DNA of 64,000 bases from Polynucleobacter sp. 31A-FELB (lineage in GTDB: Bacteria; Pseudomonadota; Gammaproteobacteria; Burkholderiales; Burkholderiaceae). The stretch lies in NCBI RefSeq assembly GCF_018882405.1, contig NZ_JACVOO010000011.1, positions 1 through 64,000 of the forward strand. Reading direction: 5' to 3'. Below are positions 1 through 64,000 of this stretch, in pieces. Within the stretch, counting starts at the first letter, position 1. The number at the start of each line of letters is the position of its first letter. The notes under the pieces were generated by a model, which made no database searches, had not been told where the DNA came from, and was given only the letters and a program-made list of their open reading frames with translations. The translations under genes and the position numbers were made by a program.

Positions 1-93
1 TATATCCACTACTACAACCATGATCGGATCAAGCAAAAACTAAAGGGATTGAGCCCGGTGCAATACCGAACTCAATCCCTTCTGGTAACCTAA
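1..93 (+). CDS. IS3-family transposase (OrfB), C-terminal end only
   Basis: The first 30 codons read in frame 1 to a TAA stop at 91-93. They end in a tail containing [20 protein letters not shown], which is the typical C-terminus of DDE integrases of IS3/IS150-type elements, just after the catalytic domain. The rest of the gene lies left of the window. It would catalyse transposition of its own element; whether the full copy is intact cannot be seen. Confidence 0.85.
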
Positions 94-125
94 TCAAACT
101 GTCCAACTTTTGTGGGTCAGTTCAT
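1..125 (+). mobile_element. Right end of an IS3-family (IS150-like) insertion sequence
   Basis: Seven bases after the transposase stop lies TGTCCAACTTTTGTGGGTCA (from 100), which closely resembles the terminal inverted repeat of IS150-group elements and is read outward from the element. The exact last base and any target duplication cannot be set without the left end. The element abuts the papain-like gene that follows, so this border is a recent insertion point. Confidence 0.75.
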
Positions 126-154
126 TTGTATGGAGGCTTTTTCTTTTATAAGAG

Positions 155-658
155 TTAGCGTTTGATGTAATACCCATAGACACAACGTGAGCCGCCTCGA
201 GACGGGTTGTGGGTATCTTCAATAACTCCATCAATTACCGCACTTAAGTGCTTAGAAACCTTCACAATTAGCCTGCCTGAGGGTAGCTCATTGGCCAGCA
301 TATGCACTTGGCAACCAGCTCCAACTTTCATTGTGGGGACCCAATCAAAGCCATGGCTCAGAATATAGTCATGAAAGACATTGCGGTGATTGCCATTACG
401 AGGTGAAGCGCCCTTAGCATTGAGCCTTCTGGCCAACTTATCGTTTCTTTGTTCCGCATAGGCTGCATTAGCGGCACGAAGATCTTCATAGACCTGCATG
501 TACGGCAACTCAGCTGCGATTGCGATAGCACGAACCACGCAGTCACCAGCCCCGCCCTTAAAGCCTGCTGCTTCCCTACCCCCATCATTGAGCCGAAAGC
601 CCAGTGCTTGGCCACGAGCTGTGACCAGCCTGGCAAAAGGATTTAAAAAACTAAACAT
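155..658 (-). CDS. Small papain-like cysteine-protease-fold protein, function unknown
   Basis: This 167-aa protein belongs to no family I can name with certainty. It has the layout of a small papain-like fold: GDCVVRAIA with Cys40 at the start of a helix, His137 in SKHLSAVIDGVI, and Asp148 in EDTHNP, a plausible Cys-His-Asp triad. The GDC..RAIA opening recalls short phage and plasmid proteins with this fold. No signal peptide or membrane segment is visible. The start at 658 lacks a clear ribosome site, so it is uncertain. The gene sits between an IS end and the glcB terminator, an accessory-looking position. Peptidase, transglutaminase-like or inactive roles are all possible. Confidence 0.55.
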   Translation of the reverse strand: MFSFLNPFARLVTARGQALGFRLNDGGREAAGFKGGAGDCVVRAIAIAAELPYMQVYEDLRAANAAYAEQRNDKLARRLNAKGASPRNGNHRNVFHDYILSHGFDWVPTMKVGAGCQVHMLANELPSGRLIVKVSKHLSAVIDGVIEDTHNPSRGGSRCVYGYYIKR

Positions 659-690
659 GGGATGGCTGAGAACTTAAGTAAGTTGCGGGC

Positions 691-732
691 AAAAGAAAAA
701 TGGACTTGCCTCGCGACAAATCCATTTCTTTT
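691..732 (-). terminator. Hairpin downstream of glcB
   Basis: On the minus strand a 12-base arm (AAAAGAAATGGA) pairs with a downstream TCCATTTTTCTTTT, with an inner TTGTC/GGCAA extension and a GCGA loop. The second arm is itself T-rich, so an intrinsic terminator 20 bases after the glcB stop is likely. Confidence 0.65.
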
Positions 733-751
733 GGAAGCAAAGAGCTAAAAA

Positions 752-2965
752 TTAAGCGTGTGCTTTCTTCACTTCCAGGCGCCATGCATGAAGCAAAGGC
801 TCGGTATAACCATTCGGCTGCTCTAGACCCTTGAAAATCAGATCGCTAGCTGCTTTATAGGCATAAGAGTCTTTGTAATTCGGCATCATTGGCTTGTACA
901 AAGCATCGCCAGCATTTTGACCATCAACTACTTTAGCCATACGCTGCAAAGTCTCGTTCACTTGAGCTTCAGTCACGATACCGTGTAATAACCAGTTAGC
1001 AATGTGCTGACTTGAAATACGCAATGTCGCGCGGTCTTCCATCAAGCCTACGTTATGAATATCAGGCACCTTAGAGCAACCAACGCCTTGATCAATCCAA
1101 CGCACTACATAACCCAAGATACCTTGGCAGTTGTTATCCAATTCTTGCTGAATTTCTTCCTTAGACCAATTGGCTTTTTCTACCACTGGAATGGTCAACA
1201 AATCATCAATCAGGGCTTCAGCTTCAGCAGCTGTATCCAACCGTTCCATCTCTTTTTGCAATTGCGCTACGTTAACTTGATGGTAGTGCAAAGCATGCAG
1301 TGTTGCTGCCGTTGGTGAAGGTACCCATGCAGTATTTGCGCCAGCCTTAGGATGAACGATCTTCTGCTCAACCATGGCTTTCATCAAATCTGGCATGGCC
1401 CACATTCCTTTACCGATTTGAGCACGGCCACGCAAACCACAATCCAAACCAGCTAGAACGTTACGACGCTCGTAAGCGGATAACCATTTGCTGGTCTTCA
1501 TATCGCCTTTGCGCATCATTGGGCCTGCATGCATTGCTGTATGCATCTCATCGCCAGTGCGGTCGAGGAAGCCAGTGTTAATAAAGGCAACGCGCGCACC
1601 TGCTGCAGCAATCGCAGCTTTAATGTTGGCGCTCATACGACGCTCTTCGTCCATGATGCCCAGCTTTACAGTGTCTGCTGGCAAGCCGAGCAATTTTTCA
1701 ACACGGCCAAAGAGTTCACCAGCAAAGGCAACTTCTTCAGGGCTATGCATTTTTGGCTTAACGATATAAACAGAGCCTTTACGTGTATTGCCGATTGCCT
1801 GAGTTGCAGGACGGTTAATGTCATGCAAGGCGATCAATACAGTAACCACTGCATCCAAGATACCTTCGTAGATTTCTTTACCGTCGCCAGTGATGATCCC
1901 TGGGTTAGTCATCAAGTGACCAACGTTACGAAGGAACAACAAAGAGCGGCCATGCAAAGTCACAACGCCGTCTTTAGCATCAACAGCGCCAATGCCGGCA
2001 GTGTATTTACGATCTGGATTTAATGTGCGAGTAAAGGTTTTGCCACCCTTACTCACTTCTTCTACTAATGTACCCTTGAGAATACCTAGCCAGTTTTCAT
2101 AAGCAACAACTTTGTCATCGCCATCAACAGCTGCAATTGAGTCTTCCAAATCCAAAATGGTAGAGAGAGCAGCTTCGAGTACAACATCGTTTACACCGGC
2201 AGCATCGCTAGCGCCAATTGTTTTGCTCTTATCGATTTCAATATCAATGTGTACGCCGTTATTACGCAACAGCACTGAGGAAGGCGCAGAAGCATTGCCT
2301 TGATAACCAACGAATTGCTTTTCATCAGCAAGACCTGTTTTGCTGCCGTCCTTCAGGCTAACAACTAATTTATTGCCATCCACTGTGTACGCAGTAACAT
2401 CTGCATGCGAACCTTTAGCCAGCGGTGCAGATTGATCTAAAAATTGGCGGGCAAACGCAACAACTTTTGCACCACGAATCGGGTTATAGCCACCAGCTTT
2501 AGTAGCACCGTCATCTTCAGAGATCACGTCTGTGCCGTAGAGGGCATCATACAAAGAGCCCCAACGTGCATTAGCAGCATTTAATGCATAGCGCGCATTG
2601 AGAACTGGAACCACTAATTGAGGGCCGGCTTGAAGAGCCAATTCATCATCCACATTCTTGGTAGTGCCCAGAACTTTGCCTGGCACTTCATCTAGGTAAC
2701 CGATTTCTTTAAGGTGCTTGCGATAAGCAGGCATATCTTTGATTGGACCAGGATTAGCTTGATGCCATTTATCCAGATCCAATTGCAAGCGATCGCGCTT
2801 AGCCAACAAAGCTTCGTTCTTGGGACCTAGGTCTTTAACAATTTCGTCAAAACCTTTCCAAAAGTCGGCACTTTTAATACCTGTACCAGGTAGGACCTTA
2901 TCCTCAATGAAACGATATAACGGTGTAGCCACTTGCAGGCTATTACATTGTGTACGTGCAGTCAT
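752..2965 (-). CDS. glcB: Malate synthase G
   Basis: This enzyme condenses glyoxylate with acetyl-CoA to malate in the cytoplasm, completing the glyoxylate bypass or glycolate use. The 737-aa length is that of the monomeric G isoform, well above the about 530 aa of the A isoform. Family blocks are visible across the protein, including [19 protein letters not shown] mid-protein and the conserved [21 protein letters not shown]-type region (here beginning [10 protein letters not shown]). It lies 62 bases after purA in the same direction, with its own hairpin terminator downstream, and is probably transcribed on its own. No isocitrate lyase is visible in the window. Confidence 0.97.
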
Positions 2966-3027
2966 CTATAAACCCCAAAACAAATATATAAATTAAATAT
3001 ACAAAAGCTAATTAAGAAAATATCTTA

Positions 3028-4395
<1,368 letters not shown>

Positions 4396-4419
4396 TTAGT
4401 ACGTTATTAATAAAGCGAG

Positions 4420-5583
4420 TTATTTCTTTTTCAGCTCCCATGAGCTGCCCTGCTTTACTAGCTCACGATCACAAATATATTCAGCAGTTTCTACAGCGTC
4501 GCCATCCATTGCTTGAATGACTACTTCACCAGCATTGCGCAATTCAGCAATCTTGCTAGCCAGGCTTGCGTCCACAATCCAAGGCGCTACGATGGCAGGC
4601 TTCCTTTGCGCTGTAGGTGCAAGATTGGCGAGAGTCAATAAATCCATTGAAAAGCCAGTAGCAGGACGAGGACGTCCAAATGCTTGGCCAACATGATCGT
4701 ATCTACCGCCACGTGCTATTGGTTGCGGCAACTTATCAACATACGCCGCAAACATCACACCGCTGTGATATTGATATCCACGCAAATCAGCCAAATCAAT
4801 ACTGAGTTCAACCTGATTAGGCAAGGCAGCAGTTGCAGCAGCAAGCTTTTCTAATTGAGCCAGGGCTTCATCAATCAACTTGTGTTTTGGCAAAGACTTT
4901 TTAGCGTCAGCCAACACTTGTACGCACGGACCGTTTAATTCTGTGAGAGCCATTAAAGCTTCAGCAGATTTAGTCGGCAGGCATTTAGCCCAAATAGCCA
5001 AGCGGGGTCGATCTTTACTCTGTAGCAAGCTATAGAGTGCCTCAATATCGCCCTTCTCAAGACTTTGTCCATCCAGAATTCCGGCGAGCACACCAGCATG
5101 AGATAGATCTAGATAAACCTTGTTCAAGCCAGCAACACTTAATGTCTGCAATAACAGGGAGACTGCTTCAAAATCCGCTTCCCAACTTGCGCAGCCATAA
5201 ATTTCGGCGCCGAGTTGTAATTCTTCGCGAGCGGAACTACCTACTGGGGTACGAGCGTGTGCAATAGAACCTGCGTAGCAAAGACGGGTTACGCCTTTGC
5301 GATTCAGTAAATGGGCATCAATGCGAGCAACCTGTGGGGTCATGTCCGCACGAAGGCCTAATGTGCGGCCAGATAATTGATCGACCAATTTGAATGTTTG
5401 CAAATTGAGATCAGAGCCAGTGCCAGTAAGTAAAGAGTCGAGGAACTCCAGAATCGGAGGAGCAACCAGCTCATAACCATAGGACTCATACAAATCCAGA
5501 ATGGCACGACGCAGAGACTCTACCTTACGAGCCTCGGCTGGTAAAACATCAGCAATATCTTCAGGAAGTAACCAACGATTCAT
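4420..5583 (-). CDS. hisZ: ATP phosphoribosyltransferase regulatory subunit
   Basis: HisZ is a catalytically inactive class II synthetase-like protein that activates the short form of HisG, the first enzyme of histidine synthesis. The 387-aa protein opens with RWLLPEDIADVLP and carries the synthetase-like LGLRADMTPQVARIDAH (motif 2-like) and ARGGRYD segments. It lacks the C-terminal anticodon-binding domain of true HisRS, whose gene is separate at 12868-14205. It starts 18 bases after hflC, so the two are cotranscribed. hisG itself is not in the window. Confidence 0.93.
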   Translation of the reverse strand: MNRWLLPEDIADVLPAEARKVESLRRAILDLYESYGYELVAPPILEFLDSLLTGTGSDLNLQTFKLVDQLSGRTLGLRADMTPQVARIDAHLLNRKGVTRLCYAGSIAHARTPVGSSAREELQLGAEIYGCASWEADFEAVSLLLQTLSVAGLNKVYLDLSHAGVLAGILDGQSLEKGDIEALYSLLQSKDRPRLAIWAKCLPTKSAEALMALTELNGPCVQVLADAKKSLPKHKLIDEALAQLEKLAAATAALPNQVELSIDLADLRGYQYHSGVMFAAYVDKLPQPIARGGRYDHVGQAFGRPRPATGFSMDLLTLANLAPTAQRKPAIVAPWIVDASLASKIAELRNAGEVVIQAMDGDAVETAEYICDRELVKQGSSWELKKK

Positions 5584-5601
5584 GATCTGAAATATTCACT
5601 T

Positions 5602-6474
5602 TCAATTTTTTTTGTGCAAGAACTTAAAGAACTCGCCATTAGGCTCAACCACCATGACATCCTTCTTATCTTTGAAGGAGCTGCGGTAAGCCTCAAGACT
5701 TTGATAGAACTGCGCAAACTGTGGATCGCGACCAAACGCTTCTGCATAAAGTGCGGTGGCCTTTGCATCGCCTGAACCTTTAATCTTTTGTGCATCACGA
5801 TAAGCTTCAGCCAAAATCGTGTCACGTTGACGCTCAGCATTTGCTCGAATCTTGTCGGATTCTGCTGCGCCAGTAGAGCGGAGCTCATTGGCAACGCGCT
5901 TGCGCTCTGCTTCCATACGGCGGTAAACAGAGTCACTAATCTCAGCAAGTAAATCTACGCGCTTGAGTCGGACATCCACAATTTCTACGCCGATATCTGA
6001 AGCATCATCAGCCACCTTCTTGCGTATGCCCTGCATTACCTCTTCACGTTGATCAGAAATCAACTCACGTACGGTACGTTTGGTGAACTCTTCGTTTAAG
6101 GCGGAGCGAACTAACTGGGTTAGGCGATCTTGTGCCAAGCGCTCATCACCCTTAAAGCTGATGAAGAATTTACGCGGATCAACAATGCGCCATTTCACAT
6201 ACGAATCCACTAAGAGATTCTTCTTTTCGGCAGTAATAAAACGCTCTGCCTCAGGGTTATCAATTGTGAGAATACGGCGATCAAAGAAACGCACGCTTTC
6301 GAATGGAGCTGGATATTTGATTTGCAAGCCAGGTTGCTCGATTACACGAACGATCTGACCAAAAGCAAACACAACAGCAAAGTTGCGTTGATCAACAATA
6401 AAAATGCTGGACGCTAGAACATAGGCAAGAGCTATTAATCCAGCAATGCCAGCTAGGAGACGATTTGCATTCAT
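5602..6474 (-). CDS. hflC: HflC, SPFH/prohibitin-family regulator of FtsH
   Basis: HflC forms with HflK a large membrane-anchored cage around the FtsH protease and limits its access to membrane substrates. The 290-aa protein has one N-terminal membrane anchor (about residues 5-25, GLIALAYVLASSIFIV), an SPFH domain beginning DQRNFAVVFAFGQIVRVIEQPG, and an Ala/Glu/Arg-rich coiled coil in the second half (AEAYRDAQKIKGSGDAKA). Its ATG overlaps the hflK stop (TAATG), so the partners are translationally coupled. Confidence 0.95.
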   Translation of the reverse strand: MNANRLLAGIAGLIALAYVLASSIFIVDQRNFAVVFAFGQIVRVIEQPGLQIKYPAPFESVRFFDRRILTIDNPEAERFITAEKKNLLVDSYVKWRIVDPRKFFISFKGDERLAQDRLTQLVRSALNEEFTKRTVRELISDQREEVMQGIRKKVADDASDIGVEIVDVRLKRVDLLAEISDSVYRRMEAERKRVANELRSTGAAESDKIRANAERQRDTILAEAYRDAQKIKGSGDAKATALYAEAFGRDPQFAQFYQSLEAYRSSFKDKKDVMVVEPNGEFFKFLHKKN

Positions 6475-7982
6475 TATCTTGCCTCCCGATCACGACTACG
6501 TAAGCCATCACGTTTATCAGCAGTATTTGCAGATCCAGAACTCGGAGCGGCAACACTAGGAGAGCTTGCAACTGGCGCTGCAGGATTACCTGTTGCCCCA
6601 CCCACTGTGACAGATCCAGTTGGTGTAGTCGCAGGCGCTTGGCCTGTTGCTACTTGAGTACTTTCAGCGCTCACTTGAGCGACCAACTTATCCAATGGGA
6701 GATACAGGAGGCTATTGTTTTTAGTGGTGTCTACCAATACTTTAGTGACGTTGTTATACATCTCGCGCATGCTGTCGATATACATACGATCACGCGTTAC
6801 GCCAGGAGCTTTTGCGTACTCCACAAACACTTGTTTAAAGCGTGCAGCGTCACCTTCAGCTGTAGCCACTACACGCGCCTTATAACCCTCAGCCTCTTGA
6901 ATCAAACGAGCTGCTGTACCTTTGGCACGCGGAATAATATCGTTCGCATAAGCCTGACCTTCGCTCTTTAAACGCTCTTGGTCTTGCCCTGCTTTTACAG
7001 CATCATCAAACGCGGCTTGTACTTGCTCTGGCGGCTGGACGTTTTGAACGGTCACGCTAGTAACGTAAATACCAGTCTTATAACTGTCCAAGATTTTCTG
7101 AATCGAGTTTGCGAGATCAATGCCAATCTTCTCGCGCCCTTCGTACAAGACGGTATCCATCTTGCTACGAGCAACGATTTCACGAACGGAAGTCTCTGCT
7201 GCTTGAACCACTGTGGCATCAGGATCGCGATTATTAAATAAATAATCAGTAGGATCTTTTAATCTGTATTGAACAGCAAAGCGCACATCAATAATATTTT
7301 CATCTTCGGTCAACATCGAAGAATCTTTTTGATTGGTTGCCTTAATTAATGTTGGGCGACCGACTTCTACAGATCTCACGCCAGATAAATTAACTGTCTC
7401 TTGAGATTGAATTGGCCAAGGCATACGCCAGTTAATACCTGGCTTAGCGGTGTAATCGTATTTACCAAAGGTAGAGATCACTCCAGCTTGGCCTTCTTGA
7501 ATAATGAAGAAGCCACTAAAGATCCAAACTAAGAGTACGCCACCAGCAGCCAATAAGACGGTAGCTTTGGATCCAAATGGATTTGTGAAATTGAAATTAG
7601 GTGCACCCATACCGCCACCACCATTACCGCCGTTGTTACCACCACCATTACCACGCTGAGATGGCGGAGGAATGTCAGTGCTATTCGGTTTGTTAGTAGG
7701 TTTGCTTGATGTTGCGCCGGGTTTTTTCTTGCCGCCAAAAATACCGCTGAGGCGGTCATTGAAATCACGCCACAATTCATCTAAATCTGGAGGGCCATCT
7801 GACTTAGCTGGCTGTTTGTTTGGCTGGACTTCTACCGGCTTTTCAGCATCTGGATTACTCGGTTCAGCTTGAGGGGATTGATCACTACCCTGCCCACCTT
7901 TGGCATCTTTGGATCCACTGCCTGGTTGACTATTGCCCCAGCCTGGATCATTGACCGAAAACAGCTCAAGAAATTTACGCAT
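6474..7982 (-). CDS. hflK: HflK, SPFH/prohibitin-family regulator of FtsH
   Basis: This is the larger partner of HflC in the FtsH-regulating complex. The 502-aa protein has a long, polar, disordered N-terminus rich in Gln, Pro and Gly (including QRGNGGGNNGGNGGGG), one membrane anchor near residues 140-160 (VLLAAGGVLLVWIFSGFFII), an SPFH domain with STFGKYDYTAKPGINWRMP, a coiled coil, and a low-complexity Thr/Pro/Ser tail. It overlaps the hflX stop by 8 bases and the hflC start by one, forming a tight hflX-hflK-hflC unit. Confidence 0.95.
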   Translation of the reverse strand: MRKFLELFSVNDPGWGNSQPGSGSKDAKGGQGSDQSPQAEPSNPDAEKPVEVQPNKQPAKSDGPPDLDELWRDFNDRLSGIFGGKKKPGATSSKPTNKPNSTDIPPPSQRGNGGGNNGGNGGGGMGAPNFNFTNPFGSKATVLLAAGGVLLVWIFSGFFIIQEGQAGVISTFGKYDYTAKPGINWRMPWPIQSQETVNLSGVRSVEVGRPTLIKATNQKDSSMLTEDENIIDVRFAVQYRLKDPTDYLFNNRDPDATVVQAAETSVREIVARSKMDTVLYEGREKIGIDLANSIQKILDSYKTGIYVTSVTVQNVQPPEQVQAAFDDAVKAGQDQERLKSEGQAYANDIIPRAKGTAARLIQEAEGYKARVVATAEGDAARFKQVFVEYAKAPGVTRDRMYIDSMREMYNNVTKVLVDTTKNNSLLYLPLDKLVAQVSAESTQVATGQAPATTPTGSVTVGGATGNPAAPVASSPSVAAPSSGSANTADKRDGLRSRDREAR

Positions 7983-9249
7983 CGTTTGGTGAATATTTTC
8001 GGTTGGGAATCGGGTTAAATTCAGAAGTCTCTGGTCGTTCGGGTAAAGGAGCTAAAAACTCGTCTGGGTCCATTTGGACCTTGGCACGATTCTGCTCGAC
8101 CCTTATTCTATCAGTCATTTGAGAGCATTCGGCGAGGGCTGAACGCAATAAATCCAGGCCTAGGCCAGTCTTGGCAGAGAGGAAAACCTGGCTCGGAATT
8201 CCCTCGGAATCGCGGACTAGGACTGCGCCCTCCGTAAAGGTCTGCGGCATCTGGTCAATCTTGTTCATCACCTCAATACGGGGGATGTCATCCGCACCAA
8301 TTTCCCGTAAAACAGCCTCCACTTCAGCCTTTTGCTCCCTGGCAACCGGGCTACAGGCATCAATAACGTGCAAAATCAGGTCCGCATGGATGGTTTCGTC
8401 CAAGGTGGCCCTAAATGCCTCTACCAATTGGTGGGGTAATTCGCGGATAAATCCAACCGTATCGGAGACCACAATGGATCCTACGCCATCTAAATGGACC
8501 TTTCGGGAGGTGGTATCCAGGGTCGCAAATAGCTGATCTGCGGCATATGTCCCTGCTTTTGTCAGGGAATTAAACAATGTGGACTTACCAGCATTGGTAT
8601 ACCCAACCAGGGATACTGAAAAGACGTCCTTGCGGTTACGTGCCCTTCTTTGGGTTCTTTGCTGGCGCTGGAGCTTCTCAAGCTCTGTTTCCAGACGCTT
8701 GGCTTTAGTTGCCAGCATCCGTCGATCGAGCTCCATCTGGGTTTCACCCGGGCCACCGCGTACACCGATACCGCCACGCTGACGCTCCAAGTGACTCCAA
8801 GCGCGCACTAAACGGGACATGCGATAGCGCACCTGAGCGAGCTCAACCTGAGTTTTTCCAATATGACTTTGGGCTCTTTGACTAAAGATATCCAAAATCA
8901 GGCCCGTGCGGTCCATGACATGAAAGCCAATGTGGCGCTCGAGATTGCGTTGCTGTGTTGGGGATAGCGGATGGTTAAAGATGACTAATTCGGCACCTTG
9001 CTCTTCCATCACTTTTTTGACTTCATTTGCCTTACCTGAACCAATGAATAAAGCTGGATCAGTTTTGCCCTTGCGAGCAATCACACTAGCTGTAGGTATA
9101 GAGCCGGCGCTGTCAGCCAAAAGGCTGAGCTCTGCCATGCTGTCCGCAAAATCCTCGCGGCCTGTATCGACGCCTACTAGAACGGCACGAGCCGCATCTA
9201 CACCTGTTTTATACAGAGCTAACTTCTTCCGTACGGAACTCCACTGCAC
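7975..9249 (-). CDS. hflX: HflX, ribosome-splitting GTPase
   Basis: HflX is a GTPase that binds the 50S subunit and splits stalled 70S ribosomes, especially after heat stress. The HflX N-terminal domain ([14 protein letters not shown], GTGKxxE-like) is followed by the signature [16 protein letters not shown] near residue 158, a Lys/Arg-rich helix, then the G domain: P-loop GYTNAGKS at 216-223, [17 protein letters not shown], and NKID. The only usable start is GTG at 9249, which makes it overlap the 3' end of hfq by 41 bases; no in-frame ATG or TTG lies before the conserved region. Confidence 0.94.
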
Positions 9250-9451
9250 GAGCGGGAACGATCGTGGAAATGGCGTGTTTGTAAACCATCTGGGTCACGG
9301 TATTGCGCAAAAGGACTACGTATTGATCAAAAGATTCAATATTGCCTTGCAGCTTGATGCCGTTAACAAGATAGATGGAGACAGGAACATGCTCTTTGCG
9401 CAAGGCATTGAGGAAGGGATCCTGTAGCAATTGGATTTTGCTGTTATTCAT
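9209..9451 (-). CDS. hfq: RNA chaperone Hfq
   Basis: Hfq forms a hexameric ring that helps small RNAs pair with target mRNAs. The 80-aa protein has the Sm1 motif ([34 protein letters not shown] in positions about 9-43) and the Sm2 motif [12 protein letters not shown], with the key Gln9, Phe43-equivalent and KH pair present. The tail is short, as in other betaproteobacteria. It is the first gene of a likely hfq-hflX-hflK-hflC-hisZ-purA unit, with a 194-base gap upstream separating it from der. Confidence 0.98.
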
Positions 9452-9645
9452 ACTGCTCCTTATTGATTTTTATAAGCTGCTTCTATTTTGGGAGTCTTGC
9501 TTTTTTTATTAAATAATCTACTGCTTACTGCTACTTACTGCTGCTGTCTACCTCCAACATAAGGGGTCTGATATTGATAAATCAAGCCCCTCCGCCTAAA
9601 ACATAGTTAAAACAGAATTAAAACTGTACCGCCATTTCTATCTTT
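9452..9645 (-). promoter_or_regulatory. der-hfq intergenic region, probable hfq promoter
   Basis: This gap holds an imperfect hairpin just after der (AGGGG at about 9559 with CCCCT at about 9591, broken inner stem) that could slow or stop der transcripts, and a short TACTGC-type direct repeat near 9522-9548. It must also hold the hfq promoter, but I see no convincing -35/-10 pair. No gene is visible here. Confidence 0.35.
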
Positions 9646-11010
9646 TTACTTCTTTTTGCCTTTTTTGCCTTTGTCCGCATCAACATAGGGGTTTTTGGCT
9701 GTATTCATCTGAATACGCAATGGGGTACCGCGTAACTTGAAGACTTCTCTAAAACGACCTTCCAAGTAACGTTTATAGCTATCAGTAACACCGCTCAATG
9801 AGGTTCCATGAATCACCACAATCGGAGGGTTCATACCGCCTTGGTGGGCATAGCGTAATTTTGGACGACCCATACCCACGCGCTTAGGCTGCTGATGCTC
9901 AATAGCCTCTTGCAAAATACGGGTGAGTTTAGGTGTTGGTAATTTCGCCATCGCTGCAGCGTAAGCGAGATCAACGTCTTTAAACAACTCTTTGAGGCCG
10001 GTGCCCTTTTTGGCTGAAATTGGATGTACGTTTGCAAAATCCAGGAAGCGCAGTTTTTGGGCAATCTCTAAACGCGCACGCTCTTTAACGTAGGCGTCTA
10101 AACCATCCCATTTATTAACAGCAACAACCAATGCACGGCCTGCTTCCACAATAAAGCCAGCGATGTGTGCATCTTGCTCAGAAATATCCTGCTGGGCATC
10201 GAGCATCAAGATCACCACATTGCAATCGGCAATTGCTTGCAATGTTTTTACAACCGAGAATTTCTCAATCGCTTCAAATACTTTGCCACGACGACGCAGG
10301 CCCGCAGTATCGATCAAGATGTAAGGCTTGCCGTTACGCTCGAAAGGAACTTCAATTGCGTCGCGCGTTGTTCCTGGCATATCAAATGCAATAACACGCT
10401 CTTCACCGATCAACTTATTGATCAAAGTGGATTTACCAACGTTAGGACGACCTACTACCGCAATTTTCATTGGGCGATTCGGATCGTTTTCTAATTCTTC
10501 AGGCTCTGGCTCTGGAATCCCTAATGAATCCAAAGCATCATCGATCAAACCACGAACACCATCACCATGCGCTGATGAAATCGGAAACGGTTCGCCAAGA
10601 CCCAACTCATGGAAGTCTGCAGTGACAACGCCAGCTTGCATACCTTCGGTTTTATTTACCGCCAGGATGACTGGTCTGCCAGTCTTGCGCAAGAAATCAG
10701 CAATCACACGGTCTTGTGGTGCCATACCCAAGCGGCCATCCACCAAGAAAATAATGATGTCGGATTCAGCAACAGCTTGCTTGGTTTGCTTGGCCATCTC
10801 GGCAACGATGCCGGTCTTGGCTACCGGCTCAAAACCGCCAGTGTCTACGCAAATAAATGCACGCTCACCAATACGACCTTTGCCGTAGTGACGATCGCGA
10901 GTTAAACCCGAGAAGTCAGCAACCAAAGCATCACGGGAGCGCGTTAAGCGGTTAAAGAGCGTCGATTTTCCAACGTTAGGTCGACCGACAATAGTGATTA
11001 CTGGATTCAT
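9646..11010 (-). CDS. der: GTPase Der (EngA), 50S subunit biogenesis
   Basis: Der is an essential tandem GTPase that assists late assembly of the large ribosomal subunit. The 454-aa protein has two G domains, with P-loops GRPNVGKS at residues 9-16 and 187-194, each with its own switch regions ([17 protein letters not shown]) and base-recognition motifs (NKTE; NKWD). A KH-like C-terminal domain and a Lys-rich tail (KGKKGKKK) follow. It overlaps bamB by 4 bases (ATGA), a conserved pairing. Confidence 0.98.
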
Positions 11011-12164
11011 TTTGGACTGTACGCCGCTAGTTTGCCACCTTGAGATTGAACCAAGATGAGGCCATTCACCGCAATCGGTGCGGCTGTGATTGGACTACTG
11101 TCATGACGAATGCGTGCCAGCATTTCACCATTCGCTTGTGAAAGTGCATGCACATAACCCTGTGCATCACCAACGAGTAATACCCTGCCCACTGCCATTG
11201 GCTCACCAACATCTCTAAATGTTAGCTGCGTGTTTTCCCACACTTGTGAGCCATCCTTGACTGCAAATGCAGTGACATACGATTTTTCATTGGAGGAGAA
11301 AACCAGATCAGGACTTTGTGCTGTACCAGTAAAGCTTGAGTAGTCCTTAAACCATAAAAGGTTTCCAGTACGCGCTTGACCGCAACCTACGCGACCTTGA
11401 TAAGAAACAGCGCAAATAATTTCGCCTTCCATACTTGGCTTAGCGGTCACATCATTAAGGCGCTCAATTTCAGAGAAGCCTTTTGGAAAAGAAACTGGAG
11501 TCTCCCAAACCAAACCACCATTGGCAATTGCAATCATGCCAAAACGACCACCAGCAAATCCAGTCACAATCACTTCATTGCCAATCGCAAGCATGCCGTA
11601 GCCTACACGCAATGACAGTGCAGATTGTTGACGTTGATAAGTCCACTTACGAACACCAGTCTGAGCATCAAGACCAACAAAGCGATTATCTAAGGTGCGG
11701 ATGATAACCACGCCACCAGCAACAACTGGCTCGGATAGCACTTCACTGCCAACGCTGACGTTCCAAATAGGCTTACCAGTGTCATCATAGGCATAGACCG
11801 TACCTTTAGTGGTGACTACAGCCGTGGTACGCCCGTCAGACCCAGGGCCGATAGATAGGCGATCCGGCACGGATACTTCCCAAACTTTTGCACCGGTACG
11901 CAAATCAATCTTAGCGAGATTGCCACGATGCGATGCTGCATAGACCGCATCACCTGCAACTGCAGGATGAAAGTTAAATGACTCAGATGATCCGACGCTG
12001 GTAGACCATACAGGAGTTAAGTCAAATTGATTGGTAACCGGGACGAGCTCAGCAGGCTTGCGTACACGTGAGCCACCAGAACAAGCTGTTAAGGCCAGCA
12101 CTACAGAACCCAATATAAGGGTTGTAGTTGCTAGTTTTGCTACAAGTTTGCAATCCATCATCAC
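11007..12164 (-). CDS. bamB: Outer-membrane assembly lipoprotein BamB
   Basis: BamB is a lipoprotein of the BAM complex that inserts beta-barrel proteins into the outer membrane. The 385-aa protein has a lipoprotein signal with lipobox LTAC near residue 28, then repeated beta-propeller blades of the PQQ type, such as [29 protein letters not shown] and [11 protein letters not shown]. Its stop overlaps der and its start overlaps the yfgM stop by 4 bases, so yfgM-bamB-der are translationally linked. Confidence 0.96.
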
Positions 12165-12820
12165 TGAGCTACTCCTCCGACGGCATCCAATTTAACCTTC
12201 AAGAGACGACGTGCCTCTTCAGGGAATTCTTTTGCATCATTCAACTGCTTCCATGCAGCTTCATAACTCTTACGCGCATCTGCAGTGTTCTTTTGAGCTA
12301 AATACCAATCGCCGCGACGCTCTAACCACAATGCCTCAAAACCTGCGACAGGCTTTTCTTTCAGAATGGTATCCGCTTCCGCAAAATCTTTTTCAGTACC
12401 CTGCTCTATCAGCTGCGCTATCAAACGTAATTTAGCTAAGGCCAGATAACCCTGGTCTGAAGAATTCTTAGCAGCCCAACGTAAATAATCCATAGCCTTT
12501 GCTGAGTCACCCGCATCAGATGCAATTCTCGCAGCCACTAGGCTGGACATTGCCGCATACGGCGTGCCAGAGAACTGCTTCTGCAAATCATCGGCAGCAC
12601 GCAAGGTTTGATCTTTATCACCCTTGTTAATCGCAGTAACCATGGTCTCGTATAACTGAGATGCGGCTGCGGCCTGGCTAGTACGCCACCATTGGTAACC
12701 GCTATAGGCTGCATAAGCAAATAAAGCAGCAGTCACAACACCAGTAATCAGGTTGCGATACTTTTGCCAGAATGCTTTAAGTTGATCTACTTGTTCTTGT
12801 TCTTCTAGGTCTAAAGGCAT
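12161..12820 (-). CDS. yfgM: YfgM-like periplasmic TPR protein, anchored
   Basis: YfgM-family proteins (Pfam TPR_21) are inner-membrane proteins with a periplasmic tetratricopeptide domain, associated with the SecYEG translocon and periplasmic chaperones. The 219-aa protein opens with the family's DLEEQEQVDQLKAFWQKY, followed by one membrane helix (about residues 22-45, including ITGVVTAALFAYAAYSGY) and helical repeats such as YLALAKLRLIAQLIEQG. Its place between hisS and bamB is the conserved one. Confidence 0.9.
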   Translation of the reverse strand: MPLDLEEQEQVDQLKAFWQKYRNLITGVVTAALFAYAAYSGYQWWRTSQAAAASQLYETMVTAINKGDKDQTLRAADDLQKQFSGTPYAAMSSLVAARIASDAGDSAKAMDYLRWAAKNSSDQGYLALAKLRLIAQLIEQGTEKDFAEADTILKEKPVAGFEALWLERRGDWYLAQKNTADARKSYEAAWKQLNDAKEFPEEARRLLKVKLDAVGGVAQ

Positions 12821-12867
12821 GTCAATCCAAGCTAATAAATACAGTTTTTAATATTAATGTCTTAATT

Positions 12868-14205
12868 CTATTCGGTGGCGCCAACTATGGCATCAATTAC
12901 AGCCTCCACAACGCTATCTAGCGCTACAGCCTTCTGTTCACCGCTGCTACGAAGATCCTTGAGCTGAGCCTCATTTTTAGCCAATTCATCCGGTCCAATA
13001 ATGACCGCATAAGCCGCCCCACTCGCATCCGCCTTCTTCATTTGGGACTTAAAGCTGGCAGTTTGGCCATCTGGAGGGCAAAAGAGGACAACATCGATAC
13101 CGGCGTTACGAAGGCGCTCAGCAATGATCATGGCAGCAGTCAAGGTTTCGCCACCTTGGTGAATGACAAAGGCATCGCACTGAGCCTGTGGCTCTGGTAA
13201 GGATCCAGAAACCTTCATCAACTCCAAAACCCGTTCCATACCCATAGCCCAACCGCAAGCTGGAGCAGCTTTACCACCCATGCGCTCGATCAAGGGATCA
13301 TAGCGACCACCACCAGCAATCGTACCCTGGGCACCTAACTCTTCGGTAATCCACTCAAAAACAGTCAGGTTGTAATAATCCAAACCACGAACCAAACGGG
13401 GATTGATCTTGCAGGGAATATTGTTTGCCTTGAGCAATGTCTTTACTGCGTCGAAATGCTTGAGTGACTCTTCACCCAAGAAATCCAATAACTTTGGCGC
13501 GCCTTCAATCAAATCCTGCATTGCTGGATTTTTAGAATCCAAGATACGCAATGGATTGGTTAGCAAGCGACGTTGGGAATCCTCGTCGAGCTGTTCTTTA
13601 TTTTTCTCAAAGTACGTTACCAAGGCGGCACGATGCTCAGCACGCTCGGGAGCTTGTCCTAAAGAATTAATCTCTAGACGTACGGCCTTCAAGCCGAGCT
13701 CATCCCACAGGCGTTGACCCATCAAAATGATTTCAGCATCAATATCCGGACCAGCAAAGCCCATCGCCTCAATACCAAATTGATGGAACTGGCGATATCG
13801 ACCACGCTGTGGACGCTCATGGCGGAACATTGGCCCCGTGTACCAAAGACGCTTTGGTCCTTCATAAAGAAGATTGTTCTCAACTACGGCACGAACTACG
13901 GCAGCAGTTCCTTCTGGGCGCAATGTGAGTTGCTCACCATTCAGGCGATCCTCAAAGGAATACATTTCTTTTTCAACGATATCGGTTACTTCACCAATGC
14001 CGCGTTGAAACACTGCAGTCGCTTCCACAATCGGAGTGCGCAAGAACTCATAGCCATAGGCGCGAGTGAGATCGCGCAAGACGTGCTCTAAATGCGTCCA
14101 CTGTGCAGCATCCGCTGGCAAAAGATCATTCATGCCGCGAACGCCATTAATTTTTTGGATCTTTTGTGTTTTAGCTGGATTAGCTTGCTTAGCCTGGTCA
14201 GTCAT
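12868..14205 (-). CDS. hisS: Histidyl-tRNA synthetase
   Basis: This cytoplasmic class II synthetase charges tRNA-His. The 445-aa protein shows [12 protein letters not shown] near residue 19, motif 2 ([22 protein letters not shown]), [13 protein letters not shown], the HisRS signature [15 protein letters not shown], motif 3 ([14 protein letters not shown]), and the C-terminal anticodon-binding domain. The first 18 residues are a polar extension ([15 protein letters not shown]). It stands 44 bases after ispG and 47 before yfgM. Confidence 0.97.
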
Positions 14206-14249
14206 GGTGTGCGCTTCAGTTCTTCTTTGTTGTTCATTTTTTGCTTCAT

Positions 14250-15518
14250 TTATTTCGGTGCGTAATTCTGATTCACGTACTCATCCACAATCACCTGAAA
14301 CTCTTGAGCAATGTTCTCACCACGCAAAGTCTTTACTTTGATGCCATCTACAAAGACAGGGGCAGCCGGAGTCTCGCCAGTACCGGGTAATGAGATGCCA
14401 ATATTCGCATGCTTACTCTCGCCTGGGCCATTCACGATACAACCCATGACTGCAACATTCATTGCTTCAACACCTGGGTGGGTTTTTTTCCAGACTGGCA
14501 TTTGTTGACGCAGGTATGACTGAATGTTGGCAGCCAACTCTTGGAAGGTCGTGCTTGTTGTTCTTCCACAACCAGGACAAGCAATCACCATCGGCGTGAA
14601 ATTACGCAATCCCATGGTTTGCAAAATTTCTTGGGCAACAATAATTTCGTTCTCGCGTGGCGCACCAGGATCCGGAGTTAAAGAAACCCGAATCGTGTCA
14701 CCAATACCCTCTTGCAACAAGATGCCCATTGCCGCCGTTGAAGATACGATCCCTTTACTGCCCATGCCTGCTTCTGTAAGACCTAAATGCAATGGGTAAT
14801 CAGAGCGACGTGAGAGGTCGCGATACACAGCTACTAAATCTTGCACATTACTTACCTTGCAAGACAGCAAAATTTGATTGGGGTTCATGCCGAACTCCAC
14901 AGCCTTTTCTGCAGACTGCAATGCAGACTGAATCAATGCCTCAATCATGACCTCTTGTGCAGTCTTGGGAACAGGCAAAGCTGCATTGCTATCCATAATG
15001 CTAGCAAGCAAGTCTTGGTCTAGGCTACCCCAGTTCACACCAATCCGAATTGGCTTGTCATATTTACAAGCGGCTTCGATCATTTGTGCAAATTGTGGAT
15101 CGCGCTTAGCGCCCTTACCCACGTTACCTGGATTGATGCGGTACTTAGATAAAGCTTTGGCGCACTCTGGGTAGTCGTTTAATAAAGTGTGGCCGTTGTA
15201 ATGGAAGTCGCCAATCAATGGGACCAAAACATCCATCTTGTCCAACTGCTCACGAATGTATGGCACTGCTTCAGCTGCTGCTGGCGTATCTACCGTAATA
15301 CGTACCATTTCTGAGCCAGCACGTGCCAACTCTTTAACCTGAATCGCGGTACCGACCGCATCTGCAGTATCGGTATTGGTCATGGATTGGACGCGTACTG
15401 GCGCATCGCCACCAATCGTAATGATGTTTGTTTTCCAGGCAACGGTTGCCTGACGAGTAGCCCTCTTAGGCGATGGGCCTAAAGGCAACTTTGGAAGATT
15501 GTGAGATGAATTACTCAT
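14250..15518 (-). CDS. ispG: 4-hydroxy-3-methylbut-2-enyl-diphosphate synthase (IspG/GcpE)
   Basis: IspG is an iron-sulfur reductase that makes HMBPP in the non-mevalonate isoprenoid pathway. The 422-aa protein has a TIM-barrel N-terminal half ([23 protein letters not shown]) and the C-terminal cluster-binding half with CPGCGRTT and GCIVNGPGE, which supply the three cysteines of the [4Fe-4S] cluster. It follows rlmN by only 18 bases; the pilF and rodZ genes found between these two in many relatives are absent. Confidence 0.97.
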
Positions 15519-15536
15519 TGGACTTGTATTGTGAAA

Positions 15537-16775
15537 TCAGTCGTCTAATCTTTTGAGCCACTGCACTGGGTGCTCGGCTTGATACTCTTGCTCTTCTTCA
15601 TCTTCGAGCTCTTGGGCATCATCCTCTAAATCATGCTCTATTTGCTTGTCATGTACTGCACGCTCACGCACTCTTGTGCGATCAACTACGTCACCTGCTA
15701 ACTGGCCACAAGCAGCAGCAATATCATCACCACGGGTTTTACGAACAGTGGCCACCATGCCGGCGTCTAACAATATGCTGGCGAAAGCATGCACACGTTG
15801 CGCTGTTGAACGCTTCAATCCAGATTCTGGGAATGGATTAAATGGAATGAGATTGATCTTGCACTTGATGTTCGCCAATAAGCGCACCAACTCTTTTGCC
15901 TGAATATCAGAGTCATTCACGCCATCGAGCATGCAGTATTCAAAGGTTAAGAAATCCCTTGGGGCAAAAGGCAAATACCGTTCGCACGCAGCAAGCAATT
16001 CTCTTAAGGGATATTTTTGATTTAGCGGGACAAGTTGATCCCGCAGTTTGTCATTCGGCGCATGCAATGACACGGCCAAAGCTACTGGGCAATCTTGCGC
16101 CAAGCGATCAATCATCGGCACAACGCCAGAAGTGGATACGGTCACACGGCGACGCGATAAACCATAAGCCCTGTCATCGAGCATTAAACGCAAAGCAGTA
16201 ACGACGTTGTCATAGTTCAGCAAGGGCTCGCCCATGCCCATCATGACCACATTCGAGATCACGCGACCGGTGTGCTCCCAGCCTGGTGTTGGGTATTTCT
16301 CAATCCGGCGAATGGCATTCGGATCAGTACGGAGTAAATGCTCTGCAAACCAGAGTTGGCCAATGATTTCACCGGCGGTGAGGTTACGCGAGAAGCCTTG
16401 ATGCCCAGTTGAGCAAAAACGGCAATTGACTGCACAACCTGCCTGGGAGGAGATACACAGAGTGCCACGATCATCCCCAGGAATAAATACAGACTCCACA
16501 GCATTACCAGCACCAACGTCTAGCAACCACTTGCGGGTGCCATCTGCTGCATGCTCATCTTTAATTACCGGGAGAGAAAGGACTTCTGCTTTATCGAGCA
16601 GGGTTGCTCTAAAGCTTTTTGCTAAGTCACTCATGTCATTAATGTCAGAAACACCGCGTTGGTGTATCCATTGCATGAGCTGCTTCGCCCTAAAGGGCTT
16701 TTCATTCAACCCCGCGACATACGCTGCCATTTGGTCAGCGTCAAAATCTAAGAGATTTACGCGCGGGGAGGTCAA
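15537..16775 (-). CDS. rlmN: Dual-specificity RNA methyltransferase RlmN, acidic C-terminal tail
   Basis: RlmN is a radical-SAM enzyme that methylates A2503 of 23S rRNA and A37 of some tRNAs. The 412-aa protein has the CX3CX2C cluster motif ([11 protein letters not shown]), [12 protein letters not shown], and the late cysteine-containing [17 protein letters not shown] that supplies the methyl-carrying Cys. After the enzyme proper comes a tail of about 40 residues, very rich in Glu and Asp ([20 protein letters not shown]). RlmN proteins usually end near the CGQL block, so this tail is an addition. Confidence 0.96.
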
Positions 16776-16821
16776 TGCGCCTACTTATGTATTAAATAGG
16801 TTATTCGTTAGCAATCGTGGA

Positions 16822-17247
16822 TTAACGATTGAAAACGTTCATGCCAGCGAAGAAGAATGCAACTTCGACAGCAGCAGTTTCAGGAGCATCAGAGCCATGA
16901 ACAGCGTTTGCATCGATGCTGTCAGCAAAATCAGCACGAATAGTGCCTTTGTCTGCCTTCTTAGGATCAGTAGCGCCCATCAAGTCACGGTTCTTAGCAA
17001 TTGCGCCTTCGCCTTCTAATACCTGAATCATTACAGGACCAGAAATCATGAAGCTCACCAAATCTTTAAAGAAAGGACGTGCAGCGTGCACAGCGTAGAA
17101 CTGCTCAGCTTCAGCTTGTGACAAATGCGCCATTCTGGACGCAACAATCTTCAAACCAGCAGATTCGAAACGGTCATAGATCTTGCCGATTACGTTTTTT
17201 GCAACAGCATCAGGTTTGATAATTGAAAGGGTGCGTTCGATAGCCAT
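16822..17247 (-). CDS. ndk: Nucleoside diphosphate kinase
   Basis: Ndk transfers the gamma phosphate of ATP to nucleoside diphosphates through a phosphohistidine. The 141-aa protein begins [17 protein letters not shown] and carries the active-site [12 protein letters not shown] with the catalytic His. I chose the ATG at 17247 because GGAG lies 8 bases upstream and family members begin here; the open frame continues 16 codons further with no conserved content. It heads the ndk-rlmN-ispG-hisS run. Confidence 0.97.
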
Positions 17248-17460
17248 GTAAAACTCCAATAGTGATTTCAAAGATTTTGCTGAAATTAGCGCCAATTTGG
17301 ACCCAGGGTGAACTTCTGCCCTATTTCCTACAACGCGCCAGGAATTCAGCGACCCCCGAATTATACATCGCCTGACCGTATTTACCCTGATCTGGGCGTA
17401 GCTAAGCTATTGAATTTACAGGGCATAACCCTTCGATTTGTAGTTCTTTTCATGGGGGGC

Positions 17461-17487
17461 TTGAAATTACCCCATTTTGTCTATACT
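17461..17487 (+). promoter_or_regulatory. Possible sigma-70 promoter of the YccA gene
   Basis: TTGAAA at 17461-17466 and TATACT at 17482-17487 are separated by 15 bases, shorter than the preferred 17, about 55 bases before the ATG at 17542. It lies in the 294-base divergent gap between ndk and this gene, in which I see no gene or other structured element. Confidence 0.4.
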
Positions 17488-17541
17488 TACTGTCAACAGC
17501 CCCTTGTGGGCTCGTGTATTAACTATGAAAAAGGAGTCAAT

Positions 17542-18243
17542 ATGAGTGATCTGAACTCTTACGGCTTTGGGCAAACAGGCTCGATTAGCACCCCACAGAT
17601 ACGCAACCGCGTACTACGCAATACCTACGCCCTTTTGGCGCTCTCAATGGTCCCTACTGTCATTGGCGCATGGCTTGGCGTTGCATTTGGGCTTAACTTC
17701 ATGGCGAGCAACCCTTTTATGGGTTTCATCGTCTTTATGGCAATCGCCTTTGGCTTCTTCTGGGCAATTGAGAAAAACAAAGACACCGGAGCTGGTGTTC
17801 TGCTGCTTTTAGGTTTTACCTTCTTCATGGGCATCATGATGTCCGGCCTGGTGGGCTACACACTCAATAGCTACAGTAATGGCGCTACCTTGATCATGCT
17901 GGCTTTTGGCGGCACTGGTGCAATTTTTGCTGTGATGGCAACCATTGCTACTGTGAGCAAGAGTGATTTTTCAGGCATGGGCAAATGGTTGATGGTTGGT
18001 GTACTGCTCTTGATCGTGGCTTCATTGGCCAATATCTGGTTGCAGTTACCTGCTCTGATGTTGACTGTGATGGTTTTAGCAATCGCGATCTTCTCAGCAT
18101 TCATCTTGGTTGATGTTCAACGCATCATTAATGGTGGCGAAACCAACTACATCATGGCTACTTTAGCTATCTACCTGGATGTCTATAACGTCTTCACCAA
18201 CTTGCTCGCACTTTTGGGCATTGTGGGCGGCAATAGAGACTAA
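17542..18243 (+). CDS. yccA: Bax inhibitor-1 / YccA family membrane protein
   Basis: YccA-type proteins are inner-membrane proteins that interact with and modulate the FtsH protease, linking this gene functionally to hflK and hflC upstream. The 233-aa protein has a short polar N-terminus and about seven hydrophobic helices (for example LMVGVLLLIVASLANIWL), ending with the family's YLDVYNVFTNLLALLGIVGG. The ATG at 17542 has AAGGAG 6 bases upstream; the open frame extends 78 codons further but contains the promoter-like region. Confidence 0.92.
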   Translation: MSDLNSYGFGQTGSISTPQIRNRVLRNTYALLALSMVPTVIGAWLGVAFGLNFMASNPFMGFIVFMAIAFGFFWAIEKNKDTGAGVLLLLGFTFFMGIMMSGLVGYTLNSYSNGATLIMLAFGGTGAIFAVMATIATVSKSDFSGMGKWLMVGVLLLIVASLANIWLQLPALMLTVMVLAIAIFSAFILVDVQRIINGGETNYIMATLAIYLDVYNVFTNLLALLGIVGGNRD

Positions 18244-18265
18244 GCATTACTTCAAGCTTCAATAG

Positions 18266-18290
18266 AAAAGGCACCCGCGGGTGCCTTTTT
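18266..18290 (+). terminator. Strong bidirectional hairpin between yccA and rlmD
   Basis: An arm of AAAAGGCACCC (18266-18276) pairs perfectly with GGGTGCCTTTT (18279-18289), giving an A-rich and a T-rich flank. It can terminate both converging genes. Confidence 0.85.
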
Positions 18291-18319
18291 CTTTATATTG
18301 ATACTGACCTCTTAAGCTC

Positions 18320-19747
18320 TCAAGGCCTTTCAAATACCGCCATCGACTCCACGTGTGAAGTGTGAGGAAACATATTGACGATGCCTGCACTCTTGAGAAC
18401 GTAGCCTGCTTGATGGCAAAGGATCTCGGTATCTCTGGCTAAGGTCTTTGGGTTGCAGGAGACGTACACAATGCGCTGGGGCGGGAGATCACTCCCCTGC
18501 TCATGCAATAAGGCTAGTGCTTGGCAGATCTCCATGGCGCCTTCACGCGGAGGATCCATCAACCAGCGCTCAGCCCTACCCCATGAGGCAATGGTTTCTG
18601 TTGTCACTTCAAACAAATTGCTTTGCATGAAGCTCACTTTATCTGCGAGCTGATTGTGTTCGGCGTTGGCTTTAGCTCTGGTGGTCAGACTTTCTAAGCC
18701 CTCGATACCTAATACGGTTTTTGCCCTTCTTGCGAGCGGCAATGTGAAATTACCAATGCCGCAGAACAAATCGAGCACTCGATCAGTTGCTTGAACCTCT
18801 AAGAGGCGAATCGCCCTGCTGACCAATGCACGGTTCATCATGTGATTCACTTGCGTGAAATCCGCCGGTTTAAATGGCATCTCGATTTCAAACTCAGGAA
18901 GGCGATAGCAAAGCTTGTCCGTTAATGGATAAAACGGCGCAACGGTTTCAATGCCTTTAGGCTGCAACCACACCCAGACTTGATGGGTATCCGCAAAGTC
19001 TCTGAGTAACTGTTCGTCGGCTGGCGTTAGTGGCAGAAGGTTTCTGAAAACCAATGCAGTGACTGGCTTTGCTTTTTTTGGATCATCTGAATTGGGATCC
19101 TCAGGTTCGCCTACAGCAATCTCAATTTGCGGCATCCGATCGACAATGGATAGGCCCATGACCAATTTACGCATTTCTGGCAGCAGATCAGAAACATGTT
19201 TAGGCAAAATCTCACAAGCAGTCATGTCAGCGACATAACCACTCTTGCCCTCATGAAACCCAATCAGTACAGTGCCTTTTTTGATCGAGCGATTGACCGC
19301 ACTTAAGCGCGCGCGATGACGGTACTCCCAAGCGGGACCACCCATAGGGCGAAGAATTTCTTCGGGGGCTACTTTTGCTATGTGCTTTAGATCATCCTCA
19401 AGTACACGCTGCTTCATTGCAACCTGCGCCCGTATATCCAAATGTTGCATAGTGCAACCACCGCAAACACCAAAGGCTTTGCATTTAGGCTCAGCTCGAA
19501 ATACTGCAGGCTTAAGGATGTCGAGTACTTTTGCTTTGCTGAAACGGGCTTTGTCACGGGTAATGACATAAGTGACGAGCTCAGTTGGCAATGCCCCCTG
19601 AATAAAAATGACCTTGCCGCTTTGGCCCTCTGCAGCCTCTTCCTCATTCGGCGCTAAGCGCGCAATGCCTTGGGCATCTAGATCAAGGGAGTCAACTCGT
19701 ACTGGCTCAGTCACAACGATATGGACTGGCTTTTCTCCTCTACGCAT
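18320..19747 (-). CDS. rlmD: 23S rRNA (uracil-1939-C5)-methyltransferase
   Basis: RlmD methylates U1939 of 23S rRNA using S-adenosylmethionine. The protein has an N-terminal TRAM-like domain, a cysteine cluster CKAFGVCGGC that holds a [4Fe-4S] cluster, the SAM site DLFCGIGNFTLPLA, DPPREG, and the catalytic VSCNPKTLARD. I chose the ATG at 19747 (475 aa), which overlaps the exonuclease stop by 8 bases; a start 14 codons earlier is open but not conserved-looking. Confidence 0.95.
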   Translation of the reverse strand: MRRGEKPVHIVVTEPVRVDSLDLDAQGIARLAPNEEEAAEGQSGKVIFIQGALPTELVTYVITRDKARFSKAKVLDILKPAVFRAEPKCKAFGVCGGCTMQHLDIRAQVAMKQRVLEDDLKHIAKVAPEEILRPMGGPAWEYRHRARLSAVNRSIKKGTVLIGFHEGKSGYVADMTACEILPKHVSDLLPEMRKLVMGLSIVDRMPQIEIAVGEPEDPNSDDPKKAKPVTALVFRNLLPLTPADEQLLRDFADTHQVWVWLQPKGIETVAPFYPLTDKLCYRLPEFEIEMPFKPADFTQVNHMMNRALVSRAIRLLEVQATDRVLDLFCGIGNFTLPLARRAKTVLGIEGLESLTTRAKANAEHNQLADKVSFMQSNLFEVTTETIASWGRAERWLMDPPREGAMEICQALALLHEQGSDLPPQRIVYVSCNPKTLARDTEILCHQAGYVLKSAGIVNMFPHTSHVESMAVFERP

Positions 19748-20561
19748 CGGGAGCGAAATCCAAGAGATATTCTTGCCACTGCTCGCCATGCGGCTCTTTA
19801 GATTCTTTTTCTAAATAGGCTTTAACGAAAGTGATTTCTTCTTTGTACTCTTCTAATGAGAAGCCACCACGCATCAACTGAAAACGGCAGTACATCAGAT
19901 AGGTATTGACGACGTCGGTTTCACAATAGCGACGAATCTCATCGATCCTGCCTTCTTGATAAGCAGGCCAGACTTGACTGCCATCCATGCCCATCTTGCC
20001 CGGGAAACCGCAGAGTTTTGCCAAGCCATCTAAAGGCGCATTGGCGCGACCATTAAATTTAGCCAAGAGATCCATCAAGTCGAGATGACGCATGTGATAA
20101 CGACTGATGTAGTTATTCCATTTGAATTCACGGCTATCGTTTTCTTGACTCTCGCCCATCTCCCAGTAGCGCGGTGCTTGCACATGGTTTGCTAAGGCGC
20201 GGTAATGCAAAACCGGCAGGTCAAAGCCGCTGCCATTCCAAGACACTAACTGCGGGGTGTATTTTTCAACGAGCTCAAAGAAGGTCTGAATCAATACCTT
20301 CTCATCATCTTGCGCAGTACCTAGTGTGCCAACCTTGATTTGGGGTGAGCCGTCCTTGGTTGTCCTGCGTATGACGCAAGAGATAGCGCAGATACGTTGC
20401 AGATACAGCGGCAAAAACTCACTGCCTGTCTTTTCCGCACGTTCAGCCATCGCTTTAGCGGCGACTTCACTATCAGACAAGGTGTCGGGATAGCCATTGA
20501 GACGACGCAATCCCGCAACATCAGGAATAGTTTCAATATCAAAGACAAGTACGGTTGCCAT
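19740..20561 (-). CDS. Predicted 3'-5' exonuclease, PolB-exonuclease-like
   Basis: The 273-aa protein matches the family of stand-alone exonucleases related to the proofreading domain of DNA polymerase B (DNA_pol_B_exo2). The DEDDy-type pattern is visible: FDIETIPD at residues 6-13 (Exo I), VSWNGSGFDLPVL (Exo II), and a late YCETDVVNTYLMY (Exo III). The substrate in cells is unknown. It starts 8 bases after nlpD and is coupled to rlmD, occupying the position where rpoS follows nlpD in many proteobacteria. Confidence 0.88.
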   Translation of the reverse strand: MATVLVFDIETIPDVAGLRRLNGYPDTLSDSEVAAKAMAERAEKTGSEFLPLYLQRICAISCVIRRTTKDGSPQIKVGTLGTAQDDEKVLIQTFFELVEKYTPQLVSWNGSGFDLPVLHYRALANHVQAPRYWEMGESQENDSREFKWNNYISRYHMRHLDLMDLLAKFNGRANAPLDGLAKLCGFPGKMGMDGSQVWPAYQEGRIDEIRRYCETDVVNTYLMYCRFQLMRGGFSLEEYKEEITFVKAYLEKESKEPHGEQWQEYLLDFAPDA

Positions 20562-20569
20562 ACTGGCGA

Positions 20570-21340
20570 TTACTGCAGATACGGCGTAGGATTTACTGGC
20601 TTGCCATTCACGCGTAATTCAAAGTGGAGTTTTACTGAATTGGTATCGGTATCACCCATCTCCGCAATCTTCTGACCCTTCTTCACTGCATCACCCTCTT
20701 TGACCGAGAGTGTGCGGTTATGAGCATAGGCTGTGAGATACGTGTTGTCATGCTTGATGATGACGAGGTTGCCGTAACCACGCAAGCTATTGCCAGCGTA
20801 GACCACCTTACCATCTGATGCTGCGGTAATGGGCTCGCCTAGCTTGCCAGCGATATCGATTCCTTTAGTCTTTTCACTGAAATCTTCGCTGACCTTGCCT
20901 TTGGCTGGCCATGACAAACGAATACCAGGCTCGGCAACGATTTCTTTAGGATTTTCTTTAGGAGTATCTACTTTTGCCGCATCGGCTTTTGGAGTGTCGC
21001 CAGCAGTTTTTGGAATGGGCTTAACAGTAATCTTGCTGTTGGCTGGTGGCTTTACCAAAATGAGATCCCCTACTTCAATCTGGTTGGGGTTCGACATATT
21101 GTTCCACTGCGCTAAATCCCGTGGAGACTGTCCGTTATCCAATGCAATCCGCGCCAAAGTATCACCACGCTTGACGCGATAGTAGCCCGGAGGAGTTGGC
21201 TCATTACTGCCACCACTGCGATCAACCACATTCGCTGGCTTCGCTCTTGGGGTAGTTGAGCAACCCACATTGATCACCAAGGAAGTCATGGCGACTAGCA
21301 ATAAGAAGTATTTAGATAGGAGATTCATAGGGATTTTCAT
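20570..21340 (-). CDS. nlpD: NlpD-like LysM/M23 lipoprotein, murein-hydrolase activator
   Basis: NlpD-type proteins are envelope lipoproteins that activate cell-separation amidases. The 256-aa protein has a lipoprotein signal with Cys near residue 28 (VINVGCS), a LysM peptidoglycan-binding domain ([28 protein letters not shown]), a Lys/Pro/Thr linker, and a C-terminal M23 domain. The metal-binding residues of active M23 enzymes seem not to be fully kept ([12 protein letters not shown] instead of GxDxxxxx[14 protein letters not shown] instead of HLHFE), as in activators that do not cut. Its ATG overlaps the pcm stop (ATGA). Confidence 0.9.
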
Positions 21341-21993
21341 ACTACCCCTGATTGTAAGGGGACAAAAAAGACCTCGTCCAGAACGGTCCTTTGATAGCGC
21401 TGGGAGCTCATCCGCTCAACCATGATCAATTGCTGCTCTTTCTCATTTTTGGCAACCGGAGCCACTAGGCGTCCACCAATAGCCAATTGATCCAATAATG
21501 CGTCTGGAATCCCCAAACCTGCAGCCGCCAGAATAATTCCATCAAATGGGGCAGCCTGCGGTAGACCCAAGATGCCATCGCCATAGATCAGGCGCAGGTT
21601 CTTAATTCGAAATGGGCGGAGTTTCTCTCTAGCCATGTCGTGTAATGGACGAATTCGTTCAATTGAATACACCTCATCCGATAGCAAGCTGAGCACTGCC
21701 GCCTGGTATCCGCAGCCAGTACCGATTTCCAATACTTTTCCCAAGGTCTGTTTGGGCTTGTGCAAAAGCTCGATCATGCGCGCCACTACCGATGGCTTGG
21801 AAATCGTTTGTGAATGTCCAATCGGTAAAGCAGTATCTTCATAAGCCTGAGGATGCATCCCTGCATCCATAAATGCATGACGGGGAACGGTAGCAATAGC
21901 TTCCAATGTTTTACCGTGCTTAACCCCAGCTGCGAGCACTTTCGCAGCTAAGGCTTGCCGATGGCCAGCATTACGCTCCGCTGCTGGTCTCAA
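21337..21993 (-). CDS. pcm: Protein-L-isoaspartate O-methyltransferase
   Basis: Pcm methylates isoaspartyl residues in aged proteins, starting their repair. The 218-aa protein has PRHAFMD, the family's [15 protein letters not shown] block, and the SAM site [15 protein letters not shown]. It overlaps surE by 4 bases and nlpD by 4, forming the classic surE-pcm-nlpD operon. Confidence 0.96.
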
Positions 21994-22784
21994 CCGCGCG
22001 TCCAGCCATTAGCGCGCATGCTAGCTAAGCGAGCATGATGTGTTAAATCCAATTGCATCGGCGTGATCGAGATGCATCCCTCATCAATTGCATGAAAGTC
22101 TGTGCCTTCAGAGCTATCTTTTGCATGCCCTGCCGCTCCAATCCAATATATGTCATCACCACGTGGGCTTTTTTGAACTACTACCGGCTGCGAATGATGG
22201 CGATTGCCCAAACGGGTTACACGCCAACGAGATAAATCAGCGTAAGGACGATTGGGGATGTTGACGTTGAGCAATGTGGCGGCACCTTCAGTGTGGCCCA
22301 ACTTGGATGCCAACATCTGCGCGACGATATCGTGCGCAGCTTTAGCTGCATCCTCGATGCGATTCCAACCCTTATCAATCTGGGAAAAGGCAATGCCAGG
22401 AACTCCAAACATCACACCTTCCACTGCAGCAGCCACGGTGCCAGAGTACAAGGTGTCCTCGCCCATATTCTCGCCTTGATTAATGCCAGAGACCACGAGA
22501 TCCGGTTTTTCATCCAAGAAACCTGTCATCGCAATATGGACGCAGTCAGTTGGAGTGCCGTTAATAAATAGAAAACCATCACGCTCGCCACCAGCCACAC
22601 GATGAATCGATAGTGGTCGTGAAAGCGTTAAAGAATTGGAGGCGCCACTGTGATTTTGCTCAGGGGCAATGACTGTTACTCGCCCCAATGGACGAATAGC
22701 ATTAACCAAGGCCAAAAGACCGGGGGCAAGGTAGCCGTCATCATTTGAAATGAGAATGTGCGGCTGTTTTGTATTTTCACTCAT
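21990..22784 (-). CDS. surE: 5'-nucleotidase SurE
   Basis: SurE is a metal-dependent nucleotidase acting on nucleoside monophosphates under stress. The 264-aa protein shows [17 protein letters not shown] with the two metal-binding Asp residues, [15 protein letters not shown], and [24 protein letters not shown]. It is the first gene of surE-pcm-nlpD-exonuclease-rlmD. Upstream lies a 222-base gap before the porin gene in which I see no further gene. Confidence 0.97.
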
Positions 22785-23006
22785 AGTATTTTTAATGCGA
22801 TCCCATCACTTCTACTTGACTCATACTGTTTCCAGATGAGCGCTTTAAAGCCTAGATTCGCATCCCTTGGAACAGCTCAATTACGCAAAATAAGTTAACG
22901 ACTTCACTTTTATTGATTATAGGGGTGCACAGGCGCAAGGAACCCCCAAAAAACACATATCTAATTGATTTTTATAGCCTAATTAGGCAGGGTCAGCCCG
23001 AAACGA

Positions 23007-24425
23007 TTAAAACTCGGCATGAATCCTAAAAGATAGGATATTTACTGGTCCACGGGCAGAGTTATAGGCTGGGTTGATGATGTGCTGAAAGTTCAAGCCG
23101 GCCAGAACGTTCTTGATCACGGTGGCGTTGTAATAAACCTCGCCGATCCGCTCTGGTGAATAGGAAATCGTCTGACTTGGGCTAGCGTAGTCACCAATAA
23201 AGTAAGAAACGCCACCTGCCTGCAGGTAAGAACGGCGATAGCTGGATAGGCCGTTTTGCATCATCGAGATTCCAATGCTGTCATTGGGGCGCTTCCAACT
23301 TGTGCCATTCATACCCAAACCAACTGATAGTGAATTATCGGCTTCAGTAAAAGACATGGTCTCTGTATGGCCATCGGAAGTAAAGGCGCGGCCATAAATG
23401 CCAAGATCCCTTGTTAGAGCTTGCTCACCATGAATACCAATACCGGTTTTGATCTGCATATTGTTGCGGACGTTATTAATCGCTTGAGTGCCTTGGCGAG
23501 CATTTGGGTCCTGATCAATGTAATTGGTAGCGTCAGAGAACCTAGCCAACATCATTTTGTTGCGATAAGCCAAAACGCTGACCTTACCAGGCAGATCGGC
23601 AATATTGTGCTGACGCTCTACCTCGACTTGATCGCCGTAAGTATTAAAGATTTGCCAATTGAGATCACGGCCATTGGGGGATTTCGGTGCAAGCATGCGT
23701 GAGGCACGCATCACCCAGTTATCGAGATACCACTCCCCTGCCAAGCCCCAGCTGTAGCCACGTGCGTCGGCTGCATAATCATATGCCAAGTAGGTCATAT
23801 TGCCCCAGTTCATGAACTGAATGCGGGGGTCTTTAGCGTATCGGCTATCGTCAAAAATATCGAGCGTAGAGAACTGGCCGCCAGTGAGCACTACGCGGTT
23901 GCTACTGACTGTTTGAGTAATTTGATTGGCTTCATTCTCAAGAACGACTTTGTCACCCTCTTGATTGATCGTTTGACGTACAAAAGCACGGGCAGAATAA
24001 AACTTGGCTTGTACGCCATTGGCTTTAGTAGCTTCACCGTTGGTAAATCCACCTAAACCTGCTAGATCGGAGAATGGAATACCAGATACAACTTCTGGAT
24101 TGAAATAGACATCGGTATTCGGTGCAATTCGTGCGCCCATGAATAGCGTGCCAGACCAGGTGTAGCTCATCGACTTCTGGGAGCTCAAACTATTTTCGCC
24201 AGCGTATGAGGATGTGAAATTGTTGTAACGCTGATTAATGTAAGTGGTTTGACCGTGAAGATTTACGGGCATGCCCCACAAACTTCCCTCGGTTGGCAGA
24301 TCATCAATTGGCGAGGCAAAGCTCGCAACTTGATCTGAGCCTGAGCCTGCTTTTTGAGCGAGCGCAGTCGTGCTGCAAATAGCAGCAAACAAGCTCAACA
24401 GGAGAAGATAGGATTTGTGGGTCAT
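23007..24425 (-). CDS. Carbohydrate-selective porin, OprB-like
   Basis: The 472-aa protein has a Sec signal peptide ending near ALAQ (residue 23) and a beta-rich body with alternating hydrophobic residues, ending in Phe (FRIHAEF), as outer-membrane barrels do. The late segment GEVYYNATVIKNVLAGLNFQHIINPAYNSARGP is typical of the OprB family, which lets sugars diffuse across the outer membrane. The substrate cannot be told from the sequence. The gene is isolated, with gaps of over 160 bases on both sides. Confidence 0.75.
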   Translation of the reverse strand: MTHKSYLLLLSLFAAICSTTALAQKAGSGSDQVASFASPIDDLPTEGSLWGMPVNLHGQTTYINQRYNNFTSSYAGENSLSSQKSMSYTWSGTLFMGARIAPNTDVYFNPEVVSGIPFSDLAGLGGFTNGEATKANGVQAKFYSARAFVRQTINQEGDKVVLENEANQITQTVSSNRVVLTGGQFSTLDIFDDSRYAKDPRIQFMNWGNMTYLAYDYAADARGYSWGLAGEWYLDNWVMRASRMLAPKSPNGRDLNWQIFNTYGDQVEVERQHNIADLPGKVSVLAYRNKMMLARFSDATNYIDQDPNARQGTQAINNVRNNMQIKTGIGIHGEQALTRDLGIYGRAFTSDGHTETMSFTEADNSLSVGLGMNGTSWKRPNDSIGISMMQNGLSSYRRSYLQAGGVSYFIGDYASPSQTISYSPERIGEVYYNATVIKNVLAGLNFQHIINPAYNSARGPVNILSFRIHAEF

Positions 24426-24594
24426 TCACAATTTCGCATTACTTAGCATCAATGGCCAATGAAAACTAAGGGCCAGATCTACCGGGGTAACAAACAAGAC
24501 AACTCAGATAGGCACGGCGTGAGATTGAAGCTCAACTGGAGTGCAGGCCAAATTATCCCCAAAAAGAGGCAATTTACCTAGAATTTATGTCGAT

Positions 24595-24792
24595 TTAGTG
24601 ACGATTGGGCTGCTGGGCTTGAGCATTGACGATATCAAGCAACATTTGACCGGTTAATTCGGAATGGTCTTCAGCAGATTTTCCTAAGCGAACCCAATAC
24701 TCAATTTGTTGAGAGGAGGATCTTCCGGCAACCTTGCCAGCATCCCTAGCTTGCATCACTAGACCCTGAGACAACCTAATCACTTTGGGCAT
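24595..24792 (-). CDS. ParD-like small antitoxin-type protein
   Basis: This 65-aa protein resembles the ParD-like antitoxin family (PF11903): an N-terminal strand PKVIRLSQGLVMQARDAG, then GRSSSQQIEYWVRLGKSAE, typical of ribbon-helix-helix proteins. Its ATG shares one base with the stop of the RelE-like gene (TAATG), so it is the third gene of that module. No ParE-like toxin accompanies it. Confidence 0.65.
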   Translation of the reverse strand: MPKVIRLSQGLVMQARDAGKVAGRSSSQQIEYWVRLGKSAEDHSELTGQMLLDIVNAQAQQPNRH

Positions 24793-25061
24793 TATTTATA
24801 TATATGCTTTCGATCGCCAACACTCAAGACGAGAATACTAATTTCCTTATCCTGAATAGAAGCAATAATTCGATAATCTCCGACCCGGTACCTCCAGTAG
24901 TCTCCATACTCCTTGCCCTTTAAAGCTTCACCCAGAATTCTTGGATCAGCCTGAACGGCAAGTCTCTTTCTGCAAAACTCAAAAATTCTTTTGGCTACCT
25001 TTGGATCAAATTTTCTTAATTGTTTTTCTGCTGATGGGGAAAACTCAATCAGCCAAACCAA
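24792..25061 (-). CDS. RelE-family mRNA interferase toxin
   Basis: RelE-type toxins cut mRNA in the ribosome. The 89-aa protein keeps the family's layout: an N-terminal strand VWLIEFSPSAEKQLRKFD, two helices, then DYWRYRVGDYRIIASI and VLSVGDRKHIYK. The usual VGHR is VGDR here, so one commonly conserved His is replaced by Asp. It overlaps the antitoxin gene by 17 bases and is followed with no gap by the ParD-like gene. Confidence 0.85.
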   Translation of the reverse strand: MVWLIEFSPSAEKQLRKFDPKVAKRIFEFCRKRLAVQADPRILGEALKGKEYGDYWRYRVGDYRIIASIQDKEISILVLSVGDRKHIYK

Positions 25062-25269
25062 GATTTCGCTCCACTTGGTCCAATGGAATAGCTTTTACTT
25101 TGCCACTTTTCAACGCCTTCATACTCTTATCAGCAAGATATAAGTCTTCTAAATCTTCCAGGTAAGCCAGAATCGCTTCGCGGGCATAGAAGGTTTTGGT
25201 TCTTCCAGTTGCTTTGGCCAAATTATCAAGTCTCAATTCAATTTCCTTGGGTAATCGTATTGCCAGCAT
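25045..25269 (-). CDS. RelB/DinJ-type antitoxin
   Basis: The 74-aa protein starts with a ribbon-helix-helix segment (MLAIRLPKEIELRLDNLAKATGRTK in part) followed by the FYAREAILAYLEDLEDLYLA helix seen in RelB-like antitoxins. It should neutralise the RelE-like toxin and repress the operon from the palindrome just upstream. AGGAGG lies 4 bases before the ATG. Confidence 0.85.
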   Translation of the reverse strand: MLAIRLPKEIELRLDNLAKATGRTKTFYAREAILAYLEDLEDLYLADKSMKALKSGKVKAIPLDQVERNLGLAD

Positions 25270-25281
25270 ATAGCCTCCTAG

Positions 25282-25307
25282 TAATTGCTATACAAGTATA
25301 GCAATTA
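25282..25307 (-). promoter_or_regulatory. 26-bp perfect palindrome, operator of the RelBE module
   Basis: TAATTGCTATAC (25282-25293) is repeated as its exact complement GTATAGCAATTA (25296-25307) with two central bases. It ends 12 bases upstream of the antitoxin ATG, where ribbon-helix-helix antitoxins normally bind to repress their own operon. Confidence 0.8.
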
Positions 25308-25469
25308 TGACGAATTTGTAGGGGCTACTGCAATGGCAATTATTTAGTTAAGAGGGTTGGGTAAGAAAGATGTCAAAGTGATTGAGCATCTTTAAAAAAA
25401 GTTACGAAGAAGTATTTTATTGAAGCAGTGCTCAGCATTCAACGCTATTGGCAAAAGGGTTTTAGAGGG

Positions 25470-26093
25470 CTACCCTACTGTTCGACGATCCATCAGCGCC
25501 CTGGCTAAGGTTCCCGCATCGACATACTCCAGTTCACCACCCACCGGAATACCTCTAGCGATTCTGGTGACTTTGATGCCTTTGGATTTGAGTACTTCAC
25601 CAATGTAGTGGGCTGTGGCCTCACCTTCACTTGTGAAATTCGTTGCCAGAACGACTTCTCTAACTGGCACTCCAGTATCGGGAGATTCAATGCGATTGAG
25701 TAATCGATCGAAATGGATTTCATTGGGACCCATGCCATCAAGTGGCGAGATGCGGCCCATCAATACAAAGTAATTACCTTTAAAGCTCAGTGTCTGCTCA
25801 ACCATCACTTGGTCAGCAGGCGTTTCCACAATGCACAGTAAAGATGGATCACGACGATCATCATTACAAGTTGCACAGATTTGGGTTTCGGAGAAGGTAT
25901 TGCAACGGGCACAGTGCCCTACTGTCTCTACAGCCTCACCTAATGATTGGGCAAGTACAGCCGCACCATTGCGATCATGCTGAAGCAAATAAAAAGCCAT
26001 GCGTTGTGCTGACTTTGGCCCTACTCCAGGCAATACGCGCAATGCCTCGATCAACCGACCGAGAGCATCTTGTGGAGCTTCTTGACGTGCCAT
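25470..26093 (-). CDS. recR: Recombination mediator RecR
   Basis: RecR works with RecF and RecO to load RecA on gapped DNA. The 207-aa protein has the helix-hairpin-helix [20 protein letters not shown], a four-cysteine zinc finger ([18 protein letters not shown]), and a Toprim domain ([16 protein letters not shown]). It follows ybaB by 25 bases, completing the conserved dnaX-ybaB-recR order. Confidence 0.96.
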
Positions 26094-26118
26094 TAAATAA
26101 ACAGTTTTTTATTAATGA

Positions 26119-26442
26119 TTAAAAAGGCAACTTAAATCCAGGGGGCATTGGCATGCCAGCAGTAGCACCAGACATCACTTGTGAACTAGCAGCTTCTACT
26201 TGTTTGAATGCTTCTGTATAGGCAGTAACTAATAAGTCTTCAAGCATTTCGCGATCATCCATTGCGCCTGGATCGATTTGCACGCGTTTCATTTCGTGTT
26301 TGCCAGAGATAGTGACTTTAACCAAACCACCAGCTGCTTGGCCAGTGACTTCTAGCGCAGCCAATTGCTCTTGCGCTACTTTCATTTTCTCTTGCATCTG
26401 CTGGGCTTGTTTCATCAAACCAGCAAGGCCACCTTTCATCAT
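26119..26442 (-). CDS. ybaB: YbaB/EbfC nucleoid-associated protein
   Basis: This small protein binds DNA as a dimer and has been linked to nucleoid structure and gene regulation. It reads [21 protein letters not shown], then the conserved ITGQA-type strand region and [16 protein letters not shown] start at the ATG at 26442 (107 aa), with AAGGAA about 8 bases upstream; an open extension of 7 codons is less likely. Confidence 0.93.
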
Positions 26443-26482
26443 CGCTTTATTTCCTTGTATCAAATATTGTTAAATCTGACAA

Positions 26483-28147
26483 TTAAAGAGGCTTAACAGA
26501 ACCACCGACTACTTTGGCTCCAAACTCTTTTTCTAATTGCTGAATAAATGGATCTTGAGCAATCATCTGCTCTGCGTTTTGTCTTTTCTCTTGATGAATC
26601 TGAGCATCGACTTTAGCTACTGTCTTGCCTTCAACTTCACCCTTCTCTATTAATACTTTGATCGGCTTGCCGAAGTGTGCACTTAATGCATCAGCGAGAC
26701 GACCAACAGAAGCTTCTGAAGCCAGCTGAGGCATCGGCGTCACAACCGTAGCGCGCACGCCTGCTGGTGAATCTTCCCAATCTTGTAACTCTGTCTGAAA
26801 CGCTAACTGCTGAACCAAACCTTTAACCGGCAACTGACGCATCAAGGCATGCCAGTCTGGACGATTGGCTGCAGATGCAGTGGCTGCTGGTGCAGGAGCT
26901 GTTGGAGCTGAAGCGGCAGGCTTAGCTGCCATAGGTGCTGGAGCAGATGCTGATCTTGCTGAAGCAGCTGTTTGATTTGCTGGTGCTGCTGGTCTTGGGG
27001 CGCTTGCTACTGGCGGCGCTGAATTCCCTACCCTGCCTGGAGTTTCATTTCCGGGACGAAAGGCCAGCATGCGCAGGAGCGTCATGGCAAAGCCAGTTTG
27101 TTCATCGGGAGCAAGCGATAAATCTGGACGACTAGTAATGCTAATTTGGTAGAAGAGTTGCGCTTCTTCTTTTGTGAGCGCACCAGCTAAGCGATGAATT
27201 TCTGCGGCTTCAGGCCAATCTTCTAAAACAGATTCTGGAACAATTTGTGCGGCAGCAATTTTTTGAATGAGACTTGATAAATCTGCAAGTGCTAATGAGA
27301 AAGACATACTGCGCTCACCCATCTCATTAGAGATAGCTAGCAATGTCGCACCATCTTTTGCAATCAAAGCATCCAGAATACGAATGAGATAAGCATCATC
27401 CAATGTGCCGAGCATGCCGCGCACAGCTTCTTCAGATACTTTGCCAGCTGCATATGCAATGGCTTGATCAGTCAGCGATAAGGCATCACGCATGGAGCCT
27501 TGTGCTGCTTTTGCCAAAACACGCAGTGCATTGGTTTCGCAATCCACTTTTTCTGCGGCGAGTACTTTTTCTAAATGCTCAACGATAAGTGGGACTGGCA
27601 TTTGCTTGAGATTGAACTGCAAGCAGCGGGACAGAATGGTTACCGGAATCTTTTGTGGATCAGTAGTCGCAAGTATGAACTTCACATGTTCAGGCGGCTC
27701 TTCGAGCGTCTTGAGCATGGCATTAAAGGCATGATTGGTGAGCATGTGCACCTCGTCAATCATGTAGACCTTGTAGCGCGCATTACTTGGTGCGTAGGCT
27801 GCCTTCTCTAGTAGAGCGGCAATATCATCTACTCCGCGATTACTCGCAGCATCCATCTCGATATAGTCAACAAAGCGTCCGGCATCGATTTCTAGGCAAG
27901 CTGGGCATTTGCCGCAGGGTTCTGAGGTCATGCGACCTTGGCCATCTTCACCGGTGCAATTGAGGGCTTTGGCCATAATTCGGGCGATTGTGGTCTTTCC
28001 GACCCCGCGAGTGCCTGTAAATAGCCAAGCGTGGTGTAGTCGACCCTGGTCTAATGCATGGGTTAATGCCTTAACCACATGGTCTTGTCCTACCAATTGG
28101 GAGAAAGTTTTAGGGCGCCACGAACGGGCTAAAGCCAATGCTGTCAT
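26483..28147 (-). CDS. dnaX: DNA polymerase III subunits tau/gamma
   Basis: DnaX is the clamp-loader ATPase of the replicase. The 554-aa protein has Walker A GTRGVGKTTIAR near residue 45, a four-cysteine zinc site ending EPCGKCPACLEID, Walker B IDEVHML, and sensor blocks of the clamp-loader AAA+ fold. A long Ala/Pro-rich linker (about residues 370-430) leads to the tau-specific C-terminal part. I did not find a clear slippery site that would make a separate gamma. Confidence 0.96.
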   Translation of the reverse strand: MTALALARSWRPKTFSQLVGQDHVVKALTHALDQGRLHHAWLFTGTRGVGKTTIARIMAKALNCTGEDGQGRMTSEPCGKCPACLEIDAGRFVDYIEMDAASNRGVDDIAALLEKAAYAPSNARYKVYMIDEVHMLTNHAFNAMLKTLEEPPEHVKFILATTDPQKIPVTILSRCLQFNLKQMPVPLIVEHLEKVLAAEKVDCETNALRVLAKAAQGSMRDALSLTDQAIAYAAGKVSEEAVRGMLGTLDDAYLIRILDALIAKDGATLLAISNEMGERSMSFSLALADLSSLIQKIAAAQIVPESVLEDWPEAAEIHRLAGALTKEEAQLFYQISITSRPDLSLAPDEQTGFAMTLLRMLAFRPGNETPGRVGNSAPPVASAPRPAAPANQTAASARSASAPAPMAAKPAASAPTAPAPAATASAANRPDWHALMRQLPVKGLVQQLAFQTELQDWEDSPAGVRATVVTPMPQLASEASVGRLADALSAHFGKPIKVLIEKGEVEGKTVAKVDAQIHQEKRQNAEQMIAQDPFIQQLEKEFGAKVVGGSVKPL

Positions 28148-28177
28148 GTATTACATTCTAACAAGCTAAAATGGAAT

Positions 28178-28279
28178 CGGACGGGCCTCCCCGCATGGCG
28201 GTTTGGATAACCTGGTCAGGTCGGGAACGAAGCAGCCAAACCCAATTCTGTCAGTGCCGGGGGTCGGGCTCGTCCACCC
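28178..28279 (+). ncRNA. ffs: Signal recognition particle RNA (4.5S)
   Basis: The diagnostic apical loop GGTCAGGTCGGGAACGAAGC at 28214-28233 and its partner AGCAGCC are intact. The ends pair (GGACGGGC at 28179-28186 with GCTCGTCC at 28268-28275), and the RNA ends with the common CCACCC. A TAAAAT -10 box at 28167-28172 is correctly placed for a start near 28179; the -35 is weak. Six Ts at 28291-28296 follow. It targets membrane proteins together with Ffh and FtsY, and stands beside dnaX as in many proteobacteria. Confidence 0.95.
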
Positions 28280-28543
28280 TCCCATATAGATTTTTTGCTT
28301 AAGCAGACCGCTTAACGAATAAGGCTTCCCACACTATTGGCCAACCAAACGCCAAGCCTCTACTCGCACTATTCAAAGCTCATTTTCACGCAAAGCATCG
28401 CTCTTCATTTTTTAGCATTCCTACAGAACAATCAGCCTTTCCTGATACCAGCTGACACCACTGACTTTTAAGCTTAGAGCCAGCTTCTTAACCTAAAGCG
28501 CACCATTTAAAACCACTTATGAGCAAATCAGCGATTGCAATAA

Positions 28544-28561
28544 GTTCACATATATGAGAAC
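28544..28561 (+). promoter_or_regulatory. Palindromic operator before the first HigBA-like pair
   Basis: GTTC-A-CATATATG-A-GAAC is symmetric at 16 of 18 positions and lies 6 bases before the TTG start of the toxin gene. HTH antitoxins of this type repress their own promoter from such sites. The rest of the 288-base gap from the SRP RNA shows no gene. Confidence 0.6.
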
Positions 28562-28567
28562 ATAAAT

Positions 28568-28900
28568 TTGGCCATTTGGACCATTCTGTACTTCAATGAA
28601 CGAACAAAAGCGGAGATTCTTGCTTGGCCGGTAGGGATCCTTGCGGATTACAGGCGACTACTGGAATTAATGGGGCAATACGGGGCGGATTTAAGACTGC
28701 CCCACTCAAGAGCAATGGGCGATGGTTTATTTGAAATTCGCTGCAAGGGAAGCGAAGGAATTGGGCGGGTTTTCTACGGAATGATGATTGGCAAAAAAAT
28801 CATCATCTTGCATAGCTTCATCAAGAAAACTCAAGAGACTCCGGATAAGGAAATTAAAAAAGCGCGAAAGCGATTAAAAGAGGTAAATGAACATGGTTAA
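28568..28900 (+). CDS. RelE/HigB-type toxin (phage Gp49-like)
   Basis: The 110-aa protein fits the Gp49-like HigB group of ribosome-dependent mRNA interferases: GLFEIRCKGSEGIGRVFYGM followed by IIILHSFIKKTQETPDKEIKKARKR. It begins with TTG at 28568, the only usable start before the conserved part. Its 3' end overlaps the antitoxin gene by 14 bases. Toxin-first order is typical of higBA. Confidence 0.82.
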   Translation: MAIWTILYFNERTKAEILAWPVGILADYRRLLELMGQYGADLRLPHSRAMGDGLFEIRCKGSEGIGRVFYGMMIGKKIIILHSFIKKTQETPDKEIKKARKRLKEVNEHG

Positions 28901-29207
28901 GCACAAAGATATATTTTCCCCCGTCCCACATAGTCGTAAAGACGATGAAAAACTATTTTCCAATCCCTCTTTTAAAAAGGCGTGGGATGCACTCGAGGAA
29001 GAGTATGCCGCCCTCGCTGAATTATTTCAGGCTCGCAAAGAGGCTGGATTAACGCAAGAGCAAGTAGCGCAAATTATGGGGACGACTAAAAGCGCTATCT
29101 CGCGTCTCGAATCATCGATTCGGAGTGATAGTCACTCCCCTTCTTTCTCAACTCTGCGTAAGTACGCCAATGCTTGCGGCAAGAAACTGATGATCAAGAT
29201 GGTGTAG
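28887..29207 (+). CDS. HTH (XRE) antitoxin of the HigBA-like pair
   Basis: The 106-aa protein has a helix-turn-helix of the XRE type near residues 50-75 (RKEAGLTQEQVAQIMGTTKSAISRLES) and a C-terminal tail LRKYANACGKKLMIKMV typical of HigA-like antitoxins. It should bind the adjacent toxin and the palindrome upstream. A start at the third codon (Met) is equally possible. Confidence 0.85.
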   Translation: MNMVKHKDIFSPVPHSRKDDEKLFSNPSFKKAWDALEEEYAALAELFQARKEAGLTQEQVAQIMGTTKSAISRLESSIRSDSHSPSFSTLRKYANACGKKLMIKMV

Positions 29208-29208
29208 A

Positions 29209-29808
29209 TCAAGAGTCATTTTTTGAGTAGCCCAGCTCTTTGAGCTTCTTCGAGAAGGCAGCTCTACCTTCTGCCTCTGAAACAATCTTTCCATTGACAG
29301 ACCAAATGCCACGTCTCAAATCAGCGGCGGCAATTTCGGGGGCATCATCAGGATCAATGCATGGTTCTGCATTGAATATCGATCTGTATAGATAAGAACA
29401 CTCCATCAATAGCGCCATGGCTTGCTTAATCGCCTCGCTCAACATAGTATCGCTGACGATATCCCCCGAATAATCAATCACGTTCCGGTGTTTGCGCAAC
29501 TGATCCAATGTAATCAAGGTAGATGAATCAATCCCTATGGTGTGCACCAAACTTTGAATAATGGTTTGATGGTGCCCTGGCTTACTGGTAAGTACTCTGT
29601 AGCCGTGCGCTTGCATTGCTGCACTTGAGGACTGAGTGATGGATTTGTATGCCAGATCAAAGCGCCCTTCATTGCTGAGCTCCATGACTTGTGCATCCTT
29701 CAAGCTAGCTTGAGAAGCCTCTAATAAACGTTGAATGCTAAGTTTGTCACGCTCAATTGTGTCAAGCGTTACCCCGATGAGATTTTTTAACAAGTTGTGT
29801 GTCTCCAT
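29209..29808 (-). CDS. HEPN-like partner of the nucleotidyltransferase module
   Basis: This about 199-aa protein is mostly helical and has LDQLRKHRNVIDYSG near its middle, resembling the R-N/H-containing motif of HEPN proteins, many of which are RNases in toxin-antitoxin pairs. The strict RX4-6H signature is not clearly present, so activity is uncertain. I start at the Met of ETHNLLKNLIG (29808), which overlaps the end of the nucleotidyltransferase gene by 47 bases; earlier starts up to 29835 are open. The two genes form one unit. Confidence 0.65.
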   Translation of the reverse strand: METHNLLKNLIGVTLDTIERDKLSIQRLLEASQASLKDAQVMELSNEGRFDLAYKSITQSSSAAMQAHGYRVLTSKPGHHQTIIQSLVHTIGIDSSTLITLDQLRKHRNVIDYSGDIVSDTMLSEAIKQAMALLMECSYLYRSIFNAEPCIDPDDAPEIAAADLRRGIWSVNGKIVSEAEGRAAFSKKLKELGYSKNDS

Positions 29809-30391
29809 TGATGAGCAGATCATGCTCATTGCCAATGATGTATAGCTTTGGTTTGCTTAATACATCACGGATGAAGGCTCCATTATCTTGTATGAGCTTT
29901 ATCCAATCCTTACCAGTAAAGAGCTTGGGGTTAATTTCTCTTCCGAGCGTTTCCTGATATGGGTGGAGGGTTGCAACGACATCAGCAAACTCAAGGTCAC
30001 CAATAATCATGATGTCGACATCACTACCTATAGTGGATTTACCCCCTGCAGTAGATCCAAATACAAATGCACATTGAATCTGCTTCTCAAGAGGTAACAG
30101 TCCCTGTAGAAGAACATCTACTAGGCCGCTGGTTTTTCTCAGAATGCTCGCCAACTCTTCGAAGATAGGGCATGAGCGATTCGCTTGGTAATGGGTTTGG
30201 TTGCCGATCTTTTTTACCGTCACTAGCCCTGCTTTTTCCAGCTTAATCATTTCGCGTTGCAAAGTTCCTGGCGTGGTTCCGGTTAGGCCTGCGATCTGAC
30301 GCAAGTAATAAGCCTGCTCTGGATGCAATAGAAGTAGGCTCAATACGCGACTGCGGTATTGACCAAAGAGGATGGATGTAAGCGTAGTCAT
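29762..30391 (-). CDS. Nucleotidyltransferase with N-terminal winged helix (MNT partner)
   Basis: The 209-aa protein joins a winged-helix DNA-binding domain (residues about 10-70, YLRQIAGLTGTTPGTLQREM) to a minimal nucleotidyltransferase domain with FGSTAGGKSTIGSDVDIMI (Gly112-Ser113 and Asp124/Asp126). In HEPN/MNT modules the transferase acts as antitoxin, in known cases by adenylylating the HEPN toxin. Here the winged helix could also repress the operon from the inverted repeat upstream. Confidence 0.85.
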   Translation of the reverse strand: MTTLTSILFGQYRSRVLSLLLLHPEQAYYLRQIAGLTGTTPGTLQREMIKLEKAGLVTVKKIGNQTHYQANRSCPIFEELASILRKTSGLVDVLLQGLLPLEKQIQCAFVFGSTAGGKSTIGSDVDIMIIGDLEFADVVATLHPYQETLGREINPKLFTGKDWIKLIQDNGAFIRDVLSKPKLYIIGNEHDLLINGDTQLVKKSHRGNA

Positions 30392-30425
30392 AGGCCATAT
30401 ATTGCCTTATTGTCGCTTTATTAGC

Positions 30426-30456
30426 AACATTAGTTGCTTATTTAGCAACTAATGTT
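30426..30456 (-). promoter_or_regulatory. 13-bp perfect inverted repeat upstream of the HEPN/MNT module
   Basis: AACATTAGTTGCT (30426-30438) is exactly repeated in reverse as AGCAACTAATGTT (30444-30456) around a 5-base centre, 35 bases before the ATG at 30391. An extra TTAGCAAC copy at 30421 makes a three-box array. It is a likely operator for the winged-helix domain. Confidence 0.65.
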
Positions 30457-30472
30457 TCTTCCGCAGAAGAAA
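30455..30472 (-). repeat. Second hairpin, TTTCTTC-CGCA-GAAGAAA
   Basis: A perfect 7-bp stem with a 4-base loop directly abuts the 13-bp repeat. Read on the minus strand it follows the mini-ORF stop, so it could be that ORF's terminator or part of the operator region. Confidence 0.45.
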
Positions 30473-30478
30473 GCTTTA

Positions 30479-30556
30479 TTACAAAATCCTTAAAACCCTG
30501 AGGATGCCCCAAATCATCCAAATAATCAGCAAAACCAGGACTACTCGGGAATCCAT
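30479..30556 (-). CDS. Possible 25-aa hydrophobic peptide
   Basis: An ATG at 30556 opens 25 codons, almost all hydrophobic (MDSRVVLVLLIIWMIWGI at the start), with a basic end. It would be a single membrane helix, like type I toxin peptides or small membrane regulators. No strong ribosome site precedes it, so it may be chance; its stop is followed by the hairpin at 30455-30472. Confidence 0.3.
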   Translation of the reverse strand: MDSRVVLVLLIIWMIWGILRVLRIL

Positions 30557-30702
30557 TACCAATCTAAATAGTCTTTGCTGCTTGTGTCTACATTCAATCG
30601 CTAGGTGCATTCCCAATCCCCCGGTAGTCATAAAGATTCAGCGTAGAGGTTTAGGAAGTCAATGAACAGGGATTGGGGATGATTTGGGCGTATGAATAGG
30701 CC

Positions 30703-30732
30703 GAGTTCTCTCCTCTAACCAACTGAGCTATT
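30703..30732 (-). pseudogene. tRNA fragment (D-arm region), possible attachment-site remnant
   Basis: On the minus strand the sequence reads TAGCTCAGTTGGTTAGAG, the standard D-arm of many bacterial tRNAs, followed by GAGAGAACTC. No acceptor stem, anticodon arm or T-arm (GGTTCGAATC) follows, so only a fragment is present. Such pieces are left when elements integrate at tRNA genes. The surrounding 30557-30786 otherwise holds only a weak 9-bp inverted repeat (30612-30620/30669-30677). Confidence 0.5.
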
Positions 30733-30788
30733 TATTCAAAATTGCGTACTTTCCTACAATCTTTTCAGTAAAGGATGATGTAATATAT

Positions 30789-30804
30789 GTACCATAATTG
30801 GTAC
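30789..30804 (+). promoter_or_regulatory. Operator-like palindrome before the second RelE-like pair
   Basis: GTACCA-TAAT-TGGTAC has perfect 6-bp half-sites and lies just downstream of a TAATAT -10-like box (30781-30786). It ends 9 bases before the ATG at 30814, as expected for self-repression by the HTH antitoxin. Confidence 0.55.
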
Positions 30805-30813
30805 GCTACTTGG

Positions 30814-31161
30814 ATGAGACATCCCATCCTAGAAGTTAACTTTTATGGAACCGAACATGGAAATGAGCCAGTTAGAGAATGGCTTCAGTCATTAAGAGGC
30901 ATTGATAAAAAACGTATTGGGGAAGATATCAAGACTGTTCAGTTTGGATGGCCATTAGGAATGCCCTTGGTAAAACATCTTAATGGGGATATTTGGGAGG
31001 TTCGAATCAATCTCAGCAAGAGCATCGCCAGAGTGATGTTTGTATTAGATGCAAGTTCAATGGTGCTGATTCATGGATTTATTAAAAAGCAGCAAAAGAC
31101 TTTAAAGTCCGATTTAGGTCTGGCTAAAGATAGGGCAAAGAAATTAAGGGGGCACTCATGA
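30814..31161 (+). CDS. RelE/HigB-type toxin (phage Gp49-like), second copy
   Basis: This about 115-aa protein has the Gp49-like layout: EVNFYGTEHGNEPVREWLQSL, MPLVKHLNGDIWEVRINLSKSIARVMFV, then LIHGFIKKQQKTLKSDLGLAK. It probably cleaves mRNA on the ribosome. I start at the ATG at 30814 because the open frame before it contains the palindrome; an ATG at 30787 is the alternative. It overlaps the antitoxin by 4 bases (ATGA). Confidence 0.82.
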   Translation: MRHPILEVNFYGTEHGNEPVREWLQSLRGIDKKRIGEDIKTVQFGWPLGMPLVKHLNGDIWEVRINLSKSIARVMFVLDASSMVLIHGFIKKQQKTLKSDLGLAKDRAKKLRGHS

Positions 31162-31445
31162 AGAAAAAACACGTTGGCAGTAGCTTTGATGATTTCTTAA
31201 AAGAAGAATCAATTTTTGATCACTCTAGTGCAGTGGCAGTCAAAAGAGTCATCGCCTGGCAAATTGAACAAGAAATGATCAAGCAAAATCTTACCAAGAC
31301 TGTGATGGCAAAGAAAATGCATACCAGCCGAGCAGCCCTCAACCGCTTACTTGATCAATCGGATACTAGTCTCACACTGCTGACATTAACAAGCGCTGCA
31401 TCCGCACTTGGAAAAATGATTAAGTTTGAAATGAAAGCAATTTAA
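31158..31445 (+). CDS. HTH antitoxin paired with the second RelE-like toxin
   Basis: The 95-aa protein has an XRE-like helix-turn-helix (IKQNLTKTVMAKKMHTSRAALNRLLD, residues about 41-66) and a short tail ALGKMIKFEMKAI typical of this antitoxin group. It is coupled to the toxin by ATGA and should repress the operon. Confidence 0.82.
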   Translation: MKKKHVGSSFDDFLKEESIFDHSSAVAVKRVIAWQIEQEMIKQNLTKTVMAKKMHTSRAALNRLLDQSDTSLTLLTLTSAASALGKMIKFEMKAI

Positions 31446-31472
31446 GTTTTATTAAGGATGGTTTAGAGAGTT

Positions 31473-31736
31473 ATGAATAAAAGATCCCCCACCCACCCTG
31501 GCGCTATTCTGAGAGAGGATGCATTGCCCACTCTAGGAACTTCTATTGCCGAGCTATCCGAGCATCTTGGTGTAACTAGAGAAACATTAAATGCTGTTCT
31601 TACCGAAAAAATTTCTGTCACGCCAGAGTTTGCGCAAAAGCTGGGTACCTTTTTAGGCAATGGGCCTCAGCTATGGATTGAAATGCAATCCAAATATGAT
31701 CTTTGGCAGAGACAAGCCAAACTCAAGGCACAATAG
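31473..31736 (+). CDS. HigA-family antitoxin-like protein without its own toxin
   Basis: The 87-aa protein matches the HigA/VapI group closely: PTHPGAILREDALPTLGTSIAELSEHLGVTRETLNAVLTEK (start region), then SVTPEFAQKLGTFLGNGPQLWIEMQSKYDL. HigA usually follows a HigB of about 92 aa; none is present, and the gene instead stands 27 bases after another antitoxin. It is either an orphan left after toxin loss or an extra regulator of the pair before it. Confidence 0.85.
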   Translation: MNKRSPTHPGAILREDALPTLGTSIAELSEHLGVTRETLNAVLTEKISVTPEFAQKLGTFLGNGPQLWIEMQSKYDLWQRQAKLKAQ

Positions 31737-31766
31737 CCAATCAACTACCTTTAGGTTAAGAAGCCC

Positions 31767-32423
31767 ATGCCCCAAGCTATTATTTTTGATGTAGAAGCAA
31801 CTGATAAGAACGATGCCGTCATCATTGAGGCTGCCTCTTTAGACGTCACCTCTATTAATCCCCTTGCGGTCAGTAATCCTTGGGTGCAGCGTTATAACCC
31901 TGGTAAACCAATTAGCTTGGGTGCTTTAGCAACTCACCACATCATGGATGAGGAATTGGTTAATTGCCCCGCTAGCAGCTCTTTTAGATTACCTAGTGGC
32001 ACTAAATACATCATTGGTCATAGCGTAGATTTTGACTGGGAAGCTATTGGTAAGCCTGAGGTCAAGCGTATTTGCACCCTTGCTCTCGCTCGTAGCCTTT
32101 GGCCTGACTTGGATAGCCATACCCAAAGCGCTCTGCTCTACTACTTTGAAAGAGCAACTGCTAGAGAGCAATTGCGTGATGCCCATAGCGCATTAGCAGA
32201 TGTATGGATCTGCTCCAAGATTCTGGGACAGATCATTGATCGCTTGCACCCTGCTTCTTTAGATGCTTTGTGGGAAATGTCTGAGAAGGCTCGCATTCCG
32301 ACGATCATGCCTTTTGGTAAACACAAAGGTGAACTGATTAGTCAGGTGCCATCTGACTACAAGCAATGGATGCTTCGTCAGGAAAACGTCTCTGAATACC
32401 TTCGCAAGGCCTTGCAGGCCTAA
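31767..32423 (+). CDS. DnaQ-like 3'-5' exonuclease with C-terminal ExoX-type domain
   Basis: The 218-aa protein has DEDDh-type exonuclease motifs: FDVEATDKNDAVIIEAA (Asp8, Glu10), IIGHSVDFDWEA, and RDAHSALADVWIC (His and Asp of motif III). A short C-terminal domain MPFGKHKGELISQVPSDYKQWML matches the DUF3820-type end of ExoX-like proteins. It probably trims DNA or RNA 3' ends. Confidence 0.85.
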   Translation: MPQAIIFDVEATDKNDAVIIEAASLDVTSINPLAVSNPWVQRYNPGKPISLGALATHHIMDEELVNCPASSSFRLPSGTKYIIGHSVDFDWEAIGKPEVKRICTLALARSLWPDLDSHTQSALLYYFERATAREQLRDAHSALADVWICSKILGQIIDRLHPASLDALWEMSEKARIPTIMPFGKHKGELISQVPSDYKQWMLRQENVSEYLRKALQA

Positions 32424-32450
32424 ATCTTTGCTGGGTTTTTTACTGTAGCT

Positions 32451-32993
32451 TTAATGTTGCTTATGCGCTGAGGTAACTAGCTTTTCTGTATAGGCAATCG
32501 CTACAGCTGACAACACAAAGGTAATGTGGATTAAGGTTTGCCACATTAAGGTTTTTTCATCATAGGAAGCTGCATTGATGAAAGTCTTCAGCAAATGGAT
32601 TGATGAGATACCAATGATGGCGGTTGCTAGCTTTACCTTGAGTACACCGGCATTCACATGGGATAGCCATTCTGGCTGATCTGGATGGTTTTCTAATTCC
32701 AAACGAGAAACAAAAGTTTCCCACCCGCCAACGATGACCATGACCAACAGGTTGGAGATCATCACTACGTCGATTAATCCCAGCACTACCAACATCAGGG
32801 CAGTTTCAGTCATGGACTTGTCTGCCATCATAGTAATGAGGTGAACGAGCTCTATCCAGAACTGCCAAACATAGACACCTTGGGCAACTATCAATCCCAG
32901 ATAGAGTGGTGCCTGCAACCAGCGGGACATAAATATCCAGCGTGGCAGTGGACGTAGTTTTTTATCTATGTAGGTTTGCTTGTCTTCAGTCAT
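32451..32993 (-). CDS. YqhA / UPF0114 family membrane protein
   Basis: The 180-aa protein has about four membrane helices ([82 protein letters not shown]) and the family's [25 protein letters not shown] loop. UPF0114 proteins are widespread inner-membrane proteins of unknown role. It stands alone, convergent with the exonuclease gene. Confidence 0.85.
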
Positions 32994-33079
32994 AAATTTA
33001 TTTTATCGGTATTTATGATATTTCTTATCGCTCGCAAATACCTAATCAATGCAGGGGAATACACCCTGCTGAAGCAGAT

Positions 33080-34072
33080 TTAGGCGAATCTGAGCTCTAT
33101 TTCCACGCCAAGGTCTTTAACTAGTTCCTCGTAGTAATCGCTCCACTGAGCCCAAAGGACTTCCCATTCAGATTGGGTAATTTGAATGTAAATTAGAACC
33201 TTTTTGGTGCTGCGGCATTTATCCCGCACATGAGATAAAGCCGTTCCCAAAATATCACCAACAGACCAGGTGCCCACTTGTTTCACCACAACGAGCAAGT
33301 TTGATTTGCAAACGTTATATGCATCAGAAGGGATGACATTCCAATCCCCCTGGAGATTCGGCAAATCGCCCGTAATCATAATCTTAGCAAGAGTTTGTGC
33401 AATATTTCCCGGCAATTGAATGTTTACAGGATCGCGTCCTGAACCAGCAGTATTCATTTTCTTAATTCCTCTGGCTGAGGCATTCAAACCCTTATCTAAT
33501 TCACCTAAAACGGTTTCCTCAACCTTGGCCGGGGACCAAGAATCATGACCTTGGTGCGCGATCGCGATATAGACATCCTCCAACAAGTCTTGTTGGAATT
33601 GCTCATCATTGAATCGCAAGTTATATGCAGAAATATTATTGTCGTAACGTTCGATAGCGTGGCCAAGCCAACCCCCGGTATGACTAGTACTACTCTCGCG
33701 TATTGCCAACATTTTGCGCGCATGGTGAATGAGGCGACCCTTATCAAAAATTCCATTGCGCAGCCCGCCTTCGGTGATTCCAACATATAGGATTGGATAC
33801 CGCGTACTGATAACCGCATAAATTAAGTGATTGAGATTGGCCATGGAAACAAAATCTGCCATGGCTTCGGGGGAGCCCGCAACATCAATGCCCGGCTTTA
33901 GTTTTAGCGGGCCGATTTTCAATCCAGAACCCACGCCATCAGGCTTAGTAGAGGCGCTCGATCCCGATGAAATAGATACATAGGCTTTACTCCAAGCAGA
34001 ATCAAATGAGCCTGAGACTTTAACATCGCAAATACTGTCTAATTTATAAAAATCGCTAAATTGAAGCGTCAT
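33080..34072 (-). CDS. GIY-YIG-like protein of unknown function
   Basis: I recognise no full-length family for this 330-aa protein. Residues 84-118 resemble a GIY-YIG nuclease core: LIYAVIS, then LYVGIT at 95-100, then RLIHHARKM with Arg113 and His117 at about the usual spacing. The first Gly of GIY is absent, so the match is degenerate. The remaining 200 residues are mixed alpha/beta, without membrane segments or signal peptide. It is the last gene on this strand of the island, 48 bases after the FlgT-like gene. Confidence 0.55.
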   Translation of the reverse strand: MTLQFSDFYKLDSICDVKVSGSFDSAWSKAYVSISSGSSASTKPDGVGSGLKIGPLKLKPGIDVAGSPEAMADFVSMANLNHLIYAVISTRYPILYVGITEGGLRNGIFDKGRLIHHARKMLAIRESSTSHTGGWLGHAIERYDNNISAYNLRFNDEQFQQDLLEDVYIAIAHQGHDSWSPAKVEETVLGELDKGLNASARGIKKMNTAGSGRDPVNIQLPGNIAQTLAKIMITGDLPNLQGDWNVIPSDAYNVCKSNLLVVVKQVGTWSVGDILGTALSHVRDKCRSTKKVLIYIQITQSEWEVLWAQWSDYYEELVKDLGVEIELRFA

Positions 34073-34120
34073 GGTGACCTCGGATTAATGTTTTTCTAGT
34101 TCTAATTTATATAACTTTTA

Positions 34121-35269
34121 CTATATTACTTGAGACCCCTGCTTCTCACATTGGGCTTGAGGCACCACGTTGATTTCAATGCTCTCCATAGCATTGAGCA
34201 ATTGTGACTTCGTATTGCGGATAGGCAGACTGAAGGTGGTGTTGACCTTGAAATCCCCATAGATTGAAAAATCAGCGTCTGGTGTATGGGAGGCAAAAAA
34301 CTGCCCTGTTGGATAGCCGTACTTTTCAGGTCGATATACCCCAAAAGCCAGGCTCTCCCCAAAGAAAGCTCCACTGAAATAGGGGATACTTGCACAAATA
34401 CTATAGATAGCTTCACCTGCGGCATTTTTAATGGTTATCTGTACAGATGGTTTGGTATTCACCATGCGCTCTTTTAATGACTCAGCTTTTTTAATATCTG
34501 TATAGGCTGCATAAGTAGTAAACCAATCGCTTTGACGTTTTAATGAAATTACCGAGGGCCAAGCTCTCGCATAACGTTGATTAGCAGCATCAGCACCATT
34601 ACGGGTACGAACTAGCACCTCATGCATAGCGTCAAGATACTCCCGGCTCCACGAGATCTCTACCGGCACCAGGATTTCTGCATCACGATTAACCATGCGC
34701 CAATTAGCTTGCCCCATATTGATGACAAAAGACTTTTCGGGGAAGTCATTACCTACTGCAGCAAGCAAGCGATCTCCCTGCACTCGTTCCTCTAAGACCG
34801 ACTGATATTGCGAAGAGGCTTTGGCACCGTTAATAGTGCCACCCCCTTTGCCAATGACAAACAAGCGATTGGCAATCTTGCTCTCTGCAACCCAAACATC
34901 CATCACAAGCTTAGTTTTACCGTTAAGATCCTCTTCACTAATGACTTTATATTCATCTACATACCCCGATGAATATAAAGTAATGTCACTGCGGATCACC
35001 TCCTGATTTTTGACCTGCGTCTCAGTCAATACAAGCGTACCAACCGCCTGATTTACTGCAAATCGTAAACCCTCCTGCTTCGCTTGTTCGTGGGTCTGCC
35101 CGCTAGCCTCTACACGTAAGTAATACATGCGTTGAGTGTTTTTCACTAGCCATTGACCTGCCGATACAGCCAATCCAATAGGGTTTATTGCAAATATATT
35201 CTGCGCTACGCCATTGATACCATATAGGGATACGAACACAACAACTAGAAGTTTTACGAGCTTGCTCAT
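34121..35269 (-). CDS. Exported FlgT-like / LPP20-like protein
   Basis: The 382-aa protein has a signal peptide (LVKLLVVVFVSLYGINGVAQ, cleavage near residue 22). The segment RVEASGQTHEQAKQEGLRFAVNQAVGTLV and following EVIRSDITLYSSGYVDEYKVI resembles the N-terminal domain of FlgT and related periplasmic proteins. The rest I cannot place. It begins 9 bases after the lipoprotein gene, so the two likely act together in the envelope. No flagellar genes are near. Confidence 0.6.
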   Translation of the reverse strand: MSKLVKLLVVVFVSLYGINGVAQNIFAINPIGLAVSAGQWLVKNTQRMYYLRVEASGQTHEQAKQEGLRFAVNQAVGTLVLTETQVKNQEVIRSDITLYSSGYVDEYKVISEEDLNGKTKLVMDVWVAESKIANRLFVIGKGGGTINGAKASSQYQSVLEERVQGDRLLAAVGNDFPEKSFVINMGQANWRMVNRDAEILVPVEISWSREYLDAMHEVLVRTRNGADAANQRYARAWPSVISLKRQSDWFTTYAAYTDIKKAESLKERMVNTKPSVQITIKNAAGEAIYSICASIPYFSGAFFGESLAFGVYRPEKYGYPTGQFFASHTPDADFSIYGDFKVNTTFSLPIRNTKSQLLNAMESIEINVVPQAQCEKQGSQVI

Positions 35270-35278
35270 TAACCCCTC

Positions 35279-35959
35279 CTATTTCATGAGTGCGCGAACA
35301 TAGCTAGCACTTGCTTGATCTTTTTTGCTCCACTGGTATACCGCTACATACTGCTTTCCACCATCCAACACCTCATCACGCACTTTGCGAACTGCAGTCA
35401 AGCGCCCTTGCGCCAGCATAGAATTGACTGTGCTCACCAGCGTTTGATCAACGGTTTTTGCAATTCGCTTATTGGAGCCCTCCTGGGATTCAGATGATGG
35501 ATTGGGCGAAGGGATTGTTTCAATTTGCTTCTTAGTTAGAGTCGTGGAACCGTCGACCGACTGAAACGACTTGCTTGAGTCATCATTGGCTATATCCAAG
35601 GCTTTACTCAGAATCTCCACTTTCTTATTGGAGCTCACACTTTGGCCATAGACAAACTTCACCAACTTATCCATGGCATCCGCCTCCGCAATGACTGTGT
35701 AGTTACCCTTCCATACTGGGGCTTGGCCGAAGACCTCAATACGATCAACATTTCCAAAGCTGGTGTAGAACACCTTAACCCCCTCGTCAGAAAAATCAAC
35801 GCTGACCTTGGCGTCCTTGATGTTGCCCATCTCTTGAGTCTGTCCCGCAGCCTGATATTTAGATTGCTTGGCGTCACCAATAGATGAGCAAGCACCCAAG
35901 AAGAAGGCAGCAGTTACGGTAATTACAGCTTCAATAGTGCGTTGTGAAATACGATTCAT
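35279..35959 (-). CDS. Lipoprotein of unknown function, LPP20-like
   Basis: The 226-aa protein has a lipobox FLGAC (Cys24) after a hydrophobic signal. A central stretch VIAEADAMDKLVKFVYG and a late TVNSMLAQGRLTAVRKVRDEVLDGGKQYVAVYQW resemble LPP20/FlgP-like lipoproteins, which share the fold of the neighbour's N-terminal domain. A Ser/Asn/Pro-rich insert lies between (around residue 150). It should be anchored in the outer membrane, paired with the exported protein downstream. Confidence 0.65.
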   Translation of the reverse strand: MNRISQRTIEAVITVTAAFFLGACSSIGDAKQSKYQAAGQTQEMGNIKDAKVSVDFSDEGVKVFYTSFGNVDRIEVFGQAPVWKGNYTVIAEADAMDKLVKFVYGQSVSSNKKVEILSKALDIANDDSSKSFQSVDGSTTLTKKQIETIPSPNPSSESQEGSNKRIAKTVDQTLVSTVNSMLAQGRLTAVRKVRDEVLDGGKQYVAVYQWSKKDQASASYVRALMK

Positions 35960-36032
35960 GGCCTTTACTCCGGTAATGGTTAAATTTTTAGTGTTGATGC
36001 ATTAATGGCGTTGAAGCTAATTACTTTTCAGC

Positions 36033-36527
36033 TTATGCGGCCAATAACAATATGGGGTGCACTTGATCGGGCAGGCCTCCAAGCTTGGCCAACTTCATTT
36101 TTGCTAAGGCGGCCACCTTCTCTGAAAAGAGCTCCGGGAAATCCAGCACAATTGCTTCAGCTGATAGATGAAGGTGGCGCGAGTTAGCAAGAATCTCTAG
36201 ATTTTTACTGGGCTTAGCATCTGATGTGATGCGATGAATGGTTTCAATCACCCCATGACGCTTTAGCATTTGCTTAGTGCGAGTTAGCGGAATACGCTGC
36301 ACATTGAGATAGCTAATACCCTGAGCAACTCGCTCCAATACTTCTGCTGGCGCATGGTCTGGGGCAATATCAGCTGGTTGGTATACGTACAACTGAAACT
36401 GCTCTGCAATCGAGCTAAAACCAAAGTCCTGCGCTGCTTTGATAATCTTTTTTAAATCCTTCTTATCAATCTCACCACGCTGAGCCTGAGTCAATAAGTT
36501 TCCAAAATTGTATTTACGAGCTTTCAT
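36033..36527 (-). CDS. 164-aa protein of unknown family in the WYL island
   Basis: No family is recognised. The protein is mostly helical and basic at its start (MKARKYNFGNLLTQAQRGEIDKK in part), with no signal peptide; it ends in a hydrophobic GLPDQVHPILLLAA. The start has GGAG upstream. It is preceded by the island's 15-bp palindrome (51 bases before the ATG) and a 25-bp AT-rich palindrome, so it probably has its own promoter, controlled together with the other island units. Confidence 0.7.
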   Translation of the reverse strand: MKARKYNFGNLLTQAQRGEIDKKDLKKIIKAAQDFGFSSIAEQFQLYVYQPADIAPDHAPAEVLERVAQGISYLNVQRIPLTRTKQMLKRHGVIETIHRITSDAKPSKNLEILANSRHLHLSAEAIVLDFPELFSEKVAALAKMKLAKLGGLPDQVHPILLLAA

Positions 36528-36577
36528 TTTTATTAACTCCTTTTCATTTACCGAGCCATCAGAATATCAATTAGAAA

Positions 36578-36592
36578 TGACAATATTTGTCA
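36578..36592 (-). promoter_or_regulatory. Island operator site 1, TGACAA-TAT-TTGTCA
   Basis: A perfect 6-bp inverted repeat with a 3-base centre lies 51 bases upstream of the 164-aa gene. The surrounding 21 bases differ at only one position from site 2 at 39171-39185. WYL proteins commonly bind such palindromes, and a WYL gene lies 3 kb away. Confidence 0.75.
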
Positions 36593-36596
36593 CTTT

Positions 36597-36621
36597 GATA
36601 ATTATTTGTAAAATAATTATC
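36597..36621 (-). repeat. 25-bp AT-rich perfect palindrome
   Basis: GATAATTATTT (36597-36607) is repeated as AAATAATTATC (36611-36621) around three bases. It lies 4 bases from operator site 1 and 24 bases after the AAA+ stop. It could be a terminator hairpin of the AAA+ gene or a second protein-binding site. Confidence 0.6.
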
Positions 36622-36645
36622 AAGCCCCATAAAGGCCACCAAGGC

Positions 36646-38886
36646 CTAAGCAGCAGCTAGAAAACCAATCTGACGCGAGTGGGAGGATTTTTTAACTCCG
36701 ACTGCTTTAACCAACACTTGAAGCGCGTCATTAGCAGACTGGAGTTTAAGAAAACGATTTTGGCGACCTAATTGCTCGAAATCTCCCGGAGTTAAGTTAC
36801 GTAATTCCTGAAAAGGAAGCTTCACACCCTCGGGGTCTGGGAGCTGCAATTTTTCGCAAGTTGCCATAAACATTTTCCAGGCTTGCTCTTGCTTCATGAA
36901 GTCAAACTTGAGGCTAATGTCAAAACGACGTAAGGCAGCCTCATCAAGGTTATCGAATAAATTTGTAGAGGCAATAAAAATACCTTTGAAGCTTTCCATT
37001 TGAGTCAGCATTTCATTCACCATGCTGATTTCCCAGCTTTGCTTCGCCTGAGTGCGTGCAATTAGGAAGGTATCAACCTCATCAAACTGCAGTAGTGCTT
37101 TTTGACGTTTAGCCATAGCAAATGCCCCTGCAATTTTTTGCTCGGTTTCGCCAACATGCGAGCCCAATAGATCTGAAGCCTTCAAAACAATATGGGTAAT
37201 TCCCAGTTGGTCAGCCATCCACTTACCAAATGCAGTCTTACCCGTACCGGGAGGACCCCACGCACAAATACGAGCCTCACGAGTTTGTGCCACCCCATCT
37301 AATAGATTCTGAATATCTACTGTAGAGTTCACCATATCCGGCTTAAAGCCTAGTCCAAGCGATCCAGTATCAAAAGTTTGGACCTGAGACGCACCCTGGG
37401 CCTGTAGTTTGTCGTTAACCAGCATCAGCGCCAATTCGTTGCGCTCAATTGCTGTTTTATTTTCAGCCAGAGCCTTGACTACCTGAGCCGTCTTTGCGAC
37501 CAGCGCAGGTGAAGTATTCTTATTTTTAGCGATATCCCCAATAATTTCTTTACCCAGCACTTCACCGCACATCTGAGTGAGCATATTGCGACGTTGTGCC
37601 TCATCTGGAATGGGCATCTCAAAACAAATATCAAAACGACGAATATAGGCCTGATCAAATGAACGTATTGAATTTGCCACCCAGATTGCCGGCAAAGAAT
37701 TATTTTCTAGAGTCAGGTTAATCCAGGATTTTTGAGCCATGGTGGCCTCATCATCTGCTAACGGACGAGAGCGACCAGTCAAGACCTCTTCACACTCATC
37801 AAATAAAACGATCGTGCGACCCTGCTGAAACAGGGATTGCGCTGCACGATAGCTGCGCAAACGACGGATTGGGGTAACTGGATTTCCCGCTAAATTGGTA
37901 GCAGCCACCTCCATTAACTCACAACCAAGCTCTTTGCTAAGCAACTTAGAGAACTCGGTCTTACCAGTTCCTGGACGCCCATAAATGAGCACATTGACAC
38001 CCGTTTTACCCTTGGAAATTGCATCCTCTAAATAGGTCTTGAGAGCTGATGCGCGCTCTGCAATATGGTCAAAGTCACCCATCTGCAATGAGCCGTCATC
38101 CACTGGGCGGACATAGGTTTTAATCAATTCACGCACATTACGCTGGTGCATTACTGCGCGCTTCGCAAACGTCCATGTTATTAAGTCTACGCGTGAGCGA
38201 ACGCTCCCCTCCCCACGATGATCCAATGAAATGAGCCCAGTACGAATGAGGTTGGATTGTTCATCCAAAACTGTCTCTAATTCAGTACTTTTAATTCCAA
38301 GCATGGGCGCATAAATTTTCGGAATCGAAAATGCAGATACAGATTCCCCAATCAGATCGGTACACTCTTGCAAAATGACTTCACTATGAATCAAGATAGT
38401 CAGACCCAAAACCTGCTTATCTAGCTCGCTTAAATTCGCCATCTCCGCCAAAGCATTTAGGTTGCGTGCAAGATGCTTTGGCAAGGAGTAGGCCGCCCCC
38501 AGCTCTCCCTCCCAGACCGAAAGGATTGTCAGTAAATTAGCACGCAGCTCAGCTAAATCACGTTTTTTGGAATAATCCTCGAAGTTTTTGAAACCCAAAA
38601 AACTGTACAACTTCGTGCTGCAGAATGTATAGGATGACTTCAGATTATTTAAGGCGCTGGTATTAAGCAAGGTGCGCAATAGGACGACGCGTAACCATTG
38701 CGCATACTGGATATCCCCATCGATCAAATCCTCTATTTGTTCCTGCGCCATCTCATCAATGGATAGATATTTCTCTTTTTTTGCTTTTAGCAGGCGCTCT
38801 TGACGCAATGCAAGGTGCTCCGCAGCACTTGGCTTTTCATCCTCAAGCTCAGGCGAATTGGCATTCATCAGTTGATCAAAATCCAT
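36646..38886 (-). CDS. Large AAA+ ATPase with two ATPase domains
   Basis: The 746-aa protein has two AAA+ domains. Domain 1 has Walker A GRPGTGKTE at 303-311, Walker B IVLFDECEEVL near 359-369 and an arginine region YIRRFD. Domain 2 has Walker A GPPGTGKTA at 544-552, Walker B LLQFDEVDTFL near 598-608 and ALRRFD. The first 250 residues are a helical N-terminal region of no recognised family. Tandem AAA+ domains of the CDC48/ClpA type act as unfoldases or remodelers, so this is likely the motor of the island's system; no protease domain is fused. It is probably cotranscribed with the 50-aa gene upstream. Confidence 0.9.
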   Translation of the reverse strand: MDFDQLMNANSPELEDEKPSAAEHLALRQERLLKAKKEKYLSIDEMAQEQIEDLIDGDIQYAQWLRVVLLRTLLNTSALNNLKSSYTFCSTKLYSFLGFKNFEDYSKKRDLAELRANLLTILSVWEGELGAAYSLPKHLARNLNALAEMANLSELDKQVLGLTILIHSEVILQECTDLIGESVSAFSIPKIYAPMLGIKSTELETVLDEQSNLIRTGLISLDHRGEGSVRSRVDLITWTFAKRAVMHQRNVRELIKTYVRPVDDGSLQMGDFDHIAERASALKTYLEDAISKGKTGVNVLIYGRPGTGKTEFSKLLSKELGCELMEVAATNLAGNPVTPIRRLRSYRAAQSLFQQGRTIVLFDECEEVLTGRSRPLADDEATMAQKSWINLTLENNSLPAIWVANSIRSFDQAYIRRFDICFEMPIPDEAQRRNMLTQMCGEVLGKEIIGDIAKNKNTSPALVAKTAQVVKALAENKTAIERNELALMLVNDKLQAQGASQVQTFDTGSLGLGFKPDMVNSTVDIQNLLDGVAQTREARICAWGPPGTGKTAFGKWMADQLGITHIVLKASDLLGSHVGETEQKIAGAFAMAKRQKALLQFDEVDTFLIARTQAKQSWEISMVNEMLTQMESFKGIFIASTNLFDNLDEAALRRFDISLKFDFMKQEQAWKMFMATCEKLQLPDPEGVKLPFQELRNLTPGDFEQLGRQNRFLKLQSANDALQVLVKAVGVKKSSHSRQIGFLAAA

Positions 38887-38917
38887 TTGTATTTCTCCAT
38901 TAGTTGACTGTTTAAAT

Positions 38918-38946
38918 CCCTTCCCAGGGAGCGATTCCGGGAAGGG
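38918..38946 (-). repeat. GC-rich hairpin between the 50-aa gene and the AAA+ gene
   Basis: CCCTTCCC (38918-38925) pairs with GGGAAGGG (38939-38946) across a 13-base loop. It is far richer in G and C than its surroundings. There is no T-run, so it may set the relative expression or the mRNA stability of the two genes and not end transcription. Confidence 0.5.
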
Positions 38947-38966
38947 GTGCTACACACAACAAACAC

Positions 38967-39119
38967 TCACCTAATTTCTTTGGGGAAATACACAACGTTC
39001 CCGTCTCCAAACTCCATCTCTAGATTATTTTTGGCTTCAATGGCAGTAGTTGCCATGACTTCGATTTTTTCCAGATGGCATCCACCACCACGACGCACAG
39101 TTGCTTGAAACATTTTCAT
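38967..39119 (-). CDS. 50-aa protein of unknown function before the AAA+ ATPase
   Basis: I start at the ATG at 39119, preceded by GGAAAGG 7 bases upstream; a longer frame from 39176 would run into the operator palindrome. The 50-aa protein is small and basic at first (MKMFQATVRRGGGCHLEKIE), then has EAKNNLEMEFGDGNVVYFP. The form recalls short DNA-element proteins with one alpha/beta unit, but I cannot assign a family. It lies 80 bases before the AAA+ gene. Confidence 0.65.
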   Translation of the reverse strand: MKMFQATVRRGGGCHLEKIEVMATTAIEAKNNLEMEFGDGNVVYFPKEIR

Positions 39120-39170
39120 TTGAAAACCTTTCCAATTGATTGGGATAAATTGAATACTGCCATATATAAA

Positions 39171-39185
39171 TGACATTATTTGTCA
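39171..39185 (-). promoter_or_regulatory. Island operator site 2, TGACA-TTATT-TGTCA
   Basis: A palindrome with 5-bp half-sites lies 52 bases before the 50-aa gene ATG, almost the same distance as site 1 from its gene. With flanks, AAATGACAWTATTTGTCACT is shared with site 1. Confidence 0.75.
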
Positions 39186-39321
39186 CTTAAACTGATTACT
39201 TGAAAATACTTAATTACCCGAGAAAGGGCTTTGGAATCTATGAATTATTTGATTGATGTCCCAATCAAAACCTCTAGGAATGAGTGGCTTTACCCACGAG
39301 TGTGTACTTTATAAACACTCT

Positions 39322-39342
39322 TAGGCTCACTGAATGAGCCTA
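39322..39342 (-). terminator. Hairpin after the WYL gene
   Basis: TAGGCTCA (39322-39329) pairs perfectly with TGAGCCTA (39335-39342), 22 bases after the WYL stop on the minus strand, followed by a weak T-containing stretch and a further GAGTGT/ACACTC repeat (39298-39303/39315-39320). It separates the WYL operon from the 50-aa/AAA+ unit. Confidence 0.55.
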
Positions 39343-39363
39343 TTGGAAACAATGGAAAGTTAA

Positions 39364-40569
39364 TTAAGAGTAGTTAGCTAATGCTCTTTTTAGATCGTAC
39401 TCAATCCGATCGCGAATGAGTTGAGGCTCTATTACCTTAACAAATGGGCCTAGACTGCGTAACCACCATACAAGCTCCTCTTGAAGCAACAGAGTGACAG
39501 TCACAAGCGACCAATTCTCTTTGGATTCATCCTCCAAAGGAGATTCGCCTTTTATTTTTTCCCATCGATCAATAATTGCGTAGCCTGCTGGGGAAATTAC
39601 CTGGTCATGACCAATCGGGGTTTCATTTAATATCCCCGCCGTTCCAGAATCGACTAACAATTTCAGCCTAATTGGCTGACCATAGATGATTGGCTTTCCT
39701 TGCTTATCGTGCGATGCGTATTTAGGCTGTGCAATCCCGCGATCCAACTGTGCTTTAATTTCTGCACGTGAAGCTGGCTGAAATCGCTCTGGGGATATTC
39801 TTGCTGAATCAACTCTATTTAATAAATAAGATCGTAAATTAGGTTGCGTAGGTGATGTAATAAGCAAGTAGGTTCTAGCCCCCTTCTGTACTAGGGCTTG
39901 AGGGAATACTACCCCCCTCAGCTTACCGCTATAAACAATTTCTAGACTCTGCTCCTGTAGCAATGCCTCATGAATGACTTTTTCAACATCCTTGCGAATA
40001 GCTCTCTTTTTGAATGAAATCCAATCAGGGAGGCGCTCTATCTTATCCAGCCATTTCTTTGCCTTAAGTTCTGCCTGCCTGGGAGTTGCTGATGTTTTCT
40101 CAATTACTCTTTGTTTTGCCTCATCCATTGCTAAAGAAAAATAAGGATTCAATGTCTCACTGACGGTTGACGGCATCCAAGAGGTACCTAGCTTTTGCAG
40201 CATACCGAACGCAATCATCTCATTTTCCGAGAGACCCGCAAGCTTAAATGGCGCACCAGACTCGTCCCAAGAAACGCCCTTTCTAGTGGAAATAATTTTT
40301 TCTCTCTTCAGCGTATTAATTGCCCTACTTAAAATCTCAAGATCTCGTTGGACATAGCGCAAAAAAGAGGTTGGCGAGACTTGAATATCATGCCCAAGGC
40401 TATGGCGTTTATACAAACGCTCTGCTATCTCCTTCTTGCTAATGGAGCGACCTGCTGTTGGAATTGCTCTTAAAACATCCCAGCGTCGCTGAAGGACGCG
40501 AAGTGCCTCTTTCTCCTCCGGAACCTCTTGGGTGGGATCGAAATCCTCGGCTATCTTTTTCTTTGCCAT
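39364..40569 (-). CDS. WYL-domain transcriptional regulator
   Basis: The 401-aa protein has an N-terminal winged-helix region (about residues 25-95, RRWDVLRAIPTAGRSISKKEIAE, VQRDLEIL), a middle helical part, and a WYL domain near 205-265 (SLEIVYSGKLRGVVFPQALVQKGARTYLL in part; SYLLNRVDSARISPERF). WYL regulators sense ligands, often nucleic-acid fragments or nucleotides, and frequently control defence genes. It is the third gene of a run with spacings of 5 and 11 bases, and is the best candidate to bind the three palindromes. Confidence 0.88.
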   Translation of the reverse strand: MAKKKIAEDFDPTQEVPEEKEALRVLQRRWDVLRAIPTAGRSISKKEIAERLYKRHSLGHDIQVSPTSFLRYVQRDLEILSRAINTLKREKIISTRKGVSWDESGAPFKLAGLSENEMIAFGMLQKLGTSWMPSTVSETLNPYFSLAMDEAKQRVIEKTSATPRQAELKAKKWLDKIERLPDWISFKKRAIRKDVEKVIHEALLQEQSLEIVYSGKLRGVVFPQALVQKGARTYLLITSPTQPNLRSYLLNRVDSARISPERFQPASRAEIKAQLDRGIAQPKYASHDKQGKPIIYGQPIRLKLLVDSGTAGILNETPIGHDQVISPAGYAIIDRWEKIKGESPLEDESKENWSLVTVTLLLQEELVWWLRSLGPFVKVIEPQLIRDRIEYDLKRALANYS

Positions 40570-40574
40570 ATGCG

Positions 40575-41315
40575 CTACTCCGCTCTTCTATTTAATCTTG
40601 CAACTACCGATTTACCTGCAGCTAGATAACGCTCATATCGGTGCTCCTGGCCCTCATCGCAATACCCATCAGTTACCCGCTCATACCCAGGCCATGACTC
40701 ACCCTCTGTTGCTAGATACAAATATCGTGGCAATTTCTTAGCCGCTTTATAGAGAAGGCAGTCACCATAAAAAGTTGCGAACTGAAACCCCCAAGGTCCA
40801 TGATCTTGCAACACTACGATATTCGGATATACCTTTGCTTTTTGTAGGGCTCGATAAGCCTGAATACCTTCGGCCCTAAGGTAAATCAGGTGAAACTGGA
40901 TCTCTGGAAAAAACGCGCGCAATCCAAAAAAGTTTTGATTCTCAAGCGCATATTCCTGCGCGTAATCAGGCGTAGATGCATAAAAGCTGTCATTTGGATT
41001 GGGGAAGAAATCTGAATACTGAAATGCGCCAAAATCTGCCGGTAATAGATCATTAACTAGCACTACATTAGTTGAATACAGACGCTTGACTCGATCAATA
41101 AGTTGCTCGATGACATCAGGTGTAATGTTGATGTCGACATAGATTGCAGTTGCGAGTGAATCAAAAGGGGCTTGTCCAGTAGCAGATCGACTTCTCAAGA
41201 TCAAATCCAAGGGTCCCGTATCCGTATATGCGCCAGGATAATAAAGGCATGCTGATTCCACAGGATTACCCCAGCGATTACCGCCGGCTTCATGCAAATA
41301 TTTGATAGGCAACAT
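40575..41315 (-). CDS. 246-aa protein of unknown family, cotranscribed with the WYL regulator
   Basis: I do not recognise this protein. It is soluble-looking, rich in aromatic residues (SACLYYPGAYTDTGPLDLILRS; FQYSDFFPNPNDSFYAS; QDHGPWGFQFATFYGDCLLY), with an alternating alpha/beta pattern and no signal peptide. The middle (TAIYVDINITPDVIEQLIDRVKRLYSTNVVLVND) could be a Rossmann-like unit, but no motif confirms it. It sits 5 bases before the WYL gene and 11 after the small gene, so all three are one operon. Confidence 0.7.
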   Translation of the reverse strand: MLPIKYLHEAGGNRWGNPVESACLYYPGAYTDTGPLDLILRSRSATGQAPFDSLATAIYVDINITPDVIEQLIDRVKRLYSTNVVLVNDLLPADFGAFQYSDFFPNPNDSFYASTPDYAQEYALENQNFFGLRAFFPEIQFHLIYLRAEGIQAYRALQKAKVYPNIVVLQDHGPWGFQFATFYGDCLLYKAAKKLPRYLYLATEGESWPGYERVTDGYCDEGQEHRYERYLAAGKSVVARLNRRAE

Positions 41316-41326
41316 TTAATAGACTC

Positions 41327-41587
41327 TCATTTGCCATAGAAGGAGGTAATGTCAAATGCGATATCCTTCACCTCCCCTGATGGTAGTTTGATTGTGAGGA
41401 TGTCGATCTCCACCGGATCGCCTCCTTTATTGGGGTTTCGGGTCGTTACTCTTTGGCGCAACAATTCCCACCCCACTCCAAATTCGCCATAAATTTGATC
41501 AATGTATTCATATTCAGCGCAAATTCCGGACTCGGTATCTAGCGCCTCAATCACAATCAATTCACAATTATTTACATTCAAAGGCAT
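41327..41587 (-). CDS. 86-aa protein of unknown family, first gene of the WYL operon
   Basis: Unknown family. The protein is acidic and likely beta-rich (NNCELIVIEALDTESGICAEYEYIDQ; EIDILTIKLPSGEVKDIAFDITSFYGK). I start at the ATG at 41587 with GAGAG about 6 bases upstream; a GTG two codons earlier is possible. It is followed by the 246-aa and WYL genes and faces the DUF2779 gene across a 114-base divergent region holding operator site 3. Confidence 0.65.
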   Translation of the reverse strand: MPLNVNNCELIVIEALDTESGICAEYEYIDQIYGEFGVGWELLRQRVTTRNPNKGGDPVEIDILTIKLPSGEVKDIAFDITSFYGK

Positions 41588-41637
41588 GAGCACTCTCTTG
41601 TCGGATACACATAAATATAGAGTCTAATCTGAATTAA

Positions 41638-41652
41638 TGACAAAAAGTATCA
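41638..41652. promoter_or_regulatory. Island operator site 3, degenerate TGACA-AAAAG-TATCA
   Basis: It has the same 15-bp spacing as sites 1 and 2, with one mismatch in the second half-site (TATCA for TGTCA) and similar AA..TT flanks. It lies in the shared promoter region of the 86-aa operon (minus) and the DUF2779 gene (plus), where it could control both. Confidence 0.5.
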
Positions 41653-41701
41653 TTTATATTTGATTTAATAAGATCTACATAACGCCAATGGATAAATACC
41701 C

Positions 41702-43201
41702 ATGAAATCAAATATCGGGACAAAGCCCTATACCCTGACCAAGTCCAAGGTAATTTCAGGGCTTCAATGCCATAAAAAGCTCTGGCTTGATACGAATAAT
41801 CCGATTAAGCAAGAATTACATATTTTCTATATCGGGAATCGCTTTGGAGAATTTGCGCGCACCCATTACGGCACTGGAGTCGACTTAACAGGCAATCTGG
41901 ATGCAACATCTGCCGCAGCAGAAACACAGGTCGCAATCAATAACCCCTTGATATCGATCATCTATGAGGCAGCCTTTTTGTATAACGACACTCTAGTGCG
42001 TGCCGATGTTCTGCGCCGAAACCCCGAGGGGTGGGAAATGATTGAGGTGAAGTCTTCCACAAGCCTAAAGGAGGAGCATATAAAGGATGCCTCCGTACAA
42101 GCCTATGTTGCAAAAGGCTCCGGCCTTAAGTTAAATAAAATTCAGATAGCTCATATCAACAATACCTTTGTATATCAAGGCAAAGGTGACTATGCAAAGC
42201 TGATTACCGAAGTTGATATTACTAGTGAGGTAACAAAGAAGATTGATTCAGTATCTCAATGGATTTCTGAGCTAAAGCCTTTCGCAACATTTGGTGCTGA
42301 CATACCCGAAGTGGCCATGGGACCTCAATGCACTGAACCGTACAATTGCCCACACCAAAATCACTGTAGCGCCCCCCTTCCAAAATTAGCTGAAGTACCC
42401 ATTTCCATTCTTCCCAACTCTGGCGCAGCTCTTGCAAAGAGTTGGGCGACTAAAAAAATATACGATCTTAGAGATCTTCCAGAAAGCGCACTTCCTAACC
42501 CTAAACATAAGATTATTCAACTGGCACATAAGTCTGGATCGACGTGGATCTCCCCCGAGATCAAATCTCAGGTAAATAATTTTGAGTGGCCCCGCTATTT
42601 CATGGATTTTGAAACTGCACAGCAAGGCGTTCCACTGCTGGCTGGCACCAAAGCCTATGACGCGCTTCCTTTTCAGTGGTCAATTCATCGCTGGGATAAT
42701 TCCGATCAAATCCTCAATGTTGATGATGGCCTTGGCTATCTCAAGTTTTATGACCCCAATATGGATCGCGAGTTTCTTGAAACCCTCCTGAGTGCAGTTG
42801 GGACAAAGGGGCCCATCTTCGTTCATAACGCTTCATTTGAGCGCTCTAAACTTCGTGCCTTAGTAAAGCGCCCTACTTGTACGGATCTTCATGTCCCGGT
42901 TGAAGCGTTGATCGCTCGCATTATTGACACTCTAGATATTGCACGTGATGGCTTTTACTCACCAGTCATGATGGGGTCCTATTCCCTAAAGGACATCGTA
43001 AAGGCGATTCCTACGACAGTCGACTATTCGAGCTCAAACGGTTTAAGCGGCGGTGGTGATGCACAAATTGCCTGGTTTAAATGCACCGATCCGAGCATTT
43101 CTTCATCCGAGAAATTGGATTGGGAGAACAAGTTGAAACACTATTGCGCACAAGACACTTTAGCGATGTACGACTTTATTAAATATATTGCCGAAAGTTA
43201 A
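41702..43201 (+). CDS. DUF2779 protein: Cas4-like nuclease fused to DEDD exonuclease
   Basis: The 499-aa protein has two nuclease-like halves. The first is PD-(D/E)XK, Cas4/AddB-like: Cys23, RADVL (Asp102), EMIEVKSS (Glu115, Lys117), and a closing trio Cys210/Cys216/Cys222 (TEPYNCPHQNHC), which with Cys23 would hold an iron-sulfur cluster. The second is DnaQ-like: YFMDFETA (Asp302, Glu304), VHNASFE (Asn376), DTLDIA (Asp409) and HYCAQDTLAMYDF (His480, Asp485). DUF2779 has no firmly known role. It is transcribed away from the WYL operon across operator site 3. Confidence 0.85.
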   Translation: MKSNIGTKPYTLTKSKVISGLQCHKKLWLDTNNPIKQELHIFYIGNRFGEFARTHYGTGVDLTGNLDATSAAAETQVAINNPLISIIYEAAFLYNDTLVRADVLRRNPEGWEMIEVKSSTSLKEEHIKDASVQAYVAKGSGLKLNKIQIAHINNTFVYQGKGDYAKLITEVDITSEVTKKIDSVSQWISELKPFATFGADIPEVAMGPQCTEPYNCPHQNHCSAPLPKLAEVPISILPNSGAALAKSWATKKIYDLRDLPESALPNPKHKIIQLAHKSGSTWISPEIKSQVNNFEWPRYFMDFETAQQGVPLLAGTKAYDALPFQWSIHRWDNSDQILNVDDGLGYLKFYDPNMDREFLETLLSAVGTKGPIFVHNASFERSKLRALVKRPTCTDLHVPVEALIARIIDTLDIARDGFYSPVMMGSYSLKDIVKAIPTTVDYSSSNGLSGGGDAQIAWFKCTDPSISSSEKLDWENKLKHYCAQDTLAMYDFIKYIAES

Positions 43202-43206
43202 ATGAA

Positions 43207-43239
43207 AAAGGATTGAGATTTTTTTGATCCCAATCCTTT
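43207..43239 (+). terminator. Hairpin after the DUF2779 gene
   Basis: AAAGGATTGAGAT (43207-43219) pairs with ATCCCAATCCTTT (43227-43239) at 12 of 13 positions around a T-rich loop, 5 bases after the stop. The T-run is in the loop and not after the stem, so termination strength is uncertain. Confidence 0.6.
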
Positions 43240-43350
43240 CCAACCTATCACTGGGGAATTAAGAATCCGTGATTTCCTTATTCCCCCACCAGGCCTGCTG
43301 CTTTTTCTTTAGCGCTTCTGATGCGCCTTTTTGCTGATTTTTAATTTGCC

Positions 43351-43482
43351 TTACTGATACTTACGGCTGAATATTTGAGTATTGCTACGCTCGTTACGCT
43401 TGGTGCTTTTCAGTACTGCGCAGTAAGACAAGATCATGATGATTGCGAGTGAGATGCCGTTGAAGTTATTGATTAGTTCCAT
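43351..43482 (-). CDS. 43-aa putative small membrane protein
   Basis: An ATG at 43482 with GGAG 7 bases upstream opens 43 codons. Residues 10-24 (ISLAIIMILSYCAVL) form one likely membrane helix; the rest is basic and polar (KSTKRNERSNTQIFSRKYQ). The ribosome site and composition suggest a real gene, but I know no family. It lies in the 475-base gap between the island and umuC; 43483-43676 holds only a hairpin. Confidence 0.5.
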   Translation of the reverse strand: MELINNFNGISLAIIMILSYCAVLKSTKRNERSNTQIFSRKYQ

Positions 43483-43572
43483 TTGATTTCTCCTGATGTG
43501 TATCTAAGTTAATTTGGTTTTGCTTTTTTTCTACTGCTGTTTTGCTGCTATGTATTCAGAATATGGGCTTAA

Positions 43573-43591
43573 TAGCTCACGAAATGAGCTA
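43573..43591 (-). terminator. Hairpin downstream of umuC
   Basis: TAGCTCA (43573-43579) pairs perfectly with TGAGCTA (43585-43591), loop of 5, 86 bases after the umuC stop. There is no clear T-run. Confidence 0.4.
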
Positions 43592-43676
43592 GTAAAATTA
43601 GCTGCGTTATTTGTTGTTTTTTATTCATCTTTTTCATCGTTTTTTGCCTGTCATTTGCCTGTTATTTGCTAGCTCT

Positions 43677-44978
43677 TTAGCGCACTACTGGCAGCTCATC
43701 CCACTGCGTGGTGTAGTTTGGCGATCTATTGCCTGATCTCATTTGCCAGTCTTGCTTGGTTCCAGATGCTGCGGTTTTGATAGCGGCATTACCAAAGCGA
43801 CTATTGATTGAGTCCATCGCTTTCATGAGTCCAGCAGACTTGCCTTTGACCTCAATGTCATCAAATAGTGATTGCTGCATGGTGGGCTTGTCAGCCAAGA
43901 GATTGAGAATGACGCCTGCTTTCTTGTACTTAAAGCCTGCCTTGTAGATTTGCTTTAGCCCCTTTAATGCAGCGCTTGTGAGGGTTAAGGTGTTATCACT
44001 CGGATCGCTCAGAACCACCGTGATGCTTTGATGGTGTTGTGGCTCAAATGGCTTATGTGGATTGGTTTGCACAAAAATAGTGAGTGCGCCCGTGACTGAC
44101 TTTTGACTTCTGAGTTTCTCGGCGCCTCTTGCGGCATGCGTAGCAACAGATTCAGCCAACTCTTCCATTGAAGTTACCGGCTTACCAAAACTTCTTGAAA
44201 AAATAATCTGTTGTTTAGCTGGGGCCACTTCTTCGAGCTGCAGGCAAGATACGCCACGCAACTCGTAGCAAATACGTTCAATTACCACACCAAATTGTTG
44301 GCGCATCGCTTGTGGTGATATCTGTACCAAATCAAATACGCTATGGATCTTGAGCTCTTTGAGCTTCTTGGCAGTCTTGCCACCAATGCCCCATACCTCA
44401 CCTACCGCCGTCTCTGCCATCCATTGGTAGAGCGCTTCTTTAGACATGGAGCTGATGTCACACACGCCAGCAAACTGAGGATGTTTTTTAGCTAGGTGAT
44501 TAGCCAACTTAGCAAGGGTCTTGCTAGCGCCAATACCAACACATACAGGTAAGCCTGTTGTGTCTTTAACATCTTGCTTAATGATTTGACCTAAGCTAGT
44601 TGGGTCAGCATATTGCTTGAGCACTGTCTCGATTCGCAGAAAGCTCTCATCAATGCTGTAGACCTCGAGATTGGGCGTGAACTTTCTTAAGACTTCTACT
44701 ACCCTGCCGCTCATATCACCATACAAGGTGTAGTTTGAGGAATAAGCTTGGATGCCATGTTGCTTAGCTAGATCTTTCATCTGAAACCAAGGTGTACCCA
44801 TCTTCACGCCCAGCGCTTTAACTTCAGCGCTACGTGCTACTGCACAACCATCGTTATTGGATAACACTACCATTGGCACATCTTCTAACTTAGGGGCGAA
44901 TACGCGCTCGCAAGATACGTAGAAGTTGTTCACATCCACGAGTGCGAAGAGTTGATTGGTTTGACCGGCTTGGTTCAT
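43677..44978 (-). CDS. umuC: UmuC, Y-family translesion polymerase subunit
   Basis: UmuC is the catalytic subunit of DNA polymerase V, which copies past lesions at the cost of mutations. The 433-aa protein has Y-family motifs [15 protein letters not shown] (Asp15 binds metal), [24 protein letters not shown] with the second acidic pair, and [19 protein letters not shown]. It overlaps umuD by 4 bases (ATGA) and is driven by the SOS promoter upstream of umuD. Confidence 0.95.
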
Positions 44979-45463
44979 ACGGATCTCCCGTTTCTGCTGC
45001 TTGCGTGGCTGTACTTGCGCACTACTCCAACGACCACACCCCAGATTTGGAGTTCACTGTTCTCGTTAAAGGTAATGGGCTCGTAATTTGGGTTCTCTGG
45101 CTGGAGCTCGGTTTTGCCGCGCAATTGATACAGGCGCTTGATGGTGTACTCGTCATCTACTACGGCAACAACGATATCTTTATGTTTTGGCTTGAGGGCT
45201 TTATCGACCACCACCTTGTCGCCATCACAAATACCCGCACCCATCATCGAATCACCCTTAACGGTGAACATGAAGGTGGCTGGCTTGTTTTGCACGAGGT
45301 AGCTGTTTAAATCGAGACCTTCCTCTGCGTAATCCGCCGCTGGACTCGGAAATCCCGCTGAAATGCGGTGACTCAGGAGCTTGAACTCATAGGCGCCATG
45401 AGCAGCCAAGGCTTGTGGAGCCTGGCTTAAGGTCGCTTTTGGGGAGGTCATCTGAGTCGTCAT
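44975..45463 (-). CDS. umuD: UmuD, self-cleaving polymerase V subunit
   Basis: UmuD is cut by RecA-stimulated autocleavage to UmuD', which activates UmuC. In the 162-aa protein, the cleavage site is Ala36-Gly37 ([11 protein letters not shown]). The catalytic pair is Ser72 (GDSMMGAG) and Lys109 (YTIKRL), with the family's 37-residue spacing. It begins 14 bases from a LexA box. Confidence 0.95.
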
Positions 45464-45476
45464 AGGTATTAATATA

Positions 45477-45492
45477 CTGTATGTTTATACAG
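45477..45492 (-). promoter_or_regulatory. LexA (SOS) box of umuDC
   Basis: CTGTATGTTTATACAG fits the CTG-N10-CAG LexA consensus exactly, with CTGTAT/ATACAG arms, 14 bases upstream of the umuD ATG. It shows umuDC is SOS-induced. Confidence 0.92.
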
Positions 45493-45565
45493 TATATGTA
45501 AAAACCTTAAAAATGACGCTCTTTTTGTTGCTTTTGAGCTATTTGCTTAAATATTGAGCAATAAA

Positions 45566-45583
45566 AACCACCCGAAGGTGGTT
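45566..45583 (-). terminator. Intrinsic terminator after the DUF1993 unit
   Basis: On the minus strand AACCACC-TTCG-GGTGGTT is followed by TTTATT: a stable UUCG tetraloop hairpin with a T-run, 8 bases after the stop of the 38-aa ORF. Confidence 0.8.
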
Positions 45584-45590
45584 GAGGCGA

Positions 45591-45707
45591 TTAACAAAAA
45601 GCAAATGCCAGGATGGCTGGATCATCTAAGAATGCATTAGAGGTATAGATACTTGCCCGATACAGCCAAGCATACCCCACCTCGATGAACTCGATGACTC
45701 GCTCCAT
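45591..45707 (-). CDS. 38-aa small ORF coupled to the DUF1993 gene
   Basis: The ATG at 45707 shares a base with the DUF1993 stop (TAATG), and the ORF ends 8 bases before the terminator, so it fills the space between gene and terminator. The peptide begins MERVIEFIEVGYAWLYRA and ends hydrophobic (DDPAILAFAFC). No family is known; chance cannot be excluded. Confidence 0.45.
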   Translation of the reverse strand: MERVIEFIEVGYAWLYRASIYTSNAFLDDPAILAFAFC

Positions 45708-46207
45708 TAGCCGAGGTAATCCGCTTTACCAAGCTCAACACCGTTGTGACGCAAGATGTTGTAAGTCGTCGTGATATGGAAATAGAAGTTTGGAATGATC
45801 CAAGTCAATACGTATTGCTCACCTACGAACTCAAAGCTCCACTCTTTAATGGAGAACTTAATCTCTTTTGCTTCGGTGCCATCGATCTGCTCTGGCTTAA
45901 TGCTATCCATAAAAGCGATTGTTTTGGCAATGCGCTCTTTTAATTGAGCAAGCGTACTTTCGGTATCGTCAAATTTAGGCGCTTCAACACTAGCCAAACG
46001 CGCCAAACCAAACTTCACTTGATCACAAGCAATCTGCACCTGCTTTGCTAGAGGAAACATATCCGGAAATAAGCGCGCCTCTACCAAGACCTTGCCATCG
46101 ATTCCTTTTGCGGCTGCATGCTCTTCAGCCTTCGTCAAAATGGTAGTCAAGTTGACCAGCATTTTCTTTAACTGAGGAACCGATGCTTGGTACATGGAAA
46201 TTGCCAT
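45707..46207 (-). CDS. DUF1993 family protein
   Basis: The 166-aa helical protein opens SMYQASVPQLKKMLVNLTTILTKAEEHA and contains LVEARLFPDMFPLAKQVQIACDQVKFGLARLA, the hallmark of DUF1993, a DinB-like four-helix fold. It ends with FHITTTYNILRHNGVELGKADYLG; the His residues could bind metal as in DinB-like proteins. The function is unknown. Confidence 0.88.
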   Translation of the reverse strand: MAISMYQASVPQLKKMLVNLTTILTKAEEHAAAKGIDGKVLVEARLFPDMFPLAKQVQIACDQVKFGLARLASVEAPKFDDTESTLAQLKERIAKTIAFMDSIKPEQIDGTEAKEIKFSIKEWSFEFVGEQYVLTWIIPNFYFHITTTYNILRHNGVELGKADYLG

Positions 46208-46245
46208 AAATACTTTCTTATATAAATTACTGGATTGAGAGCGGA

Positions 46246-47064
46246 TTAAACATCGCTCATGAAATCGCCACCACCACTGTCATCCCATGAACTAGCGCCA
46301 CCATCATCCCAAGAGCTGGCATCACGTACGCCAAAGTTTGGATCTAAAGATGCTGGGCCACCAACCTGATTCAAGTTAGGGTTAGAGCCGGCATTGGAAT
46401 GGCCGTTATCGTGACCACCCATAAGATTGCTTGCTAGCGCTTGACCAGCATACATACCGGCACCCAATGCAGCGCCAGTTGCAAGGCTACCCATCAAGCC
46501 ACCACCCATACCGCCGGCTGGTGCTCCAGGGTAACCAGGGCCACCGGGATAGCCAGCTGGGCCACCTGGAGTTCCAGGATAACCAGCGCTTGGTGCGTTA
46601 TAGACCTGCACTGCCTCAGCCTTACGACGTCTCATCACAATCATGACGCCAATTACCAAGATCGCAATCAGACCCCAAAAGAGTGGATTGCTAAAAATGG
46701 ATGCCTGACTGGCAGCAGGTGCAACTTGAGTACTAGCTAATTGCATCTGAAGTTTTTGTACAGACTCAGGCTGAGCAAAAGGCAATCCAGGGGCTAAGTT
46801 TTGCGCTTTGATGAAATGGTTGCGCGCTGCTTCTAACTTACCTTCTTTAAGATAAAGCTCGGAAGCTACGTAATGTGCTTTAGCGCTATTAGGATGGTTT
46901 TGCAGAACCTCTTGCATCATGGCATCGGCTTTAGCCATCTGCCCAGATTGCACAGCTTGATATACCTCAGGCAAAGTTGCCTCGGCAAATGCTGCGTTGC
47001 TAGTTAACAGTAGCGCTGCCGCAAATACGCCAACGAATAAATTAATTACTTTACGAATTTTCAT
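46246..47064 (-). CDS. Tetratricopeptide membrane protein with Gly-rich tail
   Basis: I start at the ATG at 47064 with AAGGAG 5 bases upstream (272 aa). A signal peptide (FVGVFAAALLLTSNAAFAEA) is followed by TPR-like helices (MMQEVLQNHPNSAKAHYVASELYLKEGKLEAARNHFIKAQ in part), one membrane helix (LFWGLIAILVIGVMIVM) with a basic stop, then a Gly/Pro/Tyr-rich segment and an Asp/Ser tail with repeated SSWDD. Related proteins are found in many Burkholderiales, with no known role. Confidence 0.7.
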   Translation of the reverse strand: MKIRKVINLFVGVFAAALLLTSNAAFAEATLPEVYQAVQSGQMAKADAMMQEVLQNHPNSAKAHYVASELYLKEGKLEAARNHFIKAQNLAPGLPFAQPESVQKLQMQLASTQVAPAASQASIFSNPLFWGLIAILVIGVMIVMRRRKAEAVQVYNAPSAGYPGTPGGPAGYPGGPGYPGAPAGGMGGGLMGSLATGAALGAGMYAGQALASNLMGGHDNGHSNAGSNPNLNQVGGPASLDPNFGVRDASSWDDGGASSWDDSGGGDFMSDV

Positions 47065-47197
47065 CAAGACTCCTTGTAGGATGTTTCGTGTGAATTTCAT
47101 TATCCCTAGTTTGGGGATTTTTGCTATTCCCTACTTATATAGGGTCTTTAAGGGGAATTTCAAGGGGGTAAAGCTTGAAATTAGCTATCCTGGGCAC

Positions 47198-47398
47198 ATG
47201 AAAAGAATCATTAGACACAGCGCTGCAGAAGATGCGGCAATCACCAAAGCCGCAATGGAAGATCCAGACAATATGCCATTCACTGATGAGGAATGGGAGA
47301 AAGCCAGGTCCACAATGGTTCGCGGTTGCGGGAGCTTCATGAATCACAAAGCCAATCAAGCAATCGCCACAAAAACTAACACCCCCAAGCTTAAGTAA
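47198..47398 (+). CDS. BrnA-like N-terminal fragment, possible truncated antitoxin
   Basis: The 66-aa protein begins MKRIIRHSAAEDAAITKAAM and continues PDNMPFTDEEWEKAR, the N-terminal pattern of BrnA-type antitoxins. The usual ribbon-helix-helix C-terminal half is missing, replaced by an unrelated tail rich in Lys and Thr. No BrnT toxin is nearby. It converges on addA with an 8-base overlap. Confidence 0.45.
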   Translation: MKRIIRHSAAEDAAITKAAMEDPDNMPFTDEEWEKARSTMVRGCGSFMNHKANQAIATKTNTPKLK

Positions 47399-50300
47399 TT
47401 TCTTTAACTTCACCCTTTGAGGAGATTAAAAAGGCCTTGTTTGGCTTATCCGGACGTATTCTGGCCAACTCTTGTTTATAGTTATTGAGCTGTGTACGGT
47501 ATTTGTTGTGGGCTTCGCTACCTTCTTCAGGAATAGTGAGCTTGTAATCAAGAATAGCCAAGTGATCATCAAACTCTACTAGGCGATCCAAGCGGAAGCT
47601 TCTGCCATCCAGACTCACAACATCAATCTCATTCCAGGCTTGTATCCACTGATTTTGCGTGAGATATGGCTGGAGCTCTTTGGCATTAAGGACGGTATTC
47701 GCTTGATCTAAAGCTTTGTTTGCCAACTCATTGCTAATGCCAAGCCAGCGAGCTATTTGATCTGCGCTCATGGATTCCGGAGCTGCTGCCCCGGTTTGAT
47801 GGGTGAGGTGCTCTAGTAGGCGGTGAAAATGCACGCCCTCTTCCAATATTTTGGAGTTATCTGGCGCGCCATAATCATCCTGGAAGACTTCAAGTGTCAC
47901 ACCACTTTCAATATCTTTGAGCAGCTGCTCATAACTCGCTATAGCGGCACCCCAAGAAACCTCAAAGTCATCCATCATGAAATTGCTTGAATTAACTGTC
48001 TTCTGACCTGTTGGAGTTGGAGCTTGGTTTTTTAGTGGTGCGGGTTGATCTTCAAGAATGTTTAATTGACCTAGCATCGCCCTGCCATACCAAGACTTCT
48101 CATCTAGGCCTATAGGATTTTTTGCGGTGGGTGCTTTTGCCACACCACTAATCCAAAGCCCCTGCTTTGCTCTAGTCATTGCAACGTACAGCAGATTCCA
48201 ATTCTCATTCTTAGCTATGAGCAGTTCGCGTTCACGTACTTCGCTACGAGGATTGGTTAGGGTGGCCGAGGTGTACATCGACAAATGACTAGGACTTTCG
48301 CTCTCGGGCGGCCAGTCCAATAAGACGCCACGATGATCCGCCTTGCCTTCAGTATGGTTAGCGTCCAGCATGATCACAAATGGCGACTCCAAGCCTTTTG
48401 CCCCATGAATCGTCATCATACGAACGCGCTTGTTTTTATCTTCCTCAGATAACTCACTCTCTTCATCGAGCTCAACGAGATCCGCTTCCGCTTCAACATC
48501 ACCCTCATCCGGGGTTTCATCATCATCGCCTCGGCGGATGGTGTTGATCTCCTCAATAAATCGACCCAAGCTTGGGTAACGGCCACCATCCTGATTGAGC
48601 GCCAACTCGAGGAAGGCGTCGAGATTTGCTAAGACTTGTGCGCGGGCAATCTCTTGAGAGGCGCTCGCATATTTAATACGTAAATCACTTTCTTGATAAA
48701 TGCGATCGAGCAAGTCATGTACTGGCAGGCGCTCGCCTAGCATGCGCCAATGCTCTAAATAGCGTGCCGCCTGCATCAAGCCCGCATCCGGACTATCTTG
48801 CAAAGCATCCCACCAAGAGCGATATTGATTAGATGCCATTGACTTGCTGAGGGTCTGCATTTGGCTTTCGGTAAACGCAAAGATCGGGCTTCTCAACACC
48901 TGTGCGAGCGGCAAATCGTGGCGCGGCGTTACCAAGACAGTTAAGAGCGCAATGAGATCGTCAACCTCTAGAGTATTGAGTAATCCACCCAGTCTTGAAC
49001 TCTCGAATGCTAAGCCTGCCTCACGCAGAGCGCGCTCAAATTGCGGAAGGTACTTGCGGCGTTTAACCAACAATAAGAAATCACTCTCCCTTGCCTTGCG
49101 CCAGACTTCTTTACCATTGATGCGATCAGCTACAGGGCGCGTCTCAATGAGGTTCTGTATTAATGCGCTGACCTGCTGCCCCTCAACATAGCGCTGAGTG
49201 ACATCGGCAGTTTGTCTCGCATCCACAATCGCCTCTTCAAAGGCGTTACCAGCTCTTTGCTCCAACTCTTCGGCTTCGTATTTCACTAAAGGCAATAAAT
49301 ACGCTTCACCCTCATTTGAATATGGCGCATCTGCAATATTTTCTGATGGGGCTTTCCACAAGGTGTTTTGCACTGTAAATGGATATGACTCTGGCAATTG
49401 CTCAGTGCCAAAGATCTGATTTACTGCTTTGTTAATTTTTGGCGCATTACGGCGGGTAGTGTTTTGATTCAATGCAGCTGCATTCATTTCTTTTACCAAG
49501 AAGGCCTGCGCATCATTAAATAATCTCGGGTCAGCCCGACGGAATCGGTAAATCGATTGCTTCGGATCCCCTACGATAAAGACGGTGGGCTTAGATTCAT
49601 CCTGACCATAACCCTCTAACCATGCTCGCAGAATTTGCCACTGCAAAGGATTGGTGTCCTGGAACTCATCCACCAAAATATGTTTGTACTTCGCGTCTAA
49701 TCGAGACTGTAAATAGGCTGCATTAGCAGCGTCCGCCATTAACTGACTGACACCGATCTCTAGATCATCAAAGTCCCTCACACGCATAGACTCTTTAGTC
49801 ATATTCACGTGATCCAACATTGCGGTACTCATTGCGAACCATGCTTCATTCAGAGCATAGGCTTCTTGCTCCTTTTTCCAGGCAACAAATTCTAAGAAAG
49901 CTGTTGCCCAAGCTTGCTTATAAGTGACATGCTCTAGTTCGAGATCTTGCTCGCCCTCTTTTTTGAGATATTTCTTGAGATCACCGGCAGCTTTGTCATT
50001 CGAGGTGCGATTGGTGTCGTCTTGAGTCAAAAATACGGATTGCAATATCGCTGCAATTTCCATCACATCCCCACCACTAGCCTTAAGGTTGATGGCGGTT
50101 TGAATAATCGGCGCATAGGCCATTTCTGTGGCGCTACTATTGCTAAAGCAGCGATGCAGAAACTCTAAATCCGCTTTAGCGTTGATGGCATTCCAAATAT
50201 TATTGAGTGGATTGTCGATCTTCAGTCTGGGCAAATCAGCTTTGAGCTTCTCAATTGGGGTAGTGCCATGCGCTTTGCAAGCTTGCGAGAAAAATGTCCA

Positions 50301-50915
50301 AGCCCCTCTTTGCTTAAAGAGACTGTAATTGCTCATCAGGAACTTCTGAGTTTCACTTGCACCAAGTGCCTTTAACAAGGTGTCGTAATGCGCTTGAATA
50401 CCTTCAGGTAAATTGCCCCACCAGTCATCCAAGCACTCGTCTTGCAAACGCTTTGCGTCTTCTCGCAAGCTAAAGCCAGGTTGTATGCCAGTTGAAATTG
50501 GCGCTGCACCTAAGAGCCTGCCAAACCAGCCATGGAAGGTGTCAATCACGATTCCCTGCGGGCTTGCCAGAACTTTGGCATAGAGGGATTTAGCGGTAGG
50601 TAGCAATGCCTTTGCCGCATCAGCACTCAGGCCGCGCTCAGTTAAATACCCAATCAGTTGCTCATCACTTGATTGAGAAAATTCCTCTAACAGGCGATAA
50701 AGGCGATCACGCATCTCTTGCGCTGCTTTACGAGTAAAAGTGAGCGCGAGGATTTCTTGAGGTTTTGCCCCTGCTAACAGCAAGCGGACCATGCGAGTAA
50801 CTAACAGCCAAGTCTTGCCACTACCTGCGCAAGCAGACACGATCACTGAGCGATTGGGATCGCAAGCAATATCAACTGGGAACGTAGACTTACTCACCAC
50901 ATCCCCTTTCTGCAA
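47391..50915 (-). CDS. addA: AddA-type helicase-nuclease (UvrD family)
   Basis: With AddB it processes double-strand breaks for RecA loading, replacing RecBCD. The 1174-aa protein has UvrD-family motifs in order: Walker A ACAGSGKTWLL near 29-39, LTFTRKAAQEMRDR, DEFQDTNPLQW, VGDPKQSIYRFRRAD, MTIHGAKGLE and NLLYVAMTRAK. A C-terminal PD-(D/E)XK nuclease domain contains ILDYKLT. It overlaps addB by 22 bases. Confidence 0.93.
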   Translation of the reverse strand: MQKGDVVSKSTFPVDIACDPNRSVIVSACAGSGKTWLLVTRMVRLLLAGAKPQEILALTFTRKAAQEMRDRLYRLLEEFSQSSDEQLIGYLTERGLSADAAKALLPTAKSLYAKVLASPQGIVIDTFHGWFGRLLGAAPISTGIQPGFSLREDAKRLQDECLDDWWGNLPEGIQAHYDTLLKALGASETQKFLMSNYSLFKQRGAWTFFSQACKAHGTTPIEKLKADLPRLKIDNPLNNIWNAINAKADLEFLHRCFSNSSATEMAYAPIIQTAINLKASGGDVMEIAAILQSVFLTQDDTNRTSNDKAAGDLKKYLKKEGEQDLELEHVTYKQAWATAFLEFVAWKKEQEAYALNEAWFAMSTAMLDHVNMTKESMRVRDFDDLEIGVSQLMADAANAAYLQSRLDAKYKHILVDEFQDTNPLQWQILRAWLEGYGQDESKPTVFIVGDPKQSIYRFRRADPRLFNDAQAFLVKEMNAAALNQNTTRRNAPKINKAVNQIFGTEQLPESYPFTVQNTLWKAPSENIADAPYSNEGEAYLLPLVKYEAEELEQRAGNAFEEAIVDARQTADVTQRYVEGQQVSALIQNLIETRPVADRINGKEVWRKARESDFLLLVKRRKYLPQFERALREAGLAFESSRLGGLLNTLEVDDLIALLTVLVTPRHDLPLAQVLRSPIFAFTESQMQTLSKSMASNQYRSWWDALQDSPDAGLMQAARYLEHWRMLGERLPVHDLLDRIYQESDLRIKYASASQEIARAQVLANLDAFLELALNQDGGRYPSLGRFIEEINTIRRGDDDETPDEGDVEAEADLVELDEESELSEEDKNKRVRMMTIHGAKGLESPFVIMLDANHTEGKADHRGVLLDWPPESESPSHLSMYTSATLTNPRSEVRERELLIAKNENWNLLYVAMTRAKQGLWISGVAKAPTAKNPIGLDEKSWYGRAMLGQLNILEDQPAPLKNQAPTPTGQKTVNSSNFMMDDFEVSWGAAIASYEQLLKDIESGVTLEVFQDDYGAPDNSKILEEGVHFHRLLEHLTHQTGAAAPESMSADQIARWLGISNELANKALDQANTVLNAKELQPYLTQNQWIQAWNEIDVVSLDGRSFRLDRLVEFDDHLAILDYKLTIPEEGSEAHNKYRTQLNNYKQELARIRPDKPNKAFLISSKGEVKEIT

Positions 50916-53878
50916 ATACCCCTAGCTTCGCAATACTGGCAAACGCTATCTGGTGCGAATGCTTTGAGCGGCTTTCCGGACCAGAGTGATTGCACATCTT
51001 CAGTGATTTGTTCAGAAAATTCTTGCATGAGTTCTGGCATTTCTGAAATAACGACAGAACGCTCAGCTTCATCCCCACCCTTTTTTACATCGGCCTTTAA
51101 AGCAACCCACTCGGCTGCATTGACAGCGCGCCCAGGGATCTTCTTGCTCTCATTAGAAGCTCTGGCATAGATCAATAACTGCGGATCATCTAGAACCACC
51201 TCGGATCGCCACTCAACTTTAGTGAGACTCTGGTTCTTATAGTCAATCACTGATGCAGCCTTAGGATCATGAATACTCACATCAAAGCGATCCGCATAAC
51301 CCTCAATTCGAATATGGCGCTCATTTCCATCTACATCAGTGAATGGCAAATCAAAGCCGACTTTCACTTCAGCATCGTAGAACTGCCAACCTTGAGCCTC
51401 ACGATCTAACTGCCACTGAATTAAACTTGGGATTTGTTTTTGCCAATCTCTTAAAACACCTAAGACTCTGGCATCACCTTCAATCAAGCGCTTGAAGACC
51501 TGCTCTGATATGAGTGTGAGTTGATCTTGCATCCAAGCGCGGCGTAGCTCTGGATCGGCGGTGATTGGTGAAGCGGACTTTTGCGCCTCGCTTTTCATAG
51601 CGTGATAGAAATTGCGCAAGATTTTATGGAGCGTTTGTCCAGCTAGCGAGGCATCAAAACCTTCTTCAAAACCTTTGAGCTTACGCAAGCCTAGTAAGCT
51701 GCGAACGTAATATCGATAAGGACAGTCACGCAATGCCTTGTAAGCACTTGGACTCATCGAGACTGGCATTGGCAGATCTGAATCTAATGTTGCGATCGCC
51801 ATTTGTGATGGAGCCGCTGCACCACTACGAGGTGCAAATAGATTGGCGGCATTTTGCGCCTGCCAATTCGGTAAATCTATTTGGAGTCTCTGAATCCAGG
51901 CGGATGGTCTTAGCGGCTCCCCACTCTTGCTCTTACTTTGCCAAAGGAGATCAACACCGGGGAATGAGATGAGTAGTTGAGAGAGATCTCGCGCCTGCTG
52001 AATAAACTGCGCCTCAATGCTGGATCCACCCAAGAGTCGATTTAAAGCATCCGAGAAAAATAATGGCGGCTCAGAAAATGCAGGAAGTTGCTGTTCATCA
52101 CAACCCACCATAACTACAGATTCAAATTCTCTAAAACGGGTGGAGCTCAATGGCAAGATGCTCAGGCTGGCTGCAGCACTCACACCCTTCTCTTCATACG
52201 AAGATTCTTCAATGACTGTTTTTAATAAGCTGAGCCATTCATTAAGGCGCATCGAAATTTGCTGATGCTCAACATCAAAATCAAATGTTTCCAGGAGTTC
52301 AAGCAATTGTTTGCCAGCAGAATCTTTTTCTAAGCCCTGAGTCATTCCCATTTGAATCAGGTCATCCATCAAATATTGATGGGCTAGAGCGCAATTAATT
52401 TTGATTCCACGCCAACGATTGAGGCGACCACGAATGGATTGCAGCAGTTCTAGCAAAAGCGGATTAGGTACAGCAGAGCCATGCGCGACCGATCCCTCGG
52501 TCGCCATATGAAAAGTTTCCCAGCCAGATTTAGCCTGGCTAGCAATCAAAATATCTTCGAGCTGTGCCACTAATCCATTTAAAGATTCTGCGTCACGCGT
52601 ACTGTTGGAGTTAAGACACTTTCCAAGATCTAAGAATGGGTTTTGCAAAAACTCCAATAGATCAGCTGCACTCGGACCTTCGGACGGTGCACGCAATAAT
52701 TCGAGCCAGCTATTGAGCGCTGCTGCTGCCCTTGTAGTCGATAGCTTCCAACCCGTTTCATCTTGTATCTTGAGAGATGGGCCTAGACGTGCCAGTAATG
52801 CACGCGCCCTTCTGGCAACGAGGCGATCTTGCGCTACTAGGGCGATATTGGTTTTGCCATCGATAAGTTGCTGCTCAATGGTTTTAGCTGTTGCCCATGC
52901 CAACTCTTCAAATCGCTTGGCGGCAATGAGGTGCCAATGCTCTGGATGGGTATTGCTGATATTAGCTTGGATGGTTTGCAACTTTTGCTCTTCAGGAATC
53001 TGAGGGCTTAATGCTTCCGCCCAAAGCGCTACTGATTCCCAGTTCATCGTCACTTCAACTGCTGGCGCGAACTGCGCATAGTCCGCTAAATATCCTTGAA
53101 TAAGCTGCTTATCAATCGGAGTTGGGTCTGCAGTCTCCACCCAAATCAAAGGTCTTGTATTTGCCTGTGAAGTTTTCTTAGCAGCCTCAAGATGGGCGGC
53201 CATAGCAAATTGCTTTCTGAAGGCAGGATCACTTGGGCTGGTGATGAACCTCCAAAATGTCAGCAGCACTTGCGCCTCTTGATCCACTACTTTTCTTGCA
53301 AGTGCTGGATATGCCTGCCCAATGGTGCGATCCAATAATGGTTCAAGGGTTTCAATCCAAGATTGCGTATTTTGAGTAATGAGCTCTTCTTGATTTGAGA
53401 TCAGCTGATGTAGCTCTTTTTGAAGGCTTGGCGCTATAGAGTTCGATAAGGTATCGCAGGCTGCGATGATGGCCTGAGCCAATCCCCATGAACCTGCCTC
53501 GGTTTCTGCTTTAAACCAGGATTGCAACTGCTTATGTTTGCGCAGAGTGGCATATACAGATAACCAACGCTCTAGATCGGTCTGCTTCTTGGGAAACTTC
53601 CAGGCGCCTGGTGCCGCTTCTAGCCAGTCGTTAAAACTCATGACTTGGGGCAGGAAGGCAATCTGATTTGGCAGATCTTTAGGCCGATACTTTTCCAGGG
53701 CAGCTCTCACCCCCATTAATGGGCCTGCAGTACTTAGCACCACTAAGGGGCGCTGGTTTGTTTGCTTTGCACAATTCCAGATACCCTCGGCGAGCGACTT
53801 CAGAGCACTGGCATTAGGCGCTATTGCCCAAGAATGTGGCTGCTTTTGCGCATTTAGGGTTGGGAATGGGTGCGGCAT
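50894..53878 (-). CDS. addB: AddB-type nuclease subunit
   Basis: The 994-aa partner of AddA has a UvrD-like N-terminal part and a C-terminal PD-(D/E)XK domain. The nuclease core reads VIDYKNQSLTK. Four cysteines, one in ALRDCPYRYY and three in VCQYCEARGIC near the C-terminus, fit the AddB iron-sulfur staple. LAGQTLHKILRNFY carries the usual upstream His. It is the first gene of addBA, divergent from trxA. Confidence 0.9.
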   Translation of the reverse strand: MPHPFPTLNAQKQPHSWAIAPNASALKSLAEGIWNCAKQTNQRPLVVLSTAGPLMGVRAALEKYRPKDLPNQIAFLPQVMSFNDWLEAAPGAWKFPKKQTDLERWLSVYATLRKHKQLQSWFKAETEAGSWGLAQAIIAACDTLSNSIAPSLQKELHQLISNQEELITQNTQSWIETLEPLLDRTIGQAYPALARKVVDQEAQVLLTFWRFITSPSDPAFRKQFAMAAHLEAAKKTSQANTRPLIWVETADPTPIDKQLIQGYLADYAQFAPAVEVTMNWESVALWAEALSPQIPEEQKLQTIQANISNTHPEHWHLIAAKRFEELAWATAKTIEQQLIDGKTNIALVAQDRLVARRARALLARLGPSLKIQDETGWKLSTTRAAAALNSWLELLRAPSEGPSAADLLEFLQNPFLDLGKCLNSNSTRDAESLNGLVAQLEDILIASQAKSGWETFHMATEGSVAHGSAVPNPLLLELLQSIRGRLNRWRGIKINCALAHQYLMDDLIQMGMTQGLEKDSAGKQLLELLETFDFDVEHQQISMRLNEWLSLLKTVIEESSYEEKGVSAAASLSILPLSSTRFREFESVVMVGCDEQQLPAFSEPPLFFSDALNRLLGGSSIEAQFIQQARDLSQLLISFPGVDLLWQSKSKSGEPLRPSAWIQRLQIDLPNWQAQNAANLFAPRSGAAAPSQMAIATLDSDLPMPVSMSPSAYKALRDCPYRYYVRSLLGLRKLKGFEEGFDASLAGQTLHKILRNFYHAMKSEAQKSASPITADPELRRAWMQDQLTLISEQVFKRLIEGDARVLGVLRDWQKQIPSLIQWQLDREAQGWQFYDAEVKVGFDLPFTDVDGNERHIRIEGYADRFDVSIHDPKAASVIDYKNQSLTKVEWRSEVVLDDPQLLIYARASNESKKIPGRAVNAAEWVALKADVKKGGDEAERSVVISEMPELMQEFSEQITEDVQSLWSGKPLKAFAPDSVCQYCEARGICRKGMW

Positions 53879-53997
53879 TGAAGGTGGTTCTGGGGCTGGT
53901 TTTTTAGTATTTAGGCAGAAAGTGTGGCTTATTGCTAATATAAGCGTTGTAGAGCAATAACTATATAAAACTAAATAAGACTAATTAAGGAATTTTC

Positions 53998-54324
53998 ATG
54001 AGTGCCGGCATCAAATATGTAACTGACGCTTCTTTCGAGCAAGACGTTCTCAAGTCCGATAAACCTGTTCTCCTCGACTTCTGGGCTGAGTGGTGTGGTC
54101 CTTGCAAGATGATCGGACCCATCCTTGAAGAGCTGGCTGGTGAATACGGCGACAAGATCCAAATCGCTAAGATGAACGTGGATGAGAACCAAGGCGTTCC
54201 TGCCCAGTTCAATATTCGTGGCATTCCTACATTGATCCTCTTTAAGAACGGCACTGTTGCTGCTCAAAAAGTAGGCGCTTTGGCTAAATCCCAGTTGACT
54301 GCGTTTATTGATAGTCATCTGTAA
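53998..54324 (+). CDS. trxA: Thioredoxin 1
   Basis: Thioredoxin reduces protein disulfides in the cytoplasm. The 108-aa protein has the active site WCGPCK (Cys33, Cys36), DFWAEW before it, and the cis-Pro region [19 protein letters not shown] precedes the ATG by 6 bases. The trxA-rho neighbour pair is conserved in proteobacteria. Confidence 0.98.
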
Positions 54325-54336
54325 ATAGTCCTTGAT

Positions 54337-54366
54337 CACAGGTTCACTGGGTGAGCCTGTGGTTTT
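54337..54366 (+). terminator. Intrinsic terminator of trxA
   Basis: CACAGGTTCA (54337-54346) pairs with TGAGCCTGTG (54352-54361), one G-T pair, followed by TTTT. It separates trxA from rho. Confidence 0.75.
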
Positions 54367-54399
54367 CAGCGGTTTTTAGTGTAGTATCTATTTCAACGC

Positions 54400-54559
54400 A
54401 CTTTCAGTGCCCCGATTTTCGGCAATATTCCCAGCAATTTTCCCTCCCCCTCTTTTTTAGCAAACTCCCCAAAATTCTGTTTTTCCAATCTGTCTGATGT
54501 CCATCTAGACAGCGATACCCCAAAACACATCTACATCCTTATTTACACCCGAGAACCAC
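54400..54559 (+). promoter_or_regulatory. C-rich, G-poor rho leader
   Basis: The 160 bases before rho are strikingly poor in G and full of C and T tracts (TTCCCTCCCCCTCTTTTTTA; ACCCCAAAACACATCTACAT). Such unstructured C-rich RNA is what Rho binds. In several bacteria Rho stops its own transcription in its leader; the sequence suggests the same here. Confidence 0.55.
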
Positions 54560-55822
54560 ATGCAATTATCTGAACTCAAAGTACTCCACGTATCCGCTCT
54601 GCTTGAAATGGCAGCCAGCCTGGAGATTGAAAATACACAACGTATGCGCAAACAAGAGTTGATGTTTGCCATCCTCAAGAAGCGCGCCAAGGAAGGTGAA
54701 TCCGTTTTCGGTGACGGTACTTTGGAAGTACTGCCTGACGGTTTTGGTTTCTTACGCTCCCCAGATGCCTCTTATATGGCTTCTCCGGACGATATTTATA
54801 TTTCCCCTGCACAGATCCGCCGCTTTAACCTGCACACTGGTGACAGCGTTGAAGGCGAGGTTCGCACCCCTAAAGATGGCGAGCGCTACTTTGCATTGGT
54901 GAAGGTAGACAAGATCAACGGTTTGCCTCCTGAGGCTTTAAAGAACCGCATCATGTTCGAGAACTTAACGCCTTTGCACCCAAACCGCGTTGTTCAATTA
55001 GAACGTGACATCAAAGCTGAAGAGAATTTAACTGGCCGTATCATCGACATGATCTCCCCGATTGGCTATGGCCAGCGTGGCTTGATCGTGTCTTCACCTA
55101 AATCCGGTAAGACCGTAATGATGCAGCACATCGCGCATGCGATTTCTGCGAACAACCCAGATGCGATCTTGATCGTGCTGTTGGTTGATGAGCGTCCTGA
55201 AGAAGTTACTGAAATGCAGCGCTCTGTACGCGGTGAAGTCGTTGCCTCTACATTTGATGAGCCAGCTGTGCGTCACGTGCAAGTTGCCGAGATGGTGATT
55301 GAAAAGGCTAAGCGCTTAGTTGAGATGAAAAAAGATGTGATCATCTTGCTTGACTCGATTACCCGCCTGGCTCGCGCTTACAACACCGTCATCCCTTCAT
55401 CTGGAAAAGTACTCTCCGGTGGTGTGGATGCAAACGCATTACAACGTCCAAAGCGCTTCTTCGGTGCCGCGCGTAACGTTGAAGAAGGTGGCTCACTCAC
55501 CATCATCGCTACTGCCTTGATTGAGACTGGTAGCCGTATGGATGACCTTATCTACGAAGAGTTCAAAGGTACCGGCAATATGGAAGTGCACCTTGAGCGT
55601 CGTTTGGCTGAGCGTCGTGTTTACCCATCGATTAACCTCAACAAGTCTGGCACCCGCCGTGAAGAGTTGCTGGTTAAAGCTGAAAACCTCCAGAAAATCT
55701 GGGTTTTACGTAAATTATTGGCCGATATGGACGATATTGAGGCGATGAACTTTATCGTTGATAAGCTCAAATCCACCAAAAATAACGGTGAATTCTTCGA
55801 TTTAATGCGTAAGGGCGGCTAA
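54560..55822 (+). CDS. rho: Transcription termination factor Rho
   Basis: Rho is a hexameric RNA helicase that ends transcription at C-rich sites. The 420-aa protein has the N-terminal RNA-binding domain ([24 protein letters not shown]), [21 protein letters not shown] with the P-loop, [23 protein letters not shown], and the R-loop region [19 protein letters not shown] ([17 protein letters not shown]). Standard length, no insertion. Confidence 0.99.
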
Positions 55823-55968
55823 TTTACGCTCTCAGAGACGGTAAAAGTGCGCTTTGTTGTTGATTTCATGGCATAATTTCGCCTTTACCGCTTTAATAAT
55901 TTGCATTTAACTTGGGTAAGTATTTGGGTCTCTGGACTTAAACGGCTGCCTGCTAATAGGACTTAATA

Positions 55969-56313
55969 ATGAAACCTGGCATTCACCCCGAATATCGTGA
56001 AATCGTCTTTGTAGACGTTTCTAATAACTTCAGCTTCAAGACTCGCTCCACTATGTCTACTAAAGAGACAATCAAGTGGGAAGACGGCAATGAATATCCA
56101 TTGGCCAAGATCGAGACTTCATCTGAGTCACACCCTTTCTACACTGGTACCCAGAAGATTATGGATACTGCCGGTCGTGTTGAGAAATTCCGTCAGAAGT
56201 TCGGTACTAAAGCTGTTGCTAAAGCAACTGGCGATGGCGCTGCTAAAACAGCTGAGAAAAAAGCTGCTGCTGCAGAAGCTAAAGCTGCTGAAAAGCCAGC
56301 TAAGAAGAAGTAA
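55969..56313 (+). CDS. rpmE2: Ribosomal protein L31, type B, with Ala/Lys-rich tail
   Basis: The 114-aa protein begins [18 protein letters not shown] and lacks the CXXC zinc residues, so it is the zinc-independent B type, often used when zinc is scarce. After the usual [21 protein letters not shown] and about 85 residues comes a tail of some 30 residues made mostly of Ala and Lys. A terminator follows. Confidence 0.96.
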
Positions 56314-56380
56314 TAGGCTTACTCTACAAAGGGGCTGGGGTTTGGATATTCACTATTCACCCTCCCCTGCGAGATAATCA

Positions 56381-56405
56381 AGGCAGCGTTTGCTGCCTTT
56401 TTTAT
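56381..56405 (+). terminator. Intrinsic terminator after rpmE2
   Basis: AGGCAGC (56381-56387) pairs with GCTGCCT (56392-56398) around GTTT, followed by TTTTTTT. It is a textbook hairpin and T-run. The next gene starts 13 bases later, so it needs its own promoter or read-through. Confidence 0.88.
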
Positions 56406-56417
56406 TGCTAGTTTTTT

Positions 56418-58145
56418 ATGGTCAAACTCACCGCCGCCGCCACCACCTCCATCCCACGCATCATTATTTTTGCGTTGACTTTGGTCTATGGTTTTGCCGG
56501 CCTCTTTGCGCGCGATCCCTGGAAGAATGAAGATGCCATCGGATTTGGTGGCATGTGGACTTTGCAACATGGCAAAGCACTCGACTGGATTGTTCCGCAT
56601 CTAGCTGGGCGCGACATCTCGCTTGGCTCACCCTTTCCTTATTGGCTAGGCGCCACCCTGATGGATCTATTTGGTCCATTGATTGGCGCAGCTAATGCTG
56701 CACGCCTTTACGCCGCAGTTTGCTTCTTCGCTTCTGCATTGGCTATTTGGTACGCGACTTATCTATTAGGTCGTCGTCAAGAAGTTCAACCGATGGTCTT
56801 AGCAGTTGGCGGTCAGCCTGGGCGTAAAAACTATGGCATGACTTTGGCTGACGGTGCACTATTGATTTTCTTGGCCTGCGTCGGTCTTGCACAACGCGCG
56901 CATGAGACTACGCCAATGATGGCCCAACTCATGGGCATCAGTATTGTTTTGTATGGCACAGTACGTGGCCTAGATAAACCCTGGCAAGGTGGCTTATGGA
57001 CTGGCCTGGGCATTGCCATCGTTGCACTTTCGAGTAATCTCACACTCAGCCTCATCATTGTCAGCTCCACCATCATTGCAGTCATTGCTAGTAATGCGAA
57101 GTTGCGTTTTCGTTGGACTTTAACCAGCACGGTTTTAGGTCTAATTGGTTTTGCAATTTGGCCTGCGCTTTGGTATCTGGGCAACCTCACTCCAGAGTGG
57201 CGTCATATCGCCGAAGAAGGCTGGCGCAATATGCCGGAGATGCGCGCAACGCCTTCTATTGAATCCCTCGGATTTTTGAGCGTTAACTTCTGGGCTTATG
57301 CCTGGCCAGTATGGCCATTAGCCATCATCTCCCTCGCCCATTGGGGTCGAGTCAAAGCTGCGGGTCAATGGCGTGCACCACACCTTTGCATTCCGCTGAG
57401 CTTATTTATTGGTTGCTTGATTTATGTTCTGTTCAGACTGGAAGCCAATGAACATGACCTCATCATCTTGATCCCAAGTTTGTCGATCATTGCTGCATTT
57501 AGTTTGCCGATTCTCAAGCGTAGCCTGATTAGCTTCATCGATTGGTTTGCGATGTTTAGCTTCACCATGATTGCTTTGGCCATTTGGATTATTTGGTTAG
57601 CTAAAGTAACCGGCTATCCAGAATCTACTGCTGTCAATTTAGCAAGACTCTTGCCAGGCTTTCAGGCGCAGTTTGACTACTTTGGTTTTGTTGTTGCCCT
57701 CATCATTACCGGCATCTGGTTGGCCATCGTGCGCTGGAGAACTTCACGCGCTCCAAAAGAAATCTGGCGTTGCCTCATCATCTCTGCCTCTGGCACCACC
57801 TTGATGTGGGTATTGTTAATGACCTTGTGGTTACCAACAATTAATTATGCAAAGACCTATCGCTATGTATCCGATCGTCTGGTGCAAATTATTGCTAATA
57901 CGCCAGGTTGTATTGATACCAGCAATCTTGGCCCTGCGCAGTTAGCTTCATTTAGCTACTTCACTAAATTGCCTTTGCGTGATGATCCTAGTTGCAATCT
58001 CATGCTGACTCATAGCTCTTTAGAAGCTAAGGCATACGCTAGCCTCAATAAAAAGAAAATTGAATTGCTTTGGGAAGATCGCCGAGCCTCTGATCGTGAT
58101 GAGCGTCTACGTCTCTATCAAATTACCCCTGCTGGTAAAGAATAA
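56418..58145 (+). CDS. ArnT/PMT-like membrane glycosyltransferase
   Basis: The 575-aa protein has about a dozen membrane helices and the GT-C pattern of ArnT-type enzymes, which move a sugar from a lipid carrier onto an envelope acceptor: an early DPWKNEDAIGFGGMWT with the acidic residue of the first loop, and GSPFPYWLGATLMDLFG. The acceptor is unknown. The MATE gene starts 4 bases after it, so both are cotranscribed. Confidence 0.8.
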   Translation: MVKLTAAATTSIPRIIIFALTLVYGFAGLFARDPWKNEDAIGFGGMWTLQHGKALDWIVPHLAGRDISLGSPFPYWLGATLMDLFGPLIGAANAARLYAAVCFFASALAIWYATYLLGRRQEVQPMVLAVGGQPGRKNYGMTLADGALLIFLACVGLAQRAHETTPMMAQLMGISIVLYGTVRGLDKPWQGGLWTGLGIAIVALSSNLTLSLIIVSSTIIAVIASNAKLRFRWTLTSTVLGLIGFAIWPALWYLGNLTPEWRHIAEEGWRNMPEMRATPSIESLGFLSVNFWAYAWPVWPLAIISLAHWGRVKAAGQWRAPHLCIPLSLFIGCLIYVLFRLEANEHDLIILIPSLSIIAAFSLPILKRSLISFIDWFAMFSFTMIALAIWIIWLAKVTGYPESTAVNLARLLPGFQAQFDYFGFVVALIITGIWLAIVRWRTSRAPKEIWRCLIISASGTTLMWVLLMTLWLPTINYAKTYRYVSDRLVQIIANTPGCIDTSNLGPAQLASFSYFTKLPLRDDPSCNLMLTHSSLEAKAYASLNKKKIELLWEDRRASDRDERLRLYQITPAGKE

Positions 58146-58148
58146 AAC

Positions 58149-59540
58149 GTGCTGCACTTTAAGTTATCGCGTTTGCGCGAGGATATCCCCTCCCTACTAA
58201 AACTCGCTGGCCCACTACTCATTGGTCAGCTCGCAGTAATTACCTTTGGCGTTTTAGATACCGCTATGACAGCGCGCTACTCCGCTGATGACTTGGCTGC
58301 TCTTGCGATGGCTTCTGCCATATTTATCAGCATTTATGTTGGCCTCACTGGCGTAATCTCCGCCCTCGCCCCAATTGCTGGCCAACTCTTTGGTGCCAAG
58401 CGTTTTGGTGAGATTGGCGAAGAAGTGCGTCAAGCAACCTGGCTAGCGGTGGGCCTCACCTTATTGGGTGGCGCCATTCTGCTCAATGCAGATCACCTTC
58501 TGCAAATCTCTCAAGTTACACCCGATATTGAAGGCAAGGCTAAGTTGTATCTCAATATTCTTGCCATTGGTTTACCTGCCAGCATGGCCATGCGTGTGCT
58601 CATGGCGCTACACAATGCCGTTTCCAGACCTGCAGTGATTACCGTAGTGCAACTGATTGGTTTGGGTTTAAAGCTACCGCTCAATCTTCTATTCATTTAT
58701 GGCGGTCTTGGTATTGAAGGCATGGGTGGACCAGGTTGTGCTGTGGCCACCGTCATCATCAATTGGTTCTGGCTCATCATCACGCTGGGCTTTGTACTCT
58801 TTGATGGCTTCTATGGGCCATTTAAGATTTTTGCGCGTTTTAGCTGGCCTGACTGGCATCGTATCTGGACTTTACTGAAATTAGGTGCACCTATTGGCTT
58901 TAGCTATTTGATTGAAGTGACATCGTTTACTTTTATGTCGCTCTTCATTGCGCGCCTTGGCACCACCGCTTTAGCTGGCCATCAAATTGTGGCAAATATG
59001 GGGACGGTGATTTACATGGTGCCCTTATCCCTATCTATTGCAACGATGACATTGGTCTCTCAATCGATTGGAGCTAACAAGCAGGAACGTGCTGAAGAGA
59101 TTGGTTGGTCATCGGTTTTCTTTACAACCATCTTGTGTGTTTCGATTGGTATTGCAGTATGGATTTTTAGAGTGCAGCTGCTAGATCTATATGACCCACC
59201 GGAAGAGGTGAAAGTATTTTCTATTCCACTATTTTTGTTTATCGCTTTTTATCAAGTGTTTGATGCCTTGCAAATTACTGCGGCATTTATTCTGCGCGCA
59301 TACCGCATCGCTTTCTGGCCGATGGTGATTTATGCCGGCTCACTATGGGGCGTAGGCTTAGGCGGTGGCTACTTGATGGGATTCAATGTCTTTGGCAACA
59401 CGCCAGAGTTTTTACAAGGCGCTAATGGCTTTTGGGCTGGTAACAGTATGAGCCTAGGATTAGCCGCACTGCTTTTGCTCTACCTCTTTAGAAAAACAGC
59501 GGCGCGTTTTGAGAAAACGCATCCGCCGGTTGAGGTTTAG
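58149..59540 (+). CDS. MATE-family multidrug efflux transporter
   Basis: The 463-aa inner-membrane protein has twelve helices in two related halves, with the family's AGPLLIGQLAVITFGVLDTAMTARYS-type opening (residues about 18-43) and KLGAPIGFSYLIEVTSF opening the second half. MATE proteins export cationic drugs using H+ or Na+. The start is GTG at 58149, 4 bases after the glycosyltransferase stop. Confidence 0.92.
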   Translation: MLHFKLSRLREDIPSLLKLAGPLLIGQLAVITFGVLDTAMTARYSADDLAALAMASAIFISIYVGLTGVISALAPIAGQLFGAKRFGEIGEEVRQATWLAVGLTLLGGAILLNADHLLQISQVTPDIEGKAKLYLNILAIGLPASMAMRVLMALHNAVSRPAVITVVQLIGLGLKLPLNLLFIYGGLGIEGMGGPGCAVATVIINWFWLIITLGFVLFDGFYGPFKIFARFSWPDWHRIWTLLKLGAPIGFSYLIEVTSFTFMSLFIARLGTTALAGHQIVANMGTVIYMVPLSLSIATMTLVSQSIGANKQERAEEIGWSSVFFTTILCVSIGIAVWIFRVQLLDLYDPPEEVKVFSIPLFLFIAFYQVFDALQITAAFILRAYRIAFWPMVIYAGSLWGVGLGGGYLMGFNVFGNTPEFLQGANGFWAGNSMSLGLAALLLLYLFRKTAARFEKTHPPVEV

Positions 59541-59566
59541 TCGAGATTCAATTCCAGCAATACGAA

Positions 59567-60085
59567 TTACTGAATCGGTTTAAATCCATTGGGTGACATT
59601 GATGGTTTGCCTTGTGGAATGTTGTATCCATTGTTATTGCCACCATTGCCACCAAAGTTTTGAGTTGGATAGCTAGGTACCTGATTGCCTTTGGAATACA
59701 TGCACTGCTGATAGGCGATGTTATATTGCGCCTGCGCCTGATTTTGCTTGCCAGAGGAGTTCATGGCACCCATAGCGGCACCACCAAGTAAACCAATGCC
59801 TGCGCCAGTACCAATGTTCTGGCTACTTCCGCCCTGAATAACTGCGCCAGCTGCCGCTCCTAAAGCTGCACCAATGGCTGCACTAGTTGCACCCTCTTTA
59901 AGGGCTGCATTACTGGTGTCTTTAATCGCATTTGCAGCGAATTCACGGCATTGTTGATCTTCTTGTTGAAAGACTTCAAACGGCTTACCTTCACGCGGCA
60001 TGATGGCGACGGTTGGGCCGGTTGGTGCAGAGACACAGGCAGCCAAAGAGCTGATGAGCGCCAATGTCAGTACGGTACGTTTCAT
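59567..60085 (-). CDS. Glycine-zipper lipoprotein
   Basis: The 172-aa protein has a lipobox LAAC (Cys17) and then glycine-zipper repeats (AAIGAALGAAAGAVIQGG; GAGIGLLGGAAMGAM) of the YMGG type that can insert in membranes, and a Gly/Asn/Pro-rich tail. QCMYSKGNQVPSYP is typical of the family. It likely sits in the outer membrane; its role is unknown. Confidence 0.8.
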   Translation of the reverse strand: MKRTVLTLALISSLAACVSAPTGPTVAIMPREGKPFEVFQQEDQQCREFAANAIKDTSNAALKEGATSAAIGAALGAAAGAVIQGGSSQNIGTGAGIGLLGGAAMGAMNSSGKQNQAQAQYNIAYQQCMYSKGNQVPSYPTQNFGGNGGNNNGYNIPQGKPSMSPNGFKPIQ

Positions 60086-60111
60086 ATTGATTCCTTAAAT
60101 CGGATAACTAT

Positions 60112-60615
60112 TTAATTGTGGTTACGTTGGCGTGTCGATGCATTGCCGGATGGTGGCATTGCTGGCTGAGTCTGCCACCCAGATGCGCAACTTTGCACAT
60201 AGGGAAAATATTGCCCACTCGCTTCACAGTAATACCAAACTGGAGGCTGCGGCTGAGAAGCTAAAACCATGGGTTGCTGTGGTGCCGCATAAGTAACTAC
60301 TGGAGGACTTGCGTACACCACAGGTGGAGCATAGTAGCCAGCCGCATAGGGATAGCCATAGCCAGGGCCATAATACCCACCACGCCAACCTGGACCCCAG
60401 CCACCGCCCCAACTAGGGCCGTAAGCTGCTGGGCGCCAACCGCCACCATAGCCACCGCCGTAACCGCCCCCAACAGAGACAGCCCAGCCCACATTACCTG
60501 CTTGAGCCGCTACCGGAGCAAGGGTAAATAGGCCTACCGCTGCAAAGAGCGCCAGAACCGCTTTAGACATAACTGCTTTGTATTGCTTATGGCTTGTTTT
60601 CATAGTGGACCCCAT
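60112..60615 (-). CDS. Exported Gly/Tyr/Pro-rich protein
   Basis: I start at the ATG at 60615 because AGGAGG lies 10 bases upstream (167 aa). A signal peptide ends near AAQAGN. Next comes a tract of Gly, Tyr, Trp and Pro (GGGYGGGYGGGWRPAAYGPS). The C-terminal part VWYYCEASGQYFPYVQSCASGWQ, with two Cys, is a motif common in small exported proteobacterial proteins. It is probably a periplasmic or surface protein. The function is unknown. Confidence 0.7.
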   Translation of the reverse strand: MGSTMKTSHKQYKAVMSKAVLALFAAVGLFTLAPVAAQAGNVGWAVSVGGGYGGGYGGGWRPAAYGPSWGGGWGPGWRGGYYGPGYGYPYAAGYYAPPVVYASPPVVTYAAPQQPMVLASQPQPPVWYYCEASGQYFPYVQSCASGWQTQPAMPPSGNASTRQRNHN

Positions 60616-60712
60616 TAATTGGTCGCCTCCTACTACCTTTAACGCTTCACCCAAATCCAGGCTGACAGGAATTGGGCTTTTATTAGAATATTTATCACTT
60701 AAGTTTTTTGAC

Positions 60713-61726
60713 TTACTGTTCTAATTTTGCGCCTGATTTGTAAATCACTCTACCCCACTTATTAGTCTCAGACTGAATCAACCTAGAAAGCTCTTGCGGG
60801 CTTCCTGGAGCGGGATCCAAACCGCTAGCCAGCAACTTGTTTCTGACATCGGGTTGATTGAGGGCTTGACGAGTCAAGGCATTTAAGCGCTTTTGAACGC
60901 TTGGAGGAAGATTCGCTGGTGCCATGAGCGAGAACCACGATGTTGCCTCAAATCCAGGCAAGCCTTGCTCAGCCATCGTCGGAATCTCTGGAGCCGCTGG
61001 AGAGCGTTTTAAGGTGGTTACTGCCAAAGCCTGCACTTCTCCCGCCTTAATCAGAGGCAGCGATGAAGACAGATTATCAAAGAGCATGGAAATCCGACCG
61101 CTAATGAGATCCGGCAAAGATTGGGCCCTGCCTTTGTAAGGAATATGCCGAATCTGGACTCCAGTCATTTCTTTAAAAAGTTCGCCAGACATGTGCAAGG
61201 AAGTGCCGACTCCGGAGGAGCCAAAAGTAAGTTCGTTGGGTTTGGCTTTTGCCAGCTCAATCAGTTCATGCAGATTAGTCACGCCCAACTTCTTATTTAC
61301 CACCAGTACATTTGGTGTGCTCGCCAAGAAACTAATAGGCGTGAAATCATTAATCGGATGAAAGGACATCTTCTCATACAGCGCGCCGTTAATAGCGTGG
61401 ATACCCACTGTGCCAATGAGGAGCGTGTAGCCATCTGGCTCACTCTTTGCAACAAGGTCGGCACCGATATTGCCGCCATAGCCTGGACGGTTTTCCACGA
61501 GGACTGGGACGCCTAAACTTTGTTGCCAACTCTCAGCTAATACACGCGCCAAGATATCAGGGGCTCCACCAGGAGTAAATGTCACCACAATCCGAATCGC
61601 TTGTTTAGGCCAAGCTGTATTGGTTTTGGTGGCTTGGGATTGAGCGGTATTGGCGAGGCCTAAGCAAACCAGTAAAACTGCTAGACCCTTAAGCACCCCA
61701 GAGATGATCAGCTTGAGATCACTCAC
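60713..61726 (-). CDS. Bug-family (TctC-like) solute-binding protein
   Basis: The 337-aa protein has a signal peptide ending near AQSQA and the Bug fold: IRIVVTFTPGGAPDILARVLAE, VENRPGYGGNIGADLVAKSEPDGYTLLIGT, and FGSSGVGTSLHMSGELF. These periplasmic proteins bind carboxylates, usually for tripartite tricarboxylate transporters; no tctAB genes are near, as is common in Burkholderiales. It starts 6 bases after dsbB's stop. Confidence 0.93.
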   Translation of the reverse strand: MSDLKLIISGVLKGLAVLLVCLGLANTAQSQATKTNTAWPKQAIRIVVTFTPGGAPDILARVLAESWQQSLGVPVLVENRPGYGGNIGADLVAKSEPDGYTLLIGTVGIHAINGALYEKMSFHPINDFTPISFLASTPNVLVVNKKLGVTNLHELIELAKAKPNELTFGSSGVGTSLHMSGELFKEMTGVQIRHIPYKGRAQSLPDLISGRISMLFDNLSSSLPLIKAGEVQALAVTTLKRSPAAPEIPTMAEQGLPGFEATSWFSLMAPANLPPSVQKRLNALTRQALNQPDVRNKLLASGLDPAPGSPQELSRLIQSETNKWGRVIYKSGAKLEQ

Positions 61727-61732
61727 GCTAAC

Positions 61733-62296
61733 TTAAAAACCAAAACGGGTGCGTAACCAGATCCATCCGTCATATTTAACGGGATCATCAGCACAAGGGC
61801 CAATGCCGCACTCCAAAAGCGTGGAAGCGAGGTTAGCAAAAACCAGAACAATAAATAGAATGATTAATGTATTGGCAAACAGCGAGCGAGAACGCACATC
61901 ACGATTCGGCAGCATCAACAGAATCGCAAGGCCAGCCAATAAGCCAACGTATCCTACGTAGGCCCAAGTATAAAAATGCAACTCGAGAAACGTTTTCCCA
62001 AATCCTTTGTCACCCGGAAGAATATGCAAGAAAACTTGGCGCAAGGAAACCATCATCCCCGTTAAGCCGCCGATGATGCCCCAACCGTAGTGAGATGAAT
62101 GCGCACCGCAACGAATATTCAGAACCAATGCAAAACCGATGATCACAAAACCCATGCGTTGCATGAGGCACAGTGGGCAAGGCAACTCACCGAAATAGAG
62201 TTGGTCCACAAAGGCATAAGACAACATGCCAATGATCCCAGCCAAAGCCAGTTGATTGCCTAGGGCAGCTAATGAAGGAAAAGAATGCTTACTCAC
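61733..62296 (-). CDS. dsbB: DsbB-like disulfide bond formation protein, unusual second Cys pair
   Basis: DsbB reoxidises DsbA, passing electrons to quinone. The 187-aa protein has the first periplasmic CPLC (Cys40, Cys43) followed by QRMGF. The usual second pair in the loop between helices 3 and 4 is missing; that loop (about 91-108) has no Cys. A pair instead lies at Cys163 and Cys168 after a likely fifth helix (139-160). A DUF5993 gene stands just upstream. Confidence 0.85.
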   Translation of the reverse strand: MSKHSFPSLAALGNQLALAGIIGMLSYAFVDQLYFGELPCPLCLMQRMGFVIIGFALVLNIRCGAHSSHYGWGIIGGLTGMMVSLRQVFLHILPGDKGFGKTFLELHFYTWAYVGYVGLLAGLAILLMLPNRDVRSRSLFANTLIILFIVLVFANLASTLLECGIGPCADDPVKYDGWIWLRTRFGF

Positions 62297-62301
62297 GTTC
62301 T

Positions 62302-62460
62302 TTACAGACTGATCTTAAGGTGGTCCGTAGCATGAATGCGGAACCAGAACATCAAGATGCCAACAGTAATAGCAAGTGCTACGAGAGCTGCAAGGCGCTT
62401 CTCAAACCAAACTAGGACAAGACCGATAAAGGCCGTCAGGAAAGGTAGGAACATGTACAT
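62302..62460 (-). CDS. DUF5993 small membrane protein
   Basis: An ATG at 62460 gives 52 aa with two hydrophobic helices: FLPFLTAFIGLVLVWFEKR and AALVALAITVGILMFWFRIH. DUF5993 proteins are small membrane proteins commonly next to DsbB-like genes; this one stops 5 bases before the dsbB ATG, so the two are cotranscribed and likely function together. Confidence 0.75.
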   Translation of the reverse strand: MYMFLPFLTAFIGLVLVWFEKRLAALVALAITVGILMFWFRIHATDHLKISL

Positions 62461-62535
62461 AAATGAATTCTATCGCAGGTCGTTCTAGAAGCTAAAAACA
62501 AGCGGTTTAAAGGGTCTTTTGTATAGAATGCAGTC

Positions 62536-63309
62536 ATGAACACCACCCCACCCTGCATCGACTTCCAACTCGATGGGCCCATCGCCCGTATTACCTTTAA
62601 TAATCCTGCAGCACGCAATGCCTTGACCTGGCCGATGTATGAAGAACTCAAACGCATTTGCGATGAATTAGCAAGTAAACCAGAAATCCGAGTGGCGATT
62701 TTTAGGGGTGCTGGCGATAAGGCGTTTGTATCGGGTAGCGATATTCAGCAATTTGTAGACCTCCAAGAGAATGAAGCATATGAAGTTTCAGTGGATGCAA
62801 TTTTTCACTCTTTGCAACACTTACCTATTCCAACTATTGCACTGATTGAAGGATTGGCTGTTGGCAGTGGTTTACTTATTGCTACCGCATGTGATTTCAG
62901 AATATCGACTGATGATGCACGCTTTGGCATTCCAGTAGCAAAGACTTTGGGCAATTGTTTATCGCCAAGCAATCTGTCTTGGATTGCCAATCACCTAGGC
63001 GTGCCGATGGTGAAACGGATGTTGCTAACAGCAGAACTGATCAAGGCACCTGAATTACTGAACTCAGGCTACCTATACCAAACCACTACTCCTGAGGGCA
63101 TTGTGGAAGCAACTGAATCTTTGGCAATCAAATTAGCATCGCTTGCACCGATCACCCAGAAGGCAAGTAAGGTAACCTTAGCTCGCATAATGGAAAGTAA
63201 TTTACCGGACTGCACCGAACTCATGAGAGAGACTTACAACAGCGTCGACTTCAAAGAAGGGGTTAATGCCTTCCTTGAAGGACGCTCGCCAAAGTGGATT
63301 GGCAAGTAA
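62536..63309 (+). CDS. Enoyl-CoA hydratase/isomerase family protein
   Basis: The 257-aa crotonase-fold protein has ITFNNPAARNALTWPMYEEL, the first oxyanion-hole block VAIFRGAGDKAFVSGSDIQQF and IALIEGLAVGSGLLIATACDFRI. The catalytic Glu of hydratases is not evident after this block (FGIPVAKTLGNCLS), so the exact reaction is open. It is alone on the plus strand. Confidence 0.87.
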   Translation: MNTTPPCIDFQLDGPIARITFNNPAARNALTWPMYEELKRICDELASKPEIRVAIFRGAGDKAFVSGSDIQQFVDLQENEAYEVSVDAIFHSLQHLPIPTIALIEGLAVGSGLLIATACDFRISTDDARFGIPVAKTLGNCLSPSNLSWIANHLGVPMVKRMLLTAELIKAPELLNSGYLYQTTTPEGIVEATESLAIKLASLAPITQKASKVTLARIMESNLPDCTELMRETYNSVDFKEGVNAFLEGRSPKWIGK

Positions 63310-63332
63310 TTTTTTAAGAAGGTTTGCATGTA

Positions 63333-64000
63333 TTAAACAATCTTAATTTTGAGTGGCGTAAGACCTTCGACGCTTCCCTCAAGTACATCACCTTTTTTCA
63401 CAGGCCCAACACCTGCAGGCGTGCCAGACATAATCAAATCGCCTGGCTCGAGGGTGAACAAAGTTGATAAGTAAGCGATGGTGTCAGGAACATTCCAAAT
63501 CAATTGGTTTAAGTTGCCCTCTTGGCGCACTTCACCATTAACCAATAGCTTGACTACACCCTTGTTCGGATGTCCGAACTGCGCAGCTGGGGTAATCGCC
63601 GCGCAAGGCGCGGATTGATCAAAGGCTTTTCCAGTGTCCCAAGGACGCCCCATTTTCTTGGCCTCACCCTGCAAGTCACGACGGGTCATATCTAAACCAA
63701 CACCGTAACCATAAACATGCTCTAGCGCTTTATCCGCTGGAATATTAACGCCACCTTTACCGATAGCAACGACCATCTCGATTTCGTGATGAACATCATT
63801 CGATAGGTTTGGATATTGCATATCTTTGCCATCAGCTACGATTGAGTTAGCTGGCTTCATGAAAAAGAATGGTGGCTCACGATCAGGATCATGACCCATC
63901 TCACGGGCGTGATCAGCATAGTTGCGACCAACGCAATAAATACGGTTCACAGCAAAACGGCGGGTATCACCCACTACAGGAAGTGATGGAACGATTGGCG
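63333..64000 (-). CDS. Fumarylacetoacetate hydrolase family protein, N-terminus outside the window
   Basis: The frame stays open to the edge ([15 protein letters not shown] before the conserved part), so the start lies beyond 64000. Visible blocks are [27 protein letters not shown], the metal-binding [23 protein letters not shown] and [16 protein letters not shown]-family enzymes cut C-C bonds in acylpyruvates or isomerise related acids. Confidence 0.93.

Follow-up and report, generated by a model that had tools for sequence, protein, structure and literature searches.

Two unrecognised genes in a predicted WYL-controlled nuclease cassette of Polynucleobacter sp. 31A-FELB

The stretch of DNA analysed here, referred to as the window, comprises 64,000 nucleotides of Polynucleobacter sp. 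31A-FELB (contig NZ_JACVOO010000011.1, positions 1 to 64,000). It contained a block of seven genes centered on p86 (41327..41587, 86 aa), p246 (40575..41315, 246 aa), and a 401-aa WYL-WCX regulator (39364..40569), which follow one another in this order on the minus strand. The Pfam matches of the regulator, to the WYL domain with E 2.2e-5 and to the WCX domain with E 7.3e-9, were above the curated cut-offs. The genes are separated by 11 bases (41316-41326) and then by 5 bases (40570-40574), confirming the tight spacing ahead of the regulator that the first-pass annotation had described, and the p246-WYL gap is also 5 bases in the corresponding locus (L001) of a Burkholderiaceae MAG. This spacing and a common upstream region suggest that p86, p246, and the regulator gene are cotranscribed. 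Downstream of the regulator and on the same strand are p69 (38967..39176), a small protein of no family; a double AAA+ ATPase of 746 aa (36646..38886; Pfam AAA, E 1.5e-40; PHROG 10401 ATPase, E 8.7e-111); and p164 (36033..36527, 164 aa), a protein of no credible family that has a 49% identical relative adjoining AAA and WYL genes in a related locus (L043). Upstream of p86 and divergent from it lies a gene on the plus strand (41702..43201) for a 499-aa predicted DUF2779 nuclease with Cas4-like PD-(D/E)xK and DEDD-type domains (Pfam DUF2779, E 5.3e-26, 91.8 bits against a cut-off of 23.3). p86 was taken from an ATG, at which the protein alignment with its L001 counterpart begins; the open reading frame list starts it at a GTG further upstream, which makes 88 aa.

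GC content was 0.41-0.47 within the block and 0.42-0.49 around it, so the block is not marked by composition. A umuDC-like pair, named by eye, adjoins it. Elsewhere in the window, a 330-aa protein (33080-34072, minus strand) has a GIY-YIG-looking stretch by eye and gave no match in Pfam or PADLOC. A RelE/HigB-like protein (30787-31161, plus strand) and an HTH-nucleotidyltransferase-like gene with a HEPN-like gene after it (29209-30391, minus strand), all named by eye, are possible toxin-antitoxin genes.

The description of p86 and p246 as unrecognised proteins held up, and no clear match to a housekeeping family appeared for either. Both gave no match at E<=1 in Pfam, NCBIfam, and PHROGs; p86 had none in PADLOC or among PDB sequences, and the best values for p246 were E 1.3 among PDB sequences and E 1.2, to a lectin, in a profile search of PDB sequences. 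The single PADLOC match of p246, to Cas5d (E 0.016), was taken as chance. A profile match of p86 to the solved structure of Alr1010, a CcbP-like calcium-binding protein, had E values of 0.85 and 1.1, ranked below unrelated matches, and was probably chance as well. The highest 19-residue Kyte-Doolittle means were 0.71 for p86 and 0.92 for p246; no membrane span is predicted, which supports the earlier view that both are soluble at the level of prediction. The predicted structure of p86, a small and acidic protein with a net charge of -8, had a mean pLDDT of 75.8, was matched by no entry of PDB or BFVD in Foldseek at E<=0.001, and matched no known fold by VIA-align (best Z 3.9, with unrelated folds tied). 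The model of p246, built from a two-row alignment, reached a mean pLDDT of 33.2. As a lead, the alternating strands and helices seen by eye in p246 would suit a Rossmann-like fold, and an alignment of its relatives showed, also by eye, a common motif YYPGA.TD..P followed by a YVD strand.

L001 was the only p246 locus in the scan of genome contigs, and it carried the block in the same order. The amino-acid identity to L001 was 63% for p86, 72% for p246, 73% for the WYL regulator, 81% for p69, 84% for the AAA+ ATPase, 78% for p164, and 79% for DUF2779. With dN/dS values of about 0.13 (p86) and 0.10 (p246), which are rough because dS is near saturation, the two genes are, as judged by their sequences, real and conserved under purifying selection. 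The umuC-like neighbour was 97% identical to its L001 counterpart, compared with 63-84% for the block. DNA identity to L001 fell at about 42,650, within the DUF2779 gene, and was mostly 0.5-0.9 from there on to about 36,040, whereas on the other side of 42,650 it was about 0.85-1.0 over most of the flank. Because identity is low inside and high in the flank, the block resembles a cassette that has been exchanged or is diverging fast. The sharp drop itself (42550-42740) looks like a recombination boundary. Among the gaps, that between DUF2779 and p86 was 83% identical to L001, and the other three were 43, 74, and 67% identical; in the same comparison, p86, p246, and the WYL gene reached 66-72%, lower than the DUF2779-p86 gap.

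The gaps of the block contained the three best copies of the palindrome TGACAAnnnTTGTCA in the 64-kb window (at least 10 of 12 positions), and copies of this quality were found in these gaps only. The first predicted WYL operator (41638..41652, 10/12) lies between DUF2779 and p86, at 49 and 50 bases from their respective starts; the second (39171..39185, 11/12) lies 51 bases before residue 20 of p69; and the third (36578..36592, 12/12) lies 50 bases before p164. The corresponding distances in L001 were 50 (DUF2779), 51 (p86), 51 (p69), and 49 (p164), with sites of 10, 11, and 11 of 12 in the same three gaps, and a fourth L001 site (10/12) was located inside another gene. When the four gaps were subjected to 2,000 mononucleotide shuffles, sites appeared in three gaps in none, in two gaps in one, and in at least one gap in 73. 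The pattern was derived from the first and third window sites; therefore, independent support comes from the second site and from the L001 copies. Matches with up to three mismatches were not enriched in the window (25 found vs. 35.4 expected), so that only the three best sites, together with where they lie and how they are spaced, carry weight. The start of p69 was placed here at residue 20 (39119) because the listed start (39176) falls within the palindrome and because the first 19 residues agree less well with L001 (12/19 identical) than residues 20-69 do (44/50). The inverted repeat of the p86-DUF2779 gap, taken by itself with an arm of 7, was equalled or beaten in 216 of 300 shuffles. Promoter-like hexamers before p86 (TTGTCA-18-TATATT, 41614..41643, minus strand) have a -35 element that overlaps operator 1; one such pair was found against 2.1 expected in shuffles, which is weak by itself. 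In a scan of 16 other loci, L001 included, none of the DUF2779 or WYL relatives, L043 among them, had the palindrome in the corresponding gaps; in L044, a site of 10/12 lies 0.4 kb ahead of the AAA gene.

These results suggest a single predicted WYL regulon of four transcription units, namely the DUF2779 nuclease, p86-p246-WYL, p69-AAA+ ATPase, and p164. Control of all four by the WYL protein is inferred from the common palindromes at a fixed spacing and from the precedent of BrxR and CapW. Acinetobacter BrxR is reported to bind a pseudo-palindrome that overlaps the -35 element; palindromes of 19-24 bp are the reported binding sites of CapW, which represses in both directions (PMC9122589, PMC9122588). 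The window regulator has WYL and WCX domains, as do BrxR (BREX) and CapW (CBASS); its predicted palindromic site overlaps a predicted -35 element, as reported for Acinetobacter BrxR, and is situated between divergent genes, as reported for CapW. On the other hand, no genes of BREX or CBASS were matched among the seven window proteins tested, and the window differs from both systems in having three predicted operators for four units and a regulator that is third in its own unit.

Within the predicted regulon, DUF2779 is the likely effector because its Cas4-like and DEDD active-site residues are intact. The residues C23, D102, E115, K117, Q133, C210, C216, D302, E304, D409, and D485 were invariant in nine of nine aligned DUF2779 proteins, and C222 was kept in eight of the nine. 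We take D102, E115, K117, and Q133 to be of the PD-(D/E)xK type and D302, E304, D409, and D485 to be of the DEDD type. The window protein thus has both the domain pair and the intact residues of Cas4-like (DUF83) plus DEDD exonuclease proteins. DUF2779 has been placed among presumed 3'-5' exonucleases, and its combination with DUF83 has been reported (PMC3985635). The first-pass annotation had proposed that p86 and p246 could be the effector or sensor of the system. This proposal gained partial support. Both genes lie within the predicted regulon, yet the natural effector candidate is DUF2779, which is outside the coordinates of that annotation, rather than p86 or p246, and the WYL protein is itself a likely sensor. 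The DUF2779 gene closest to that of the window among the fetched relatives (L087 6513-8017, genome G064; 57-63% identical) is split into two open reading frames, and is either a decayed copy or an assembly error.

DUF2779 was present in 15 of 150 related genomes. A WYL gene occurred in the fetched stretch at nine of the 15, a raw count favored by a WYL model that was partly built from these loci, and it was the next gene to DUF2779 in four (G024, G044, G126, and G127). The stretches without a WYL gene were those of G053 (partial match, internal stop), G059, G064, G092, G140 (3.3-kb contig), and G147. Strong relatives of the AAA+ ATPase (E below 1e-60) were found at seven places in six genomes, with a WYL gene in the stretch at four of the seven and none at the other three. 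A WYL gene also directly follows the AAA gene of MT835507, a record labelled "phage" that is unverified and may come from a bacterium.

A PADLOC scan of 20 chosen neighbouring proteins found matches to PD-T4-3 beside the DUF2779-WYL pairs of G024 (E 1.6e-19) and G127 (E 9.5e-24), to PDC-S26 beside that of G044 (E 1.2e-53), and to PDC-M27A/B/C beside the AAA-WYL pair of MT835507. A defence role is favored because PADLOC families adjoin related DUF2779-WYL and AAA-WYL pairs; the seven proteins of the window block, searched against PADLOC, matched no established defence system. In MT835507 (L094, 1-10009), the PDC-M27A/B/C-like genes are divergent from the AAA-WYL pair, and this stretch is probably a bacterial defence island. 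GIY-YIG genes beside DUF2779 and/or WYL matched PD-T4-3 and Pfam LEM-3_GIY-YIG at two loci (L046 8216-8986 and L049 8172-9029), and GIY-YIG-like genes in the same setting matched no family at two others (L062 10558-11859 and L087 5635-6504). Experiments on PD-T4-3, a restriction enzyme, have been published (PMC12923530). This PD-T4-3/CMoRE GIY-YIG enzyme adjoins the WYL gene of the pairs in G024 and G127, and in G024 it is directly upstream of WYL, which is the place of p246 in the window; however, it was not found in the window block, and p246 was not recognised as a GIY-YIG protein. A further comparison is with IetAS (AAA ATPase plus protease), in which the IetA models matched the window ATPase over its second AAA domain, but with a score of 104.5 bits against a curated cut-off of 510, and no protease match was obtained among the neighbours tested.

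The cassette might instead serve repair or stress, with a PafBC-like WYL protein switched by DNA damage, a nuclease and an AAA+ ATPase processing damaged DNA, and p86 and p246 as repair accessories. Single-stranded DNA is reported to activate the WYL factor PafBC (PMC11804915), the umuDC-like pair adjoins the window block, and a DNA-polymerase-IV-like gene, named by eye, adjoins the AAA gene in L046. This reading is nevertheless unlikely given the patchy occurrence of the cassette, its divergence relative to the flank, and its defence-family neighbours. Furthermore, BrxR and CapW have comparable palindromic sites (PMC9122589, PMC9122588), and PafBC alone was reported not to bind promoter DNA (PMC11804915).

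Convincing p246 genes are scarce. The window's own was the only one in the 150 related genomes (G000-G090 being same-genus genomes, n=91), two other matches, in G036 (E 5.7e-4, internal stop) and G088 (E 9.2e-4), being judged chance hits to a periplasmic-binding-protein-like gene, named by eye. Wider searches yielded 2/300 (its own and G158), 3/229 (its own, G574, and a match in G551, E 0.002, that was inside a recG-looking gene and was judged chance), and 1/229 (its own), and further sets of 71 and 56 genomes yielded the centre genome only. G158 encodes a 421-aa protein with an N-terminal part related to p246 (BLASTP E 1e-11). The single DUF2779 gene of this genome lies 146 bp away from it and a WYL gene 2,341 bp away, and a GIY-YIG-looking gene intervenes. 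The G574 relative (265 aa; E 2e-20 to the G158 protein) is on a 3.8-kb contig from which the partners are absent, and its link to p246 runs through G158 since the direct profile comparison was weak (E 0.014, probability 3%).

For p86, a relative on a Salinibacter plasmid (34% identity, profile E 4.7e-11) is encoded three genes after a WYL gene. The p86 searches gave 2/300 and 4/185, the latter including two matches with internal stops (G540 and G551; E 0.006 and 0.0085) that were judged chance, as were two further plasmid records at E 0.1 and 0.7. Lipoprotein-like relatives were found in G290 and G454. p86-like domains with lipoprotein-like N-termini occur at L054 1474-1851 and L064 8053-8433, so that this family may extend further, with some of its members exported. 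Viral contigs yielded no relative of p246, p86, the AAA+ ATPase, or DUF2779; plasmids yielded none of p246 or of the G158 and G574 proteins; and phage records yielded none of the latter two. One phage record matching p246 at E 0.8 was judged chance.

p86 and p246 co-occurred in the window and L001 only when 24 sequences were rescanned with both profiles, and an obligate pair is therefore disfavored. This bears on the possibility that the two form a toxin-antitoxin-like or toxin-inhibitor pair, in which p246 would act on the cell, p86 would inhibit it, and the WYL repressor would control both. The position of a small acidic protein directly upstream of a larger one under apparently tight control would be in keeping with such a pair. 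However, the p246 relatives of G158 and G574 are without a p86 relative in the fetched stretch, the Salinibacter p86 relative is without a p246 relative in its own, and neither protein matched a toxin family; this reading is very unlikely.

Another reading holds that the two genes merely travel with the operon, as passengers or as a captured pair of other origin, and take no part in the activity of the cassette. Both are absent from the related WYL-AAA-p164-DUF2779 locus L043, p246 occurs in few of the genomes searched, and relatives of p86 are found elsewhere as lipoprotein-like genes. This explanation is unlikely, as both genes are under purifying selection and the p246-DUF2779-WYL and p86-WYL neighbourhoods recur in distant organisms. 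The optional presence of the two genes (both absent from L043, and no p86 relative in the G158 stretch) is more in keeping with accessory parts than with a core effector.

The best explanation, with a probability of about 0.5, is that p86 and p246 serve as accessories, regulated together with the other genes, in a compact nuclease cassette under WYL control, and that this cassette most likely acts against phages or other foreign DNA. It draws, at the level of sequence, on gene order, conservation, common palindromes at fixed spacing, intact nuclease residues, and recurrent linkage. In the resting cell, a WYL dimer bound to the three palindromic operators would hold down DUF2779, p86-p246-WYL, p69-AAA+ ATPase, and p164. 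Upon infection or DNA damage, a nucleic-acid-like ligand would bind the WYL domain and free the promoters. Next, the target would be remodelled by the AAA+ ATPase with its two domains, for which p164, p69, p86, and p246 would be putative adaptors or recognition parts, and the DUF2779 enzyme would degrade the DNA of the target. A very unlikely variant is that p246 is the founding member of a so far unrecognised family of alpha/beta enzymes and that it synthesizes, alters, or degrades the WYL ligand, so that p86-p246-WYL would be a self-contained infection sensor unlocking the DUF2779/AAA nuclease machine.

The nearest published observation found was that of WYL genes near UvrD-Cas4 fusions (PMC5704561). 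No paper tying the DUF2779 family to WYL regulation was found, and no recognisable description of this cassette was found in titles and abstracts; two further reports were also drawn on (PMC9122601, PMC4012209).

WYL regulators are known to guard defence operons, and the locus is relevant to their ligands and to the full gene sets that they control. It offers an exact prediction, of one palindrome, one spacing, four transcription units, and seven genes, of which four (p86, p246, p69, and p164) match no family. Membership of the two orphan families in the cassette thereby becomes testable, and the DUF2779 enzyme is placed in a probable defence setting. This small cassette is also suited to asking what the WYL domain senses, and if p246 did act on the WYL ligand, the locus would represent an undescribed kind of WYL-wired defence system. 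Both p86 and p246 probably belong, as components not recognised before, to a rare system that defends against phages or other DNA entering the cell.
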